Part shown: in pieces, positions 1-36,900 of the stretch
Layout: each line of letters begins with the position of its first letter
Numbering within the stretch: the first letter of the stretch is position 1
From: a virus
Reading direction: 5' to 3' (one strand)
IMG/VR virus record: IMGVR_UViG_3300030107_005477
Span: 1 to 36,900 of that record
Length of the DNA: 36,900 nucleotides
Program-made: the position numbers and the translations under genes
Notes under the pieces: generated by a model
The model's database searches: none
What the model was told of the DNA's origin: nothing
Seen by the model: only the letters and a program-made list of their open reading frames with translations

Positions 1-98
1 AAGAAGTGGGTTGTTGACACCCGCGCTAAAGGCATCAAAAAATTAAATGGTGGTGTTGGTGAACAAAAAGAATTTGTTTGCAAAGAAGCAGCTGACGC
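1..98. repeat. Terminal redundancy: direct repeat with 36802-36899
   Basis: The first 98 bases are identical to 36802-36899; the next base differs (T at 99, A at 36900). The repeat lies inside one gene (integrase) and joins its two halves in frame. This is best explained as overlap of a circular molecule or circular assembly rather than a genuine duplicated gene. Confidence 0.9.
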
Positions 99-1212
99 TT
101 ATTGCGTTCGTATAAACCAACAACAAGCCTCTGGCGGTGCTGTTAGCCAACACACAGCAGGAACGCTCCGACAGGCTTACGAATTTTTCCAAACAGAAAT
201 TGATATGAACATCGGAGATGTCTGGACATATCATTATGGCGCAGGCTTAAAGACTGACTTAGGCCATTATTGTGATCTGGTTCTGGATGGTGAAGCTATG
301 CCCTTTGGTGAGTTTAAGTGTGTGGACATTACGCCTGCCGATTGCAAACGTGCAACGAAACAGCTCAAGCGTGACAGAAATTTGTCTGACAAAACACGCA
401 AAGAAAAGGAGAAAGCACTTCGAGCACTTTTCGATTATGCACGAGTTGATCTGGAGTGGTGCAATCATAATCCAGCAGCCAGGGTCAAACTAAAAAAATC
501 GAAGTATGGATCTAAGGTAAAAAAAGCTCCAAAAATTCGTTTAGAAAAAGTTAACGTTAGTGATGTTTGTAAGTTGGTTGATTACCTGTTGGAAAATCAA
601 AAAGTTGCAAGACGAAATCCGGGATTAGACCAAACTGATCAAATTGTTTGGAACGAGTCGTTGGCGGTAGCAACCTTGGCTGAAACAGGTTTACGTTTTA
701 GTGAAATGGCTGCCCTTGAAATGAACAACCCAGAGCACATTAATCTTGAAACTGGACGGATCACTGTTCAACAGGTCGTGCGAAAAGTTGGACACAAACA
801 ATACGCTATCGAAAGCGTTGGTAAAACAAGTGCGTCATTCAGAACGATTCCGATCACTGAAGAACTGATCAAACAATTGCGGCTGTGGAAATTAAGATGT
901 CCTGCCGGAACAAAATATTGGTTTGGGACACGCGAAAATACTTTTCACACAGCCAGCACGAATTTGAACAGACGTATTATTTTTCCTGCGTGCGATGCTG
1001 TAAAAATCAAACGCATGACTTGCCATGAGTTTAGACATTTCTATGCGACACTATTGCTGGACATTCACCACGATGATTGGTCAAAAATTACTCGGCTGAT
1101 GGGACATACAAAAATTTCGTTTACGTATGATGTTTATGGCCATTGGATCGACGATGAAGAGTCTGACCGCGCTGATGCAGCTCGATTTGCTGAGCGTCTG
1201 GCAAGACGTTAA
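1..1212 (+). CDS. int: Tyrosine-type site-specific integrase (main part; gene starts at 36769 across the circular junction)
   Basis: Codon 1 of the window is already in frame and no start lies to the left. The same 98 bases occur at 36802-36899, where they follow an ATG at 36769 by 11 codons, so the full protein is about 414 residues. Catalytic residues of the tyrosine recombinase family are visible: Arg in ETGLRFSEMAAL, the HxxR box in CHEFRHFYATLL, then LMGH and the nucleophile region TYDVYGHW near the C-terminus. The N-terminal part is a basic, helical arm/core-binding region. Its role is integration and excision of the phage at attP, probably the tRNA-Asn gene at 36448-36523. A strong terminator follows the stop. 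Family assignment is secure; the attachment site is inferred. Confidence 0.95.
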   Translation, partial: KKWVVDTRAKGIKKLNGGVGEQKEFVCKEAADAYCVRINQQQASGGAVSQHTAGTLRQAYEFFQTEIDMNIGDVWTYHYGAGLKTDLGHYCDLVLDGEAMPFGEFKCVDITPADCKRATKQLKRDRNLSDKTRKEKEKALRALFDYARVDLEWCNHNPAARVKLKKSKYGSKVKKAPKIRLEKVNVSDVCKLVDYLLENQKVARRNPGLDQTDQIVWNESLAVATLAETGLRFSEMAALEMNNPEHINLETGRITVQQVVRKVGHKQYAIESVGKTSASFRTIPITEELIKQLRLWKLRCPAGTKYWFGTRENTFHTASTNLNRRIIFPACDAVKIKRMTCHEFRHFYATLLLDIHHDDWSKITRLMGHTKISFTYDVYGHWIDDEESDRADAARFAERLARR

Positions 1213-1227
1213 GATGTATTTTTTAAC

Positions 1228-1253
1228 CCCCCGCTTCGGCGGGGGTTTTTTTT
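1228..1253 (+). terminator. Rho-independent terminator after the integrase gene
   Basis: A 7-bp stem, CCCCCGC (1228-1234) with GCGGGGG (1239-1245), is capped by a TTCG tetraloop and followed by eight T. It begins 15 nt after the integrase stop. The opposing gene cluster ends at 1252, so the hairpin separates converging transcripts. The strong T run is on the + strand only. Confidence 0.93.
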
Positions 1254-1587
1254 AAAGCGTCAACAATTCCACATCATTGAGAGCTTTAATGTTGTGAAAA
1301 GTAGCGTGATCTTTCATTGGATCACCCCTACCAAATTCTTCTTCTAAAAATTTGGCTGCATCAGGTGCAATTTCTTCCAAAGGCGTGCCGATCATAATTT
1401 TTTGTATTTTGGATAACGCCTGTTCACGTTTAAAGTTGTATTCAGCGTCACTGTAATTTTGAGGCTTAGGAATGGTTGGGTTTGCAATATCCATTGCCTC
1501 AACAATTTCTTTTAGAGGCACAATTTCTGTCACTTCATTTGTGATGTGATTTTTCACGCGAATGAACACTTCTGTTTCGACTGCCAT
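1252..1587 (-). CDS. Hypothetical protein, last gene of the leftward operon
   Basis: A 111-residue acidic protein with no recognised domain. It begins MAVETEVFIRVKNHITNEV and looks like a beta-strand-rich N-terminus followed by helices. GGGAGGT lies 4-5 nt upstream of the ATG, which supports the start. It overlaps the 3' end of the upstream small zinc-binding-like gene. Its stop codon abuts the T run of the convergent integrase terminator. Function unknown. Confidence 0.7.
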   Translation of the reverse strand: MAVETEVFIRVKNHITNEVTEIVPLKEIVEAMDIANPTIPKPQNYSDAEYNFKREQALSKIQKIMIGTPLEEIAPDAAKFLEEEFGRGDPMKDHATFHNIKALNDVELLTL

Positions 1588-1768
1588 TTTTACCTCCCAG
1601 GTTTGTAATTGAATTTATATTTTGCCTAAAACATTCAGGATAATGCAAGAGTTTTTCCTCGGCATTAATAACCCAATCATGTAAACCTACTGGCTTGTTA
1701 CAAAAATCACAGTTTTCATCAAGAACCACAGGTGTTGATTTATTCTGGTGTTTTTTTCGTCGCATCAT
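1535..1768 (-). CDS. Small putative zinc-binding protein
   Basis: About 77 residues from the tandem ATGs at 1768/1765; a TTG at 1780 is also possible. It has CDFC followed about 20 residues later by HYPEC, a Cx2C...Hx3C pattern typical of small phage zinc-finger proteins. It overlaps both neighbours, as expected in a compact leftward operon. The basic C-terminus (SRNRSVHSREKSHHK) runs across the next gene's ribosome binding site, so the true length is somewhat uncertain. No function is assigned. Confidence 0.55.
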   Translation of the reverse strand: MMRRKKHQNKSTPVVLDENCDFCNKPVGLHDWVINAEEKLLHYPECFRQNINSITNLGGKNGSRNRSVHSREKSHHK

Positions 1769-2030
1769 CCTGGGTAGCAAGAGCTAGAGCAAGCAGAGAA
1801 TAACCACATAAGTCACGATAATCATCAAGGTTAAATTTACCGCACGTAATGCGACTAATTTTTACCAGGCAAAGCATCGTGCAAACTTGTGTTGAATTGA
1901 TGGGAGTATCAAGAAAGTTTGACCAAAGGTCGGCAATGCCTTGCATGTTGTCTACAAAATTTCCGTGCTCCTCACCTCTATCAGAAATTAACTCACTTAT
2001 CTCATCAAAGATTTGTTGTAGGTTTGTCAT
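1740..2030 (-). CDS. DUF6378-like phage protein
   Basis: A helical protein of 96 residues with the pattern RGEEHGNFVDNM, IADLWSNFLD, MLCLVKISRI and DDYRDLCGYSLLALAL. This resembles the DUF6378 family found in many phages: an alpha-helical fold with E, G and D positions reminiscent of MazG-like proteins. An ATG at 2030 is preferred over the in-frame TTG at 2036. Function is unknown; a nucleotide-metabolism role would be a guess from fold similarity only. It sits in the leftward recombination/regulation operon. Confidence 0.72.
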   Translation of the reverse strand: MTNLQQIFDEISELISDRGEEHGNFVDNMQGIADLWSNFLDTPINSTQVCTMLCLVKISRITCGKFNLDDYRDLCGYSLLALALATQDDATKKTPE

Positions 2031-2220
2031 CTTCAACAGATCCCCAAGTCAGCAAGGAGTTACGTTTGACATACCAGCGCTCTCCAACTTTTTTTGCATC
2101 TAAATCACCACGCTCAATCATGCCGTAAACTGCATAGAAACTTGTTCGATCAGTTGATCCAAATAAAATTTGGCATACCTCTTTTGCTGAAAAAAGCATT
2201 TTGTTTTCAAGGTCAATCAT
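2005..2220 (-). CDS. Small winged-helix/HTH DNA-binding protein, candidate excisionase
   Basis: A 71-residue protein. FSAKEVCQILFG is a MerR/AlpA-like first helix, then YGMIERGDLDAKKVGERWYVKRNSLLTW gives the wing and recognition segment typical of excisionase-family HTH proteins. The start is ATG 2220 (an in-frame TTG at 2223 is less likely), with GAGGG upstream. Being small, basic and in the operon that faces the integrase, it may serve as recombination directionality factor. That role is inference; the DNA-binding fold is reasonably clear. Confidence 0.65.
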   Translation of the reverse strand: MIDLENKMLFSAKEVCQILFGSTDRTSFYAVYGMIERGDLDAKKVGERWYVKRNSLLTWGSVEDDKPTTNL

Positions 2221-2434
2221 CAAATGGATCCCTCTCGCCTTCAGTTACTTTTTGAATTTCTAAACTTATGTTTCCAGTATCTTCGTAGCGCCAGCCACTA
2301 AATGAATAGCGCCCGGCATCCATTGGTAAATCAAGAATGACTTTACCGTTTGAATAGTCTGGTTTTTTAGATCCAGGTTCTTTTGGGTTTTTGAATAGAT
2401 TAAATGATTTAATTTTTTTGTAGCTATGCGGCAT
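2213..2434 (-). CDS. Small hypothetical protein with acidic DPFDD C-terminal tail
   Basis: 73 residues from ATG 2434. The in-frame ATG at 2446 overlaps the GGAGG that serves this start, so the downstream ATG is chosen. It has a lysine-rich N-terminus, then short beta-like stretches (KVILDLPMDAGRYSFSGWRY) and ends EGERDPFDD. An acidic tail with an exposed aromatic recalls the protein-interaction tip of single-stranded-DNA-binding proteins. Its place directly after the ERF gene makes a recombination accessory role plausible. Not recognised as a known family. Confidence 0.6.
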   Translation of the reverse strand: MPHSYKKIKSFNLFKNPKEPGSKKPDYSNGKVILDLPMDAGRYSFSGWRYEDTGNISLEIQKVTEGERDPFDD

Positions 2435-3059
2435 TGTAACCTCCATTGTTTGTCAATTCGTTTGAACGTGCTTTGTAACCGTTGGCTAATCTTTCAAATT
2501 GTGTTGGGTCTTCATTTTTTAATTGTTCGCGTTCAGCCCCGCAGCTGGTTGACCACAGTTTGTGCATAGCCATGTCTTTGTGTTTTGGCATACCCTGCAG
2601 CTGATCTGTTACCCAAGTTTCCCAATCTTTAACTTCAGATTTTGTTTTTGTAATTGGTTGTATTTGCGGCTTTGGTTTTGGGTGCTCAGATTTAGGCGTT
2701 GCGCCTAACCCATCATCATCTTCCTCACCGACGATGCCAAGCATGGCGCAAAGACCGTAGCGCCGGGCATAAGTAATAGCGCTGCCCATCTTTTGAGGGT
2801 TTGCTTTGTTCTCGCAGAGTAGCGGCACGCCACCGTCCTCCACAAACTCGCCTGATGAATGAATAATTCGAGTTATTAACCGATCAGAATCTGTATGCAC
2901 CATTTGCACAAGCATTAATTGATGTGGAGCTAGTGCTTGCCTGGCAACTTTAAGACAATCAACTAGAAGCGCATATTTGCCGTAATTTGCGCGACCTCGA
3001 AGCGGTGGATTTACAACATCAGTTAAGGCAGCAACCAGACTTGTTTCTAACTTGCTCAT
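2424..3059 (-). CDS. erf: ERF-family single-strand annealing recombinase
   Basis: 211 residues. The N-terminal domain has the ERF hallmarks: VVNPPLRGRANYGKYALLVDC, a run of beta strands, then QKMGSAITYARRYGLCAMLGI followed by an acidic EEDDDG. A Pro/Lys-rich linker (about residues 120-140) leads to a helical C-terminal region that probably contacts partners. ERF proteins anneal complementary single strands during phage recombination and circularisation. Its exonuclease partner is probably the PD-(D/E)XK protein at 3701-4615 in the same operon. Confidence 0.92.
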   Translation of the reverse strand: MSKLETSLVAALTDVVNPPLRGRANYGKYALLVDCLKVARQALAPHQLMLVQMVHTDSDRLITRIIHSSGEFVEDGGVPLLCENKANPQKMGSAITYARRYGLCAMLGIVGEEDDDGLGATPKSEHPKPKPQIQPITKTKSEVKDWETWVTDQLQGMPKHKDMAMHKLWSTSCGAEREQLKNEDPTQFERLANGYKARSNELTNNGGYNAA

Positions 3060-3229
3060 GTTTTTAAATCTTTGAGAGTCAGATCAGTTAAAATTTTTTC
3101 CTTAATCGCAACATCAAAACGTTGAGGCTGTGAATAAGTTCGGCCTACCACAATACCTCGACCAACAATCCCAGCACGGTCGATGACTGTAACTTCTTGT
3201 TTTAAATCTGGAACAGATCGCCTTTCCAT
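3056..3229 (-). CDS. Small hypothetical protein
   Basis: 57 residues from ATG 3229. The in-frame ATG 12 nt upstream contains the GGAGGG that serves as ribosome binding site, so the downstream ATG is the real start. The sequence MERRSVPDLKQEVTVIDRAG, then a short beta-rich stretch (GRGIVVGRTYSQPQRFDVAI), suggests a compact SH3- or KOW-like barrel, but no family was recognised. It overlaps the ERF start by 4 nt, implying translational coupling. Confidence 0.6.
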   Translation of the reverse strand: MERRSVPDLKQEVTVIDRAGIVGRGIVVGRTYSQPQRFDVAIKEKILTDLTLKDLKT

Positions 3230-3474
3230 TTTTCCCTCCATACGATGGCGTTGCGGCCTGACGCATTTCTACGCCTCTCGCCGCTGTCTTCAATTTCATT
3301 GTTGTTTGCAAGTTCAGCGACTCTCGGTCTGACTGATAAAATGCTGCAACCCAAAACATCAGCCACCTCATCGGCCGTAAACTCGCCCTGGTCAAAAATA
3401 TATTTTACGGCTTGCCGTAAATTACCTGCGCGTTTCAAAATATTTTCATAGGCTTCTAGACTTGTGTCTCGCAT
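3202..3474 (-). CDS. Winged-helix DNA-binding protein
   Basis: 90 residues. The segment EFTADEVADVLGCSILSVRP followed by RVAELANNNEIEDSGERR is a classic winged helix-turn-helix: a recognition helix, then a wing ending in an aromatic strand (AIVWREKW). Similar small proteins occur in phage early regions and are thought to regulate or assist replication. It overlaps both neighbours in the operon. The specific DNA target is unknown. Confidence 0.75.
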   Translation of the reverse strand: MRDTSLEAYENILKRAGNLRQAVKYIFDQGEFTADEVADVLGCSILSVRPRVAELANNNEIEDSGERRRNASGRNAIVWREKWKGDLFQI

Positions 3475-3701
3475 TGAGAAGCCTCCTCAAACTGTTCTTT
3501 TGCCGTTTGCAGAGCTACTCTGATTGCAAGCTGTTCATGTGTCAGCTGTTCAACTTTGTCTTTCTTGTTCTGTTCTGACCAAGTTGCTTTAAAAAAATCA
3601 TCACCGTAGGTGATCACCATTTTTTCACCCCAAATAAAATTATGGCGGTCTTCCAGCCACTTCACGACAGCCTCAAGTTCTTTGACATTAAATTTGATCA
3701 T
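3456..3701 (-). CDS. Hypothetical protein
   Basis: 81 residues, starting ATG 3701 which overlaps the stop of the upstream exonuclease gene, so translation is probably coupled. The N-terminus MIKFNVKELEAVVKWLEDRH is helical and the C-terminal half is a predicted coiled helix rich in E, Q and K. No family was recognised. Context suggests an accessory of the recombination module, but nothing in the sequence shows that. Confidence 0.6.
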   Translation of the reverse strand: MIKFNVKELEAVVKWLEDRHNFIWGEKMVITYGDDFFKATWSEQNKKDKVEQLTHEQLAIRVALQTAKEQFEEASQCETQV

Positions 3702-4615
3702 TACACCCCCCAGGTTTTTTCAGCAGCAGATCGGTATGCCGGTGGAACGTCTTTCCACATGAAATGTGAGAAATCAGGCGCAATCATTGAAAATAAATCT
3801 TCTAAAGTATCTGCGTTTTTCATTAACTGTTCGCGGGTTCGCGCCACAATCCGCATTCTGTCCAGGGCTTCAGACAAACGGTCTTCAGACAGCTCTTCAC
3901 AATCGGTGCTTGAAAACAACCGATAGCCTTTGCAATTTGCATAAACAATTTTAACTGGAACGTTTTCTGATTGTTGTCGCAGCCATTTCCAATAAAGTGC
4001 GACCTGGCCAACATGGTTTGGATCTGGACGCGCTGGAAGTGAATTGATCTGCCACCCGCGTTTCACTCGTTCAGTCAGCGTTGGCCATTTCGTTTTAATC
4101 TCAACAACACCTCGGTCTTCAACATCAATTTCACCTATGAAATCCAGCTCAACATCTTCAAGTTTGACAGACACCCAACGACCATCGGTAACCTCGTTTG
4201 CGCCTTGTGTCGCCTCTTGCAGCCCTGCAGCGGTATGCTGACACGTTAGCTCTAAAACTGTGCCTTCAATTTTAGGATCTGTTTTAGGGATTTGATAAAT
4301 GCCGTCACGGATCACACTGTGTCGATCTGCATCAGCAGGGTCATGTTCGACAATTGCGTGTGCGTCAAAGTCTGACATTGCATCTCTAAATGCAGTTGAA
4401 GGATCTTCACCTTCAATCACAATGTCTTTTGCGTATTTTTCAGCAATCTTGCCAGCTGTCATACGGCATCCTGCTGGTGAAAATAGCTTTGCTGGACGCG
4501 CTACAGCCTTTTCAAAAAACTCTTTACAATTAGGCCGAATGGATCCGCTGGGGCTGTGTGCCGTAAAATTGAACCTTGTTGACCAACTTGGTAAGTCGTC
4601 AAACGGATCCAGCAT
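3701..4615 (-). CDS. PD-(D/E)XK (RecB/Cas4/YqaJ-like) exonuclease
   Basis: 304 residues. The core VELDFIGEIDVEDRGVVEIK supplies the acidic residue of motif II and the ExK of motif III, followed by the aromatic/QxxxY-like helix region (HVGQVALYWKWLRQ). An upstream Glu near residue 60 (GKIAEKYAKD) could be motif I. Phage members of this fold resect DNA ends to make single strands for ERF or Beta-type annealing proteins, and an ERF gene lies three genes downstream. A GAGGC ribosome binding site precedes the ATG. Exact substrate preference cannot be read from sequence. Confidence 0.83.
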   Translation of the reverse strand: MLDPFDDLPSWSTRFNFTAHSPSGSIRPNCKEFFEKAVARPAKLFSPAGCRMTAGKIAEKYAKDIVIEGEDPSTAFRDAMSDFDAHAIVEHDPADADRHSVIRDGIYQIPKTDPKIEGTVLELTCQHTAAGLQEATQGANEVTDGRWVSVKLEDVELDFIGEIDVEDRGVVEIKTKWPTLTERVKRGWQINSLPARPDPNHVGQVALYWKWLRQQSENVPVKIVYANCKGYRLFSSTDCEELSEDRLSEALDRMRIVARTREQLMKNADTLEDLFSMIAPDFSHFMWKDVPPAYRSAAEKTWGV

Positions 4616-4675
4616 AATTGTGCCTCAAGCGGTTGTTTGAAGCATCACAGTAATTATTTTGTGCTGGATGGTAAA

Positions 4676-4696
4676 GGGGCAGGACAATGCTGCCCC
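4676..4696. other. Perfect 7-bp hairpin between regulator and exonuclease genes
   Basis: GGGGCAG (4676-4682) pairs with CTGCCCC (4690-4696) over a 7-nt loop, in the 112-nt gap between the XRE gene and the exonuclease gene. On the minus strand it is followed by only three T, so it could be a weak attenuator separating the regulator from the recombination genes. It could also protect transcripts. Confidence 0.45.
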
Positions 4697-4727
4697 TGTT
4701 TTAATGAACATTTAATGTGGATAACTA

Positions 4728-5114
4728 CTAGACTGCTTTTTTGCGCTTACCCTGTTTTCTTTTTGGTTTAAAATCTGATGGGTCAACAGCCAAGTAATCG
4801 TTGTCATTGTCTTCACTGCCATTATCAGTCTCAGCAACCCGCGCTGTAAATTGTAAAGTCAGCGTTTCACCTTGGCGTAAATCAACTTCAATGTTGTTGA
4901 ACTTTGTCACGCCTCCGCTTTCACCTAAAAGCAACAGATCGGTTGAACAACTGTAGATTTCACTTAATTTTGTGATGATGTTTGCGCCTGGCACAACCTC
5001 ACCCCGTTCATAACGGAGATATGCCGCTGGTGAAATTTCAAGTTGTTTAGCTACGCTCGCTCCACTCATGCCATGATTGACACGAGCAGCACGCAATGAC
5101 TTATGAAGTTTCAT
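4728..5114 (-). CDS. XRE-family (Cro/CI-like) transcriptional regulator
   Basis: 128 residues. The N-terminal HTH_3 domain is LRAARVNHGMSGASVAKQLE, then ISPAAYLRYERGEVVPGANI and LSEIYSCSTDLLLLGE. An acidic linker and a lysine-rich tail (KPKRKQGKRKKAV) follow. It is too short for a LexA-like self-cleaving CI repressor, so repression and induction would use another mechanism. Divergent gene layout around 5734-5862 makes it the likely lysogeny regulator. Confidence 0.85.
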   Translation of the reverse strand: MKLHKSLRAARVNHGMSGASVAKQLEISPAAYLRYERGEVVPGANIITKLSEIYSCSTDLLLLGESGGVTKFNNIEVDLRQGETLTLQFTARVAETDNGSEDNDNDYLAVDPSDFKPKRKQGKRKKAV

Positions 5115-5133
5115 ATTACTTATATTCCTAGTT

Positions 5134-5733
5134 TTATTGTGTTTTTACAAAAGATTCTTGTGGATAAAATGTGTCTGTTTTTTTGTCCAAGTTCACCCAT
5201 TGCAAATCATTCTTGATTTTATTCAGAGCGCAAATGTGCTCTTCAGTCAAAGCAAGCGAATAAGTTGTAATGTGTGTGATGATTTCAAGCGCTCGATACA
5301 AAATTAGGCGCGTTGGCGTTACGTATGATTCATTGTCCTGGCGAAAAATTGTTACTGCACCGAAATCCCGCAAGTCAGCACACCATTCTCTAACAGTGTC
5401 GAGAGAATAACAATCAAGCTCCTCTTGCAAAAAAATCTTTGTGCAGGGCTGGTTGTGACACCAACAGGCAATAATAACTTGAAGCGCGTAAACCATTCGA
5501 GGTTTTAAAACCAAGACCTTGATTAGCTCTGCAGTGTGCTTGCCCACCGGCGCGTTTGAGATTAACACAGGTGAACATAATGCGTTTTGACTGTTTTCAC
5601 TTTTTGTTTTGTGTGGGTTTGGCAAAGAATACCAGGCTGCCAAAACCTCCCTTACAGATTTTTCTTCAAGAGGATCCCAAACTGAATTTTCTTGTATTAA
5701 TTGAACAACATTTGTTGAATATTCATTCTTCAC
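5134..5733 (-). CDS. Winged-helix-like hypothetical protein, first gene of the leftward operon
   Basis: 199 residues from GTG 5733, chosen because GGGAGGC lies 4 nt upstream; the open frame extends to 5886 but that part covers the control region. The middle (LVLKPRMVYALQVIIACWCH, then DTVREWCADLRDFGAVTIFR) resembles a helix-turn-helix plus wing as in replication-initiation or repressor proteins. A mostly helical C-terminus follows. It lies 19 nt upstream of the XRE gene. No family could be named. Confidence 0.65.
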   Translation of the reverse strand: MKNEYSTNVVQLIQENSVWDPLEEKSVREVLAAWYSLPNPHKTKSENSQNALCSPVLISNAPVGKHTAELIKVLVLKPRMVYALQVIIACWCHNQPCTKIFLQEELDCYSLDTVREWCADLRDFGAVTIFRQDNESYVTPTRLILYRALEIITHITTYSLALTEEHICALNKIKNDLQWVNLDKKTDTFYPQESFVKTQ

Positions 5734-5760
5734 AGTAGCCTCCCGGATAAAATAATTAAT

Positions 5761-5810
5761 ACTGTTTAAAACGAGCTGATGCGAAGTGTGCCTGATATGC
5801 ACTAAACAGT
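5761..5810. promoter_or_regulatory. Divergent control region: 8-bp inverted repeat
   Basis: ACTGTTTA (5761-5768) and TAAACAGT (5803-5810) form a perfect inverted repeat with a 34-nt spacer. It lies in the gap between the leftward (5733) and rightward (5863) operons. This is the expected place for operators of the XRE regulator. A clear minus-strand promoter could not be identified. Confidence 0.5.
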
Positions 5811-5820
5811 CAACTGATGT

Positions 5821-5851
5821 GGTTGAAACAACCGAATTAGTAACGTATGAC
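5821..5851 (+). promoter_or_regulatory. Rightward early promoter with overlapping palindromic operator
   Basis: TTGAAA (5823-5828), a 17-nt spacer and TATGAC (5846-5851) form a sigma70-type promoter. The -35 box sits inside the perfect palindrome GGTTGAAACAACC (5821-5833), a likely operator. Transcription would start very close to the first ATG of the VRR-NUC gene, giving a very short or nearly leaderless transcript. Confidence 0.6.
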
Positions 5852-5862
5852 CAAGTATGGTT

Positions 5863-6231
5863 ATGACTGAACATACAATTCATCAAGCAATTGTTGATTA
5901 TTTAAAATTAGCTCTGCCACCAGGCAGCGTGCTTCACCACAGCCCCAATGAAGGTAACCACAAAGTTCAGTATCGCGTAAAACAAAAAAAATTAGGCGTG
6001 CGTCCTGGTTGGCCGGATCTCGAAATATTTGTAAATCCCATCTACTTCAAAACTAAGCATCAATGTCGTCCGATTTTTCTTGAAATCAAAACACACAAAG
6101 GGCGCTTGTCTGCATCACAAGACAATACTTTGCAATGTTTGAAGGCGTTAGGTTGTTATTGCTTTGTTGTCAGAAGCATTGATGACACGCGAGATGCATT
6201 GTTTCCATGCTTGGCTTTACGCAATGCTTAA
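5863..6231 (+). CDS. VRR-NUC domain nuclease
   Basis: About 122 residues. The VRR-NUC (PD-(D/E)XK superfamily) signature is GVRPGWPDLEIF with the catalytic Asp, then PIFLEIKTHKGRLSASQ with the ExK motif. The N-terminal helix (TIHQAIVDYLKLAL) is also typical. Phage VRR-NUC proteins are small stand-alone nucleases that often act on branched or specific DNA. ATG 5863 is taken as start; ATG 5857 is two codons upstream. First gene of the rightward early operon. Confidence 0.88.
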   Translation: MTEHTIHQAIVDYLKLALPPGSVLHHSPNEGNHKVQYRVKQKKLGVRPGWPDLEIFVNPIYFKTKHQCRPIFLEIKTHKGRLSASQDNTLQCLKALGCYCFVVRSIDDTRDALFPCLALRNA

Positions 6232-6763
6232 AAATCAACCTGGCGTTGCAGTCGCGCAAAAAACAAAGCACCCCAATTCCATTGTGAAATTTCGCGGAAA
6301 AAATGGCTGGAGTTTGAAAGAGCTGGCAGCAGCGAGTCGAATTGATGAGTGGACGTTGCGTCAGCTCGAAACTGGCAAACAAGACATGCACCATGGTCAC
6401 ATGCGCCGGTTAAGCATAACCTTTCGTTGTGAACCTGATGAACTGCTTGCCCCATGCGTTTCTCAGCGCAACCCACAGATTGCAAACAAACGTTCTTTAA
6501 AAAATTTAGAGAAAGCACGCGGTGCAAAACGGTGGGCTGGGCGACTGACAATCCCGCGTCGAGCACATCCCCTGGTCAAACAACTCTACCAAACAATGAA
6601 CAAAAACAAGGTGATGATTACAGATTTGTCTGAACCAAGCGGTGTTTCGAGAGCAACAATCAGCGATTGGCGTTATACCCGGACACCTTCCCTAGCAACA
6701 TTTGAAGCAGTTCTAAATGTCTTGGGATACAAACTTAAAATTGTAAAAAAAGATGATAAATGA
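6224..6763 (+). CDS. Transcriptional regulator with two helix-turn-helix domains
   Basis: 179 residues from ATG 6224, which overlaps the previous stop. Residues about 20-75 form an XRE-type HTH (WSLKELAAASRIDEWTLRQL). The C-terminal part carries a second HTH (MITDLSEPSGVSRATISDWR, then TFEAVLNVLGYKLKIV). Two unlike HTH domains in one chain suggest binding to paired half-sites or a fused Cro/CII-type regulator. It is placed after the early promoter and before the methylases. The regulated promoter is unknown. Confidence 0.82.
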   Translation: MLKNQPGVAVAQKTKHPNSIVKFRGKNGWSLKELAAASRIDEWTLRQLETGKQDMHHGHMRRLSITFRCEPDELLAPCVSQRNPQIANKRSLKNLEKARGAKRWAGRLTIPRRAHPLVKQLYQTMNKNKVMITDLSEPSGVSRATISDWRYTRTPSLATFEAVLNVLGYKLKIVKKDDK

Positions 6764-7509
6764 AAGTGATCGATTTATTTTCTGGCATTGGAGGGTTTAG
6801 CCTTGGTCTTGAATCAACAGGAGCTTTTCAAACAATCGCGTTCTGCGAACAAGACCGATTCTGCCAAGCAGTCCTCAGAAAGCACTGGCCAGGAATCCCC
6901 ATCCACCCAGACGTCAAAACCTTCGACTTCCAAGGAGAGTGCGACGTTATCACAGGCGGCTACCCTTGCACCCCATTTTCCGTTGCCGGGAAGCAAAAAG
7001 GCTTTGAAGATGACCGCCACCTCTGGCCGGCAATGTTTGAAATTGTTGCACAAAAAAAACCCTCTTGGGTCATTTGCGAAAACGTTTATGGTCACATCAG
7101 CATGGGGGTCGATACGGTGCTACTTGACCTGGCGAGCGAAAACTACACCTGCCTCCCATTTGTTGCTGGAGCTTGTGCCGTCAATGCGCCCCACAGGAGA
7201 CAAAGAATCTTTGTCATTGCAAGAAAAAATGTGGCCAACCCCGACGACCCAAGAAATAGAACATCCCAACGCAGAGTTAACCGAGACGGGCAGAAGATTG
7301 ACGAAGGACGGGAAGAACAGCCACAGTCTCAACTTGGCAGACTCGGTCAAGATGCAGGGACACAAAGCTGGGCAACTGAACCCAACGTGGGTCGAGTGGC
7401 TGATGGGGTTCCCAACAGGGTGGACAGACTTAAAGCCCTCGGAAATGCCGTTGTGCCACAAATCGTCACGCAAATCGGCAAAGCAATCATCGCCGCAGAA
7501 CAACAATGA
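6760..7509 (+). CDS. DNA (cytosine-5) methyltransferase
   Basis: 249 residues with the C5-methylase motifs in order: I DLFSGIGGFSLGLE, II/III region, IV GGYPCTPFSVAGK (catalytic Cys), VI ENVYG, VIII APHRRQRIFVIA, and IX-X LKALGNAVVPQIV. The target-recognition part (about residues 160-215) is short, hydrophilic and low in complexity. It probably methylates phage DNA against host restriction. It overlaps the previous stop by 4 nt. A second frame is open through almost the whole gene (6788-7516), which may explain the odd composition of the variable region. Confidence 0.93.
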   Translation: MKVIDLFSGIGGFSLGLESTGAFQTIAFCEQDRFCQAVLRKHWPGIPIHPDVKTFDFQGECDVITGGYPCTPFSVAGKQKGFEDDRHLWPAMFEIVAQKKPSWVICENVYGHISMGVDTVLLDLASENYTCLPFVAGACAVNAPHRRQRIFVIARKNVANPDDPRNRTSQRRVNRDGQKIDEGREEQPQSQLGRLGQDAGTQSWATEPNVGRVADGVPNRVDRLKALGNAVVPQIVTQIGKAIIAAEQQ

Positions 7510-7516
7510 GAAATGA
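6788..7516 (+). CDS. Possible overlapping gene inside the cytosine methylase (WPTPT-type protein)
   Basis: The +1 frame relative to the methylase is open for 242 codons. It encodes segments such as GSFAKTFMVTSAWGSIRCYL, MWPTPTTQEIEHPN and GQLNPTWVEWLMGFPTGWTD. From memory, proteins with the same WPTPT and LNPTWVEWLMGFP blocks are common in phage methylase regions, so the frame may be a genuinely conserved overlapping product. The only start at the left end is TTG 6788 without a clear ribosome binding site; a shorter internal start is possible. It ends just inside the next gene. Expression is unproven. Confidence 0.42.
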   Translation: MEGLALVLNQQELFKQSRSANKTDSAKQSSESTGQESPSTQTSKPSTSKESATLSQAATLAPHFPLPGSKKALKMTATSGRQCLKLLHKKNPLGSFAKTFMVTSAWGSIRCYLTWRAKTTPASHLLLELVPSMRPTGDKESLSLQEKMWPTPTTQEIEHPNAELTETGRRLTKDGKNSHSLNLADSVKMQGHKAGQLNPTWVEWLMGFPTGWTDLKPSEMPLCHKSSRKSAKQSSPQNNNEK

Positions 7517-8003
7517 ACGCGACTTTTATCCAACGCCTCACAGCATCATAGATGCACTGCTACCGCGTTTAAACTGGTTACCAGAACTAGTGTGGGAACC
7601 ATGTGCAGGTGATGGCCGCCTGGCCGATGCTATGCGTCAACACAACTGTAAAGTTGTCACGCACGATATTGTCACAGGGCATGATTTTTTTAATTGGAAA
7701 CAAGCACAGGCACAAGCACTTGTCACAAACCCTCCTTTTAAAATTATACGGCAATTTATTGATCACGCCTTCTCAATCGGTGTGCAACACATGGCGTTAA
7801 TTTGTAACGAAAGACTGTGGGCATGTGGCAAAGGTTTTGATCAGTGGCAACGGCACAGACCTTCGCGGTTTGTAAATTTAACTTGGCGTGAAGATTACCT
7901 GGGTAAAGGTGGAACGCCTGACCGCGCTCTTGCTATATCAATTTGGGATACGCCATTAGCACATGAGTGCAGCTTTGAGGTGTGGAATCGTGATCCCACA
8001 TGA
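7506..8003 (+). CDS. SAM-dependent DNA methyltransferase (adenine-type)
   Basis: 165 residues. FYPTPHSIIDALL is the usual N-terminal DNA-methylase lead. WEPCAGDGRLADAM is motif I (SAM binding). ALVTNPPFKII carries the NPPF motif IV of N6-adenine or amino-methylases. The C-terminus (LTWREDYLGKGGTPDRALAI) resembles other phage proteins of this class. It is short, with no obvious target-recognition domain. It overlaps the cytosine methylase by 4 nt and is probably co-translated. Confidence 0.85.
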   Translation: MRNERDFYPTPHSIIDALLPRLNWLPELVWEPCAGDGRLADAMRQHNCKVVTHDIVTGHDFFNWKQAQAQALVTNPPFKIIRQFIDHAFSIGVQHMALICNERLWACGKGFDQWQRHRPSRFVNLTWREDYLGKGGTPDRALAISIWDTPLAHECSFEVWNRDPT

Positions 8004-8487
8004 CGCCACAATCATTCTTCACGCTCTTTGCGAAGCTGGTGGTCGTTGTGACCAGACGGTATTGCAGCGAATGGTCGAAGATACGTTGATGTCAGGTTTT
8101 GCCGTATCTCTGACGTATTTAATTGACAGGGGTTTGGTTGAGCAGCTTAATGGAGCTGAGCCGCTTAACGTCTTCATTAAGCTAACCCCCAAAAACACAT
8201 ATTTAATCACACAGCTACATGAAGCTAAGCTACATGAAGCTAAGCTACATGAAGCTGCTGATCCCAGGAACGTTCAACAACTGGTAGCCGCCACAATAAA
8301 TTCTAAAAACTTTAACTCCAACTACCAAGCTGTTGTTGACGGCAAAAAAGCACGGCGTGATCCTTTGGTCGAATATGTTGCCGGGTTGAGCCGTTTGAAC
8401 CAGGTAGATGCCTGGAAAGAATTGCAGGAGATGGATGAGGCTGAGAAGAATGCTATCCGCAGTCGAGTTGCACGATTTACTTCTTGA
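7990..8487 (+). CDS. Winged-helix-like hypothetical protein with LHEAK repeats
   Basis: 165 residues from GTG 7990, which is preceded by GAGGTG; an in-frame ATG at 7963 would also work. The N-terminal part (IILHALCEAGGRCDQTVLQR, then VSLTYLIDRGLVEQLNG) looks like a winged HTH. Three tandem LHEAK/LHEAA units follow, from a 15-bp DNA repeat, then a basic helical C-terminus ending with helices VDAWKELQEMDEAEK. No family was recognised. Operon position suggests early regulation or replication. Confidence 0.62.
   Translation: MIPHDATIILHALCEAGGRCDQTVLQRMVEDTLMSGFAVSLTYLIDRGLVEQLNGAEPLNVFIKLTPKNTYLITQLHEAKLHEAKLHEAADPRNVQQLVAATINSKNFNSNYQAVVDGKKARRDPLVEYVAGLSRLNQVDAWKELQEMDEAEKNAIRSRVARFTS
8214..8258 (+). 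repeat. Three tandem 15-bp units (in frame, coding LHEAK)
   Basis: Units 8214-8228, 8229-8243 and 8244-8258 share GCTACATGAAGCT; the first two are identical and the third differs in its last two bases. The unit is a multiple of three, so copy-number change would lengthen or shorten a helical linker without a frameshift. Confidence 0.9.
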
Positions 8488-8857
8488 GGCGGCAGAGACA
8501 GAGCGTAGATTACCACCTGCGCTGAAAAAAACACCAACAACCTGGTGGCCAGACATTTTGCCTGAGTGGTTATCTTATGCCTCTGATGCAACCACAACCC
8601 GACTGAGCCGTGCCACTGCCAAGCAAATTGATAATTACGACTTGTGCTTAGATATTGTTGTCTCTGTGCCAGTTGCCAGCGACAGAACGTTATTGTGGAG
8701 CTGTGCTCAATCAGCAGCCTTTCGTGACCGTGGAATAGCCTGGTCGAAAATAGGTCGAGTGATTCATAAAGATCGCCGGAAGGTCAAAAGCATGTATGAG
8801 CAGCTGCTTTGGGAAACAGCCGATAGATGGAACGCAATTTGTGCAAAGCAAGCGTAA
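8450..8857 (+). CDS. DUF6362-like helix-turn-helix protein
   Basis: 135 residues from ATG 8450. The pattern LLLEAAETERRLPPALKK, WWPDILPEWLSYA, and a C-terminal HTH (DRGIAWSKIGRVIHKDRRKV) matches the DUF6362 type seen in phages of alphaproteobacteria and marine bacteria. That C-terminal HTH recalls sigma- or antiterminator-like DNA-binding ends. As the penultimate early gene before the late promoter, it is a reasonable candidate for late-gene control. That is inference. Confidence 0.68.
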   Translation: MLSAVELHDLLLEAAETERRLPPALKKTPTTWWPDILPEWLSYASDATTTRLSRATAKQIDNYDLCLDIVVSVPVASDRTLLWSCAQSAAFRDRGIAWSKIGRVIHKDRRKVKSMYEQLLWETADRWNAICAKQA

Positions 8858-9152
8858 GTCACTGCTTGAAGCAGTTACAAATGTCGCATGTGGGATTTTC
8901 GTTGCGTGGGCGATGACTTACCTCGTCTTTCCCTGGTTTGGATTTAACGTCACTCTTAGCACCAGCTTATGGATCAGCTTGATCTTTACAGCTGTAAGCC
9001 TTGCGAGAAGCTACATTTTACGTCGATTGTTTAACCGATGGGATTTGCGTTTAGAGAAGCAGAGCACACAACCAAGCATTGGTGTTCATCCAGACATTTT
9101 AGCACGCAAAAAGCTGTTAGATGAACGTGCAGGTAAAAACAGTTTTGACTGA
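8841..9152 (+). CDS. DUF7220-like small membrane protein
   Basis: 103 residues from GTG 8841, chosen because the family starts near QSKRKSLLEAV; the open frame continues upstream inside the previous gene. Two membrane segments are visible: VACGIFVAWAMTYLVFPWFG and a second about residues 40-58 (ISLIFTAVSLARSY). A basic YILRRLFNRW follows. The block LLEAVTNVACG...FPWFG...LARSYILRRLF matches DUF7220 phage proteins of unknown function. Last early gene, just before the late control region. Confidence 0.72.
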   Translation: MQSKRKSLLEAVTNVACGIFVAWAMTYLVFPWFGFNVTLSTSLWISLIFTAVSLARSYILRRLFNRWDLRLEKQSTQPSIGVHPDILARKKLLDERAGKNSFD

Positions 9153-9175
9153 ATGCCCCGGATTGGGGGTATAAA
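9145..9175 (+). promoter_or_regulatory. Putative late promoter
   Basis: TTGACT (9145-9150) and TATAAA (9170-9175) with a 19-nt spacer, slightly longer than ideal. It overlaps the end of the last early gene and points to the packaging and structural genes. A perfect palindrome lies just after the expected start site and a terminator about 60 nt further on. Confidence 0.5.
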
Positions 9176-9185
9176 TTTCTAGAAT

Positions 9186-9200
9186 TAGTCCAAAGGACTA
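9186..9200. promoter_or_regulatory. Perfect palindrome TAGTCC-AAA-GGACTA, likely operator
   Basis: Six-base arms with a 3-nt centre, positioned about 10 nt downstream of the TATAAA box. A bound regulator would block start of late transcription; alternatively it forms a small RNA hairpin at the 5' end of the late message. Confidence 0.5.
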
Positions 9201-9228
9201 TTCAGTTTTCCTCCCAGGAATACGGATC

Positions 9229-9264
9229 GCCAGCTGTGTCCTCCAGCGCAGCTGGCCTTTTTTT
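9229..9264 (+). terminator. Rho-independent terminator upstream of the small terminase gene
   Basis: GCCAGCTG (9229-9236) pairs with CAGCTGGC (9249-9256) and is followed by C and seven T. It lies between the putative late promoter and the first late gene. It therefore either ends the early transcripts or acts as a leader terminator that must be overridden. Confidence 0.82.
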
Positions 9265-9273
9265 GGAGCTACT

Positions 9274-9741
9274 ATGGCAGGACGATTAGCAAAGAAACGT
9301 ATGCAGGCTGTCTGTGATGAATTGGCTAAGGGCAAGTCGCTAAGATCAATTTGTGACAACAACAAAGAAATGCCTGCTTGGAGCACTGTCTTGCAAACAG
9401 TGCAACGTGATGAAGATAGCTTCGAGATGTATGCCAGAGCACGCGCTATTGGAGCTGAAGTGCTGGCAGATCACATGCATGACCTGGCTGGATCTCCACT
9501 GCCCGAAGGATTGGATCCTCGGTTTGCTAACGCTGAGGTGCAGCGAAGGCGCTTAGAAGTGGATACTCTCAAGTGGACGTTTGCACGAATGCAACCTCGA
9601 GGCGTTCGCCATAAGAAAGAAGACATTGATCAGAATGCCGGACAGATCACGCTGGTTTGGGGTGATGATCAGGAAGTGCAGGAAGAACCGAAAACTGCTG
9701 AGATAGTGAGGCTGGTAAAAGATGGCGAAGAAGAAAAGTAA
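9274..9741 (+). CDS. terS: Terminase small subunit
   Basis: 155 residues. The N-terminal HTH (AVCDELAKGKSLRSICDNNK, then PAWSTVLQTVQRDEDSFEMY) and the helical oligomerisation region (ARARAIGAEVLADHMHDLAG, VQRRRLEVDTLKWTFARMQP) match the Sf6/P22-type small terminase family. The family recognises the packaging site and feeds DNA to the large subunit. Gene position immediately ahead of the terminase large subunit supports the call. It ends in an acidic tail. The ATG is the first start after the terminator. Confidence 0.9.
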   Translation: MAGRLAKKRMQAVCDELAKGKSLRSICDNNKEMPAWSTVLQTVQRDEDSFEMYARARAIGAEVLADHMHDLAGSPLPEGLDPRFANAEVQRRRLEVDTLKWTFARMQPRGVRHKKEDIDQNAGQITLVWGDDQEVQEEPKTAEIVRLVKDGEEEK

Positions 9742-9781
9742 AAAGAAGAAGACATACAAACGTAAGGCTAAAAAGAAATGA
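9722..9781 (+). CDS. Very small lysine-rich peptide (19 residues)
   Basis: ATG 9722 opens MAKKKSKKKKTYKRKAKKK and stops at 9779-9781. It overlaps the 3' end of the small terminase gene and the start of the next small gene. The start follows AAAGATGG with a purine-rich stretch but no strong ribosome binding site. Composition is almost entirely K/R, which would bind nucleic acid. It may be a real peptide or a by-product of an A-rich stretch. Confidence 0.4.
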   Translation: MAKKKSKKKKTYKRKAKKK

Positions 9782-9918
9782 AGAAGAAGCGCGGTCTTTA
9801 CGACAATATCAATGCCAGGAAACGTGCCGGGACTTCACGAACAAAGAAGAAGAGCACGATTAGCGCCGGAGCATACGCCAACATGAAGGCAGGGTTTCCA
9901 AAGAAGAAGAAGAAATGA
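9778..9918 (+). CDS. Small basic phage protein (46 residues)
   Basis: ATG 9778 overlaps the previous stop as ATGA. The sequence MKKKRGLYDNINARKRAG, then SAGAYANMKAGFPKKKKK, follows a pattern I recognise from small basic proteins beside terminase genes in marine phages (KKGLYxNIxAKRKR). Highly basic ends with a short central motif suggest nucleic-acid or capsid binding. Function unknown. The overlap with both neighbours (ATGA at both ends) argues for genuine translation. Confidence 0.65.
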   Translation: MKKKRGLYDNINARKRAGTSRTKKKSTISAGAYANMKAGFPKKKKK

Positions 9919-10052
9919 ACCAGCGTTGTCCGAACTGCCAACAGATCTGTCAGCCCATAGAAGTTCATGGTCATACACAATGCAATGTGTGTGGTCAGGT
10001 CATGGAAGAATGTTGCCAGGGTAAACAACGTGATGACGCGGAATGTGGTTAG
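9915..10052 (+). CDS. Small zinc-ribbon protein (45 residues)
   Basis: ATG 9915 overlaps the previous stop. MNQRCPNCQQICQPIEVHGH, then QCNVCGQVMEECCQ, shows two CxxC knuckles (CPNC and CNVC), a typical zinc ribbon. Eight cysteines in 45 residues are notable. Similar tiny zinc-ribbon proteins occur near packaging genes in phages. Function unknown. Too short to be noticed by length-based gene calling. Confidence 0.65.
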   Translation: MNQRCPNCQQICQPIEVHGHTQCNVCGQVMEECCQGKQRDDAECG

Positions 10053-10325
10053 CTCCCATTTTTTAGGGAGGCAGCTCAGCGCTGCACTACGCGCGAGAAT
10101 CAGAGCAAGGATGCAAATCATTCTCATTTGCAACTGGAAGGAGGAACCCCCAAGATCTGGGATTTATCTGCAAGCAGTCTGCAAGTTGTAGGTGCTAAGT
10201 CATTGATTCTATTGAGATGACAAAGCGGTTATCTACCTATTACCTGGGCATGGGCATTAGAAAATGGCAGTTTTCTGCGACCCCACCCCGCCCATTTTTT
10301 GCCGCTGCTGCATATACGTATATAC
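10053..10325 (+). other. Non-coding leader between small structural genes and terminase large subunit
   Basis: About 270 bases without a convincing gene. Two hairpins follow directly after the zinc-ribbon gene: CTCCC/GGGAG (10053-10070) and GCAGC/GCTGC (10071-10085). A short frame from ATG 10110 encodes 26 residues and has no support. A terminator-like hairpin lies at 10250-10300. The stretch may hold packaging-site or regulatory RNA signals. Confidence 0.5.
10250..10300 (+). terminator. Possible intrinsic terminator or attenuator upstream of terL
   Basis: ATGGGC (10250-10255) pairs with GCCCAT (10290-10295), enclosing an inner GCAG-TTTT-CTGC hairpin, and the outer stem runs straight into six T (10295-10300). 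The stem is short with a large loop, so strength is uncertain. It would modulate read-through from the small terminase genes into terL. Confidence 0.4.
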
Positions 10326-10505
10326 ATGGATGCACCACCCACAGACACAGACATACGTTACACCGCACATACCGTAAAGACTGAAGACGGCGATTGGGCG
10401 CTGGTCATCTCGCTGCGCGGTTTAGCTGATGAAGCGGAAGCTATGGACGCATTGGAGTCTATTATGGGGCGCTATGTGTTCTGGCCGAGCACGGAGTTAC
10501 ATTGA
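10326..10505 (+). CDS. Small hypothetical phage protein
   Basis: 59 residues from ATG 10326; a longer frame reaches 10299. DIRYTAHTVKTEDGDWALVI, then SLRGLADEAEAMDALESIMG, gives a beta-beta-alpha pattern common in small proteins encoded directly before terminase large subunits. Its stop overlaps the TTG start of terL and its last codons hold the terL ribosome binding site (GGAG). Function unknown. Confidence 0.6.
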   Translation: MDAPPTDTDIRYTAHTVKTEDGDWALVISLRGLADEAEAMDALESIMGRYVFWPSTELH

Positions 10506-11803
10506 GAAATCAGACAGTTCGTATTCCTTACACGCCACGTTCGTTGCAGGCTGAGCTGCACAAGCAGCTGTCTGCCCATCGCTGGAGTGTTCTGGTGCTG
10601 CATCGACGCGCAGGCAAGACGGTTATGTCGATTAACCATCTGCTGCGTGATGCCATATTGTGTGATCATCATATGGGGCGCTACGCTTACATTGCCCCGC
10701 AATACAAGCAGGCAAAAGCCGTGGCCTGGGATTACCTAAAAACCTTTGCTGGTGATATCCCTGGCGTAAAGTTTAATGAAACTGAATTGCGTTGTGATTT
10801 ACCGAATAAAGCACGCATACAACTCCTTGGTGCTGAGAACCCTGATAGCTTGAGGGGTTTAGCATTAGATGGTGTCGTTCTCGATGAGTATGCGGATATG
10901 CCAGAAAGTTTGTTTGCTGAGATACTGCGACCAGCATTATCGGATAGAGCACCCAAGACCTACGCTATATTTGTAGGCACACCCCGCGGTCATAATGCTT
11001 TTTATGAATTATATGAGGCCGCAAAGCAGGACAAGGATTGGTTCACAGCAGTTTATAAGGCGAGTGAAACCGGGATATTACCACAGGAAGAGTTGGACGC
11101 AGCGCGTTCAATGATGTCTGAAAACCAGTATTTGCAAGAATTTGAAGCCAGCTGGGTTGCGAATGTTGAGGGATCAATCTTTGGCGCAGAAATGTCAAAG
11201 GCTGATGATGAAAACAGAATTACAAAAGTCCCGATTGACAATACGGCAAAGGTCAATACTGCGTGGGATCTTGGAATCAACGACGCCACAGCAATCATTT
11301 GCTACCAGCAAATTGGTCACGCCATTCATGTGGTTGATTACATTGAACAACGGAATGAGGGTTTACCTTATTATGTGGAACTACTTGAAAAGAAAAATTA
11401 CCTCTGGGGTCGCCATTACGCCCCGCATGATATCGAAGTGCGCGAGTTGGGCAGCGGCAAAAGTCGAAGGGAAATAGCGTATGATCTGGGTATTGATTTT
11501 TCGGTTCTACCCAAGCTCCCGGTTGAAGACGGAATACATAACGCTCAGGTCACGCTTTCGCGCGTTTATTTCGACTATGACAAGTGCAAGCCGTTGATCG
11601 AAGCATTACGTCAGTATCACAGGGCTTATAACGACAGAACGCGCACCTTTGCAGCATCACCTAAACGAGATTGGTCTACACACGGATCTGATGCCTTTCG
11701 CTATATGTGCTTGTCGATACGAGATCACGAACATTTCCGCAGACCCACCCAGCCGTTTGCCGACAATAAATATAACCCTCTTGGAAATGAGGTTTTTGCA
11801 TGA
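10502..11803 (+). CDS. terL: Terminase large subunit
   Basis: 433 residues. The ATPase domain has LHRRAGKT (Walker A variant, near residue 34) and LDGVVLDEYADM (Walker B plus catalytic Glu), then FVGTPRG (coupling motif). The nuclease domain carries AWDLGINDATAI with the first acidic residues and DIEVRELGSGKSRREIA near the active site, ending with HGSDAFRYMCL. It cuts and pumps phage DNA into proheads. The start is TTG 10502, supported by GGAG 5 nt upstream and overlap with the previous stop; the next ATG would delete the Walker A motif. Confidence 0.96.
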   Translation: MRNQTVRIPYTPRSLQAELHKQLSAHRWSVLVLHRRAGKTVMSINHLLRDAILCDHHMGRYAYIAPQYKQAKAVAWDYLKTFAGDIPGVKFNETELRCDLPNKARIQLLGAENPDSLRGLALDGVVLDEYADMPESLFAEILRPALSDRAPKTYAIFVGTPRGHNAFYELYEAAKQDKDWFTAVYKASETGILPQEELDAARSMMSENQYLQEFEASWVANVEGSIFGAEMSKADDENRITKVPIDNTAKVNTAWDLGINDATAIICYQQIGHAIHVVDYIEQRNEGLPYYVELLEKKNYLWGRHYAPHDIEVRELGSGKSRREIAYDLGIDFSVLPKLPVEDGIHNAQVTLSRVYFDYDKCKPLIEALRQYHRAYNDRTRTFAASPKRDWSTHGSDAFRYMCLSIRDHEHFRRPTQPFADNKYNPLGNEVFA

Positions 11804-12033
11804 GTTTTTTAATGCCTAAAATGAGTTTGCCTCCCATGCCAGCACCCCCTCCTCCACCTCCTCCTGCGCCAACACGCGACAGCGAAGATATCGCAAAAGC
11901 AAAAGAGGCAGAGCGTGAAAGACTACAGCGGATGGCAGGGCGTAAGGCCAGTATTATGACAACCTCGCGTGGATTGCTGGATGATCCTGATACCGCGTCA
12001 CCTTCGCTTATAGGACAAAAAACGAATACATGA
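11800..12033 (+). CDS. Proline-rich small virion-region protein
   Basis: 77 residues; ATG overlaps the terL stop as ATGA. A poly-proline stretch (PPMPAPPPPPPPAPTRDSED) is followed by a charged helix (AKAKEAERERLQRMAGRKAS). This arrangement (Pro-rich, then AREAERxR...GR) recurs in small proteins between terminase and portal genes of marine podoviruses. Its resemblance to the protein at 12493-12765 suggests the two are related. Role unknown, possibly a head-assembly accessory. Confidence 0.72.
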   Translation: MSFLMPKMSLPPMPAPPPPPPPAPTRDSEDIAKAKEAERERLQRMAGRKASIMTTSRGLLDDPDTASPSLIGQKTNT

Positions 12034-12500
12034 CAGTAGTCCGGTTGGCAACGGTGGCTGACGTTCCGGCTGTTGTTGCTATTGCACGCGAAGGTATTAA
12101 TGAATCTGGCATACCGTCACGCTTTGACCAAAAGCATGCCACCGCGTTTTTTAAGGCGTATGTGAAGCACAAAGATTTTGATCTATTGGTCAGTGTTAAT
12201 GGCAATGAAGACGTTGGCGGCTTTGCCCAGGTATCACAAAGCACCACAATGTTTGCACAGCCATTGTGTTACCTGGCTGAGTTTTGGATACGAAAAGCAG
12301 ATCGAAGAACGTGGGCGGCACGCGATCTTATTGAAGCTGTTGAACAATGGGCAGCTGATCGTGGTTGCACAGCAATCTATTCGACAGCGACAAGTGAGCT
12401 GTCACACAAAGAACAAAAGCTATTTGAAAATCTATTGATGAATTACGGATACCGACAACTTGGCACGGTTTACCGTTTGGAGGCAGACAGGCATGGGTAA
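12030..12500 (+). CDS. GNAT-fold N-acetyltransferase-like protein
   Basis: 156 residues. VVRLATVADVPAVVAIAREG is the GNAT N-terminal strand-helix. AEFWIRKADRRTWAARDLIE holds a degenerate acetyl-CoA binding loop, then AVEQWAADRGCTAIYSTATS and LLMNYGYRQLGTVYRLEA complete the fold. The pyrophosphate-binding R/QxxGxG/A motif is weak (RRTWAARD), so activity is uncertain. Genes of this type commonly sit between terminase and portal in T7-like marine phages. Overlaps both neighbours. Confidence 0.78.
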   Translation: MTVVRLATVADVPAVVAIAREGINESGIPSRFDQKHATAFFKAYVKHKDFDLLVSVNGNEDVGGFAQVSQSTTMFAQPLCYLAEFWIRKADRRTWAARDLIEAVEQWAADRGCTAIYSTATSELSHKEQKLFENLLMNYGYRQLGTVYRLEADRHG

Positions 12501-12765
12501 GTTTAATCCCTTTAAAGGCGGCAAACCAAAAACATTTTTTGGAAAACTTATTGGTAGTTTGCTGGGAACAGGTGCAGTTGTCCCCCAGGCACAGGCACAA
12601 GCCCCTGCACCACCACCGGCACCTGAGCCTGCTGAAGTAATAACGGCAGAAGCAAAAGAAGAAAAAAGGCGCATACTAGGGCGTCAATCTGGTCGGCGTG
12701 GCCGTGCGCGATCTGTCATTGGTGAGCCAGCCACTGTTGAAAAAAAGACATTGTTAGGCGGATGA
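12493..12765 (+). CDS. Hypothetical proline/alanine-rich protein
   Basis: 90 residues from ATG 12493, which has TTGGAGG upstream and overlaps the previous stop; the frame extends further left without a better start. The N-terminus MGKFNPFKGGKPKTFFGKLI is glycine-rich. A run of A, P and Q (APAPPPAPEPAEV) follows, then a basic C-terminus ending TVEKKTLLGG. Similar in plan to the protein at 11800-12033. Probably a virion assembly or internal component; not assigned. Confidence 0.66.
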   Translation: MGKFNPFKGGKPKTFFGKLIGSLLGTGAVVPQAQAQAPAPPPAPEPAEVITAEAKEEKRRILGRQSGRRGRARSVIGEPATVEKKTLLGG

Positions 12766-12953
12766 CAGCGCAAAATAACCAGGATCCCAAACAGGCGCTG
12801 GCTGGTGCTATGGGTGGATCTGCTCCGCAACCCATTAAGTTTGGTGCAGATGTGGATCCCATTGTGCGTTTTGATCAGAAAACAAGTGGGCGCGGTAACA
12901 AGGCAGCAACAAGTCTTGGTGCGACCAACAGCATTATGAACGGAAACTATTGA
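12762..12953 (+). CDS. Small hypothetical protein before the portal gene
   Basis: 63 residues, ATG overlapping the previous stop. It has low-complexity, polar content (PKQALAGAMGGSAPQPIKFG, then QKTSGRGNKAATSLGATNSI). No domain was recognised. The stop overlaps the portal start (TGATG), indicating translational coupling with portal synthesis. Likely a small head-associated protein. Confidence 0.6.
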   Translation: MTAQNNQDPKQALAGAMGGSAPQPIKFGADVDPIVRFDQKTSGRGNKAATSLGATNSIMNGNY

Positions 12954-14584
12954 TGGCTGTAAACAAACTCGCAGATGCGCTGGTAAAGCGCTATCAAAAA
13001 CTACAGTCCCAACGTAGCGTTTGGGAGTCACATTGGCAGGAGATTGCAGATTACTGCCTACCGAGAAAGGCCGACATTACGAAGCGCAGGCAAGAAGGCG
13101 ACAAACGCACAGAACTGATATTTGATGCAACCGCTATTCACGCTGTTGAGCTACTGGCGGCCTCTCTCCACGGGATGCTCACGAACGCTTCGACTCCGTG
13201 GTTCAATTTAGCGTTTTCAGATCCGGCTATACAAAACGACGATCAGGCAATGGAATGGTTGGAAAGTGTTGAGCGTCGCATGTATGACGCTTTTCATCAG
13301 TCTAATTTTCAACAGGAAATCCACGAACTGTATTATGACCTGGTAACATTTGGCACTGGTTGTATTTACATTGAAGAAGACGAAGACGTCGGGCTGCGTT
13401 TTTCAACACGCCACATCAGCGAAATTTATATTTCTGAAAACAACCGTGGTATTGTTGATACCATTTTCCGTAAATATAAAATGACAGCTAAAGCCTGTGC
13501 GGATCAGTTTGGGCTGGAATCCCTGCCCAGCAAAATTGCACGCGCAGCAGAAAAAGATCCGTTTGAAATGTTTGAAATCCTGCACGTTGTGCAGCCGCGA
13601 GAAGATCGTCAGATAGGCAAAATTGGTCAAGAGAATATGCCGTTTGCGTCTATCTATTTAGATATGGATACCAAGCAGATTATGCGGGAAAGCGGCATGA
13701 TGGAAATGGCGTTTTTAACACCACGCTATTTAAAAGATTCTGTTAGCAGTTACGGCCGAAGCCCCGCTATGAGCTGTCTCAGTGATATTAAAATGATTAA
13801 TAAGATGTCTGAAACATCTATTCGTGCTGCACAAAAACTGATAGATCCTCCATTGATGGTACCGGACGATGGGTTCATCGCTCCTGTCCGAACCCGGCCA
13901 GGTGGGTTAAATTATTATCGCTCCGGGACACGCGACCGTATTGAACCGCTACAAACCGGCAGCAATATTCCCGTGTCTATAAATATGGAAGAACAGCGCA
14001 GGCAAGCAATTCGATCTGCTTTTTATGTTGATCAGCTGTTGTCTGTCCAGGACGCGCCCCGCAAAACAGCAACACAGGTTTTGCAGGAAAGTGAGCAGGT
14101 CATGCGTTTGATTGCGCCTGTGATGGGAAGACTGCAGGCAGAATTATTACGCCCTCTTATCAACCGATCATTTTTGCTAATGTCGCGTCAGCAGATGTTT
14201 GATCCAGCACCAGAGTTTATGGCGGGTATGGATATTGATATTAAATATGTTAGCCCAATGGCTAAGGCACAGAAACAGACAGACCTGCAATCCATTATGC
14301 GTGCGCTCGAAGTTATAGCTCAGGTCGGGCAATTTGCGCCTGTCATGGATTACATCGACAACAATGGATTAGTAGATCATTTGCTGGATACGCTCAGCGT
14401 GCCAGCCAAGGTTAGAAAATCTGACGCAGAAGTTCAAATGGCGATTCAACAGCGCGAACAGCAATTGGCAGAACAACAGGAAATGCAACAGACCATGCAA
14501 ATGGCGCAGGCAGCTGGACAAGCAGCGCCAGCGCTAAGAGAGGTAGCAAACATTGGCGAACAGGAAACCGCAGCGGCTGAATGA
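12953..14584 (+). CDS. Portal protein (T7 gp8-like head-tail connector)
   Basis: 543 residues. The N-terminus has the conserved block SVWESHWQEIADYCLPRKAD, ...IFDATAIHAVELLAASLHGM and LTNASTPWFNLAF, diagnostic of the T7-type head-to-tail connector family. The C-terminal part is glutamine-rich (EQQLAEQQEMQQTMQMAQAA). It forms the dodecameric ring through which DNA enters and leaves. ATG 12953 is preferred over the TTG immediately upstream. Confidence 0.95.
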   Translation: MAVNKLADALVKRYQKLQSQRSVWESHWQEIADYCLPRKADITKRRQEGDKRTELIFDATAIHAVELLAASLHGMLTNASTPWFNLAFSDPAIQNDDQAMEWLESVERRMYDAFHQSNFQQEIHELYYDLVTFGTGCIYIEEDEDVGLRFSTRHISEIYISENNRGIVDTIFRKYKMTAKACADQFGLESLPSKIARAAEKDPFEMFEILHVVQPREDRQIGKIGQENMPFASIYLDMDTKQIMRESGMMEMAFLTPRYLKDSVSSYGRSPAMSCLSDIKMINKMSETSIRAAQKLIDPPLMVPDDGFIAPVRTRPGGLNYYRSGTRDRIEPLQTGSNIPVSINMEEQRRQAIRSAFYVDQLLSVQDAPRKTATQVLQESEQVMRLIAPVMGRLQAELLRPLINRSFLLMSRQQMFDPAPEFMAGMDIDIKYVSPMAKAQKQTDLQSIMRALEVIAQVGQFAPVMDYIDNNGLVDHLLDTLSVPAKVRKSDAEVQMAIQQREQQLAEQQEMQQTMQMAQAAGQAAPALREVANIGEQETAAAE

Positions 14585-14801
14585 CATCATTGCGGCTTAC
14601 CGCATGGTGTTTGGTTCAGAAGATGGAGAAACTGTGCTTGATGATTTGGAAGCGCGGTTTTTTATGCATGCCCCAACGTTTGTTGCCGGTGATCCGCATG
14701 AGTCAGCTTACCTGGAAGGACAACGGTCTGTGGTGCTGACAATTTTGCATATGATTTCAGATGAACGACAACAACCTAGAGGAGAAGATGTTGATGAGTG
14801 A
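14553..14801 (+). CDS. Bbp19-like phage protein
   Basis: 82 residues from TTG 14553 (GAGG about 10 nt upstream), overlapping the portal 3' end by 32 nt. The core AAYRMVFGSEDGETVLDDLE, ...PTFVAGDPHESAYLEGQRSV, then LTILHMI fits the Bbp19 family, found between portal and scaffold genes of Bordetella phage BPP-1-like and marine podoviruses. Function unknown but location is conserved. No ATG gives a full-length family member, so a TTG start is inferred. Confidence 0.75.
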   Translation: MANRKPQRLNDIIAAYRMVFGSEDGETVLDDLEARFFMHAPTFVAGDPHESAYLEGQRSVVLTILHMISDERQQPRGEDVDE

Positions 14802-15630
14802 AGAGCAGACAACTGCGGCGGCAGATACGCCAGAACCGCAGCCTGTAGACGCACAACCGCAAGCAGAAACAGGCATATCTGAAAATTGGCGAGATGGTTT
14901 ACCCGATGATTTAAAAATGAATGCAAGTTTGCTTAAATTTAATGATGTCGGTTCCCTGGCTAAATCTTATGTCAACGCACAGCGTATGATTGGTGCAGAC
15001 AAAATAGCCTTGCCAAATGAGCATTCAACCGATGACGAATGGGGCGAGGTGTATACAAAGCTCGGACGCCCGGATACTTCGCAGGGTTATGAACTGTCTT
15101 ACGACAGCGGAAACGAAGACACCAACATGATTGGCGCATATTCTGAAGCTGTTCATAATCTTGGGCTGAGTCAAAAACAGGCGCAGGGCATGTTAGATTG
15201 GTATTCAACAGTTGAAGCCGAAGGACAAAAAGTAGCTGGCGAGGCGTCTGAACATGCAACAGAAGAAGGCATGCAGGCGTTAAAATCAGAATGGGGGCGT
15301 GCTTTTGAACAAAAAGCAGCTTCTGCACAACGAGCTGCCACAGCACTGCTAGGGTCAACAGATATGTTTGATGAGATTACCTTAGCTGATGGTCGAAAAC
15401 TTGGTGATCATCCTGACGTCGTAAAAATGTTTGCAACACTTGCAGAACAAATTGCCGAAGATAAGATTGTCGGTGAAACAACAGAAACAGCATTTACTCC
15501 AGACGAGGCTATGAGGCGCATTGCAGAAATTACTGCACCGAATAGCCCTTATTGGGATAAGCATCATCCGCAACATATGATTATGGTTGAAGAGGCGTTG
15601 CGGCTTAGAGAGTTTGCACACCCTGAGTAA
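14794..15630 (+). CDS. Capsid assembly scaffolding protein
   Basis: 278 residues from ATG 14794 (ATG 14788 is also possible; GGAG lies just upstream). The N-terminus is acidic and disordered (EEQTTAAADTPEPQPVDAQP). NWRDGLPDDLKMNASLLKFN and DVGSLAKSYVNAQRMIGADK follow, a block typical of podovirus scaffolds. The rest is long helices. Position between Bbp19-like gene and major capsid gene is the canonical scaffold slot. It guides prohead assembly and leaves before packaging. Confidence 0.87.
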   Translation: MSEEQTTAAADTPEPQPVDAQPQAETGISENWRDGLPDDLKMNASLLKFNDVGSLAKSYVNAQRMIGADKIALPNEHSTDDEWGEVYTKLGRPDTSQGYELSYDSGNEDTNMIGAYSEAVHNLGLSQKQAQGMLDWYSTVEAEGQKVAGEASEHATEEGMQALKSEWGRAFEQKAASAQRAATALLGSTDMFDEITLADGRKLGDHPDVVKMFATLAEQIAEDKIVGETTETAFTPDEAMRRIAEITAPNSPYWDKHHPQHMIMVEEALRLREFAHPE

Positions 15631-15765
15631 TTAAGGTGTGCTTTGTAAAACCCCAGGATAAGCGCAAGCCCCTTGGCGTATAATCGTGAGTCGATTGGAC
15701 TAGCGGCCTAACCGCAGGACAGGCCTCGAAAGAGACAACCACCGTAGCAACACTTAACCTTAATT
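15629..15765 (+). ncRNA. Structured leader RNA upstream of the major capsid gene (unrecognised)
   Basis: A perfect 9-bp helix, AATTAAGGT (15629-15637) with ACCTTAATT (15757-15765), extended by GTG/CAC (15638-15640 with 15751-15753), encloses several hairpins. These are CGCAAG/CTT-g-GCG (15663-15678), AATCG/CGATT (15682-15696), GCGG/CCGC (15703-15715) and CTC-GAAA-GAG (15725-15734). GGCCT (15705-15709) can alternatively pair with AGGCC (15721-15725), giving two exclusive folds. The capsid ribosome binding site (15775-15780) lies just after the closing helix. No known RNA family was recognised. Confidence 0.5.
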
Positions 15766-15786
15766 GATAAAGAAAGGAGGATTTGC

Positions 15787-17048
15787 ATGTCTACGCAAAT
15801 CACAACTGCCTTTGTTAATCAATTCTCCAGCAACGTGCAGATGTTGTCGCAGCAAATGGGTTCGCTGCTTCGGTCTGCTGTTGATGAGGAATCGATAACA
15901 GGGGAAAAAGCCTTTTTTGATCAAATCGGTTCGGCGGCGGCGGTGAATTTTCGCCTAGCTAGAGTGTGAACTTTAGCTGAAAACTGCTCAAATTCGGTGA
16001 AGGCTTTAAAATGCTAATACCGAGCGAAGCCCTAATTTGGGAACGTGTAGAGACTTGACGGGCAGCATCTTTATAAGATGAAGATAAAGTCCAGCGCACA
16101 AACATTTTTATGGCAGTGAAAGCTGTAGTGTGAAGGAAACGCACAAGCCGGCATAGTGACACCCCCCTCGTTACGACACCACATAGCAGGCGTCAAGTAG
16201 CCTTAGTGGACTATGAGTGGGCAGATTTGATTGATTCGGCCGACATGGTGAAGACTTTGATCTCGCCCGAAAGCTCTTATGCGAAGGCTGCGGCCGCGAG
16301 CATGGGAAGGGCGATTGATGATGAAATCATCTCTGCAGCGTTTGGTGACGCTAAAACAGGTAAGGAAGGTGGCACAACTACATCTTTCCCTGCCGGGCAG
16401 CAAGTTGCTGTTGGTTCACCAGCTGCGGGATTAACGATAGCTAAACTGGTTAACGCCAAGAAAATTCTTGATGCTAATTCAGTGGATCCATCTATCCCAC
16501 GGTATATCGCTGTTTCACCTGAGCAAATTGAAGACTTGCTCAACAACACAACAGTTACAAGCGCAGACCATAACACGGTAAATTAGCTTGCCTATCTAGG
16601 TGGCAACATTTAGATGAAAATCGGTCAAATTCGGGGAAGCCTTAACAGGTAATGCTGATGGTAATCGCGAGCCAAGCCCTTCGGGGAAGGTGTAGAGACT
16701 AGACGGCTGACACCCCTAGCGGGTGAAGGGATAGTCCAGACTCCAAACGTCTTATGACGGCAGTGAAAACTGTAGAGGGTATGAAGAGCTTTAGCTGTTG
16801 GTGACATCGACACCTTCGTAGGGTTTAAGTTCATTGTTTCAAACCGCCTTGACACCAATGCAAGTTCGCAACGTCGCGTAATTGCATGGGCGCAGGACGG
16901 AATAAAACTAGCAGTTGGCAAAGACGTTACTGCTAGAATTTCGGAACGTGACGACAAATCCTATTCCACTCAGGTCTACTACTGCATGTCAGTAGCTGCG
17001 ACTCGAATGGAAGAAGAGAAGGTCGTTGAAGTCATATGTTCAGAATAG
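15787..17048 (+). CDS. Major capsid protein, split by two group I introns (join 15787-15944, 16136-16579, 16787-17048)
   Basis: Spliced length is 864 nt, giving 287 residues. Exon 1 starts at ATG 15787 after AAAGGAGG and encodes MSTQITTAFVNQFSSNVQML. Exon 2 carries RHSDTPLVTTPHSRRQVALV then DYEWADLIDSADMVKTLISP, and exon 3 carries DIDTFVGFKFIVSNRL and ARISERDDKSYSTQVYYCMS. These blocks match the podovirus capsid family with TSRHxDTP, DYEWADLID and GRISERDDKRYATQVYxSMSVGATRMEE. Unspliced reading stops at 15967 and again at 16584. Splicing rebuilds AAV-KRTSRH and NTV-ALAVGDIDTF. A residue found after NTV in relatives (from memory) is missing here. The downstream decoration gene follows after 12 nt. 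Confidence 0.9.
15945..16135 (+). ncRNA. Group I intron 1 (191 nt, no ORF) in the major capsid gene
   Basis: The 5' exon ends CGGU. P1 is GGU|GA paired with UCGCC (15951-15955), placing a U.G wobble at the splice site. P10: UUUC (15949-15952) pairs with exon 2 start GAAA. P2 is AGCUAGAG (15957-15964) with CUUUAGCU (15971-15978). P3 is CUGCUC (15984-15989) with GGGCAG (16060-16065). P4 is UUCGGU (15993-15998) with ACCGAG (16019-16024). P6 is CCC/GGG (16030-16041). P7 is GACUU (16052-16056) with AAGUC (16087-16091). P8 is CAUCUU/AAGAUG (16066-16080). A GAAA-capped P9 hairpin follows and the intron ends in G (16135). There is no homing endonuclease. Confidence 0.92.
16580..16786 (+). ncRNA. Group I intron 2 (207 nt, no ORF) in the major capsid gene
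   Basis: The exon again ends CGGU. P1 is GGU|AA with UUGCC (16588-16592), with the U.G wobble at the splice site. P2 is AUCUAGGU (16594-16601) with AUUUAGAU (16608-16615). P3 is UCGGUC (16621-16626) with GGCUGA (16705-16710). P6 is CCC-UUCG-GGG (16677-16686). P7 is GACUA (16697-16701) with UAGUC (16732-16736). P8 is CACCC/GGGUG (16711-16725). Then come a CGUC-UUAU-GACG hairpin and CAGU-GAAA-ACUG (P9 region), with terminal G at 16786. P2, P3, P7 and P8 differ from intron 1 by compensating changes. Length is divisible by three but an in-frame stop (16584) requires splicing. Confidence 0.92.
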
Positions 17049-17060
17049 GAGGTATAGAAA

Positions 17061-17564
17061 ATGGCTAACGTAAACCAAACACTAGCTTCCAATTTTGTAA
17101 GCACACCGCCAACAACTTCACCTGTGCATCAGTTACATGGCACACAGAGGGTTGCTTGCGGTACCGTGGCTCTGGCCGCAGGTGACTTATCTGCGGGCGA
17201 TACCGTGATGTTGGCTCCAGTGCCTACGAATGCTGCAGTTATAAGTATCAAGATTTTTAATGACGATCTTGATTCTGGTTCAACTGTGACAATGCACGTT
17301 GGGCTATACACTGCGGATGGTAATGTGACTGCAAAAGATGTTGACTGTTACGCAAGTGCTACCACGGACTTGCGTGCTGCTGTAATTGTTGGAACTGAGG
17401 TTGCGTTTGAAGCACGCAACATCAATCTACTAGGACAGCAGGTATGGCAGGACGCTGGAGACTCCAGCGACCCAGGTGGACATTACCTGATTGGTATAGA
17501 AACAGATGCTGCCGGAGATACCGCCGGTGATCTTTCCTATATCATAACATATGTAGTTGACTGA
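17061..17564 (+). CDS. Putative capsid decoration/structural protein
   Basis: 167 residues with a strong ribosome binding site (AGGAGGT) and 12 nt after the capsid stop. The chain is beta-rich (QRVACGTVALAAGDLSAGDT, VMLAPVPTNAAVISIKIFND, STVTMHVGLYTADG), with glycine and aspartate turns and few charged helices. That is the style of head-decoration or minor capsid proteins found after major capsid genes in podoviruses. No precise family is named. It probably shares the capsid transcript. Confidence 0.7.
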   Translation: MANVNQTLASNFVSTPPTTSPVHQLHGTQRVACGTVALAAGDLSAGDTVMLAPVPTNAAVISIKIFNDDLDSGSTVTMHVGLYTADGNVTAKDVDCYASATTDLRAAVIVGTEVAFEARNINLLGQQVWQDAGDSSDPGGHYLIGIETDAAGDTAGDLSYIITYVVD

Positions 17565-18036
17565 GAACCAAAGTGCGGGGGAGCCAGCGATTGCGGCTCC
17601 CCTAACCTTTCGTAAAGTTTTTACAGCTGCTTGTAACGCAGGGGAAGCACGTAGTTTAAGTGTTGGTAAACAAAGTTTTGGTCACCCTGTTGTTGCTAAA
17701 TGTGTTTCTTGGATACAAAGAATTGCACCAGATGCCTCAATACATGCCCCTGCCTATTGTAGAGTAGAACAAATGGCAGCAGGCCATGATTGGCATTTAG
17801 ATACTGGTGACAGCAACCACATGACCTGGTGTGCCTACAGCGGGTCTGTGTTGTTAAGTAAGCCGGAAAGTTTCAGCGGTGGGTGGTTTGAATTTCGTAA
17901 TCCACCTGCACGACACAAACATTATCTTGATCTGCTGACATACAGCAGTGACAATTGGCACAGGGTAACGCCACACGAAGGCGAACGCCGTGTGCTTTTG
18001 CTTTTCTTAGGAAAATCGAATGGCATCAGAAGTTGA
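17557..18036 (+). CDS. 2-oxoglutarate/Fe(II)-dependent oxygenase-like protein
   Basis: Up to 159 residues. The iron-binding HxD is in GHDWHLDTGDSNH, the distal His in NWHRVTPHEGERRVLLLFLG, and the Arg of GERR would bind 2-oxoglutarate. YSGSVLLSKPESFSGGWFEF supplies the central jelly-roll strands. This is the prolyl-hydroxylase-like fold. Phages encode such enzymes for protein or nucleotide modification; the substrate here is unknown. TTG 17557 is the apparent start, overlapping the previous stop, but without a clear ribosome binding site, so the N-terminus is uncertain. Confidence 0.75.
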   Translation: MTENQSAGEPAIAAPLTFRKVFTAACNAGEARSLSVGKQSFGHPVVAKCVSWIQRIAPDASIHAPAYCRVEQMAAGHDWHLDTGDSNHMTWCAYSGSVLLSKPESFSGGWFEFRNPPARHKHYLDLLTYSSDNWHRVTPHEGERRVLLLFLGKSNGIRS

Positions 18037-18619
18037 TATTTGTAACATTGCGTTAAACAATCTTGGCGCATCAAACATTACCGCGTTAGACGAAGACTCT
18101 AAGTCAGGTCGTTTGTGCAATCAACGCTATGAGTTTGTTCGAGACACTGTATTCCGATCATCGCCATGGAATTGTCTCATTCAACGTGTTGAGTTAGCCC
18201 AGGATGCTGATACCCCACCTTTTGGCTTTAGCTACCAATATACTCTCCCGGCTAATCCTTATTGCCTGCGCGTTCTTACAATGTGGACAGCACAAACAAA
18301 TGCAGATGAGTCAGCATACGATAACGGCGATATTATGTTTAAGATTGAAGGTCGCAAATTGCTGACCAATGAAAGCACAGCCAAAATTATTTACCTGGCA
18401 AGGGTTGAAGATCCAAACGAATACGACAGCTTATTAATAGAAGCAATTGCAGCGCGGTTATCTGCAGAGCTGTGTTATGCCGTGACCGGATCTGCAGCAC
18501 TTCTTAACCCCATGATTGCGACTTACGAAGCAAAACTTAAAGAAGCACGCTTTGCAGATGCGTCAGAAGGTATGCCAGATCGTATTATGGCAGAATCATT
18601 TATTGAATCGCGGTTTTAA
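18020..18619 (+). CDS. Tail tubular protein A (T7 gp11-like)
   Basis: 199 residues. It begins SEVDICNIALNNLGASNITA, then CNQRYEFVRDTVFRSSPWNC, ...FGFSYQYTLPANPYCLRVLT, and a C-terminal AIAARLSAELCYAVTGSAAL. This block order defines the gp11 adaptor family that forms the ring between portal and nozzle. ATG 18020 overlaps the oxygenase 3' end by 17 nt. The next gene is the gp12 homologue, as in T7. Confidence 0.93.
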   Translation: MASEVDICNIALNNLGASNITALDEDSKSGRLCNQRYEFVRDTVFRSSPWNCLIQRVELAQDADTPPFGFSYQYTLPANPYCLRVLTMWTAQTNADESAYDNGDIMFKIEGRKLLTNESTAKIIYLARVEDPNEYDSLLIEAIAARLSAELCYAVTGSAALLNPMIATYEAKLKEARFADASEGMPDRIMAESFIESRF

Positions 18620-18622
18620 TAC

Positions 18623-20953
18623 ATGGCACGATTTTCACCAGCATTAGCAGGGTTTACAACTGGCGAAGTTTCTAGCCGATTAGATGGCAGAACGGATCTT
18701 GCAAAATATTTTAGTGCCTGTAGCACGTTGGAAAATTTTCTGGTGCATCCTACTGGTGGCGTGACTCGACGCCCAGGAACACGCCATGTGGCAGAAGTTA
18801 AAACATCTGCTAATACAACACGCTTAATACCCTTTGAGTTTGGAGTTTCAGACACCTACATTTTAGAATTTGGACATCAATACATTAGATTTTATCGCAA
18901 TAGTGGTCAAATTGTTTCGGGATCTCCGTCAGCTGCTTACGAGATATCAACCAGCTATACTTCTGCTCAGGTTAATGAGCTTAAATATGCTCAAACAGGT
19001 GACGTTATGTATATCGTTCACCCCAGCCACGAAATTTCAAAACTGACACGAACAGATCATACGGCATGGACGTTAACAGAAGTGACGCTTGATGATGGGG
19101 CATACCTTTCACAAAATACAACGACTACGACCATGACAAGTTCACACACAACTGGCAGCAGTCGAACTTTAACCGTTTCTGCAACGACAGGTGTAAACAA
19201 CGGTGACGGTTTGCAAAGCACAGACGTTGGCAGGCTGGTAACGTTTTTAGCAGGGTATGCAAAAATTACTGCTGTAGCTTCAACAACAAGTGCAACAATT
19301 GATATTCTCGACGATTTTTCTGGCACAGGAACATCAACGGAATGGTCATTAGGAGCATTCAGCGATACTACTGGACACCCTACTGCTGTTTCTTTTTTTG
19401 AAGAACGCTTAGTTTTTGCAGGAACAACAGAACAACCCCAGACAGTATTTTTTAGTAAGTCAGGTGACTTTGAAAATTTTAAAGCTGGAACAGATGCCGA
19501 TGACGCGCTGATATTTACCTTGGGTGCTTCAGACGTCAATGTCACCAGGTATATAGCTAGTGGCAGAAATTTGATCTTAGGAACAAGTGGTGGCGAGTTT
19601 ATTGTGTCCTCTGGTTCTGATGCAGCGATTACTCCAACAAACATTTTGATACGGAAACAATCCAACTACGGTTCTGCTGATATTCAACCTGTGCAAGTGG
19701 CAAATGTTACGTTGTTCGTTCAACGTGCTAAACGTAAAATTCGTGAACTAGGATACGATTTTAGCACAGACTCTTACAATGCTCCTGACATGACAATATT
19801 AGCAGAGCATGTAACAGAAGGTGGCGTTTCTGCAATGGCCTACCAGCAAGAACCAGATGGCGTAATTTGGTGTGTGCGTGCTGATGGTCAACTGCTGTCT
19901 TTAACATATCGCCGCGAAGAAAAAGTTGTTGCCTGGGCGCGGCATGTTATTGGAGGAACATCAGGCGCTTGCACAGTGACAGTGACAGACTATTCCAATA
20001 TAGCCACAGGGACTAAACTGGTCTTCACAAAATCAGATGGAAACACAGTGACCTTTACTTCTGAAGCTGCGGGGGCATCATCACCTGCAAGCTCTACGGG
20101 TTGGCGACCAAATACCTCTAACAATGTGACTGCAGACAATATCTTTACCTGCATTAACGCTCACGCCGATTTTACTGTAGCTAACCCTGCTGCGAACGTT
20201 GTGACCATTGAAGAAACGCAACGTGCCGGGACAGGGTTTTTGTCTGTAAAATCTTTTGACACAACACGATTGGCAACAACAGATCAAAGCCATGCCCTGG
20301 TAGAAAGTGTTGCTGTGATTCCACAAGACGGCAGTGAGTATCAAGTCTGGCTTGTTGTGCAGAGAACAATTAACGGTGCAACTGAGCGTTATGTAGAATT
20401 TTTTACACCCTTTGATTTTGGCAGTGACCTTGAAGATGCCTGTTTTGTTGATAGCTCCCTCGCCTACTCTGGAAGTTCAACAACATCTATTTCTGGATTA
20501 GATCACCTTGAGGGCGAAACCGTAGCTGTTGTCAGTAATGGTGCAGCGCAGGCAGATGAAATTGTAGCATCAGGCGCAATTACTTCTGATTATGCAATGA
20601 CAAAAGGCACTGCTGGACTCCGTTACACTAGCACTCTGAAAACAATGAGGGTTGAAGGTGGTTCTGCAACAGGAACTGCCCAGGGTAAAAGTAAACGGAT
20701 CCATGAGGTAACTTGTCGATTGTTCCGCACGTTAGGTGCAAAAGTGGGAACAAGCGCATCTACTGTAGACATAATTCCCTTTCGATCATCTGCAGACGCA
20801 ATGGATGAGCCGCCAGCGATGTTTACCGGCGATAAGCAAATTGAGTTCGACGGTGATTATGATTCAGATGGGTTTATTACAGTCGTGCAGGATCAGGCGC
20901 TGCCTATGACTCTGTTAGCACTATATCCAGAGTTGACTGTTTTTGAAGATTAG
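18623..20953 (+). CDS. Tail tubular protein B (T7 gp12-like nozzle)
   Basis: 776 residues. The N-terminus LAGFTTGEVSSRLDGRTDLA, then SACSTLENFLVHPTGGVTRR and PGTRHVAEV, is the signature of the gp12 nozzle family. ...FEFGVSDTYILEFGHQYIRF and LIRKQSNYGSADIQPVQVAN are also characteristic. The rest is a beta-rich propeller-type chain. An inserted, Ser/Thr-rich beta segment near residues 450-550 (GTSGACTVTVTDYSN) resembles added surface domains. Starts 3 nt after the previous stop. Confidence 0.94.
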   Translation: MARFSPALAGFTTGEVSSRLDGRTDLAKYFSACSTLENFLVHPTGGVTRRPGTRHVAEVKTSANTTRLIPFEFGVSDTYILEFGHQYIRFYRNSGQIVSGSPSAAYEISTSYTSAQVNELKYAQTGDVMYIVHPSHEISKLTRTDHTAWTLTEVTLDDGAYLSQNTTTTTMTSSHTTGSSRTLTVSATTGVNNGDGLQSTDVGRLVTFLAGYAKITAVASTTSATIDILDDFSGTGTSTEWSLGAFSDTTGHPTAVSFFEERLVFAGTTEQPQTVFFSKSGDFENFKAGTDADDALIFTLGASDVNVTRYIASGRNLILGTSGGEFIVSSGSDAAITPTNILIRKQSNYGSADIQPVQVANVTLFVQRAKRKIRELGYDFSTDSYNAPDMTILAEHVTEGGVSAMAYQQEPDGVIWCVRADGQLLSLTYRREEKVVAWARHVIGGTSGACTVTVTDYSNIATGTKLVFTKSDGNTVTFTSEAAGASSPASSTGWRPNTSNNVTADNIFTCINAHADFTVANPAANVVTIEETQRAGTGFLSVKSFDTTRLATTDQSHALVESVAVIPQDGSEYQVWLVVQRTINGATERYVEFFTPFDFGSDLEDACFVDSSLAYSGSSTTSISGLDHLEGETVAVVSNGAAQADEIVASGAITSDYAMTKGTAGLRYTSTLKTMRVEGGSATGTAQGKSKRIHEVTCRLFRTLGAKVGTSASTVDIIPFRSSADAMDEPPAMFTGDKQIEFDGDYDSDGFITVVQDQALPMTLLALYPELTVFED

Positions 20954-21380
20954 CCTGGAACGATTACAGCCAGCACACTTACTTGAAATACACAATAGCG
21001 GTGCGATTGAAGGACAGTTGGGCGCTGACCAAGTTTACGACAATTGGCAGCTGTATAAAAACGGCGATGCCTTTGTTGGTAAATCCGGCAGTAAAATTAT
21101 TGCTGCTGCTGGTGTTATGGATATGTGGCCAGGCGTGGGTGAAGGCTGGGCAATGCTAACACCAGATGCAGCCGGGCTATCAGTTGTGCGAAAATTTAAA
21201 GAAATGTTTGATCTAATTTTAATTGCAAACAATTACCACCGGATACAAGCAACGGTGCGTGCCGATTTTGTAAAAGGTATTCGCTTTGCACAATGGCTTG
21301 GTTTTGAGTCTGAGGGACTAATGAAAAAATTTGATCAAGATCAAAACGATTTTATAAGGATGGCAAAAATTGGTCGCTAA
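20943..21380 (+). CDS. Internal virion protein A-like (T7 gp13 type, GNAT-like fold)
   Basis: 145 residues from TTG 20943, overlapping the nozzle stop. QPAHLLEIHNSGAIEGQLGA, ...AAAGVMDMWPGVGEGWAMLT, ...NYHRIQATVRADFVKGIRFA, QWLGFESEGLMKKF follow the acyltransferase-like plan of podovirus gp13 proteins. Several catalytic features of true acetyltransferases are absent or weak, so a structural role in virion maturation is more likely. Position between nozzle and internal core genes is conserved. Confidence 0.82.
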   Translation: MKISLERLQPAHLLEIHNSGAIEGQLGADQVYDNWQLYKNGDAFVGKSGSKIIAAAGVMDMWPGVGEGWAMLTPDAAGLSVVRKFKEMFDLILIANNYHRIQATVRADFVKGIRFAQWLGFESEGLMKKFDQDQNDFIRMAKIGR

Positions 21381-21894
21381 ACTTGCTGCAGTCGCTATGG
21401 CTGCTTCTGCCGCGTCAAGTGTGGTTGGATTTATGGGATCTATGGGCGCGTCACGTTCTGCAAGGGCGATTGGCGGTGCAAATGCACAGCTTATTTCGCG
21501 TGATGCACAAGTCGCTGAAAACCACAAAATAGCTATTAACCAAAAATTACAGTTAGACCTTGACCGTGCTGACAAAGAATTTGAGGAACTGCAGGGTTCT
21601 ACGCTCGTAGCTTTTATTCATCGCGGTGTCGATTTTACTGAAGGCACGCCATTAGATGTTTTGGTAAACAACGTTGCTGAGTTTGAGCACGATAAAAATA
21701 TTGCAGAATACAATACTAAAATTGCTCTGCAGGAACAGGATGAAATTGCCGCCTTTTCTCGCATGAGAGCAGACGTTGCTCGATTACAAGGTAGCGCACA
21801 GGCAGGTCAATTTAGATCACAGGCACTTGGTTCATTGTTGGGTGGTAGTGCCAAAGTTGCTGACCTTGGAGTAAAGTATGGGGTTTTAGGATGA
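21370..21894 (+). CDS. Internal virion protein B-like (T7 gp14 type)
   Basis: 174 residues from TTG 21370, overlapping the previous stop. A hydrophobic, alanine/glycine-rich N-terminus (AAVAMAASAASSVVGFMGSM) suits membrane insertion during infection. Helices follow (AINQKLQLDLDRADKEFEEL) and a glycine-rich C-terminus. This fits the gp14 class, ejected proteins that form an outer-membrane channel in T7. Identification rests on position, size and topology more than on residues. Confidence 0.75.
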   Translation: MVAKLAAVAMAASAASSVVGFMGSMGASRSARAIGGANAQLISRDAQVAENHKIAINQKLQLDLDRADKEFEELQGSTLVAFIHRGVDFTEGTPLDVLVNNVAEFEHDKNIAEYNTKIALQEQDEIAAFSRMRADVARLQGSAQAGQFRSQALGSLLGGSAKVADLGVKYGVLG

Positions 21895-23678
21895 AAGTTC
21901 CACAATATCGGTCACAGGGAACATTGATTGGTCGATCAGGCGGTGTTCGCAATCCTGTCCAGATTCCTTTTACAATAGCAACTGCTCAGGCACAAAGCGC
22001 TCAGGCTTTTGCGTCTGGTTTAAATATGGTTTCTGAATGGGCTGAAAAAAAACAAGACTTGCAGGACAAGGTTGCCGCAACAAAAGCAACAAATGCGTAT
22101 ACACAAAGTTTAGATGCTTTTCGCAATCGGCTTCTGTTTCCTAAAGACGAAAAAGATCCTGATACAAACATAAATTATTTTAAATACACAACTAAACAAC
22201 GTGAAGCAGCCTGGCTATTAGGCAAAAAAATTCTTGCTGCAAACATTCAAAACAAGTTTGGAAACGAAATTTCCAGCACCACGATACGCTCTTCACTGCT
22301 TGCAGATATGTCAACAATTGACACAAGCCAGACAACAAAATTTAACACTGTTATTAACAAGCGCGTCATACAGGAAAATGCTGCAGCTTATTATTTAAAG
22401 AGTGATGATCGAACTAACAAATTATCGAATCCGTATTTGCCTGTAAAAGAAGCAGATGCAATTCTTGCGGAACAAGAAGCAGCTGACAATGAGGCAATAA
22501 AAAATGGCACACAAACTTCACTGCAAATAAAAACTTTCCGTGACAAGCAAAAACAAGAATATTTGCAAAATACTATTTCAAAGATTGCTGATGAAAACCG
22601 TGACGAAGATGGGGTTATTAATCGAACGTGGATTGAGAAAATAAAAAAAGAAGGGTTATACGCATTTGATAAACATAACCATGCTTCCATGCTGTGGTAT
22701 GACGCCAGTGAAACGGAAAGACGCGAAGTAATTGAAGAGTTAGAAGAGCAACGCAACGATTCAATTACTGCCGCTAATCGTGAAAGACAAATACGAGAAC
22801 AAGCAGACGAGGAAGCAGTTTTTGATGCTCAGGCAAAATTGTATGATGCACCTCCTGGTTCACAAGAAGCACAGGATGCTTTTGGTGAATTAAATAACCT
22901 AACTAAAAACAGTGATGTTAGCTCAAATATCATTTCAAGATCGGCACTTGAAGATGCAAGAAACCATGCGTTTAACAAACCTGCTACACGCTTTGTTAAC
23001 AACGAAGTATTTTCCAGACTAGAAGAACAGATACGCGATTTTAAAATTGATGAGGACGGTGAAGTTGTTAGTGCAGTTACTCGTGAGGTTATTGCAACTG
23101 CAGAAGGGTTGACCGGCGAACAACGTTCAAAATTAAGATTACAACTTGTGCAGCTAAAGGACAGGCGTGCAGTTGAAGGCTATGCCGCTATTAAAAATGC
23201 AGCTGGGTTAGTTGAAGATGTTGAAGCAGATTTATTTGATAAAGGCGATACTGAGGCTTTAACACAATTAAGAGTAACGATTGCAAGCCAGGAAGACAAA
23301 TGGCGTAATTGGGTTGCTGATAACAGTGCTAAAAACCAAGGTGAGTTTGTAAAAAAATATCGTGAATTATCTGACGAAACACGCGGATTAGTTGGTGTGC
23401 TCTATCGCACCTCATACATCGACGGTCGAGACTCATATGTAGCACAACTTGGTCGAGAATTTCAAAAGAACGCAGAACTTAACCCGCTGTCAGATTCAAG
23501 GGTTGAAGGTGACATAACAAAACTATTTAACCCACAAATTAGAAAAGACGTTTTAAATAGAATTATAAACAACGATCCCGATGATAAATTTGATTTGGCG
23601 TGGCTGGGCTTGCAACAACGACAGCTGAATAGTCTTCAAATTATATACAATCAGGCAAATAAAATGGAATCAGAATAA
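21891..23678 (+). CDS. Internal virion protein C-like (T7 gp15 position)
   Basis: 595 residues, ATG overlapping the previous stop by 4 nt. Starts VPQYRSQGTLIGRSGGVRNP, then almost entirely helical and rich in Q, A, E and K (ETERREVIEELEEQRNDSIT, ANRERQIREQADEEAVFDAQ). This composition and length correspond to the ejection protein that forms part of the inner core. No enzymatic motif is visible. Next gene overlaps its stop by 1 nt. Confidence 0.75.
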   Translation: MKVPQYRSQGTLIGRSGGVRNPVQIPFTIATAQAQSAQAFASGLNMVSEWAEKKQDLQDKVAATKATNAYTQSLDAFRNRLLFPKDEKDPDTNINYFKYTTKQREAAWLLGKKILAANIQNKFGNEISSTTIRSSLLADMSTIDTSQTTKFNTVINKRVIQENAAAYYLKSDDRTNKLSNPYLPVKEADAILAEQEAADNEAIKNGTQTSLQIKTFRDKQKQEYLQNTISKIADENRDEDGVINRTWIEKIKKEGLYAFDKHNHASMLWYDASETERREVIEELEEQRNDSITAANRERQIREQADEEAVFDAQAKLYDAPPGSQEAQDAFGELNNLTKNSDVSSNIISRSALEDARNHAFNKPATRFVNNEVFSRLEEQIRDFKIDEDGEVVSAVTREVIATAEGLTGEQRSKLRLQLVQLKDRRAVEGYAAIKNAAGLVEDVEADLFDKGDTEALTQLRVTIASQEDKWRNWVADNSAKNQGEFVKKYRELSDETRGLVGVLYRTSYIDGRDSYVAQLGREFQKNAELNPLSDSRVEGDITKLFNPQIRKDVLNRIINNDPDDKFDLAWLGLQQRQLNSLQIIYNQANKMESE

Positions 23679-26629
23679 TGGTGTTTTCTACTGATCTTAT
23701 TCAAGAAGGTTACAACACTGACAATTTTATTGAAAACGGTAGCCAGGATGCAATCAAAGAAAATTTAAAAAAACCACCACACGAGCGTGCCAATTTTATG
23801 AAAGATATTAGTGTGGTTGGTGACCGCGTTATTTACGACAACGGAAATTCTGCACCGTTTACAGTAATGAACACAAAGGACTTGGATACGCCACCATTAC
23901 AATTAGCTGATGCGTCTGGTGATCCAGAGCCAAGCATAGAACAAAAAACTGCAGAAACTCTAACAGGTAAAAAACCTGTCATAGATTATGACATAAACAA
24001 TATTATGATTAAGCCATTAGATGCTGCGTTGGCTTTGTCTATGATTTTTGGGAAGGTAAAACCAAAAGATGCAGTGGAAGCTGCTAAAACAGCAGATGCT
24101 GCTTTTCGTTACCCTCTGAATGGGTTTACAAAATTACTGCTTAATTTTGCTGACACTATGGGCATTGAGCGTGCGCGTGAAGTTGTAAATGAAATGGATA
24201 AAATTAAAGAAGAGGATTTGAAGGACGCAAGTTTAGCCAGAGTTATTACAGCTGAAGTCGGTGAGGTAGCTGGGCAATTTATTGTCCCAGGAATTAAAGG
24301 GTTTCAAATTACTGCAAATCTTTTGAAGGGTAATAGAGTTTTTGGCAAGCTGCCTAAGCAAATTAATAACGTCATTGCTGCAGCACTTGTTGAATCTGGT
24401 TTAATGGCGTTTGGAGATGATCCATCTATTCCAACAATGGCATCAATGTTAAACAGCACAACATCAGATCAAAATCCACAAGGTCGTGCGCTGCTTGAAA
24501 AAGTAGGCATGTCAAGTATGCAGCCCTACTACGACGATTTAGTTGCAGCCTTAGCATCGACACCAGAAGACCCGGAATGGGAAGCGCGTTGGAAAAAAGC
24601 AGAAGAAGCTACACTGATTGCAACAGCAAGCACACCAATTCTTGTTGGAACCGTTAAAGGCAGTAAATTTGCTGTAAAATCAGCTATTAAACTTTTGAAA
24701 AACTGGCGTATTGGTTTACTGGCTGGCGGTGGTGCATTAGTTGCAGATGAAGCATTTGGCGGCGGTGGTGGTGGAATTATTCGCGCTGGGACAAGGATTG
24801 CACAACGGATTGATGGTGGCTTAGATATAGCCCAAGATAAAACAGAAGCTAATTTAAGAAAGAAGATTAACCGGGATGAGAATGCAGCAAAAGGCAAACT
24901 TTTACCAGGCAACCCTAATTTAAAAAGGCTTGTTGTAAAAAGCACTGGTAATCGCCCTGACTTTGTTGTCGGTGACATTACGTTTGATGATTGGATTAAG
25001 CGCACAGAAGCAATGCTTGAAGACACGGAAATAGACAAAGCAAGTCAGTTTTATTCTGATATTAATGATGTGTTTTTAAAAGCTACAGATGGTGATCAGG
25101 GTGTAGCCGATAAATACATGCGTTCTTGGCTAGTGGCACAGCAAAACGTTGATGTTACAGGTGCTATGGGAAACGTGTTGCTTCAAGCTGAACAATTTGC
25201 ACAAAAAATACCGGTAGAAGAAATGGCGGCAGGAGGCATGCCAAACCCAACAGATGCAATTCGCAATGTTTTGCAAGATGAAACAATTACACAAGGCGTA
25301 GGTCAAAAAATTGTAGATTTTGTTGATGCAGCTGAAAATAAAGCGGTGCGAAGCTGGATGGGTAATGATCCAAAAGGAGGACAACCTGTTGTCGTTGATC
25401 TGCACACAGCGCGTGATTTTGGCTTAGTAGATGAAGCGTTGATAAATCACTTAGACAGATTGGGTTATAATACAGCTCCTTTGAAAAAAGCGCAGAGTAA
25501 CAAACCGTATGATTTTACAACTAGCCTTAGCGAAACTAAATACGAAAACCGTGCGGATTTTGGTAGGCGTTTAACTGATCATTTAAATACAATTGGTTGG
25601 AAAGGCCAAACCGATTGGACGCCAAGTGAAATACAGGCAATTGGCTGGGCGTCTGTTTCAAAAATTACACAGGATATAGCACCTATACCTCAACGTGCAA
25701 TTGATGAAAACATGAGGCGCATATCGTTTGAAATTAGTGCAGGAGAAGGTTCACCCTGGGCGATTGAATACGGACAGCGGTGGAATGCATTACCTGTTGA
25801 GGCACAAACAAAAATAACACAAACAGTAGCAGACGAAGCTATAGAGATTGCAAGAAAAAGAACAGGAATTAATGTTCGCAATATTGTTCACGCTACAGGG
25901 GGTTGGACATACGAAGGAGATATAGGGCAAGCTCCCGCTGTTGTAGTTGAGGCATTAGCATCTAAGAGAAATGCGGTAGCTGCTGCTAACATTCTTGGTT
26001 ATCTAACAAACCAAACAGAAGTTTGGGTTAACGCAACTAAGGGCTACACAAAAAATCCTCTAGCATTTCATATTGATTTAATTGAAGATGGTACGCGCAA
26101 TCTTGATAGCAATGAAGAAGTATTACGATTGTTTAGCGAACTCACAGAAAATGACACAACAGGACTTATTCGTGGTTACCAAATGATCCGGCAAAACGAT
26201 GGATCCCCAACAATGCGAATAATAATGAAACGCGACACAGGCGTTGGTGGAGCTAAATTTAAGGAAAATGTTGAAAATCTAATAGAAACTGATATAACTG
26301 GTGTGGGTAACAATCAGTCGTATGAGTTACTTATTGATGGTTTTGAGGCAGAACTCACAATTACTGGTAACAATTGGAAGGAATTTGCAGATGGGAAAGG
26401 TTACTTGGAGGGGCTGGAAACAGCCGGAGGAAGCGGCTTCACCAGGGCCCTCGATAGTGATGGGAAGAAACTTACGAAAATTCTCTCCGACGAAATCACA
26501 GCCGCAGAAAAAGGATCAGGAAGAAAACAAAGACGAGTAGATAAACCGCCTGATAAAACAAATAATCCTAATACTAACAACCCGCCCAACGAGGCGGGTT
26601 TTTTAATGGATAAACCAAATGGCTATTAA
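23678..26629 (+). CDS. Large internal virion/ejection protein
   Basis: 983 residues, helical for the most part. A glycine-rich membrane-like segment lies near residues 345-370 (LLAGGGALVADEAFGGGGGG). The C-terminal third has mixed alpha/beta content (IRGYQMIRQNDGSPTMRIIM) and ends in a polar, asparagine-rich tail. No lysozyme or other enzymatic motif was recognised. The gene lies in the core-protein slot after the gp15-like gene. Its last codons contain a terminator-like hairpin (26579-26604). Exact equivalence to a T7 protein is uncertain. Confidence 0.7.
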   Translation: MVFSTDLIQEGYNTDNFIENGSQDAIKENLKKPPHERANFMKDISVVGDRVIYDNGNSAPFTVMNTKDLDTPPLQLADASGDPEPSIEQKTAETLTGKKPVIDYDINNIMIKPLDAALALSMIFGKVKPKDAVEAAKTADAAFRYPLNGFTKLLLNFADTMGIERAREVVNEMDKIKEEDLKDASLARVITAEVGEVAGQFIVPGIKGFQITANLLKGNRVFGKLPKQINNVIAAALVESGLMAFGDDPSIPTMASMLNSTTSDQNPQGRALLEKVGMSSMQPYYDDLVAALASTPEDPEWEARWKKAEEATLIATASTPILVGTVKGSKFAVKSAIKLLKNWRIGLLAGGGALVADEAFGGGGGGIIRAGTRIAQRIDGGLDIAQDKTEANLRKKINRDENAAKGKLLPGNPNLKRLVVKSTGNRPDFVVGDITFDDWIKRTEAMLEDTEIDKASQFYSDINDVFLKATDGDQGVADKYMRSWLVAQQNVDVTGAMGNVLLQAEQFAQKIPVEEMAAGGMPNPTDAIRNVLQDETITQGVGQKIVDFVDAAENKAVRSWMGNDPKGGQPVVVDLHTARDFGLVDEALINHLDRLGYNTAPLKKAQSNKPYDFTTSLSETKYENRADFGRRLTDHLNTIGWKGQTDWTPSEIQAIGWASVSKITQDIAPIPQRAIDENMRRISFEISAGEGSPWAIEYGQRWNALPVEAQTKITQTVADEAIEIARKRTGINVRNIVHATGGWTYEGDIGQAPAVVVEALASKRNAVAAANILGYLTNQTEVWVNATKGYTKNPLAFHIDLIEDGTRNLDSNEEVLRLFSELTENDTTGLIRGYQMIRQNDGSPTMRIIMKRDTGVGGAKFKENVENLIETDITGVGNNQSYELLIDGFEAELTITGNNWKEFADGKGYLEGLETAGGSGFTRALDSDGKKLTKILSDEITAAEKGSGRKQRRVDKPPDKTNNPNTNNPPNEAGFLMDKPNGY
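26579..26604 (+). terminator. Terminator-like hairpin inside the 3' end of a coding region
   Basis: AACCCGCC (26579-26586) pairs perfectly with GGCGGGTT (26593-26600) over the loop CAACGA, followed by a T run to 26604. It lies within the last 17 codons of the gene ending at 26629 and 15 nt before the next gene's ATG. It could terminate part of the transcripts before the following 996-residue protein. Confidence 0.75.
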
Positions 26630-29609
26630 CACAAATCAACCTATGGTTGATGGCAATAAAAACAATTATGCCCCTAACCCACTGGTAGAAGAAAAAACTC
26701 CTGACATTGTCATACCAAATCCAGACCAGGAGATTGTTGACTCTGGCGTTGCCCCGCAAGAACAACAGCTGCAAGAAGAGGTGCAAGTTGCTAGTGCAGG
26801 TGCGGGTCGTGGTGGTAAAAAGATTTTTGACATTTTAAATGCCGCAACAAAAAAATCAGAAGATATTGATCTTGAAATAAAAGCGCGTGAAGGGACAGAC
26901 AGACCATTAGTGCAAGAAGGTTTAGGACAAAAGCCAGACCTTTTTCCAACTGATTATTCGCCAGAAGAGTGGATAAAAAATATTGACTCTATGCCAGATC
27001 CACTAGTTGGCGGCAAAACAACCAGAGCTGGCAGTCCGTTGTCTTCTGATGGTGGAATAAATTTTAAATGGTTTGAATTTGAAGGTGGCACAGATGCTTT
27101 TGAAGCAATTGAATTGATTGCTAAGAACTTACCAGAAAAATCTGTTGTTCCACAATCGAAGACATACGAGTCTGCGAAAAAGGCTTTAGCTAACGAAATT
27201 GATGTTTTGCCTGATTTGCTTCAAGGCAAGTTAGGTTTATCTGCACGTAACATTACTGCAGCACGCATACTCTTAGCCAGTAGTTCATCAAGAATGCGTC
27301 AACTTGCGGAATCTGCTGTTGGTGAAGGAGGCAAACGCAGTCAGGCAGATCTATTAGAATTTCGCAAACAAGCCATTATTCACCGGGGCATTGTAATGAG
27401 TGTTCGAGGCATGCGATCAGAAGCTGGTCGGGCGCTCAATTCACTTCGGATGACTGTTGATGATCAGTCAGTGGATCCGCTTATCTTTTCTATGGATGAG
27501 TTTGGCGGGTCTGGCCAGGCTGAAAAAATGGCAAAAATGTTTTTAAAATTATCGACAGAAAAAGGAGAAACAGCAGCGAACCAGTTTGCAGTCAAAGCTG
27601 GATTTACAAAAACTATAGATGGTCTAATGGAAATCTATGTGCATGGCATGATTTCAAATCCCATCACTCTGGAAAAAGTAATTATCGGTAATGCCCAGGC
27701 TTTCTTTTTAAATCCAGTTGACGATTTGATGGCTGGGATCGTGGGCAAAGTAAATCCTATTCGTGGCGGCACTGGTCGTGCGTCTATGATGGCTGCCCCT
27801 ATTCGGATGCTGGCGTGGTATCAAACACTAGGTGATGCTTTAGCAGCAATGAGCCGGACATTTAAAACAGGTGTGCCAGTTGATAATATGGGGCGCTTTG
27901 ACGATGCAGCACCTCGACGCGCACTTGACCGTTCGGCTTTTCACCCGGACAATCAAGATTCAGTCTGGGCGCACATGGTTCATTTTTTAGGACAAGCCAT
28001 TCGTGCAAATGCAGAGCGTGGAATGGGCAGCGTTGATGCGTTTTCAAAAACGTTAATTGCTAAAGGGGAGCAGCGTGTTGCTGCTTATGAAGCCGGGATT
28101 GAATTATCACGCGCTGGCAAACCAATTGACGAGGTGTTGGACGAAGTCGCACGCATTGCGTTAGATCCAAAATATTCACAACAGGGCTATGGCGAGTCTA
28201 CGGCCGCACGTATGGCACGAGCAACCGGCAGAGCTACCCTTACAAGTCCATTACAGGGGTTTGCAAGAATAGGTGCTCCTCAGCGCTGGTTTAACCAGGA
28301 CAAAGTTTCCGGCAAATTGTATACCTTGGGTGCTATGTCAATTAATACGTTTTGGAGGGTTACTGTAAATGCATTTTCAGAAACATATCGGCGCACTCCA
28401 TTAGCACCCCTGCTTTTGCCAAGCACACGGCGTGCATTACGTGCTGGCGGTGCAGAGCGAGATCGCGCATTAGGACAGATTGCTACAGGCTCATTGATCA
28501 TGGGCTACATAATGACCGAATGCACTAAAGGAACGATTACTGGTGGAGGTGTTCGTGGCAGTGTTGAAAACAAATTAAGAAAACAGGGCATAAATGTTCC
28601 TCCAAAATTTAGCTTACGTATGGGCAAAAACGAAAATGGAGATTATGTGTATCGGTCTTATGCCGGGTTGGAACCCATTGGAGGATTAATTGCAGCTGCC
28701 TGCACCGTGAGTGAAGCTGTAAGAGATGCCGACGCTGTGAGTGAGCAGCTGGAAAATTTAGTGACTGCAGCTTTTATGCTACCTTTAGCATACCTGGAGG
28801 AACTTCCATTTAGTGAACCGCTTTATCGAGCTACCGGGTTTTTGAGAACAATTGGAAACACTGATGTTGATCAGGAAGAAGCAACAAAGGCTTTATTAAA
28901 TTTAACCAGCGATGTTACCGCAGCTCTACCAAACATGGTTATTCCTTACAGCGCGATTGTTCGAGCTACAGGCCGTGCTGTTGATCCGCGCAAGCGTGAT
29001 CCCAAGGCAAGCCCAACAAAAGACAGCCCGGCAGAAACAAATGTTCTAGTCGCAAACTTTGAACAGGCTTGGAACAACTATGCGCGTTCTGCACCCCACC
29101 TAGCAGAAGGCATACCGCTGTTGAGAGATATTTGGGGCGAGGAACAATTGATAAATGACGATGAGGGTTGGGCGCAATATTTAATGCCTCTTCGTAAAAA
29201 GGTCAGCCAGTTCGATGACGTTGATGACGCTTTTGCAAAATTAGCGCGTGCAAACGGTGAGTTGCCGTTTCAAATGCCAAAATACCAAATTAAAGGCGTT
29301 AAAATTACAGCGGAAATGCGCTCTGATTTAATGGAAGAAATTCGGATTATCGGAGCAAAGTCACGTATCCGTGATGTCATGTCTTCACGCGCATACTTGA
29401 AAGCGGAATCTGCATATCCGCAAGAAACGGTAACGATGGCAAACATCATGTCACAAGAATATGCAGACGTAAAAAAAGAGGCTGTTGAAAGAGTGTTTGG
29501 TTGGGACGCTGACAACCAAAAATTTATCGAAGGGGCAAGACACGCTGCAATTGGCTTTTCAATTCATAGCCGTGTTCAACGTCGAGAAGCTGGGTATCCA
29601 CAAAATTAG
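26619..29609 (+). CDS. Large internal virion/ejection protein (T7 gp16 position)
   Basis: 996 residues, mostly helical. A hydrophobic segment lies near residues 620-640 (GQIATGSLIMGYIMTECTKG), flanked by glycine-rich sequence, as expected of an ejected protein that crosses the inner membrane. Arg-rich helices (AARMARATGRATLTSPLQGF) and a conserved-looking C-terminal part (SSRAYLKAESAYPQETVTMA) follow. No transglycosylase motif like that of T7 gp16 was seen at the N-terminus. The ATG overlaps the previous stop and no strong ribosome binding site is visible. Confidence 0.73.
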   Translation: MAINTNQPMVDGNKNNYAPNPLVEEKTPDIVIPNPDQEIVDSGVAPQEQQLQEEVQVASAGAGRGGKKIFDILNAATKKSEDIDLEIKAREGTDRPLVQEGLGQKPDLFPTDYSPEEWIKNIDSMPDPLVGGKTTRAGSPLSSDGGINFKWFEFEGGTDAFEAIELIAKNLPEKSVVPQSKTYESAKKALANEIDVLPDLLQGKLGLSARNITAARILLASSSSRMRQLAESAVGEGGKRSQADLLEFRKQAIIHRGIVMSVRGMRSEAGRALNSLRMTVDDQSVDPLIFSMDEFGGSGQAEKMAKMFLKLSTEKGETAANQFAVKAGFTKTIDGLMEIYVHGMISNPITLEKVIIGNAQAFFLNPVDDLMAGIVGKVNPIRGGTGRASMMAAPIRMLAWYQTLGDALAAMSRTFKTGVPVDNMGRFDDAAPRRALDRSAFHPDNQDSVWAHMVHFLGQAIRANAERGMGSVDAFSKTLIAKGEQRVAAYEAGIELSRAGKPIDEVLDEVARIALDPKYSQQGYGESTAARMARATGRATLTSPLQGFARIGAPQRWFNQDKVSGKLYTLGAMSINTFWRVTVNAFSETYRRTPLAPLLLPSTRRALRAGGAERDRALGQIATGSLIMGYIMTECTKGTITGGGVRGSVENKLRKQGINVPPKFSLRMGKNENGDYVYRSYAGLEPIGGLIAAACTVSEAVRDADAVSEQLENLVTAAFMLPLAYLEELPFSEPLYRATGFLRTIGNTDVDQEEATKALLNLTSDVTAALPNMVIPYSAIVRATGRAVDPRKRDPKASPTKDSPAETNVLVANFEQAWNNYARSAPHLAEGIPLLRDIWGEEQLINDDEGWAQYLMPLRKKVSQFDDVDDAFAKLARANGELPFQMPKYQIKGVKITAEMRSDLMEEIRIIGAKSRIRDVMSSRAYLKAESAYPQETVTMANIMSQEYADVKKEAVERVFGWDADNQKFIEGARHAAIGFSIHSRVQRREAGYPQN

Positions 29610-29627
29610 GGGATTGAGGATTAGCAA

Positions 29628-30857
29628 ATGAGTATATCTACAACATCGATAAAAAATACGTATACAGGAAATGGCAGTACAGACGCCTTTGCATATACGT
29701 TTAAAATCACAGACCAGACGCATTTAAAGGTTTACATCCGAACAATTGCAACTGGTGCAGAAGCATTAAAAACTCTGACAACACATTATACTGTTAGTGG
29801 TGTTGGCGCAGATTCTGGTGGAACGGTTACTTTTACTACTGGCAATATTCCAACAGATGCTCAGCAGATTGTGATCCGCAGACTTACCCCACAAACTCAA
29901 GCTACGGATTACGTTGAAAATGATCCCTTTCCAGCGAACACGCATGAGACTGCTTTAGACAAATTAACGGCTATCAGTCAAGAACTTCAAGAGGAGTCTG
30001 ACAGGTCTTTTAAAGTTTCAAAAACAAACACAATCACCACAACTGAGTTTGTGGATTCTGCAACAGATCGTGCTTCAAAACTTTTAGGTTTTGACAGCAG
30101 CGGTGATTTACAAGTGACAACTGGTCGGGTCAGTTCTGTGACAGTTTCAGCTGTAGCAGCTGGAGGATCACCAACAGTTTCATATTCAGACACAACGGGA
30201 GCTTTAGCACTTGGTGTTGTCACTGGTAATACTGGTGCAACGGGTGCAGGTGTAGATGTTTTAACCACGCGAGGTGATTTACTAAAGCAAGGTGCAAGTG
30301 CAGCTGAACGGTTAGCTATAGGTTCAGCAAACAGAGTTTTGACGACTGATGGAACAGACCCCGCTTGGTCAACTGTGACAAACGCAATGCTGGCAGGTTC
30401 GATTGATCTTACATCAAAGGTCACAGGGGCGTTGCCTTTAGCCAATGGGGGAACAGGGGCAACATCACTTGCTGCGGCCAACATAGTCGCTACGAATGCT
30501 CAACAGACTTTTACCAAAGCGCAAGTGCCTTCTACTTACACTGCTGCATTGTCTGCAACATCTGGGGTGCTTGATTACGACACTTATCAAAATTTTATCA
30601 TCACTCTTGCAGCTGGTTCAAATACGCTTGCAGCTCCTACGACTGAAGCTAGTCAGGTAGGTCAGTGCGGAGTCATTATTTTTATTCAGCCAGGCAGCGG
30701 ATCGGCAGCTACGCTTTCCCTTCACGCAGATCACGAAACAGCTGGTGCTGCGGGCATAACTCTCTCAAGTGCAAACAATGACTACGATGTTGTTGCTTAC
30801 GTGATCAAAGCTGACAACAGCATTTTGCTTTCACAAGCTCAATTAAACTTTGGGTAA
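29628..30857 (+). CDS. Tail fibre with T7 gp17-like N-terminal domain
   Basis: 409 residues; ATG 29628 has a GAGGATT-type ribosome binding site upstream. Residues about 1-130 match the T7 tail-fibre attachment domain: NTYTGNGSTDAFAYTFKITD, ...VIRRLTPQTQATDYVENDPF, HETALDKLTAISQELQEESD. Then come short repeats of fibre type (GNTGATGAG; LPLANGGTGATSLAAANI) and a C-terminal beta domain. It anchors to the tail and presents or connects receptor-binding parts. The large next gene may be the distal part. Confidence 0.9.
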   Translation: MSISTTSIKNTYTGNGSTDAFAYTFKITDQTHLKVYIRTIATGAEALKTLTTHYTVSGVGADSGGTVTFTTGNIPTDAQQIVIRRLTPQTQATDYVENDPFPANTHETALDKLTAISQELQEESDRSFKVSKTNTITTTEFVDSATDRASKLLGFDSSGDLQVTTGRVSSVTVSAVAAGGSPTVSYSDTTGALALGVVTGNTGATGAGVDVLTTRGDLLKQGASAAERLAIGSANRVLTTDGTDPAWSTVTNAMLAGSIDLTSKVTGALPLANGGTGATSLAAANIVATNAQQTFTKAQVPSTYTAALSATSGVLDYDTYQNFIITLAAGSNTLAAPTTEASQVGQCGVIIFIQPGSGSAATLSLHADHETAGAAGITLSSANNDYDVVAYVIKADNSILLSQAQLNFG

Positions 30858-30863
30858 TTAACA

Positions 30864-32984
30864 ATGTTTACAGAGTCAGGTCATTTTTTTGTCACAGATT
30901 CAACTTTTACGATTGACCAATCGTGCCGATACAATCCGGGCGACAACCCAAAACTGAGTCGAACTCAGACGGAGGGAGATCGTCGGCAAGCAACCTTTAG
31001 CTGGTGGATAAAAAGATGTGGACTTGGAACGTCGCAAAGTCTTTTTGAGTCAGCTGGAGCTTATGAGGTTGTAAGATTTACAACTGGAGATCAATTGCTG
31101 GTTCGCAACAACAACAGCGACGTCACCACAAATCGCGTTTTTAGGGATGTCGGATCTTGGTATCACATTTTGGTCACACTAGACAATGATCAGGGGACAG
31201 CTAGTAATCGAACAAGAATTTTCGTGAATGGGGTAGAAGAAACATCTTTTGCTTCAGCCGCCTATCCCGCGTCAGGCGACTTTACGGACTTAAACGACAA
31301 TGGAAAACTGTGGCAATTCGGCTGTGCAAACGCCCACACCACTCCGACTAATGAGATTGATGGATATTTTGCGGAGTTTAATTATCTGGACGGAACGGCT
31401 GTTACTGACACAAGTTCTTTTGCAGAAACTAATTCTAATGGAATTTATGTTCCTATAAAGACCTCTTTAACTTACGGAACAAATGGATTGCAACTGCTGT
31501 TTGGTGATTCATCAGCGCTGGGTGATGACACAAGTGGTGAAGGAAATGATCTCACAAGTAGTGGTTTGGCAGCTGCAGATCAGGTCACGGATAGCCCAAC
31601 TAATAACTTCTGCACATGGAACGCAATGGACGCGGGTTCTGGAACGCTGAGTGACGGAAATCTAGTCCTGGCATCAACGACAGATCGTTCTGGCACGTTT
31701 GCGATGCGGAGTGGTAAATGGGCGTGGAAGATCACTACAGCGGCATCTGGTGCTTTTGGAATTGTGGCTGACAGTTTAACGGGAACTGAAACAACCTACA
31801 GTGCAGGAAGTGGGGAAGTTTTAGAATTTCAACTTGATCTGTCTGCTGGAACATTAGAAGTGAGTGTCGATGGAGGCAGCTATTCAAGTGTCGCATCTAG
31901 TCTATCAGGCATATTTTTTCCACTAGCAAAAGCGGCTTGCACAGCTGACTTTGGACAGAGTGGTTTTACTCGTGATGACACAACCTTCAATTATTTATCG
32001 ACCAGCAGTTTATCGCCAGCAGTTGAAGATAGCTCAACCGCTTTTCAGACTACTCTTTATACAGGTAATGGTTCTACACAATCCATTACAAATGGTGGCA
32101 ATTCAGACCTGCAACCAGATTTGATCTGGATAAAAAATCGTGATGCTTCAGACAGCAGTGTTATCACTGATGCTGTAAGAGGCGTTACAAAAATTTTAGC
32201 TTCTGATGCAAACACCGCTGAAGCGACAGACGCTGACACAATAACAGCATTTGCGTCAGACGGATTTGCTTTAGGTGCTGATGACAAGGTGAACACAAAC
32301 ACGGAAAAATATGTTTCTTGGAACTGGAAAGAATCAGCAACAAACGGATTTGATATTGTAAGTTTTACAGGCAATGCCACAGCCCGAACAATTTCACACT
32401 CACTTGGCGTTGCACCTCGGCTAATGATGGTCAAAAACTTAGCCGACTCTGATAATTGGGCGGTCTACCATGCGTCAATGGCAGCCGACCCACAGACAGA
32501 TTATTTAAGTTTGAATACTAATTCCAACATCACAGACGATAGCACAGTCTGGAATGACACAGCCCCAACAAGCTCAGTATTTTCTGTTGGCACAAGCAGC
32601 CTCACAAATGGAAATTCGGAAGCTATGATTGCGTATCTATTCGCAGAAGTGGATGGGTTAAGCAGTTTTAGAAAATACACAGGGAACTCAAATGCGAATG
32701 GAACTTTTGTGCACACAGGTCACAGACCTTCTCTAATCATTATAAAAGAATTAGCAACTGAGGATTGGGTCATTTATGACACAGCACGAAATGTAATTAA
32801 TGAATCAAAAACAGTTTTGAGGGTGGACAGCAACACCACCGAATATACAGGCTCTGGTCGTGAAATAGATATACTGAGCAATGGTTTTAAACTTAGAACC
32901 TCCAATGCCACGCTCAATTCTTCTGGTGATTTCATTTACATGAGCTGGTCAGAAACCCCTTTCAAAACCGCACTAGCGAGGTAA
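30864..32984 (+). CDS. Receptor-binding/tail fibre protein with LamG-like and DUF7483-like domains
   Basis: 706 residues, 6 nt after the fibre gene. The N-terminal third resembles a laminin-G/concanavalin-type sandwich: TFSWWIKRCGLGTSQSLFES, ...GSWYHILVTLDNDQG, FVNGVEETSF, IDGYFAEFNYLDGTAV. A middle SPRY-like stretch (GKWAWKITTAASGAFGIVAD) follows, then DUF7483-like modules (FTGNATARTISHSLGVAPRL, then KYTGNSNANGTFVHTGHRPS and LIIIKE). Such proteins bind surface glycans. Modular make-up and high Ser/Thr/Asp suggest fast evolution. Confidence 0.82.
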   Translation: MFTESGHFFVTDSTFTIDQSCRYNPGDNPKLSRTQTEGDRRQATFSWWIKRCGLGTSQSLFESAGAYEVVRFTTGDQLLVRNNNSDVTTNRVFRDVGSWYHILVTLDNDQGTASNRTRIFVNGVEETSFASAAYPASGDFTDLNDNGKLWQFGCANAHTTPTNEIDGYFAEFNYLDGTAVTDTSSFAETNSNGIYVPIKTSLTYGTNGLQLLFGDSSALGDDTSGEGNDLTSSGLAAADQVTDSPTNNFCTWNAMDAGSGTLSDGNLVLASTTDRSGTFAMRSGKWAWKITTAASGAFGIVADSLTGTETTYSAGSGEVLEFQLDLSAGTLEVSVDGGSYSSVASSLSGIFFPLAKAACTADFGQSGFTRDDTTFNYLSTSSLSPAVEDSSTAFQTTLYTGNGSTQSITNGGNSDLQPDLIWIKNRDASDSSVITDAVRGVTKILASDANTAEATDADTITAFASDGFALGADDKVNTNTEKYVSWNWKESATNGFDIVSFTGNATARTISHSLGVAPRLMMVKNLADSDNWAVYHASMAADPQTDYLSLNTNSNITDDSTVWNDTAPTSSVFSVGTSSLTNGNSEAMIAYLFAEVDGLSSFRKYTGNSNANGTFVHTGHRPSLIIIKELATEDWVIYDTARNVINESKTVLRVDSNTTEYTGSGREIDILSNGFKLRTSNATLNSSGDFIYMSWSETPFKTALAR

Positions 32985-32987
32985 AAA

Positions 32988-33473
32988 ATGTTTAAATATA
33001 AAGATCGTGTCATTCGACCAGGTGCTTCGTGGACGGATGATAACAACATTATTCATCCGAGAAACTGGCATATATGGTCAGCTGAAGATAAAAAGGCACA
33101 CGGTGTCACAGAAGTTGTTGAAGAAACACCACCCGACAGCCGCCTTTACAACTGGTCACAAAATTTAGATGGCACGATCAACAAAACTGCTAAATCACTT
33201 GATGACACAGGGTCAGGTGAAAACCTCGTTCGCGGGGTGCGGTGGCATCTGAAAGAAACTGTGAACAAACAGCAAAATGCGCTGCTTGCTTTAACGGATT
33301 GGTATGTCATTAGAAAATCCGACAAAGGCACAGCAATTCCTGACGCTGTGCAAGATCACCGAGATGCTATTCGTGCCAAGGGTGATGGAATGAAAACCTC
33401 AATTAATAATGCTGCTGACACAAACGCAGTCGCTAATATATTGCCTTCACTTTTTAACTGGCCAGAGGAGTAA
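32988..33473 (+). CDS. Tail-fibre-associated hypothetical protein
   Basis: 161 residues, 3 nt after the receptor-binding gene. The N-terminal part (MFKYKDRVIRPGASWTDDNN, ...IHPRNWHIWSAEDKKAHGV) and the C-terminal helix block (NALLALTDWYVIRKSDKGTA, IPDAVQDHRDAIRAKGDG) resemble tail-fibre assembly or DUF4376/XkdW-like proteins encoded after fibres. A chaperone or minor tail role is likely. The similarity is by pattern only. Confidence 0.68.
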   Translation: MFKYKDRVIRPGASWTDDNNIIHPRNWHIWSAEDKKAHGVTEVVEETPPDSRLYNWSQNLDGTINKTAKSLDDTGSGENLVRGVRWHLKETVNKQQNALLALTDWYVIRKSDKGTAIPDAVQDHRDAIRAKGDGMKTSINNAADTNAVANILPSLFNWPEE

Positions 33474-33478
33474 AATAG

Positions 33479-33694
33479 ATGTCTCATCACACCCCAATAC
33501 ACAAAGCAAAAAATTGGTTTCTGAGCAGAGCCAATGAAGCCTCGACCCTGGGAGGGATAGCAATCATTTGTCTTAGCCTGTCCGTCATTTTTGGGTTTTC
33601 AGTTTTAGCTTGGATCGGACTAGGCATTGCAGCTGCAAGCATTTTGCAATCTGATGGTAAATGTCAAAAGTGTAACAAGGGCAAGAAAAAATGA
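33479..33694 (+). CDS. Small membrane protein with CxxC, possible holin
   Basis: 71 residues. A long hydrophobic stretch (TLGGIAIICLSLSVIFGFSV, then LAWIGLGIAAASIL) can form two membrane helices. It ends with DGKCQKCNKGKKK, a short CxxC plus basic tail. It is the first gene of the lysis block and overlaps the next holin-like gene by 4 nt. Could be a pinholin or antiholin; not certain. Confidence 0.6.
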   Translation: MSHHTPIHKAKNWFLSRANEASTLGGIAIICLSLSVIFGFSVLAWIGLGIAAASILQSDGKCQKCNKGKKK

Positions 33695-34107
33695 TAGGTG
33701 CTTTACTTCCAATTTTGACACCACTAATTGGAGATGTTGTTAAGCGCATTTTGCCAGAGGATAAGGACAAGAGGGCTGATATTGAGCGCGAAATAAATAT
33801 GACGCTCCTTAAAAACTCACAGAGTATTGAAAACGCTGCGGCATCAGTTGTGTTAGCCGAGGCAAAATCAGAACACAAAATTACCGCAATTTGGCGGCCG
33901 CTGTTGATGATTACAATTACAGCCATAGTCGCGTGGAATTTTTTGTTTGCACAACTCATTGAATTGGCAGTGCATGTTTTTACTGGCGATCAGATTCCTC
34001 TCGCAATCGACCTACCTTCAGAGCTTTGGACATTATTAACAGTTGGCGTAGGTGGATACGTTGGTGGACGCAGCGCTGAAAAGTTTGCGAAAAACTGGAA
34101 AAAATAA
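33691..34107 (+). CDS. Holin, three-transmembrane (GTA-holin-like)
   Basis: 138 residues. IGALLPILTPLIGDVVKRIL is the first membrane segment, KITAIWRPLLMITITAIVAW continues with NFLFAQLIELAV as the second, and ELWTLLTVGVGGYVGGRSAE is the third. The WRP motif and the GVGGYVGGRSxEK end are hallmarks of the 3TM holin family. It forms holes in the inner membrane so the lysozyme at 34710-35138 can reach the wall. Overlaps the next gene at the stop. Confidence 0.88.
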   Translation: MIGALLPILTPLIGDVVKRILPEDKDKRADIEREINMTLLKNSQSIENAAASVVLAEAKSEHKITAIWRPLLMITITAIVAWNFLFAQLIELAVHVFTGDQIPLAIDLPSELWTLLTVGVGGYVGGRSAEKFAKNWKK

Positions 34108-34457
34108 TGGACATGGCTTTACTGAAAATGCTTATCCCTTTAGGCATTGTTGCTATCACAGCAATTATCGGTTACGCGAAATTGCAAGCTAAAAGTCAGC
34201 AGCACTCTGAGGCAATCAGTATGCTGGCTAAAGATGTTCAAAATCTGGAAAAGCAATCTAGTCATACGGTCACTCTGGTAGCCAAGATGGATCAGGCTGA
34301 AAGGAATGTGACTCAACTCTGGACGGCCCATGAAAGCGTAAATCAAAAATTGGAAGCCAGCGAAAGAAACATCACTTCTAAGTTGGAACGGCATCGTGAC
34401 AGGTTGGACGAAAGATTCATCGCCCTTCGAGAAAAAATTAACGGTGGTTCACACTGA
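34107..34457 (+). CDS. Membrane-anchored coiled-coil protein, probable inner-membrane spanin
   Basis: 116 residues. One N-terminal membrane segment (LKMLIPLGIVAITAIIGYAK) is followed by a long heptad-like helix (SEAISMLAKDVQNLEKQSSH, ...SERNITSKLERHRDRLDERF). This is the plan of Rz-type i-spanins, which couple inner and outer membranes in the last step of lysis. The gene sits between holin and lysozyme. No separate lipoprotein o-spanin was found, so the assignment is tentative. Confidence 0.6.
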   Translation: MDMALLKMLIPLGIVAITAIIGYAKLQAKSQQHSEAISMLAKDVQNLEKQSSHTVTLVAKMDQAERNVTQLWTAHESVNQKLEASERNITSKLERHRDRLDERFIALREKINGGSH

Positions 34458-34708
34458 TGGTGATGGAACTATGGGTTGGAATTGTTTTGATGTTTGGTTC
34501 AACCGAAAGCCAATTTAAAAATTCAATTCACACAATTAGCAGCCCCCCTTTTGCAAACGTAAAACTTTGTCAAAAATCAATTGAAAGCCAGGGCATGGAA
34601 ATTTACTTTAAAAGGTTTGCGCCACAAGGCTGGGTTTTAGGAAACTTGTTTTGTATTCCCTTGTTGCAAGATTATCAAATTGATTTGGGAAAATCGGTTA
34701 GTAAATGA
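34457..34708 (+). CDS. Hypothetical protein of the lysis cassette
   Basis: 83 residues, ATG overlapping the previous stop. A hydrophobic N-terminus (MVMELWVGIVLMFGSTESQF) could be a signal peptide. Three cysteines occur later (KLCQKSI, NLFCIPL). No lipobox is visible, so it is not a classical o-spanin lipoprotein, though it occupies that slot. Function not assigned. Confidence 0.5.
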   Translation: MVMELWVGIVLMFGSTESQFKNSIHTISSPPFANVKLCQKSIESQGMEIYFKRFAPQGWVLGNLFCIPLLQDYQIDLGKSVSK

Positions 34709-34709
34709 A

Positions 34710-35138
34710 ATGGTCAAATACCCTATTGACGAAATTCTAAGCAGTTTGAAGGCAGAGGAAGGATATTCTGCAACGTGCTATTTATGTTCGGCAGGGAAAC
34801 ACACTGTGGCATACGGCAGAAATATATCTCCTGGTGGAATAGGTATTTCCAAGGAAGAAGCTGATTATCTTTTGAGAAATGATGTCAATCGAACAATCAA
34901 AGAATGCCAGAATTTTAAATGGTTTGATAAACTCGATTCACAACGTCAAAGTGTCATAGTTCAGCTTTGTTTTCAATTAGGTTACCCTGCCCTCTCAACG
35001 TTTCATCTAATGCTTGCTGCCCTGTCACAATCTCCACCCGATTTTAAAACAGCTGCAGCCGAATTGCTTGATTCAAAATTTGCTAAACAAGATACGCCAG
35101 CAAGAGCGAAACGTATGGCACAGCAACTCGCAGGATAG
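34710..35138 (+). CDS. Endolysin, T4-type lysozyme (GH24) with Glu-Cys-Thr catalytic triad
   Basis: 142 residues from ATG 34710. The lysozyme active-site stretch EGYSATCYLCSAGKHTVAYG aligns with EGxxxxxYxDxxGxxTIGYG. Here the usual catalytic Asp is Cys (the C of YLC), while Glu and Thr are kept, as in some natural phage lysozymes. C-terminal RQSVIVQLCFQLGYPALSTF matches the family core. No signal peptide or signal-anchor helix is present, so export depends on the holin. It cleaves peptidoglycan. Confidence 0.88.
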   Translation: MVKYPIDEILSSLKAEEGYSATCYLCSAGKHTVAYGRNISPGGIGISKEEADYLLRNDVNRTIKECQNFKWFDKLDSQRQSVIVQLCFQLGYPALSTFHLMLAALSQSPPDFKTAAAELLDSKFAKQDTPARAKRMAQQLAG

Positions 35139-35140
35139 TC

Positions 35141-36220
35141 ATGGCAAACAAAGCCCTCACAGATGAGCTTTGCAGACAAACCTTAGAAGCCATCGAAATT
35201 TACGGTAACACAAGTGCAGCTGCTGCTGGTCTAAAAATTAATCGGTCAACTTTTGAAAACCGAGTGCGGGTTGCCAAAGAAAGGTTTGCTGCAGCAGCAC
35301 CGAAGGATGTGGAGCTACCCACTTTTCCAAGTGATGATATTCCAATTGTCGAAATTCTCGACACGATGGAAAAACGTTTTTCAAAACGTGCAGAAGCACA
35401 AGCCGCAAAAAAATGGTTTACGGTCAAAGTAAAAAATAGTGATCCAATGGGTCTGTGTTTCATTGGTGATCCACACATCGATTCTAACGGCTGTAACATT
35501 TCGTTGTTGCGAAGAGACATTGAGTTGATGAATCAGCCCGGCATGTTCTGTGTGAACCTCGGAGACACAACCGATGGTGATTGGCCAGGCCGCTTAATGA
35601 AACTCCATGCACAATCTGACCAAAGCATCACGACAGCTCGACGCTTAGCCGATTGGTTTCTGAATGACACTGGACTGCGCTGGCTTGCGATTCTGATCGG
35701 AAATCACGATGCCTGGGGTGAAGGCGCTGAGATTTTACGAAGGATGAATGTGCAAAAGATTCCAATGATGGACTGGTCGGCACATTGGAAAATAAAATTT
35801 AGCAACGAGCGCGAATGCAAGATTATCACAGCACATGATTTCCCTGGGCATTCGATGTGGAATAGCCTCCACGCAAACCAGCGTGCAGCAACAACAAGCA
35901 CCGATGCACATATTTATGCCAGTGGTCATAAACATAATTGGGCGATGCATCAGGAAGAAAATGCACATCGAGAATTTGTGTATTGGCTGGTGCGTGCCAG
36001 AGGCTATAAATATATAGACAGTTATGCGGATAAATTGGGCTATGCTTCTCAGCAACACGGAGCAACGATCTGTGCGATCATTGATCCAAAAGCCAGCAGC
36101 GAAGCGAGGTTTGTAACTTGTTTTGCAGACCTTGAAGAAGCATCAGACTATCTAAAGTTCAAACGCCAAACATCAAAACGTGCAAGTGAAATTTTAAAAA
36201 ATGCCAAAACGTGCAAGTGA
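35141..36220 (+). CDS. Calcineurin-like metallophosphoesterase with N-terminal HTH
   Basis: 359 residues. Residues about 1-50 form a helix-turn-helix (TLEAIEIYGNTSAAAAGLKI, NRSTFENRVRVA). The phosphoesterase motifs then follow in order: CFIGDPHID, VNLGDTTDG, ILIGNHDAWG, TAHDFPGHS, and YASGHKHNW. These supply all metal ligands. Similar proteins are common at the end of the lysis region in marine podoviruses, with unknown substrate. The last codons lie in a 31-bp tandem duplication. The open frame ends NAKTCK, whereas the single-copy sequence would end ILKNAN. Confidence 0.87.
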   Translation: MANKALTDELCRQTLEAIEIYGNTSAAAAGLKINRSTFENRVRVAKERFAAAAPKDVELPTFPSDDIPIVEILDTMEKRFSKRAEAQAAKKWFTVKVKNSDPMGLCFIGDPHIDSNGCNISLLRRDIELMNQPGMFCVNLGDTTDGDWPGRLMKLHAQSDQSITTARRLADWFLNDTGLRWLAILIGNHDAWGEGAEILRRMNVQKIPMMDWSAHWKIKFSNERECKIITAHDFPGHSMWNSLHANQRAATTSTDAHIYASGHKHNWAMHQEENAHREFVYWLVRARGYKYIDSYADKLGYASQQHGATICAIIDPKASSEARFVTCFADLEEASDYLKFKRQTSKRASEILKNAKTCK

Positions 36221-36272
36221 AATTTTAAAAAATGCCAATTAAATTTTAAAAAAAGCAAAAACGTGCAAGTGA
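36175..36272 (+). repeat. Tandem 31-bp duplication plus degenerate third copy
   Basis: 36175-36205 and 36206-36236 are identical 31-bp units beginning AAAACGTGCAAGTGAAATTT. A third, imperfect copy covers part of 36241-36272. The first unit is coding (KRASEILKNA); the second shifts frame and ends the metallophosphoesterase at 36220. Each unit contains TGCAAG, the reverse complement of the CTTGCA repeats downstream. Confidence 0.9.
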
Positions 36273-36447
36273 GTGAGGGTTTTTTGCTTGCAGATTGCTT
36301 GCAGATTGCTTGCACGCGACACGTTTGTATTGCCAAATCACCGTTCGTATCATAGAATCACATTAGGTGATGTTGTTACGTGTTACAAAGCAAAAGGTGA
36401 GGGTTTCTGTGGGTTTCGTTGGTGTTAATTGGTATCAGTTAGTTTGT
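36221..36447. other. Non-coding left arm of the attachment region
   Basis: No gene is seen. It contains the end of the 31-bp repeats, the CTTGCAGATT-type repeats (36286-36314), and a small palindrome ATCAC-ATTAG-GTGAT (36357-36371). The sequence leads directly to the tRNA-Asn gene. AT-rich with repeated motifs on both sides of the tRNA, it has the make-up of a phage attP region. Confidence 0.6.
36286..36314 (+). repeat. CTTGCAGATT direct repeats, left of the tRNA
   Basis: GCTTGCAGATT occurs at 36286-36296 and 36297-36307, then GCTTGCA at 36308-36314. The 11-bp spacing puts the copies on the same helical face. Matching copies lie to the right of the tRNA at 36571-36590, suggesting arm-type binding sites for integrase or excisionase. 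Confidence 0.75.
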
Positions 36448-36523
36448 TCCCCGGTAGCTCAGTTGGTAGAGCGCCCGGCTGTTAACCGATTTGTCGCTGG
36501 TTCGAGTCCGGCCCGGGGAGCCA
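36448..36523 (+). tRNA. tRNA-Asn (anticodon GTT), likely part of attP
   Basis: 76 nt including an encoded CCA. The acceptor stem TCCCCGG/CCGGGGA is perfect, the D arm is GCTC...GAGC, the anticodon loop CTGTTAA gives GUU, and the T arm has GCTGG/CCGGC with GTTCGAGTC. The discriminator is G. The anticodon stem pairs only three of five positions (CCCGG against CCGAT), with two outer mismatches, so function as a tRNA is doubtful or reduced. Tyrosine integrases commonly use tRNA genes as attachment sites; the integrase gene starts 245 nt downstream. Confidence 0.85.
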
Positions 36524-36529
36524 ACATTT

Positions 36530-36567
36530 CCGCCACTTTTATGAACACTAGTTTAAGAGAGTGGCGG
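36530..36567. repeat. 8-bp inverted repeat after the tRNA
   Basis: CCGCCACT (36530-36537) and AGTGGCGG (36560-36567) are perfect complements separated by 22 nt, directly downstream of the tRNA 3' end. It may mark the transcript end of the tRNA or a protein site in attP. No T run follows, so it is not a standard terminator. Confidence 0.55.
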
Positions 36568-36570
36568 TCT

Positions 36571-36590
36571 ACTTGCAGATTACTTGCAGA
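36571..36590 (+). repeat. CTTGCAGA direct repeats, right of the tRNA
   Basis: ACTTGCAGATT (36571-36581) and ACTTGCAGA (36582-36590) share the motif and 11-bp spacing with the left group at 36286-36314. Presence on both sides of the tRNA is the arrangement expected for integrase arm sites. Confidence 0.72.
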
Positions 36591-36625
36591 CGTTTTTTTC
36601 ATTCTCTCCTCCCCTTTTCAAAAAA

Positions 36626-36704
36626 ACCGCTTTGTCACAAAAATAATTTTTTCTCACAACAAAAAAAACCGCTTTGTCGCTAAAAAAAAACCGCTTTGTC
36701 GCTA
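36626..36704 (+). repeat. Three ACCGCTTTGTC repeats resembling the tRNA anticodon-arm region
   Basis: Copies start at 36626, 36668 and 36690, each preceded by an A run. Copies 2 and 3 read AACCGCTTTGTCGCT. The tRNA has AACCGATTTGTCGCT at 36484-36498, a single mismatch. They lie between the tRNA and the integrase promoter, so the integrase may bind them, for instance for autoregulation, or they may be remnants of attachment cores. Confidence 0.75.
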
Positions 36705-36734
36705 TTGCAATGTCACCTACAGTTACTATATGAT
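36705..36734 (+). promoter_or_regulatory. Putative integrase promoter
   Basis: TTGCAA (36705-36710) and TATGAT (36729-36734) with an 18-nt spacer; TATATG two bases earlier gives 16 nt. It lies immediately downstream of the third ACCGCTTTGTC repeat and 35 nt before the integrase ATG. Confidence 0.5.
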
Positions 36735-36747
36735 GCTTGTGAAGCAT
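36733..36747. promoter_or_regulatory. Palindrome ATGCTT-GTG-AAGCAT at the integrase start site
   Basis: A perfect 6-bp inverted repeat overlaps the -10 box and the expected transcription start of the integrase gene. It is positioned to act as a repressor site or a 5' hairpin in the mRNA. Confidence 0.5.
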
Positions 36748-36768
36748 ATTTAACCTGGAGGAAGCACA

Positions 36769-36900
36769 ATGCAAGTAGAACCACGTTATCGAAAAAGTAT
36801 AAAGAAGTGGGTTGTTGACACCCGCGCTAAAGGCATCAAAAAATTAAATGGTGGTGTTGGTGAACAAAAAGAATTTGTTTGCAAAGAAGCAGCTGACGCA
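36769..36900 (+). CDS. int: Tyrosine integrase, N-terminal part (continues at position 1)
   Basis: ATG at 36769 lies 7 nt after a GGAGG ribosome binding site (36757-36761). It opens MQVEPRYRKSIKKWVVDTRA, which runs into the frame that starts the window. The final base of the window differs from the left copy (GCA versus GCT), but both encode Ala. This start is chosen because of the ribosome binding site and because the upstream region holds only repeats and promoter-like sequence. Joined with 1-1212, the integrase is complete. Confidence 0.92.
   Translation, partial: MQVEPRYRKSIKKWVVDTRAKGIKKLNGGVGEQKEFVCKEAADA

Follow-up and report, generated by a model that had tools for sequence, protein, structure and literature searches.

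A conserved structured RNA, whose family is absent from Rfam 15, lies directly upstream of the major capsid protein (MCP) gene in an HTVC010P-like podovirus and in many of its relatives. The contig analysed here is a 36.9-kb IMG/VR virus record (hereafter, the window), in which the RNA occupies the gap between the scaffold gene and the MCP gene. Given its near-fixed distance to the ribosome start, the RNA probably sets the amount of shell protein, and on balance we favour reading it, from its sequence and by analogy, as a cis-acting 5' leader of the MCP gene that sustains high capsid synthesis and tunes it, a function like that of the T7 gene 10 leader.

Results

Genomic setting and search for known RNA classes

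The best named matches of the protein encoded immediately upstream of the leader RNA are capsid-assembly proteins of HTVC010P-type pelagiphages (36-39% identity), and its profile matches are phrog_3742 and the protease family phrog_458. Downstream, exon 2 of the MCP gene matches pelagiphage MCPs at 58-64%. The genes, introns and elements of the leader are listed in Table 1. Two group I introns are likewise present in the MCP region of one related locus, L018 (2709-2918 and 3356-3546), and a tRNA gene was found by Rfam search close to the 3' end of the window (36448-36520).

Table 1. Features of the scaffold-MCP region in the window
Feature	Position	Strand	Description
Scaffold/capsid-assembly protein gene	14761-15630	+	289 aa; its stop codon runs into the 5' arm of the closing helix (window only)
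Closing helix, 5' arm	15629-15640	+	AATTAAGGT + GTG; window only; perfect 9 bp
P1 hairpin	15653-15676	+	GG-AUAA-GC-GCAA-GC-C-CC; first A(U/C)AA/C module (AUAA 15658-15661, single C 15670)
P2 hairpin	15682-15696	+	AAUCG-UGAGU-CGAUU; two-sided changes at all 5 pairs
Pseudoknot, 5' strand	15697-15698	+	GG; partner CC 15707-15708 in the P3 loop
P3 hairpin	15703-15715	+	GCGG-CCUAA-CCGC; loop C15707-C15708 are the pseudoknot bases
P5, 2-bp outer helix of P4	15717-15743	+	GG 15717-15718 with CC 15742-15743; GC/GC in most relatives
P4 hairpin	15722-15740	+	GG-C-CUC-GAAA-GAG-ACAA-CC; second module, opposite orientation (C 15724, ACAA 15735-15738)
A/U-rich spacer, P5 to AUG	15744-15786	+	43 nt; Shine-Dalgarno AAAGGAGG at 15773-15780
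Closing helix, 3' arm	15757-15765	+	ACCTTAATT; window only; partners 15629-15637
MCP gene	15787-17049	+	phrog_3437 major head protein; interrupted by two group I introns
Group I introns in the MCP gene	15935-16113, 16570-16762		Rfam search

Searching the window and 20 relatives against Rfam 15 at both gathering and permissive thresholds returned only group I introns, a tRNA and scores at chance level. No group I intron core was found over the leader, the introns of the window being confined to the two positions within the MCP gene. The view taken from the sequence alone, that the structure is unlike the introns and matches no recognized RNA class, is supported for the window and these relatives.

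Conservation and covariation of the fold

Related loci (n = 160) were collected from IMG/VR by MCP and scaffold searches, using alignment and MCP exon queries, and the scaffold stop and MCP start could be located in 158 of them besides the window, so that the gaps between the two genes could be compared. The same RNA recurs in these gaps, with sequences too diverged for a plain nucleotide match: when phage records were searched for sequences close to the leader, the matches were at chance level only. Queries with the scaffold protein alone or with an 18-base exact pattern found no close relatives. Covariation in relatives had been named beforehand as the test on which the sequence-only reading would stand or fall, and it is present. 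In an alignment of 38 homologues, 98.1% of the pair cells are paired and 16 of the 23 pairs show two-sided changes; none of 500 shuffles reached any of five measures, sliding the partners against each other destroyed the pairing, and the result was unchanged when the window was removed. In a larger alignment (82 rows), all 23 pairs changed on both sides, although these rows were aligned to the model and hence lean towards it.

Phylogenetic relatedness was taken into account by a purpose-built, tree-aware null following roughly the idea of R-scape, in which substitutions reconstructed by the Fitch method on a FastTree tree were permuted over columns to give 60 null alignments. Twelve column pairs were significant, 11 of them within the nested structure. 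The twelfth, the only significant pair outside it, joins the base after P2 to the second base of the P3 loop and, together with its neighbour, forms a 2-bp pseudoknot, the versions of which across viruses are GC (20), AU (7) and CG (4).

A covariance model built from 34 sequences, with the window left out, detected the covarying P1-P4 fold in the window as a single match (15650-15752; 63.1 bits, E = 8e-17, the E-values being rough owing to a short calibration). Nothing else in the window fell below E = 0.05, the next best match having E = 0.07; a lookalike of a second copy at 11945-11965 was rejected (E = 1.8). The leader RNA is thus a conserved structured RNA. The case for it rests on comparison, because its folding energy in the window is ordinary (-34.1 kcal/mol, z = -1.12, with 22 of 200 shuffles equally stable).

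Architecture of the leader RNA

The conserved fold comprises hairpins P1, P2, P3 and P4, the pseudoknot and the short outer helix P5. The sequence-only reading, which had proposed a regulatory or stabilizing RNA enclosed by a perfect 9-bp helix, was right about the existence of a structured element and its tie to the capsid gene, whereas two of its defining parts did not survive comparison. The closing helix (AATTAAGGT/ACCTTAATT) is real in the window, where none of 300 flank shuffles matched it, as are its extension by GTG (15638-15640) opposite CAC (15751-15753) and the hairpins that it encloses, at least four in number and one with a GAAA loop (15728-15731), but it has no counterpart in 25 of the 26 relatives tested, the sole exception being a 7-bp helix at locus L126 (P = 0.04). 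Similarly, the two mutually exclusive pairings that had suggested a switch, GCGG/CCGC (15703-15706/15712-15715) and GGCCT/AGGCC (15705-15709/15721-15725), are both possible in the window, but the latter is not conserved: its positions are paired in 58.5% of cases in relatives versus 58.1% after shuffling, leaving no second conserved pairing between which a riboswitch could alternate. Since neither is conserved in relatives, the family is better defined without the closing helix and without the switch. The pseudoknot, the repeated module described below and its recurrence before other capsid and scaffold genes had not been noticed in that reading.

Position before the capsid gene

Among 26 whole viral records, the model matched in 13, never more than once per genome, and all matches up to E = 0.01 were MCP leaders. 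In the representatives, the end of P5 lies at a nearly constant distance from the AUG (38.2 ± 3.4 nt), whereas the interval between the scaffold stop codon and P1 varies widely (29.5 ± 46.6 nt), indicating that the element is registered on the capsid start codon and not on the upstream gene. In the window, the fold ends 43 nt before the MCP start codon, within the range of about 35-47 nt taken to define the family. This position and near-fixed spacing support the tie in cis to the capsid gene that had been surmised from the window alone. The spacer has a higher A+T content than its own locus in 76 of 77 leaders, and a Shine-Dalgarno sequence is present in 96% of the representative leaders. In a post hoc comparison, a T7 enhancer-like TTAACTTTA (≤1 mismatch) occurred in 16% of the spacers of the 77 representatives and in 1% of shuffles.

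No U-tract follows the hairpins on the + strand, and the leader RNA is therefore not an intrinsic terminator or attenuator; a promoter search at the leader region yielded nothing that stands out. Judging from strand, gene order and the lack of a terminator, the leader is presumably transcribed together with the MCP gene.

The pelagiphage isolates (L002-L007) show the same plan by eye, beyond the reach of the covariance model. They carry a small gene of ~57 aa between the scaffold and MCP genes, whose last codons overlap P1, so that in these phages the P1 sequence serves both the gene and the RNA. The alternative that this open reading frame is a false gene called over the RNA was rejected on account of its codon-wise variation and a frame-keeping 27-nt insertion. 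In seven further loci (L093, L126, L129, L132, L054, L057 and L070), the UAA stop codon of the scaffold gene falls within the AUAA loop of P1, so that a terminating ribosome would melt the hairpin.

A repeated internal-loop module

One internal loop, an A(U/C)AA strand facing a single C, is common to P1 and P4. Its orientation is reversed between the two hairpins, A(U/C)AA belonging to the 5' strand of P1 and to the 3' strand of P4. On its 5' side, A(U/C)AA is flanked almost invariably by a G-C pair; the pair on its 3' side varies and covaries, and the terminal loops of the module hairpins are variable (GNRA, UUCG and others). In the window, both P1 (15656-15672) and P4 (15722-15740) carry the module beside a G-C pair.

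Of the 77 representative leaders, 74 have the module (mean after shuffling, 11.7) and 48 have at least two copies of it (1.0 after shuffling). With stricter pairing, it was found in 67/77 IMG/VR MCP leaders and in only 0.9% of 1,855 other 200-nt windows from the same loci. The pattern having been defined on these 77 leaders, an independent set matters, and there the module was present in 13 of 25 MCP leaders from bacterial genome and metagenome-assembled genome (MAG) contigs versus 1.1% of control windows. The number of copies varies, some relatives showing one, three or no recognizable copies; HTVC028P (L009), for example, has no recognizable module in its leader. Among the leaders on bacterial genome and MAG contigs, L200, L204, L199, L197 and L205 carry the module in up to three copies, with three seen by eye in L200 and L204. 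The titles of module-bearing contigs of this kind name Omnitrophica, Chloroflexi, Ensifer, Phyllobacterium and Rhodobacteraceae, of which Ensifer could offer a culturable test system for a module-bearing leader.

The module before other virion genes

IMG/VR was scanned for two exact module strings, one from P4 and one from P1. Among the matches listed for the P4 string, an HTVC010P-type MCP lay downstream in 104 of 120 contigs; for the P1 string, this was so in 57 of 78. Other exact matches formed clean hairpins with the module, placed 13-80 nt ahead of further virion genes, including those for Gp10A-type MCPs (PF21703, phrog_267), the phrog_9953 and phrog_1357 major head proteins, a scaffold related to the T7 capsid assembly protein and the phrog_3927 head scaffolding protein (hairpin-bearing leaders L263, L271, L306, L313, L224, L351, L309 and L353). 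Because several of these contigs are near-duplicates, the recurrence outside HTVC010P-type MCP genes amounts to about five or six independent groups. Matches inside open reading frames (L215, L258, L282, L296, L359, L371, L378 and L379) are probably due to chance and were set aside.

The sharing of one module by unrelated capsid families speaks for common machinery and against one particular capsid protein as the cognate partner. We tentatively suggest that the A(U/C)AA/C hairpin may be a portable module, placed in one to three copies before capsid or scaffold genes in several unrelated groups of tailed phages and recognized by a common host component (ribosome, RNA polymerase or RNase) that sets structural-gene output; if so, it would be a general, previously unrecognized control element of late genes.

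Discussion

Proposed function of the leader RNA and alternative explanations

In the explanation that we prefer, the leader RNA would act in cis on the gene that follows it. The folded domain would stop just upstream of the initiating 30S subunit and could protect the capsid message on its 5' side against decay or processing, while the A/U-rich ribosome landing site would be left open, so that capsid protein could far exceed the portal and scaffold proteins encoded upstream on the same transcript. A hairpin serving stability alone would need neither a conserved internal loop nor a pseudoknot, implying a specific putative partner. The module may be a recognition element for a factor present in many hosts, such as the ribosome, a ribosomal protein, an RNase or RNA polymerase, since phages of different hosts have it ahead of capsid and scaffold genes that are unrelated. 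HTVC010P-type phages encode no RNA polymerase of their own and are predicted to rely on that of the host (PMC10504331). With this reliance, they cannot boost capsid mRNA from a phage promoter as T7 does, which makes a leader acting on stability and initiation a natural alternative.

The main rival, which we consider rather unlikely, is autogenous feedback, whereby free capsid or scaffold protein would bind the A(U/C)AA/C modules and repress capsid translation until assembly consumes it. One module that is repeated identically two or three times in a leader, and in two orientations, has the look of a protein-binding site, the element travels with capsid and scaffold genes, and the scaffold of P22 regulates its own synthesis. 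Yet the module also precedes scaffold genes and unrelated MCP families (phrog_3437, phrog_267/Gp10A, phrog_9953 and phrog_1357), which is awkward for one cognate protein, and the fold does not cover the Shine-Dalgarno sequence.

It is distinctly unlikely that the leader is a transcription element, the nascent RNA binding RNA polymerase and causing antitermination or anti-pausing across the late operon in the manner of the HK022 put sites, which its tandem structured hairpins resemble in outline. The lack of an RNA polymerase of their own in HTVC010P-type phages (PMC10504331) would suit such a role, but the site lies mid-operon, directly before the MCP gene and not at the operon start, and its fixed distance to the AUG is not something that transcription requires.

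For a riboswitch, in which the internal loops or the pseudoknot would bind a small molecule or ion gating capsid synthesis, one could cite the compact pseudoknotted fold, the conserved unpaired bases and the tandem similar hairpins, which recall tandem aptamers. We regard it as very improbable, as there is no expression platform (no terminator, no conserved alternative pairing and no sequestered Shine-Dalgarno sequence) and the element always stands before virion genes, in varied hosts. Little probability likewise attaches to an RNA acting in trans or carried in the virion, for instance one that serves in packaging, as phi29 pRNA does, or one that frees itself from the transcript by self-cleavage: it is encoded among the portal, scaffold and capsid genes, in one copy per genome, but the fixed spacing to the AUG combined with variable upstream spacing favours action in cis, and the overall fold differs between lineages while the module persists. 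Finally, chance folding or a relic of a group I intron or mobile element, to which the two introns in the same MCP gene and the ordinary folding energy might point, has a negligible probability, being already refuted by covariation across many intron-free relatives and by the lack of a group I match to the leader.

Significance and comparison with known systems

The carriers of the capsid-leader RNA are an abundant, mostly marine group of bacterial viruses, HTVC010P-type phages being among the most abundant viruses in the sea (PMC10504331). As a putative cis-acting capsid leader, the RNA would provide a direct handle on how these phages make a large excess of capsid protein without their own RNA polymerase. 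The repeated use of one module ahead of unrelated capsid and scaffold genes suggests that late-gene expression in phages follows a general rule, and the module could serve as a marker of structural genes in phage contigs.

In the literature searched, we found no description of the capsid-leader RNA, though a large survey of viral RNA candidates may list it uninterpreted: Fremin and colleagues reportedly catalogued many thousand such candidates, among which it could be included. Structured RNAs described mainly from marine metagenomes and phages include Ocean-V, manA, wcaG and PhotoRC-II, candidates of Weinberg 2010 (PMC2864571). None of these is described there as tied to a capsid gene, and the word 'capsid' is absent from that article (PMC2864571). 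For those present in Rfam, neither the window nor its relatives had a match.

The put RNA of HK022 is a phage leader composed of adjacent structured hairpins; it functions in antitermination of an early operon and is not known to keep a fixed distance to a start codon, unlike the capsid leader, and the likeness is one of outline. The pRNA of phi29, a branched RNA of ~100 nt, is also encoded by a podovirus but acts in trans in the packaging motor, whereas the spacing of the capsid leader points to cis. In the T7 gene 10 leader, a hairpin lies about 42 nt before the AUG. The ribosome-binding site of that gene combines a strong Shine-Dalgarno sequence with an upstream enhancer that raises translation (PMC8748333). 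Without any claim of homology, and with a multi-hairpin fold, a pseudoknot and a conserved internal-loop module here but no promoter for a phage RNA polymerase, the T7 gene 10 leader would come closest in function, both RNAs leading into a major capsid gene with a strong Shine-Dalgarno sequence.

Follow-up and report, generated by a model that had tools for sequence, protein, structure and literature searches.

Why does a phage with a tRNA gene in its attachment region also carry, between that tRNA and the integrase promoter, three further copies of a piece of the same tRNA? The question arises in the window, by which we mean the whole 36,900-nucleotide stretch analysed here, a circular virus record whose bases 1-100 are identical to 36801-36900 and which appears to come from a marine temperate phage; its large terminase shows 49-56% identity to the corresponding protein of the Pelagibacter phage HTVC010P group. 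The structural gene region also holds two group I intron matches (RF00028) close together, at 15935-16113 and 16570-16762, with 75.6 and 52.0 bits against a gathering score of 50. The original prediction offered two readings of the repeats, namely core-type sites of the integrase reused as operators, or cores left behind by earlier target switching. Here we follow the motif through the window and through related phages, where it leads to a second site, about 10 kb away.

Results

The half-site copies and attP of the window

The motif occurs as predicted, twice as AACCGCTTTGTCGCT and once as the variant AACCGCTTTGTCACA, both AACCGCTTTGTCGCT copies being one base off the tRNA-Asn segment AACCGATTTGTCGCT (36484-36498) and all copies lying between the tRNA and the -35-like TTGCAA at 36705 (Table 1); only the outer coordinates of the array had to be moved by one base, to 36625-36703. 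Within the tRNA, the copied stretch begins where the anticodon loop ends on its 3' side and reaches the variable and T-stem region. Three non-overlapping 15-mers match a 50-nt segment of the tRNA at 12 or more of 15 positions, which none of 500 dinucleotide shuffles reproduced, one or more such 15-mers being found in 38 of the 500; the best single match, with a score of 13, has p ~0.0025, the floor for 400 shuffles.

Table 1. Features of the window around the attachment region and the terminase genes.
Feature	Position	Strand	Remarks
Half-site copy 1, AACCGCTTTGTCACA	36625..36639	+	12/15 vs tRNA segment
Half-site copy 2, AACCGCTTTGTCGCT	36667..36681	+	14/15 vs tRNA segment
Half-site copy 3, AACCGCTTTGTCGCT	36689..36703	+	14/15 vs tRNA segment
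Integrase gene, first part	36769..36900	+	crosses circular junction (36801-36900 = 1-100), ends at 1212
Integrase gene, rest	1..1212	+	tyrosine recombinase, PF00589 and PHROG integrase match
tRNA-Asn (GTT) in attP, complete	36448..36523	+	ARAGORN, Rfam
Right half-site in tRNA-Asn, CCGATTTGTCGCT	36486-36498	+	next to putative overlap CTGTTAA
Left arm-type repeats, CTTGCAGATT / CTTGCAGATT / CTTGCACG, 11-bp steps	36287..36316	+	sequence repeats
Three ACTTGCACGTTTT repeats, possible further left arm-type sites	36175..36270	-	sequence repeats
Right arm-type repeats, CTTGCAGATTACTTGCAGACG	36572..36592	+	sequence repeats
Promoter-like TTGCAA-18-TATGAT for int	36705..36734	+	consensus match only
Remote core-like site, TAGG-TAGATAA-CCGCTTTGTC	10219..10239	-	sequence comparison
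Remote site, left half	10236-10239	-	
Remote site, 7-bp spacer	10229-10235	-	
Remote site, right half	10219-10228	-	
IHF-like box, AATCAATGACTTA	10196..10208	-	consensus match, 11 bases beyond half-site
Remote arm-type repeats, CTTGCAGACTGCTTGCAGATA	10165..10185	-	sequence repeats
Small terminase subunit, upstream neighbour of remote site	9274..9741	+	tblastn matches annotated terminase small subunit
Large terminase subunit, downstream neighbour of remote site	10502..11803	+	domain/sequence matches

If CTGTTAA in the anticodon loop (36479-36485) is taken as the 7-bp overlap, each AACCGCTTTGTCGCT copy is the right half-site of the tRNA with one change, A to C. The crossover is likely to fall in this loop, because the symmetry CGG-CTGTTAA-CCG would fit a 7-bp overlap there, and because relatives retain only the 3' part of the tRNA, as many do in their att regions. 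The two Asn-targeting relatives, L006 and L025, have this 3' part alone, compared with a complete tRNA-Asn in the window, whose 5' half may be phage-specific and whose 3' half may rebuild the host tRNA. By eye, the anticodon stem of the window tRNA is CCCGG / CCGAT, with two mismatched pairs. A search for the host tRNA gene returned the phage's own fragment, in a MAG record, as its sole match.

Direct repeats of putative arm type flank the core on both sides (36287-36316 and 36572-36592), and a tyrosine recombinase gene (PF00589, PHROG) adjoins the att region. The structure predicted for this integrase is poor (mean pLDDT 50) and too weak for a fold search; an N-terminal strand-strand-helix domain, modelled at low confidence, would suit arm binding. 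The predicted int promoter sits among these predicted integrase sites, with copy 3 ending 1 bp before its -35-like box.

Promoter-side copies in related phages

Related att regions were collected by integrase searches and by a search with the neighbouring phosphoesterase; the phage collection yielded no close integrase relative. The targets are tRNA-Met (L003, L037, L038, L041, L045, L064, L125, L133, L140, L141, G025), Asn (L006, L025), Lys (L134-L136) and Val (L143), or T-arm parts (G003, L061, L112). A copy at the position of copy 3, directly 5' of the -35 box, is kept in L003, L006, L025, L037-L041, L125 and L133, and in many relatives the distance from copy to -35 is ~4-5 nt. For 20 regions we matched what each phage has of its own tRNA against the sequence lying between this tRNA and the int operon's first gene, with 400 shuffles per region; L040, L042 (the same as L041), L059 (like L064), L098 and L136 were left out as duplicate or short, and L015/L016 stood outside this test. 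An own-tRNA match with p no greater than ~0.05 was found in 14 of the 20 phages, nearly always directly upstream of the operon promoter and ~71-124 bases ahead of the first int-operon gene; the match was weak by itself in L006 (p 0.10) and L025 (p 0.12), and four regions (G025, L143, L061, L112) gave none in the 400-shuffle test. The comparison of related phages called for by the original prediction thus bears it out in part: the motif recurs and is usually like the phage's own tRNA core, strict tracking of the target being weakened by these same four regions. Permuting the pairing of copies with tRNAs over the 7 target classes gave a result as good as the true one, or better, in 60 of 5040 cases. 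The Met-clade phages are related to one another and so do not count as independent; there are near-duplicates among the loci, and some site calls were made by eye. In phage P4, taken as a control, no such copy was found (140 of 200 shuffles were as good); the int/attP arrangement of HP1 and Sf6 makes the test inapplicable to them.

The individual phages add detail. Met phages have the copy AACCTGACGGTC against the tRNA sequence AACCTGAAGGTC, the copy of L140 being identical to the tRNA; the Lys phage L134 has copied both half-sites, with a changed and shorter spacer; and in G003, whose att core lies in the T-arm, 15 of 15 bases are copied. L143 (record G004) has a tRNA-Val attP, yet Met-like copies at both promoter and remote site, and could be a recent target switch. 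The copy is inverted in L045 and L064, which together with L141 carry an extra copy that lies not by the int promoter but in the outer left arm, so that a role in attP architecture is possible. L002, L008 and L012 have no tRNA and arm-repeat region between phosphoesterase and int, yet keep the promoter copy AACCTGACGGTC and int; no further ACCTGAMGGTC was found on these contigs. In L037, L038 and L040 the copy stays with the promoter although other genes separate it from int. These close relatives have different small genes between promoter and int, a stretch that is a possible insertion spot for accessory genes. In L050 (4324-4781), a tRNA 3' part is followed by tRNA-Gly and an EF-Tu-like gene (elongation factor Tu; gene named by eye), which points to a possible junction between prophage and host on this contig.

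Recombining cores have their half-sites at a fixed spacing. Of 18 promoter copies, none had a partner at 7 bp with at least 3 of 5 bases complementary; where a partner was seen, it stood at 4 bp (L006), 5 bp (L003, L037, L038, L125, L133) or 6 bp (L134, G003). Such spacing suggests sites that would be bound without being recombined.

A related site between the terminase genes

The window motif recurs on the minus strand at 10219-10229, beside attP-type arm repeats CTTGCAGACTGCTTGCAGATA, and the first 13 bases of copy 1 are identical to this remote copy in the 10 kb region. The whole site spans 10165-10239, with arms on one side only. Its layout is that of a template also seen in relatives, consisting of a half-site, 7 bp, a second half-site, 11 bases, the box ATCAATGACTTA, 8-9 bases and two arm repeats 11 bp apart. 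The site is present in each of the nine records with both attP and the terminase region readable (the window, G001-G005, G009, G025, G034), and Met-clade records carry a single remote copy of ACCTGACGGTC in the terminase region, 9-12 kb from attP. At all 8 remote sites tested, 3-5 of 5 bases are complementary at 7 bp, the window and G003 having only 3 of 5; the G034 site was read separately from this count. The 7-bp spacers themselves vary among phages and are not the sequence of the tRNA overlap.

For a search that made no use of the motif, terminase loci were found via the small terminase subunit. Of 29 loci at 60% identity or more, 25 were examined, L177, L179, L191 and L192 being too short downstream. 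A clear site, defined as the spacing pattern plus arms or an IHF-like box and judged partly by eye, was present in 17 of the 25 (L164-L168, L171-L176, L178, L180-L184), several of them near-duplicates. In L170 and L190 the site was recognised against their own attP, L189 has the same stretch as L190 in a record without int, the site of L169 is weak, and none was seen in L185-L188. In L171, L172 and L174-L178 the site has the opposite orientation. L180-L183, which carry the site, have a terminase flank 87-90% identical to that of L002/L008/L012. Judged against the IHF consensus, 13 of the 25 loci, and the window as well, have a candidate box with up to 2 mismatches at a distance of 11 bases from the half-site; such matches number 4 in the window against 2.9 expected, and the remote sites of G003 and G004 lack one. 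Conserved blocks of GGCGGGGTGGGG and CGCGCGTAGTGCTGCGC type flank the site (window 10060-10320, L157-L160, L170) and are candidate packaging-site elements.

In its arms and half-sites the remote site also tends to share sequence with the attP of the same phage, as in CTTGCA (window), GTAGCG (G009), GGTAAC (G003), CGTAACA (G004), TTCGCA (G025) and CAGTGCAGACCCAGTGCCAAAAC (G034). For 8 records, G034 left out, the sum of 8-mers shared between own attP and remote site was reached by 19 of 40320 permutations. Among Met-clade records, whose arms and half-sites resemble one another, own pairing is no higher than pairing with neighbours.

Discussion

We think it rather probable that the repeats are core-type sites of the integrase, of which those at the promoter regulate int and the remote one is att-like. 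In the scenario that we propose, the three repeats would be extra copies of one core-type half-site, taken from the anticodon stem and variable loop of tRNA-Asn. Some protein has to bind the tRNA core, which the remaining sites look like, and we infer that the integrase would be the one to bind them all. What the comparison shows is the sequences, how they recur, their spacing and their co-variation; binding, repression and recombination are deduced from these. Bound to the promoter copies, the integrase would regulate, probably repress, its own operon, and these copies would offer it no recombinable core: each stands alone as a half-site, and where relatives have a pair, its members are 4-6 bp apart and not 7 bp. 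The idea of core-type sites reused as operators, here as probable autoregulators of int, gains comparative support; the 7-bp spacing of a recombining core is not kept in the promoter copies. The same half-site would be reused in a complete, one-armed site resembling lambda attL between the terminase genes, which has recombining geometry and is probably bound by the integrase together with IHF.

The remote site changes the picture drawn from the promoter repeats alone. Let us assume that two copies of it meet in a dimer, a concatemer or a terminally redundant genome; they would share the same 7-bp spacer, so the spacer would be free to drift, and a fixed spacing around an unconstrained sequence would be compatible with two identical copies recombining with each other. 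The location by the terminase genes hints at a link to packaging or genome form. Recombination there, serving monomer resolution or circularisation of phage DNA, seems to us somewhat likelier than pure regulation, although the site could be a mere binding platform; that the phage's own integrase uses it as a second recombination site, compatible with itself, is a tentative proposal, which we regard as rather doubtful. On this proposal, the integrase would have two tasks, integration at the tRNA and the resolution or circularisation of phage DNA close to the packaging genes, with the promoter half-sites setting its level.

Other explanations need to be weighed. Lambda CII acts at PI and PaQ, and another regulatory protein of the phage, either an excisionase or an activator like CII, might similarly bind the copies and control promoters of int and of the terminase region. 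One motif beside a promoter and again ~10 kb away in opposite orientation would suit such a protein, as would the ~4-5 nt between copy and -35 box in many relatives. We consider this improbable, in that the motif changes with the tRNA target, down to the 15 of 15 bases of the T-arm phage, and a promoter-like match beside the remote site of the window is at chance level. A CII-like activator in particular is disfavoured by a remote site that has full att anatomy (both half-sites, 7-bp spacer, attP-type arm repeats) and can be flipped. Of comparably low probability, in our estimate, is the proposal that the copies serve not as operators but in the structure of the attP intasome, or as decoys for spare integrase. 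Copies on both outer arms in L045, L064 and L141, and arm repeats near the copies, would agree with it; however, L002, L008 and L012 keep the promoter copy without the att region, and in L037, L038 and L040 the copy stays with the promoter when genes intervene before int.

Leftovers of target switching, the second suggestion of the original prediction, fit less well than operators, because the copy is kept across divergent relatives, even with genes between promoter and int. That the copies are functionless relics of earlier cores we judge very unlikely; L143, with its Val target and Met-like copies, would be such a case, but the half-site is held at one position in divergent relatives and the remote arms and half-site co-vary with attP, and on these two observations we reject relics as the sole explanation. 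Chance repeats in an A-rich spacer, for which the A-rich flanks shared by the copies might speak, can be dismissed, since no shuffle gave three copies and the motif recurs in relatives and at the remote site.

Returning to integrase core-type sites as the preferred reading, we may compare the window phage with known systems. Phage P1 circularises its DNA by loxP-Cre recombination near pac. Like loxP, the remote site would be a putative tyrosine-recombinase site near packaging functions, two copies of which could, speculatively, recombine; unlike Cre, the enzyme here is predicted to be an arm-binding-type integrase. The closest parallel for the promoter copies is intS of KplE1, whose negatively autoregulated promoter overlaps the att site (PMC2951348). 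Both systems have a tRNA-targeting tyrosine integrase with its promoter in the att region and core-type and arm-type sites near the -35/-10 boxes, the sites being predicted in our case, as is repression by the integrase. In contrast to the overlap in KplE1, the window phage has dedicated extra copies of a putative core half-site at non-recombining spacing by its promoter, about 140-220 bp from the core. For the remote site the parallel is lambda attL, BOC'P', in which Int bridges P'1-C' and P'2-B (PMC4880445). The putative remote site likewise has a pair of core-type half-sites separated by 7 bp, with a candidate IHF box and arms on one side. Unlike attL, it lies in the free phage genome, between terminase genes and beside a separate complete attP, with a 7-bp spacer that differs from that of attP and among phages. 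Lastly, tRNA-dependent lysogeny combines a tyrosine integrase, an anticodon-region crossover and a phage tRNA of the same isotype (PMC10865867). The window phage would share the crossover region and has such a tRNA; the difference is that this tRNA belongs to attP itself and would, through its 3' half, restore the tRNA of the host. Among open-licence papers, searches with limited word sets brought up none that describes a second, conserved integrase site next to the terminase genes.

L002, L008 and L012, with an integrase and no visible attP, would be a good test case. If the preferred reading is right, one half-site would serve in three contexts in a single genome, that is, recombination, regulation of int and a second att-like site, and a change of target would require several sites to move together. 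The integrases of such phages would then gain a possible second job.
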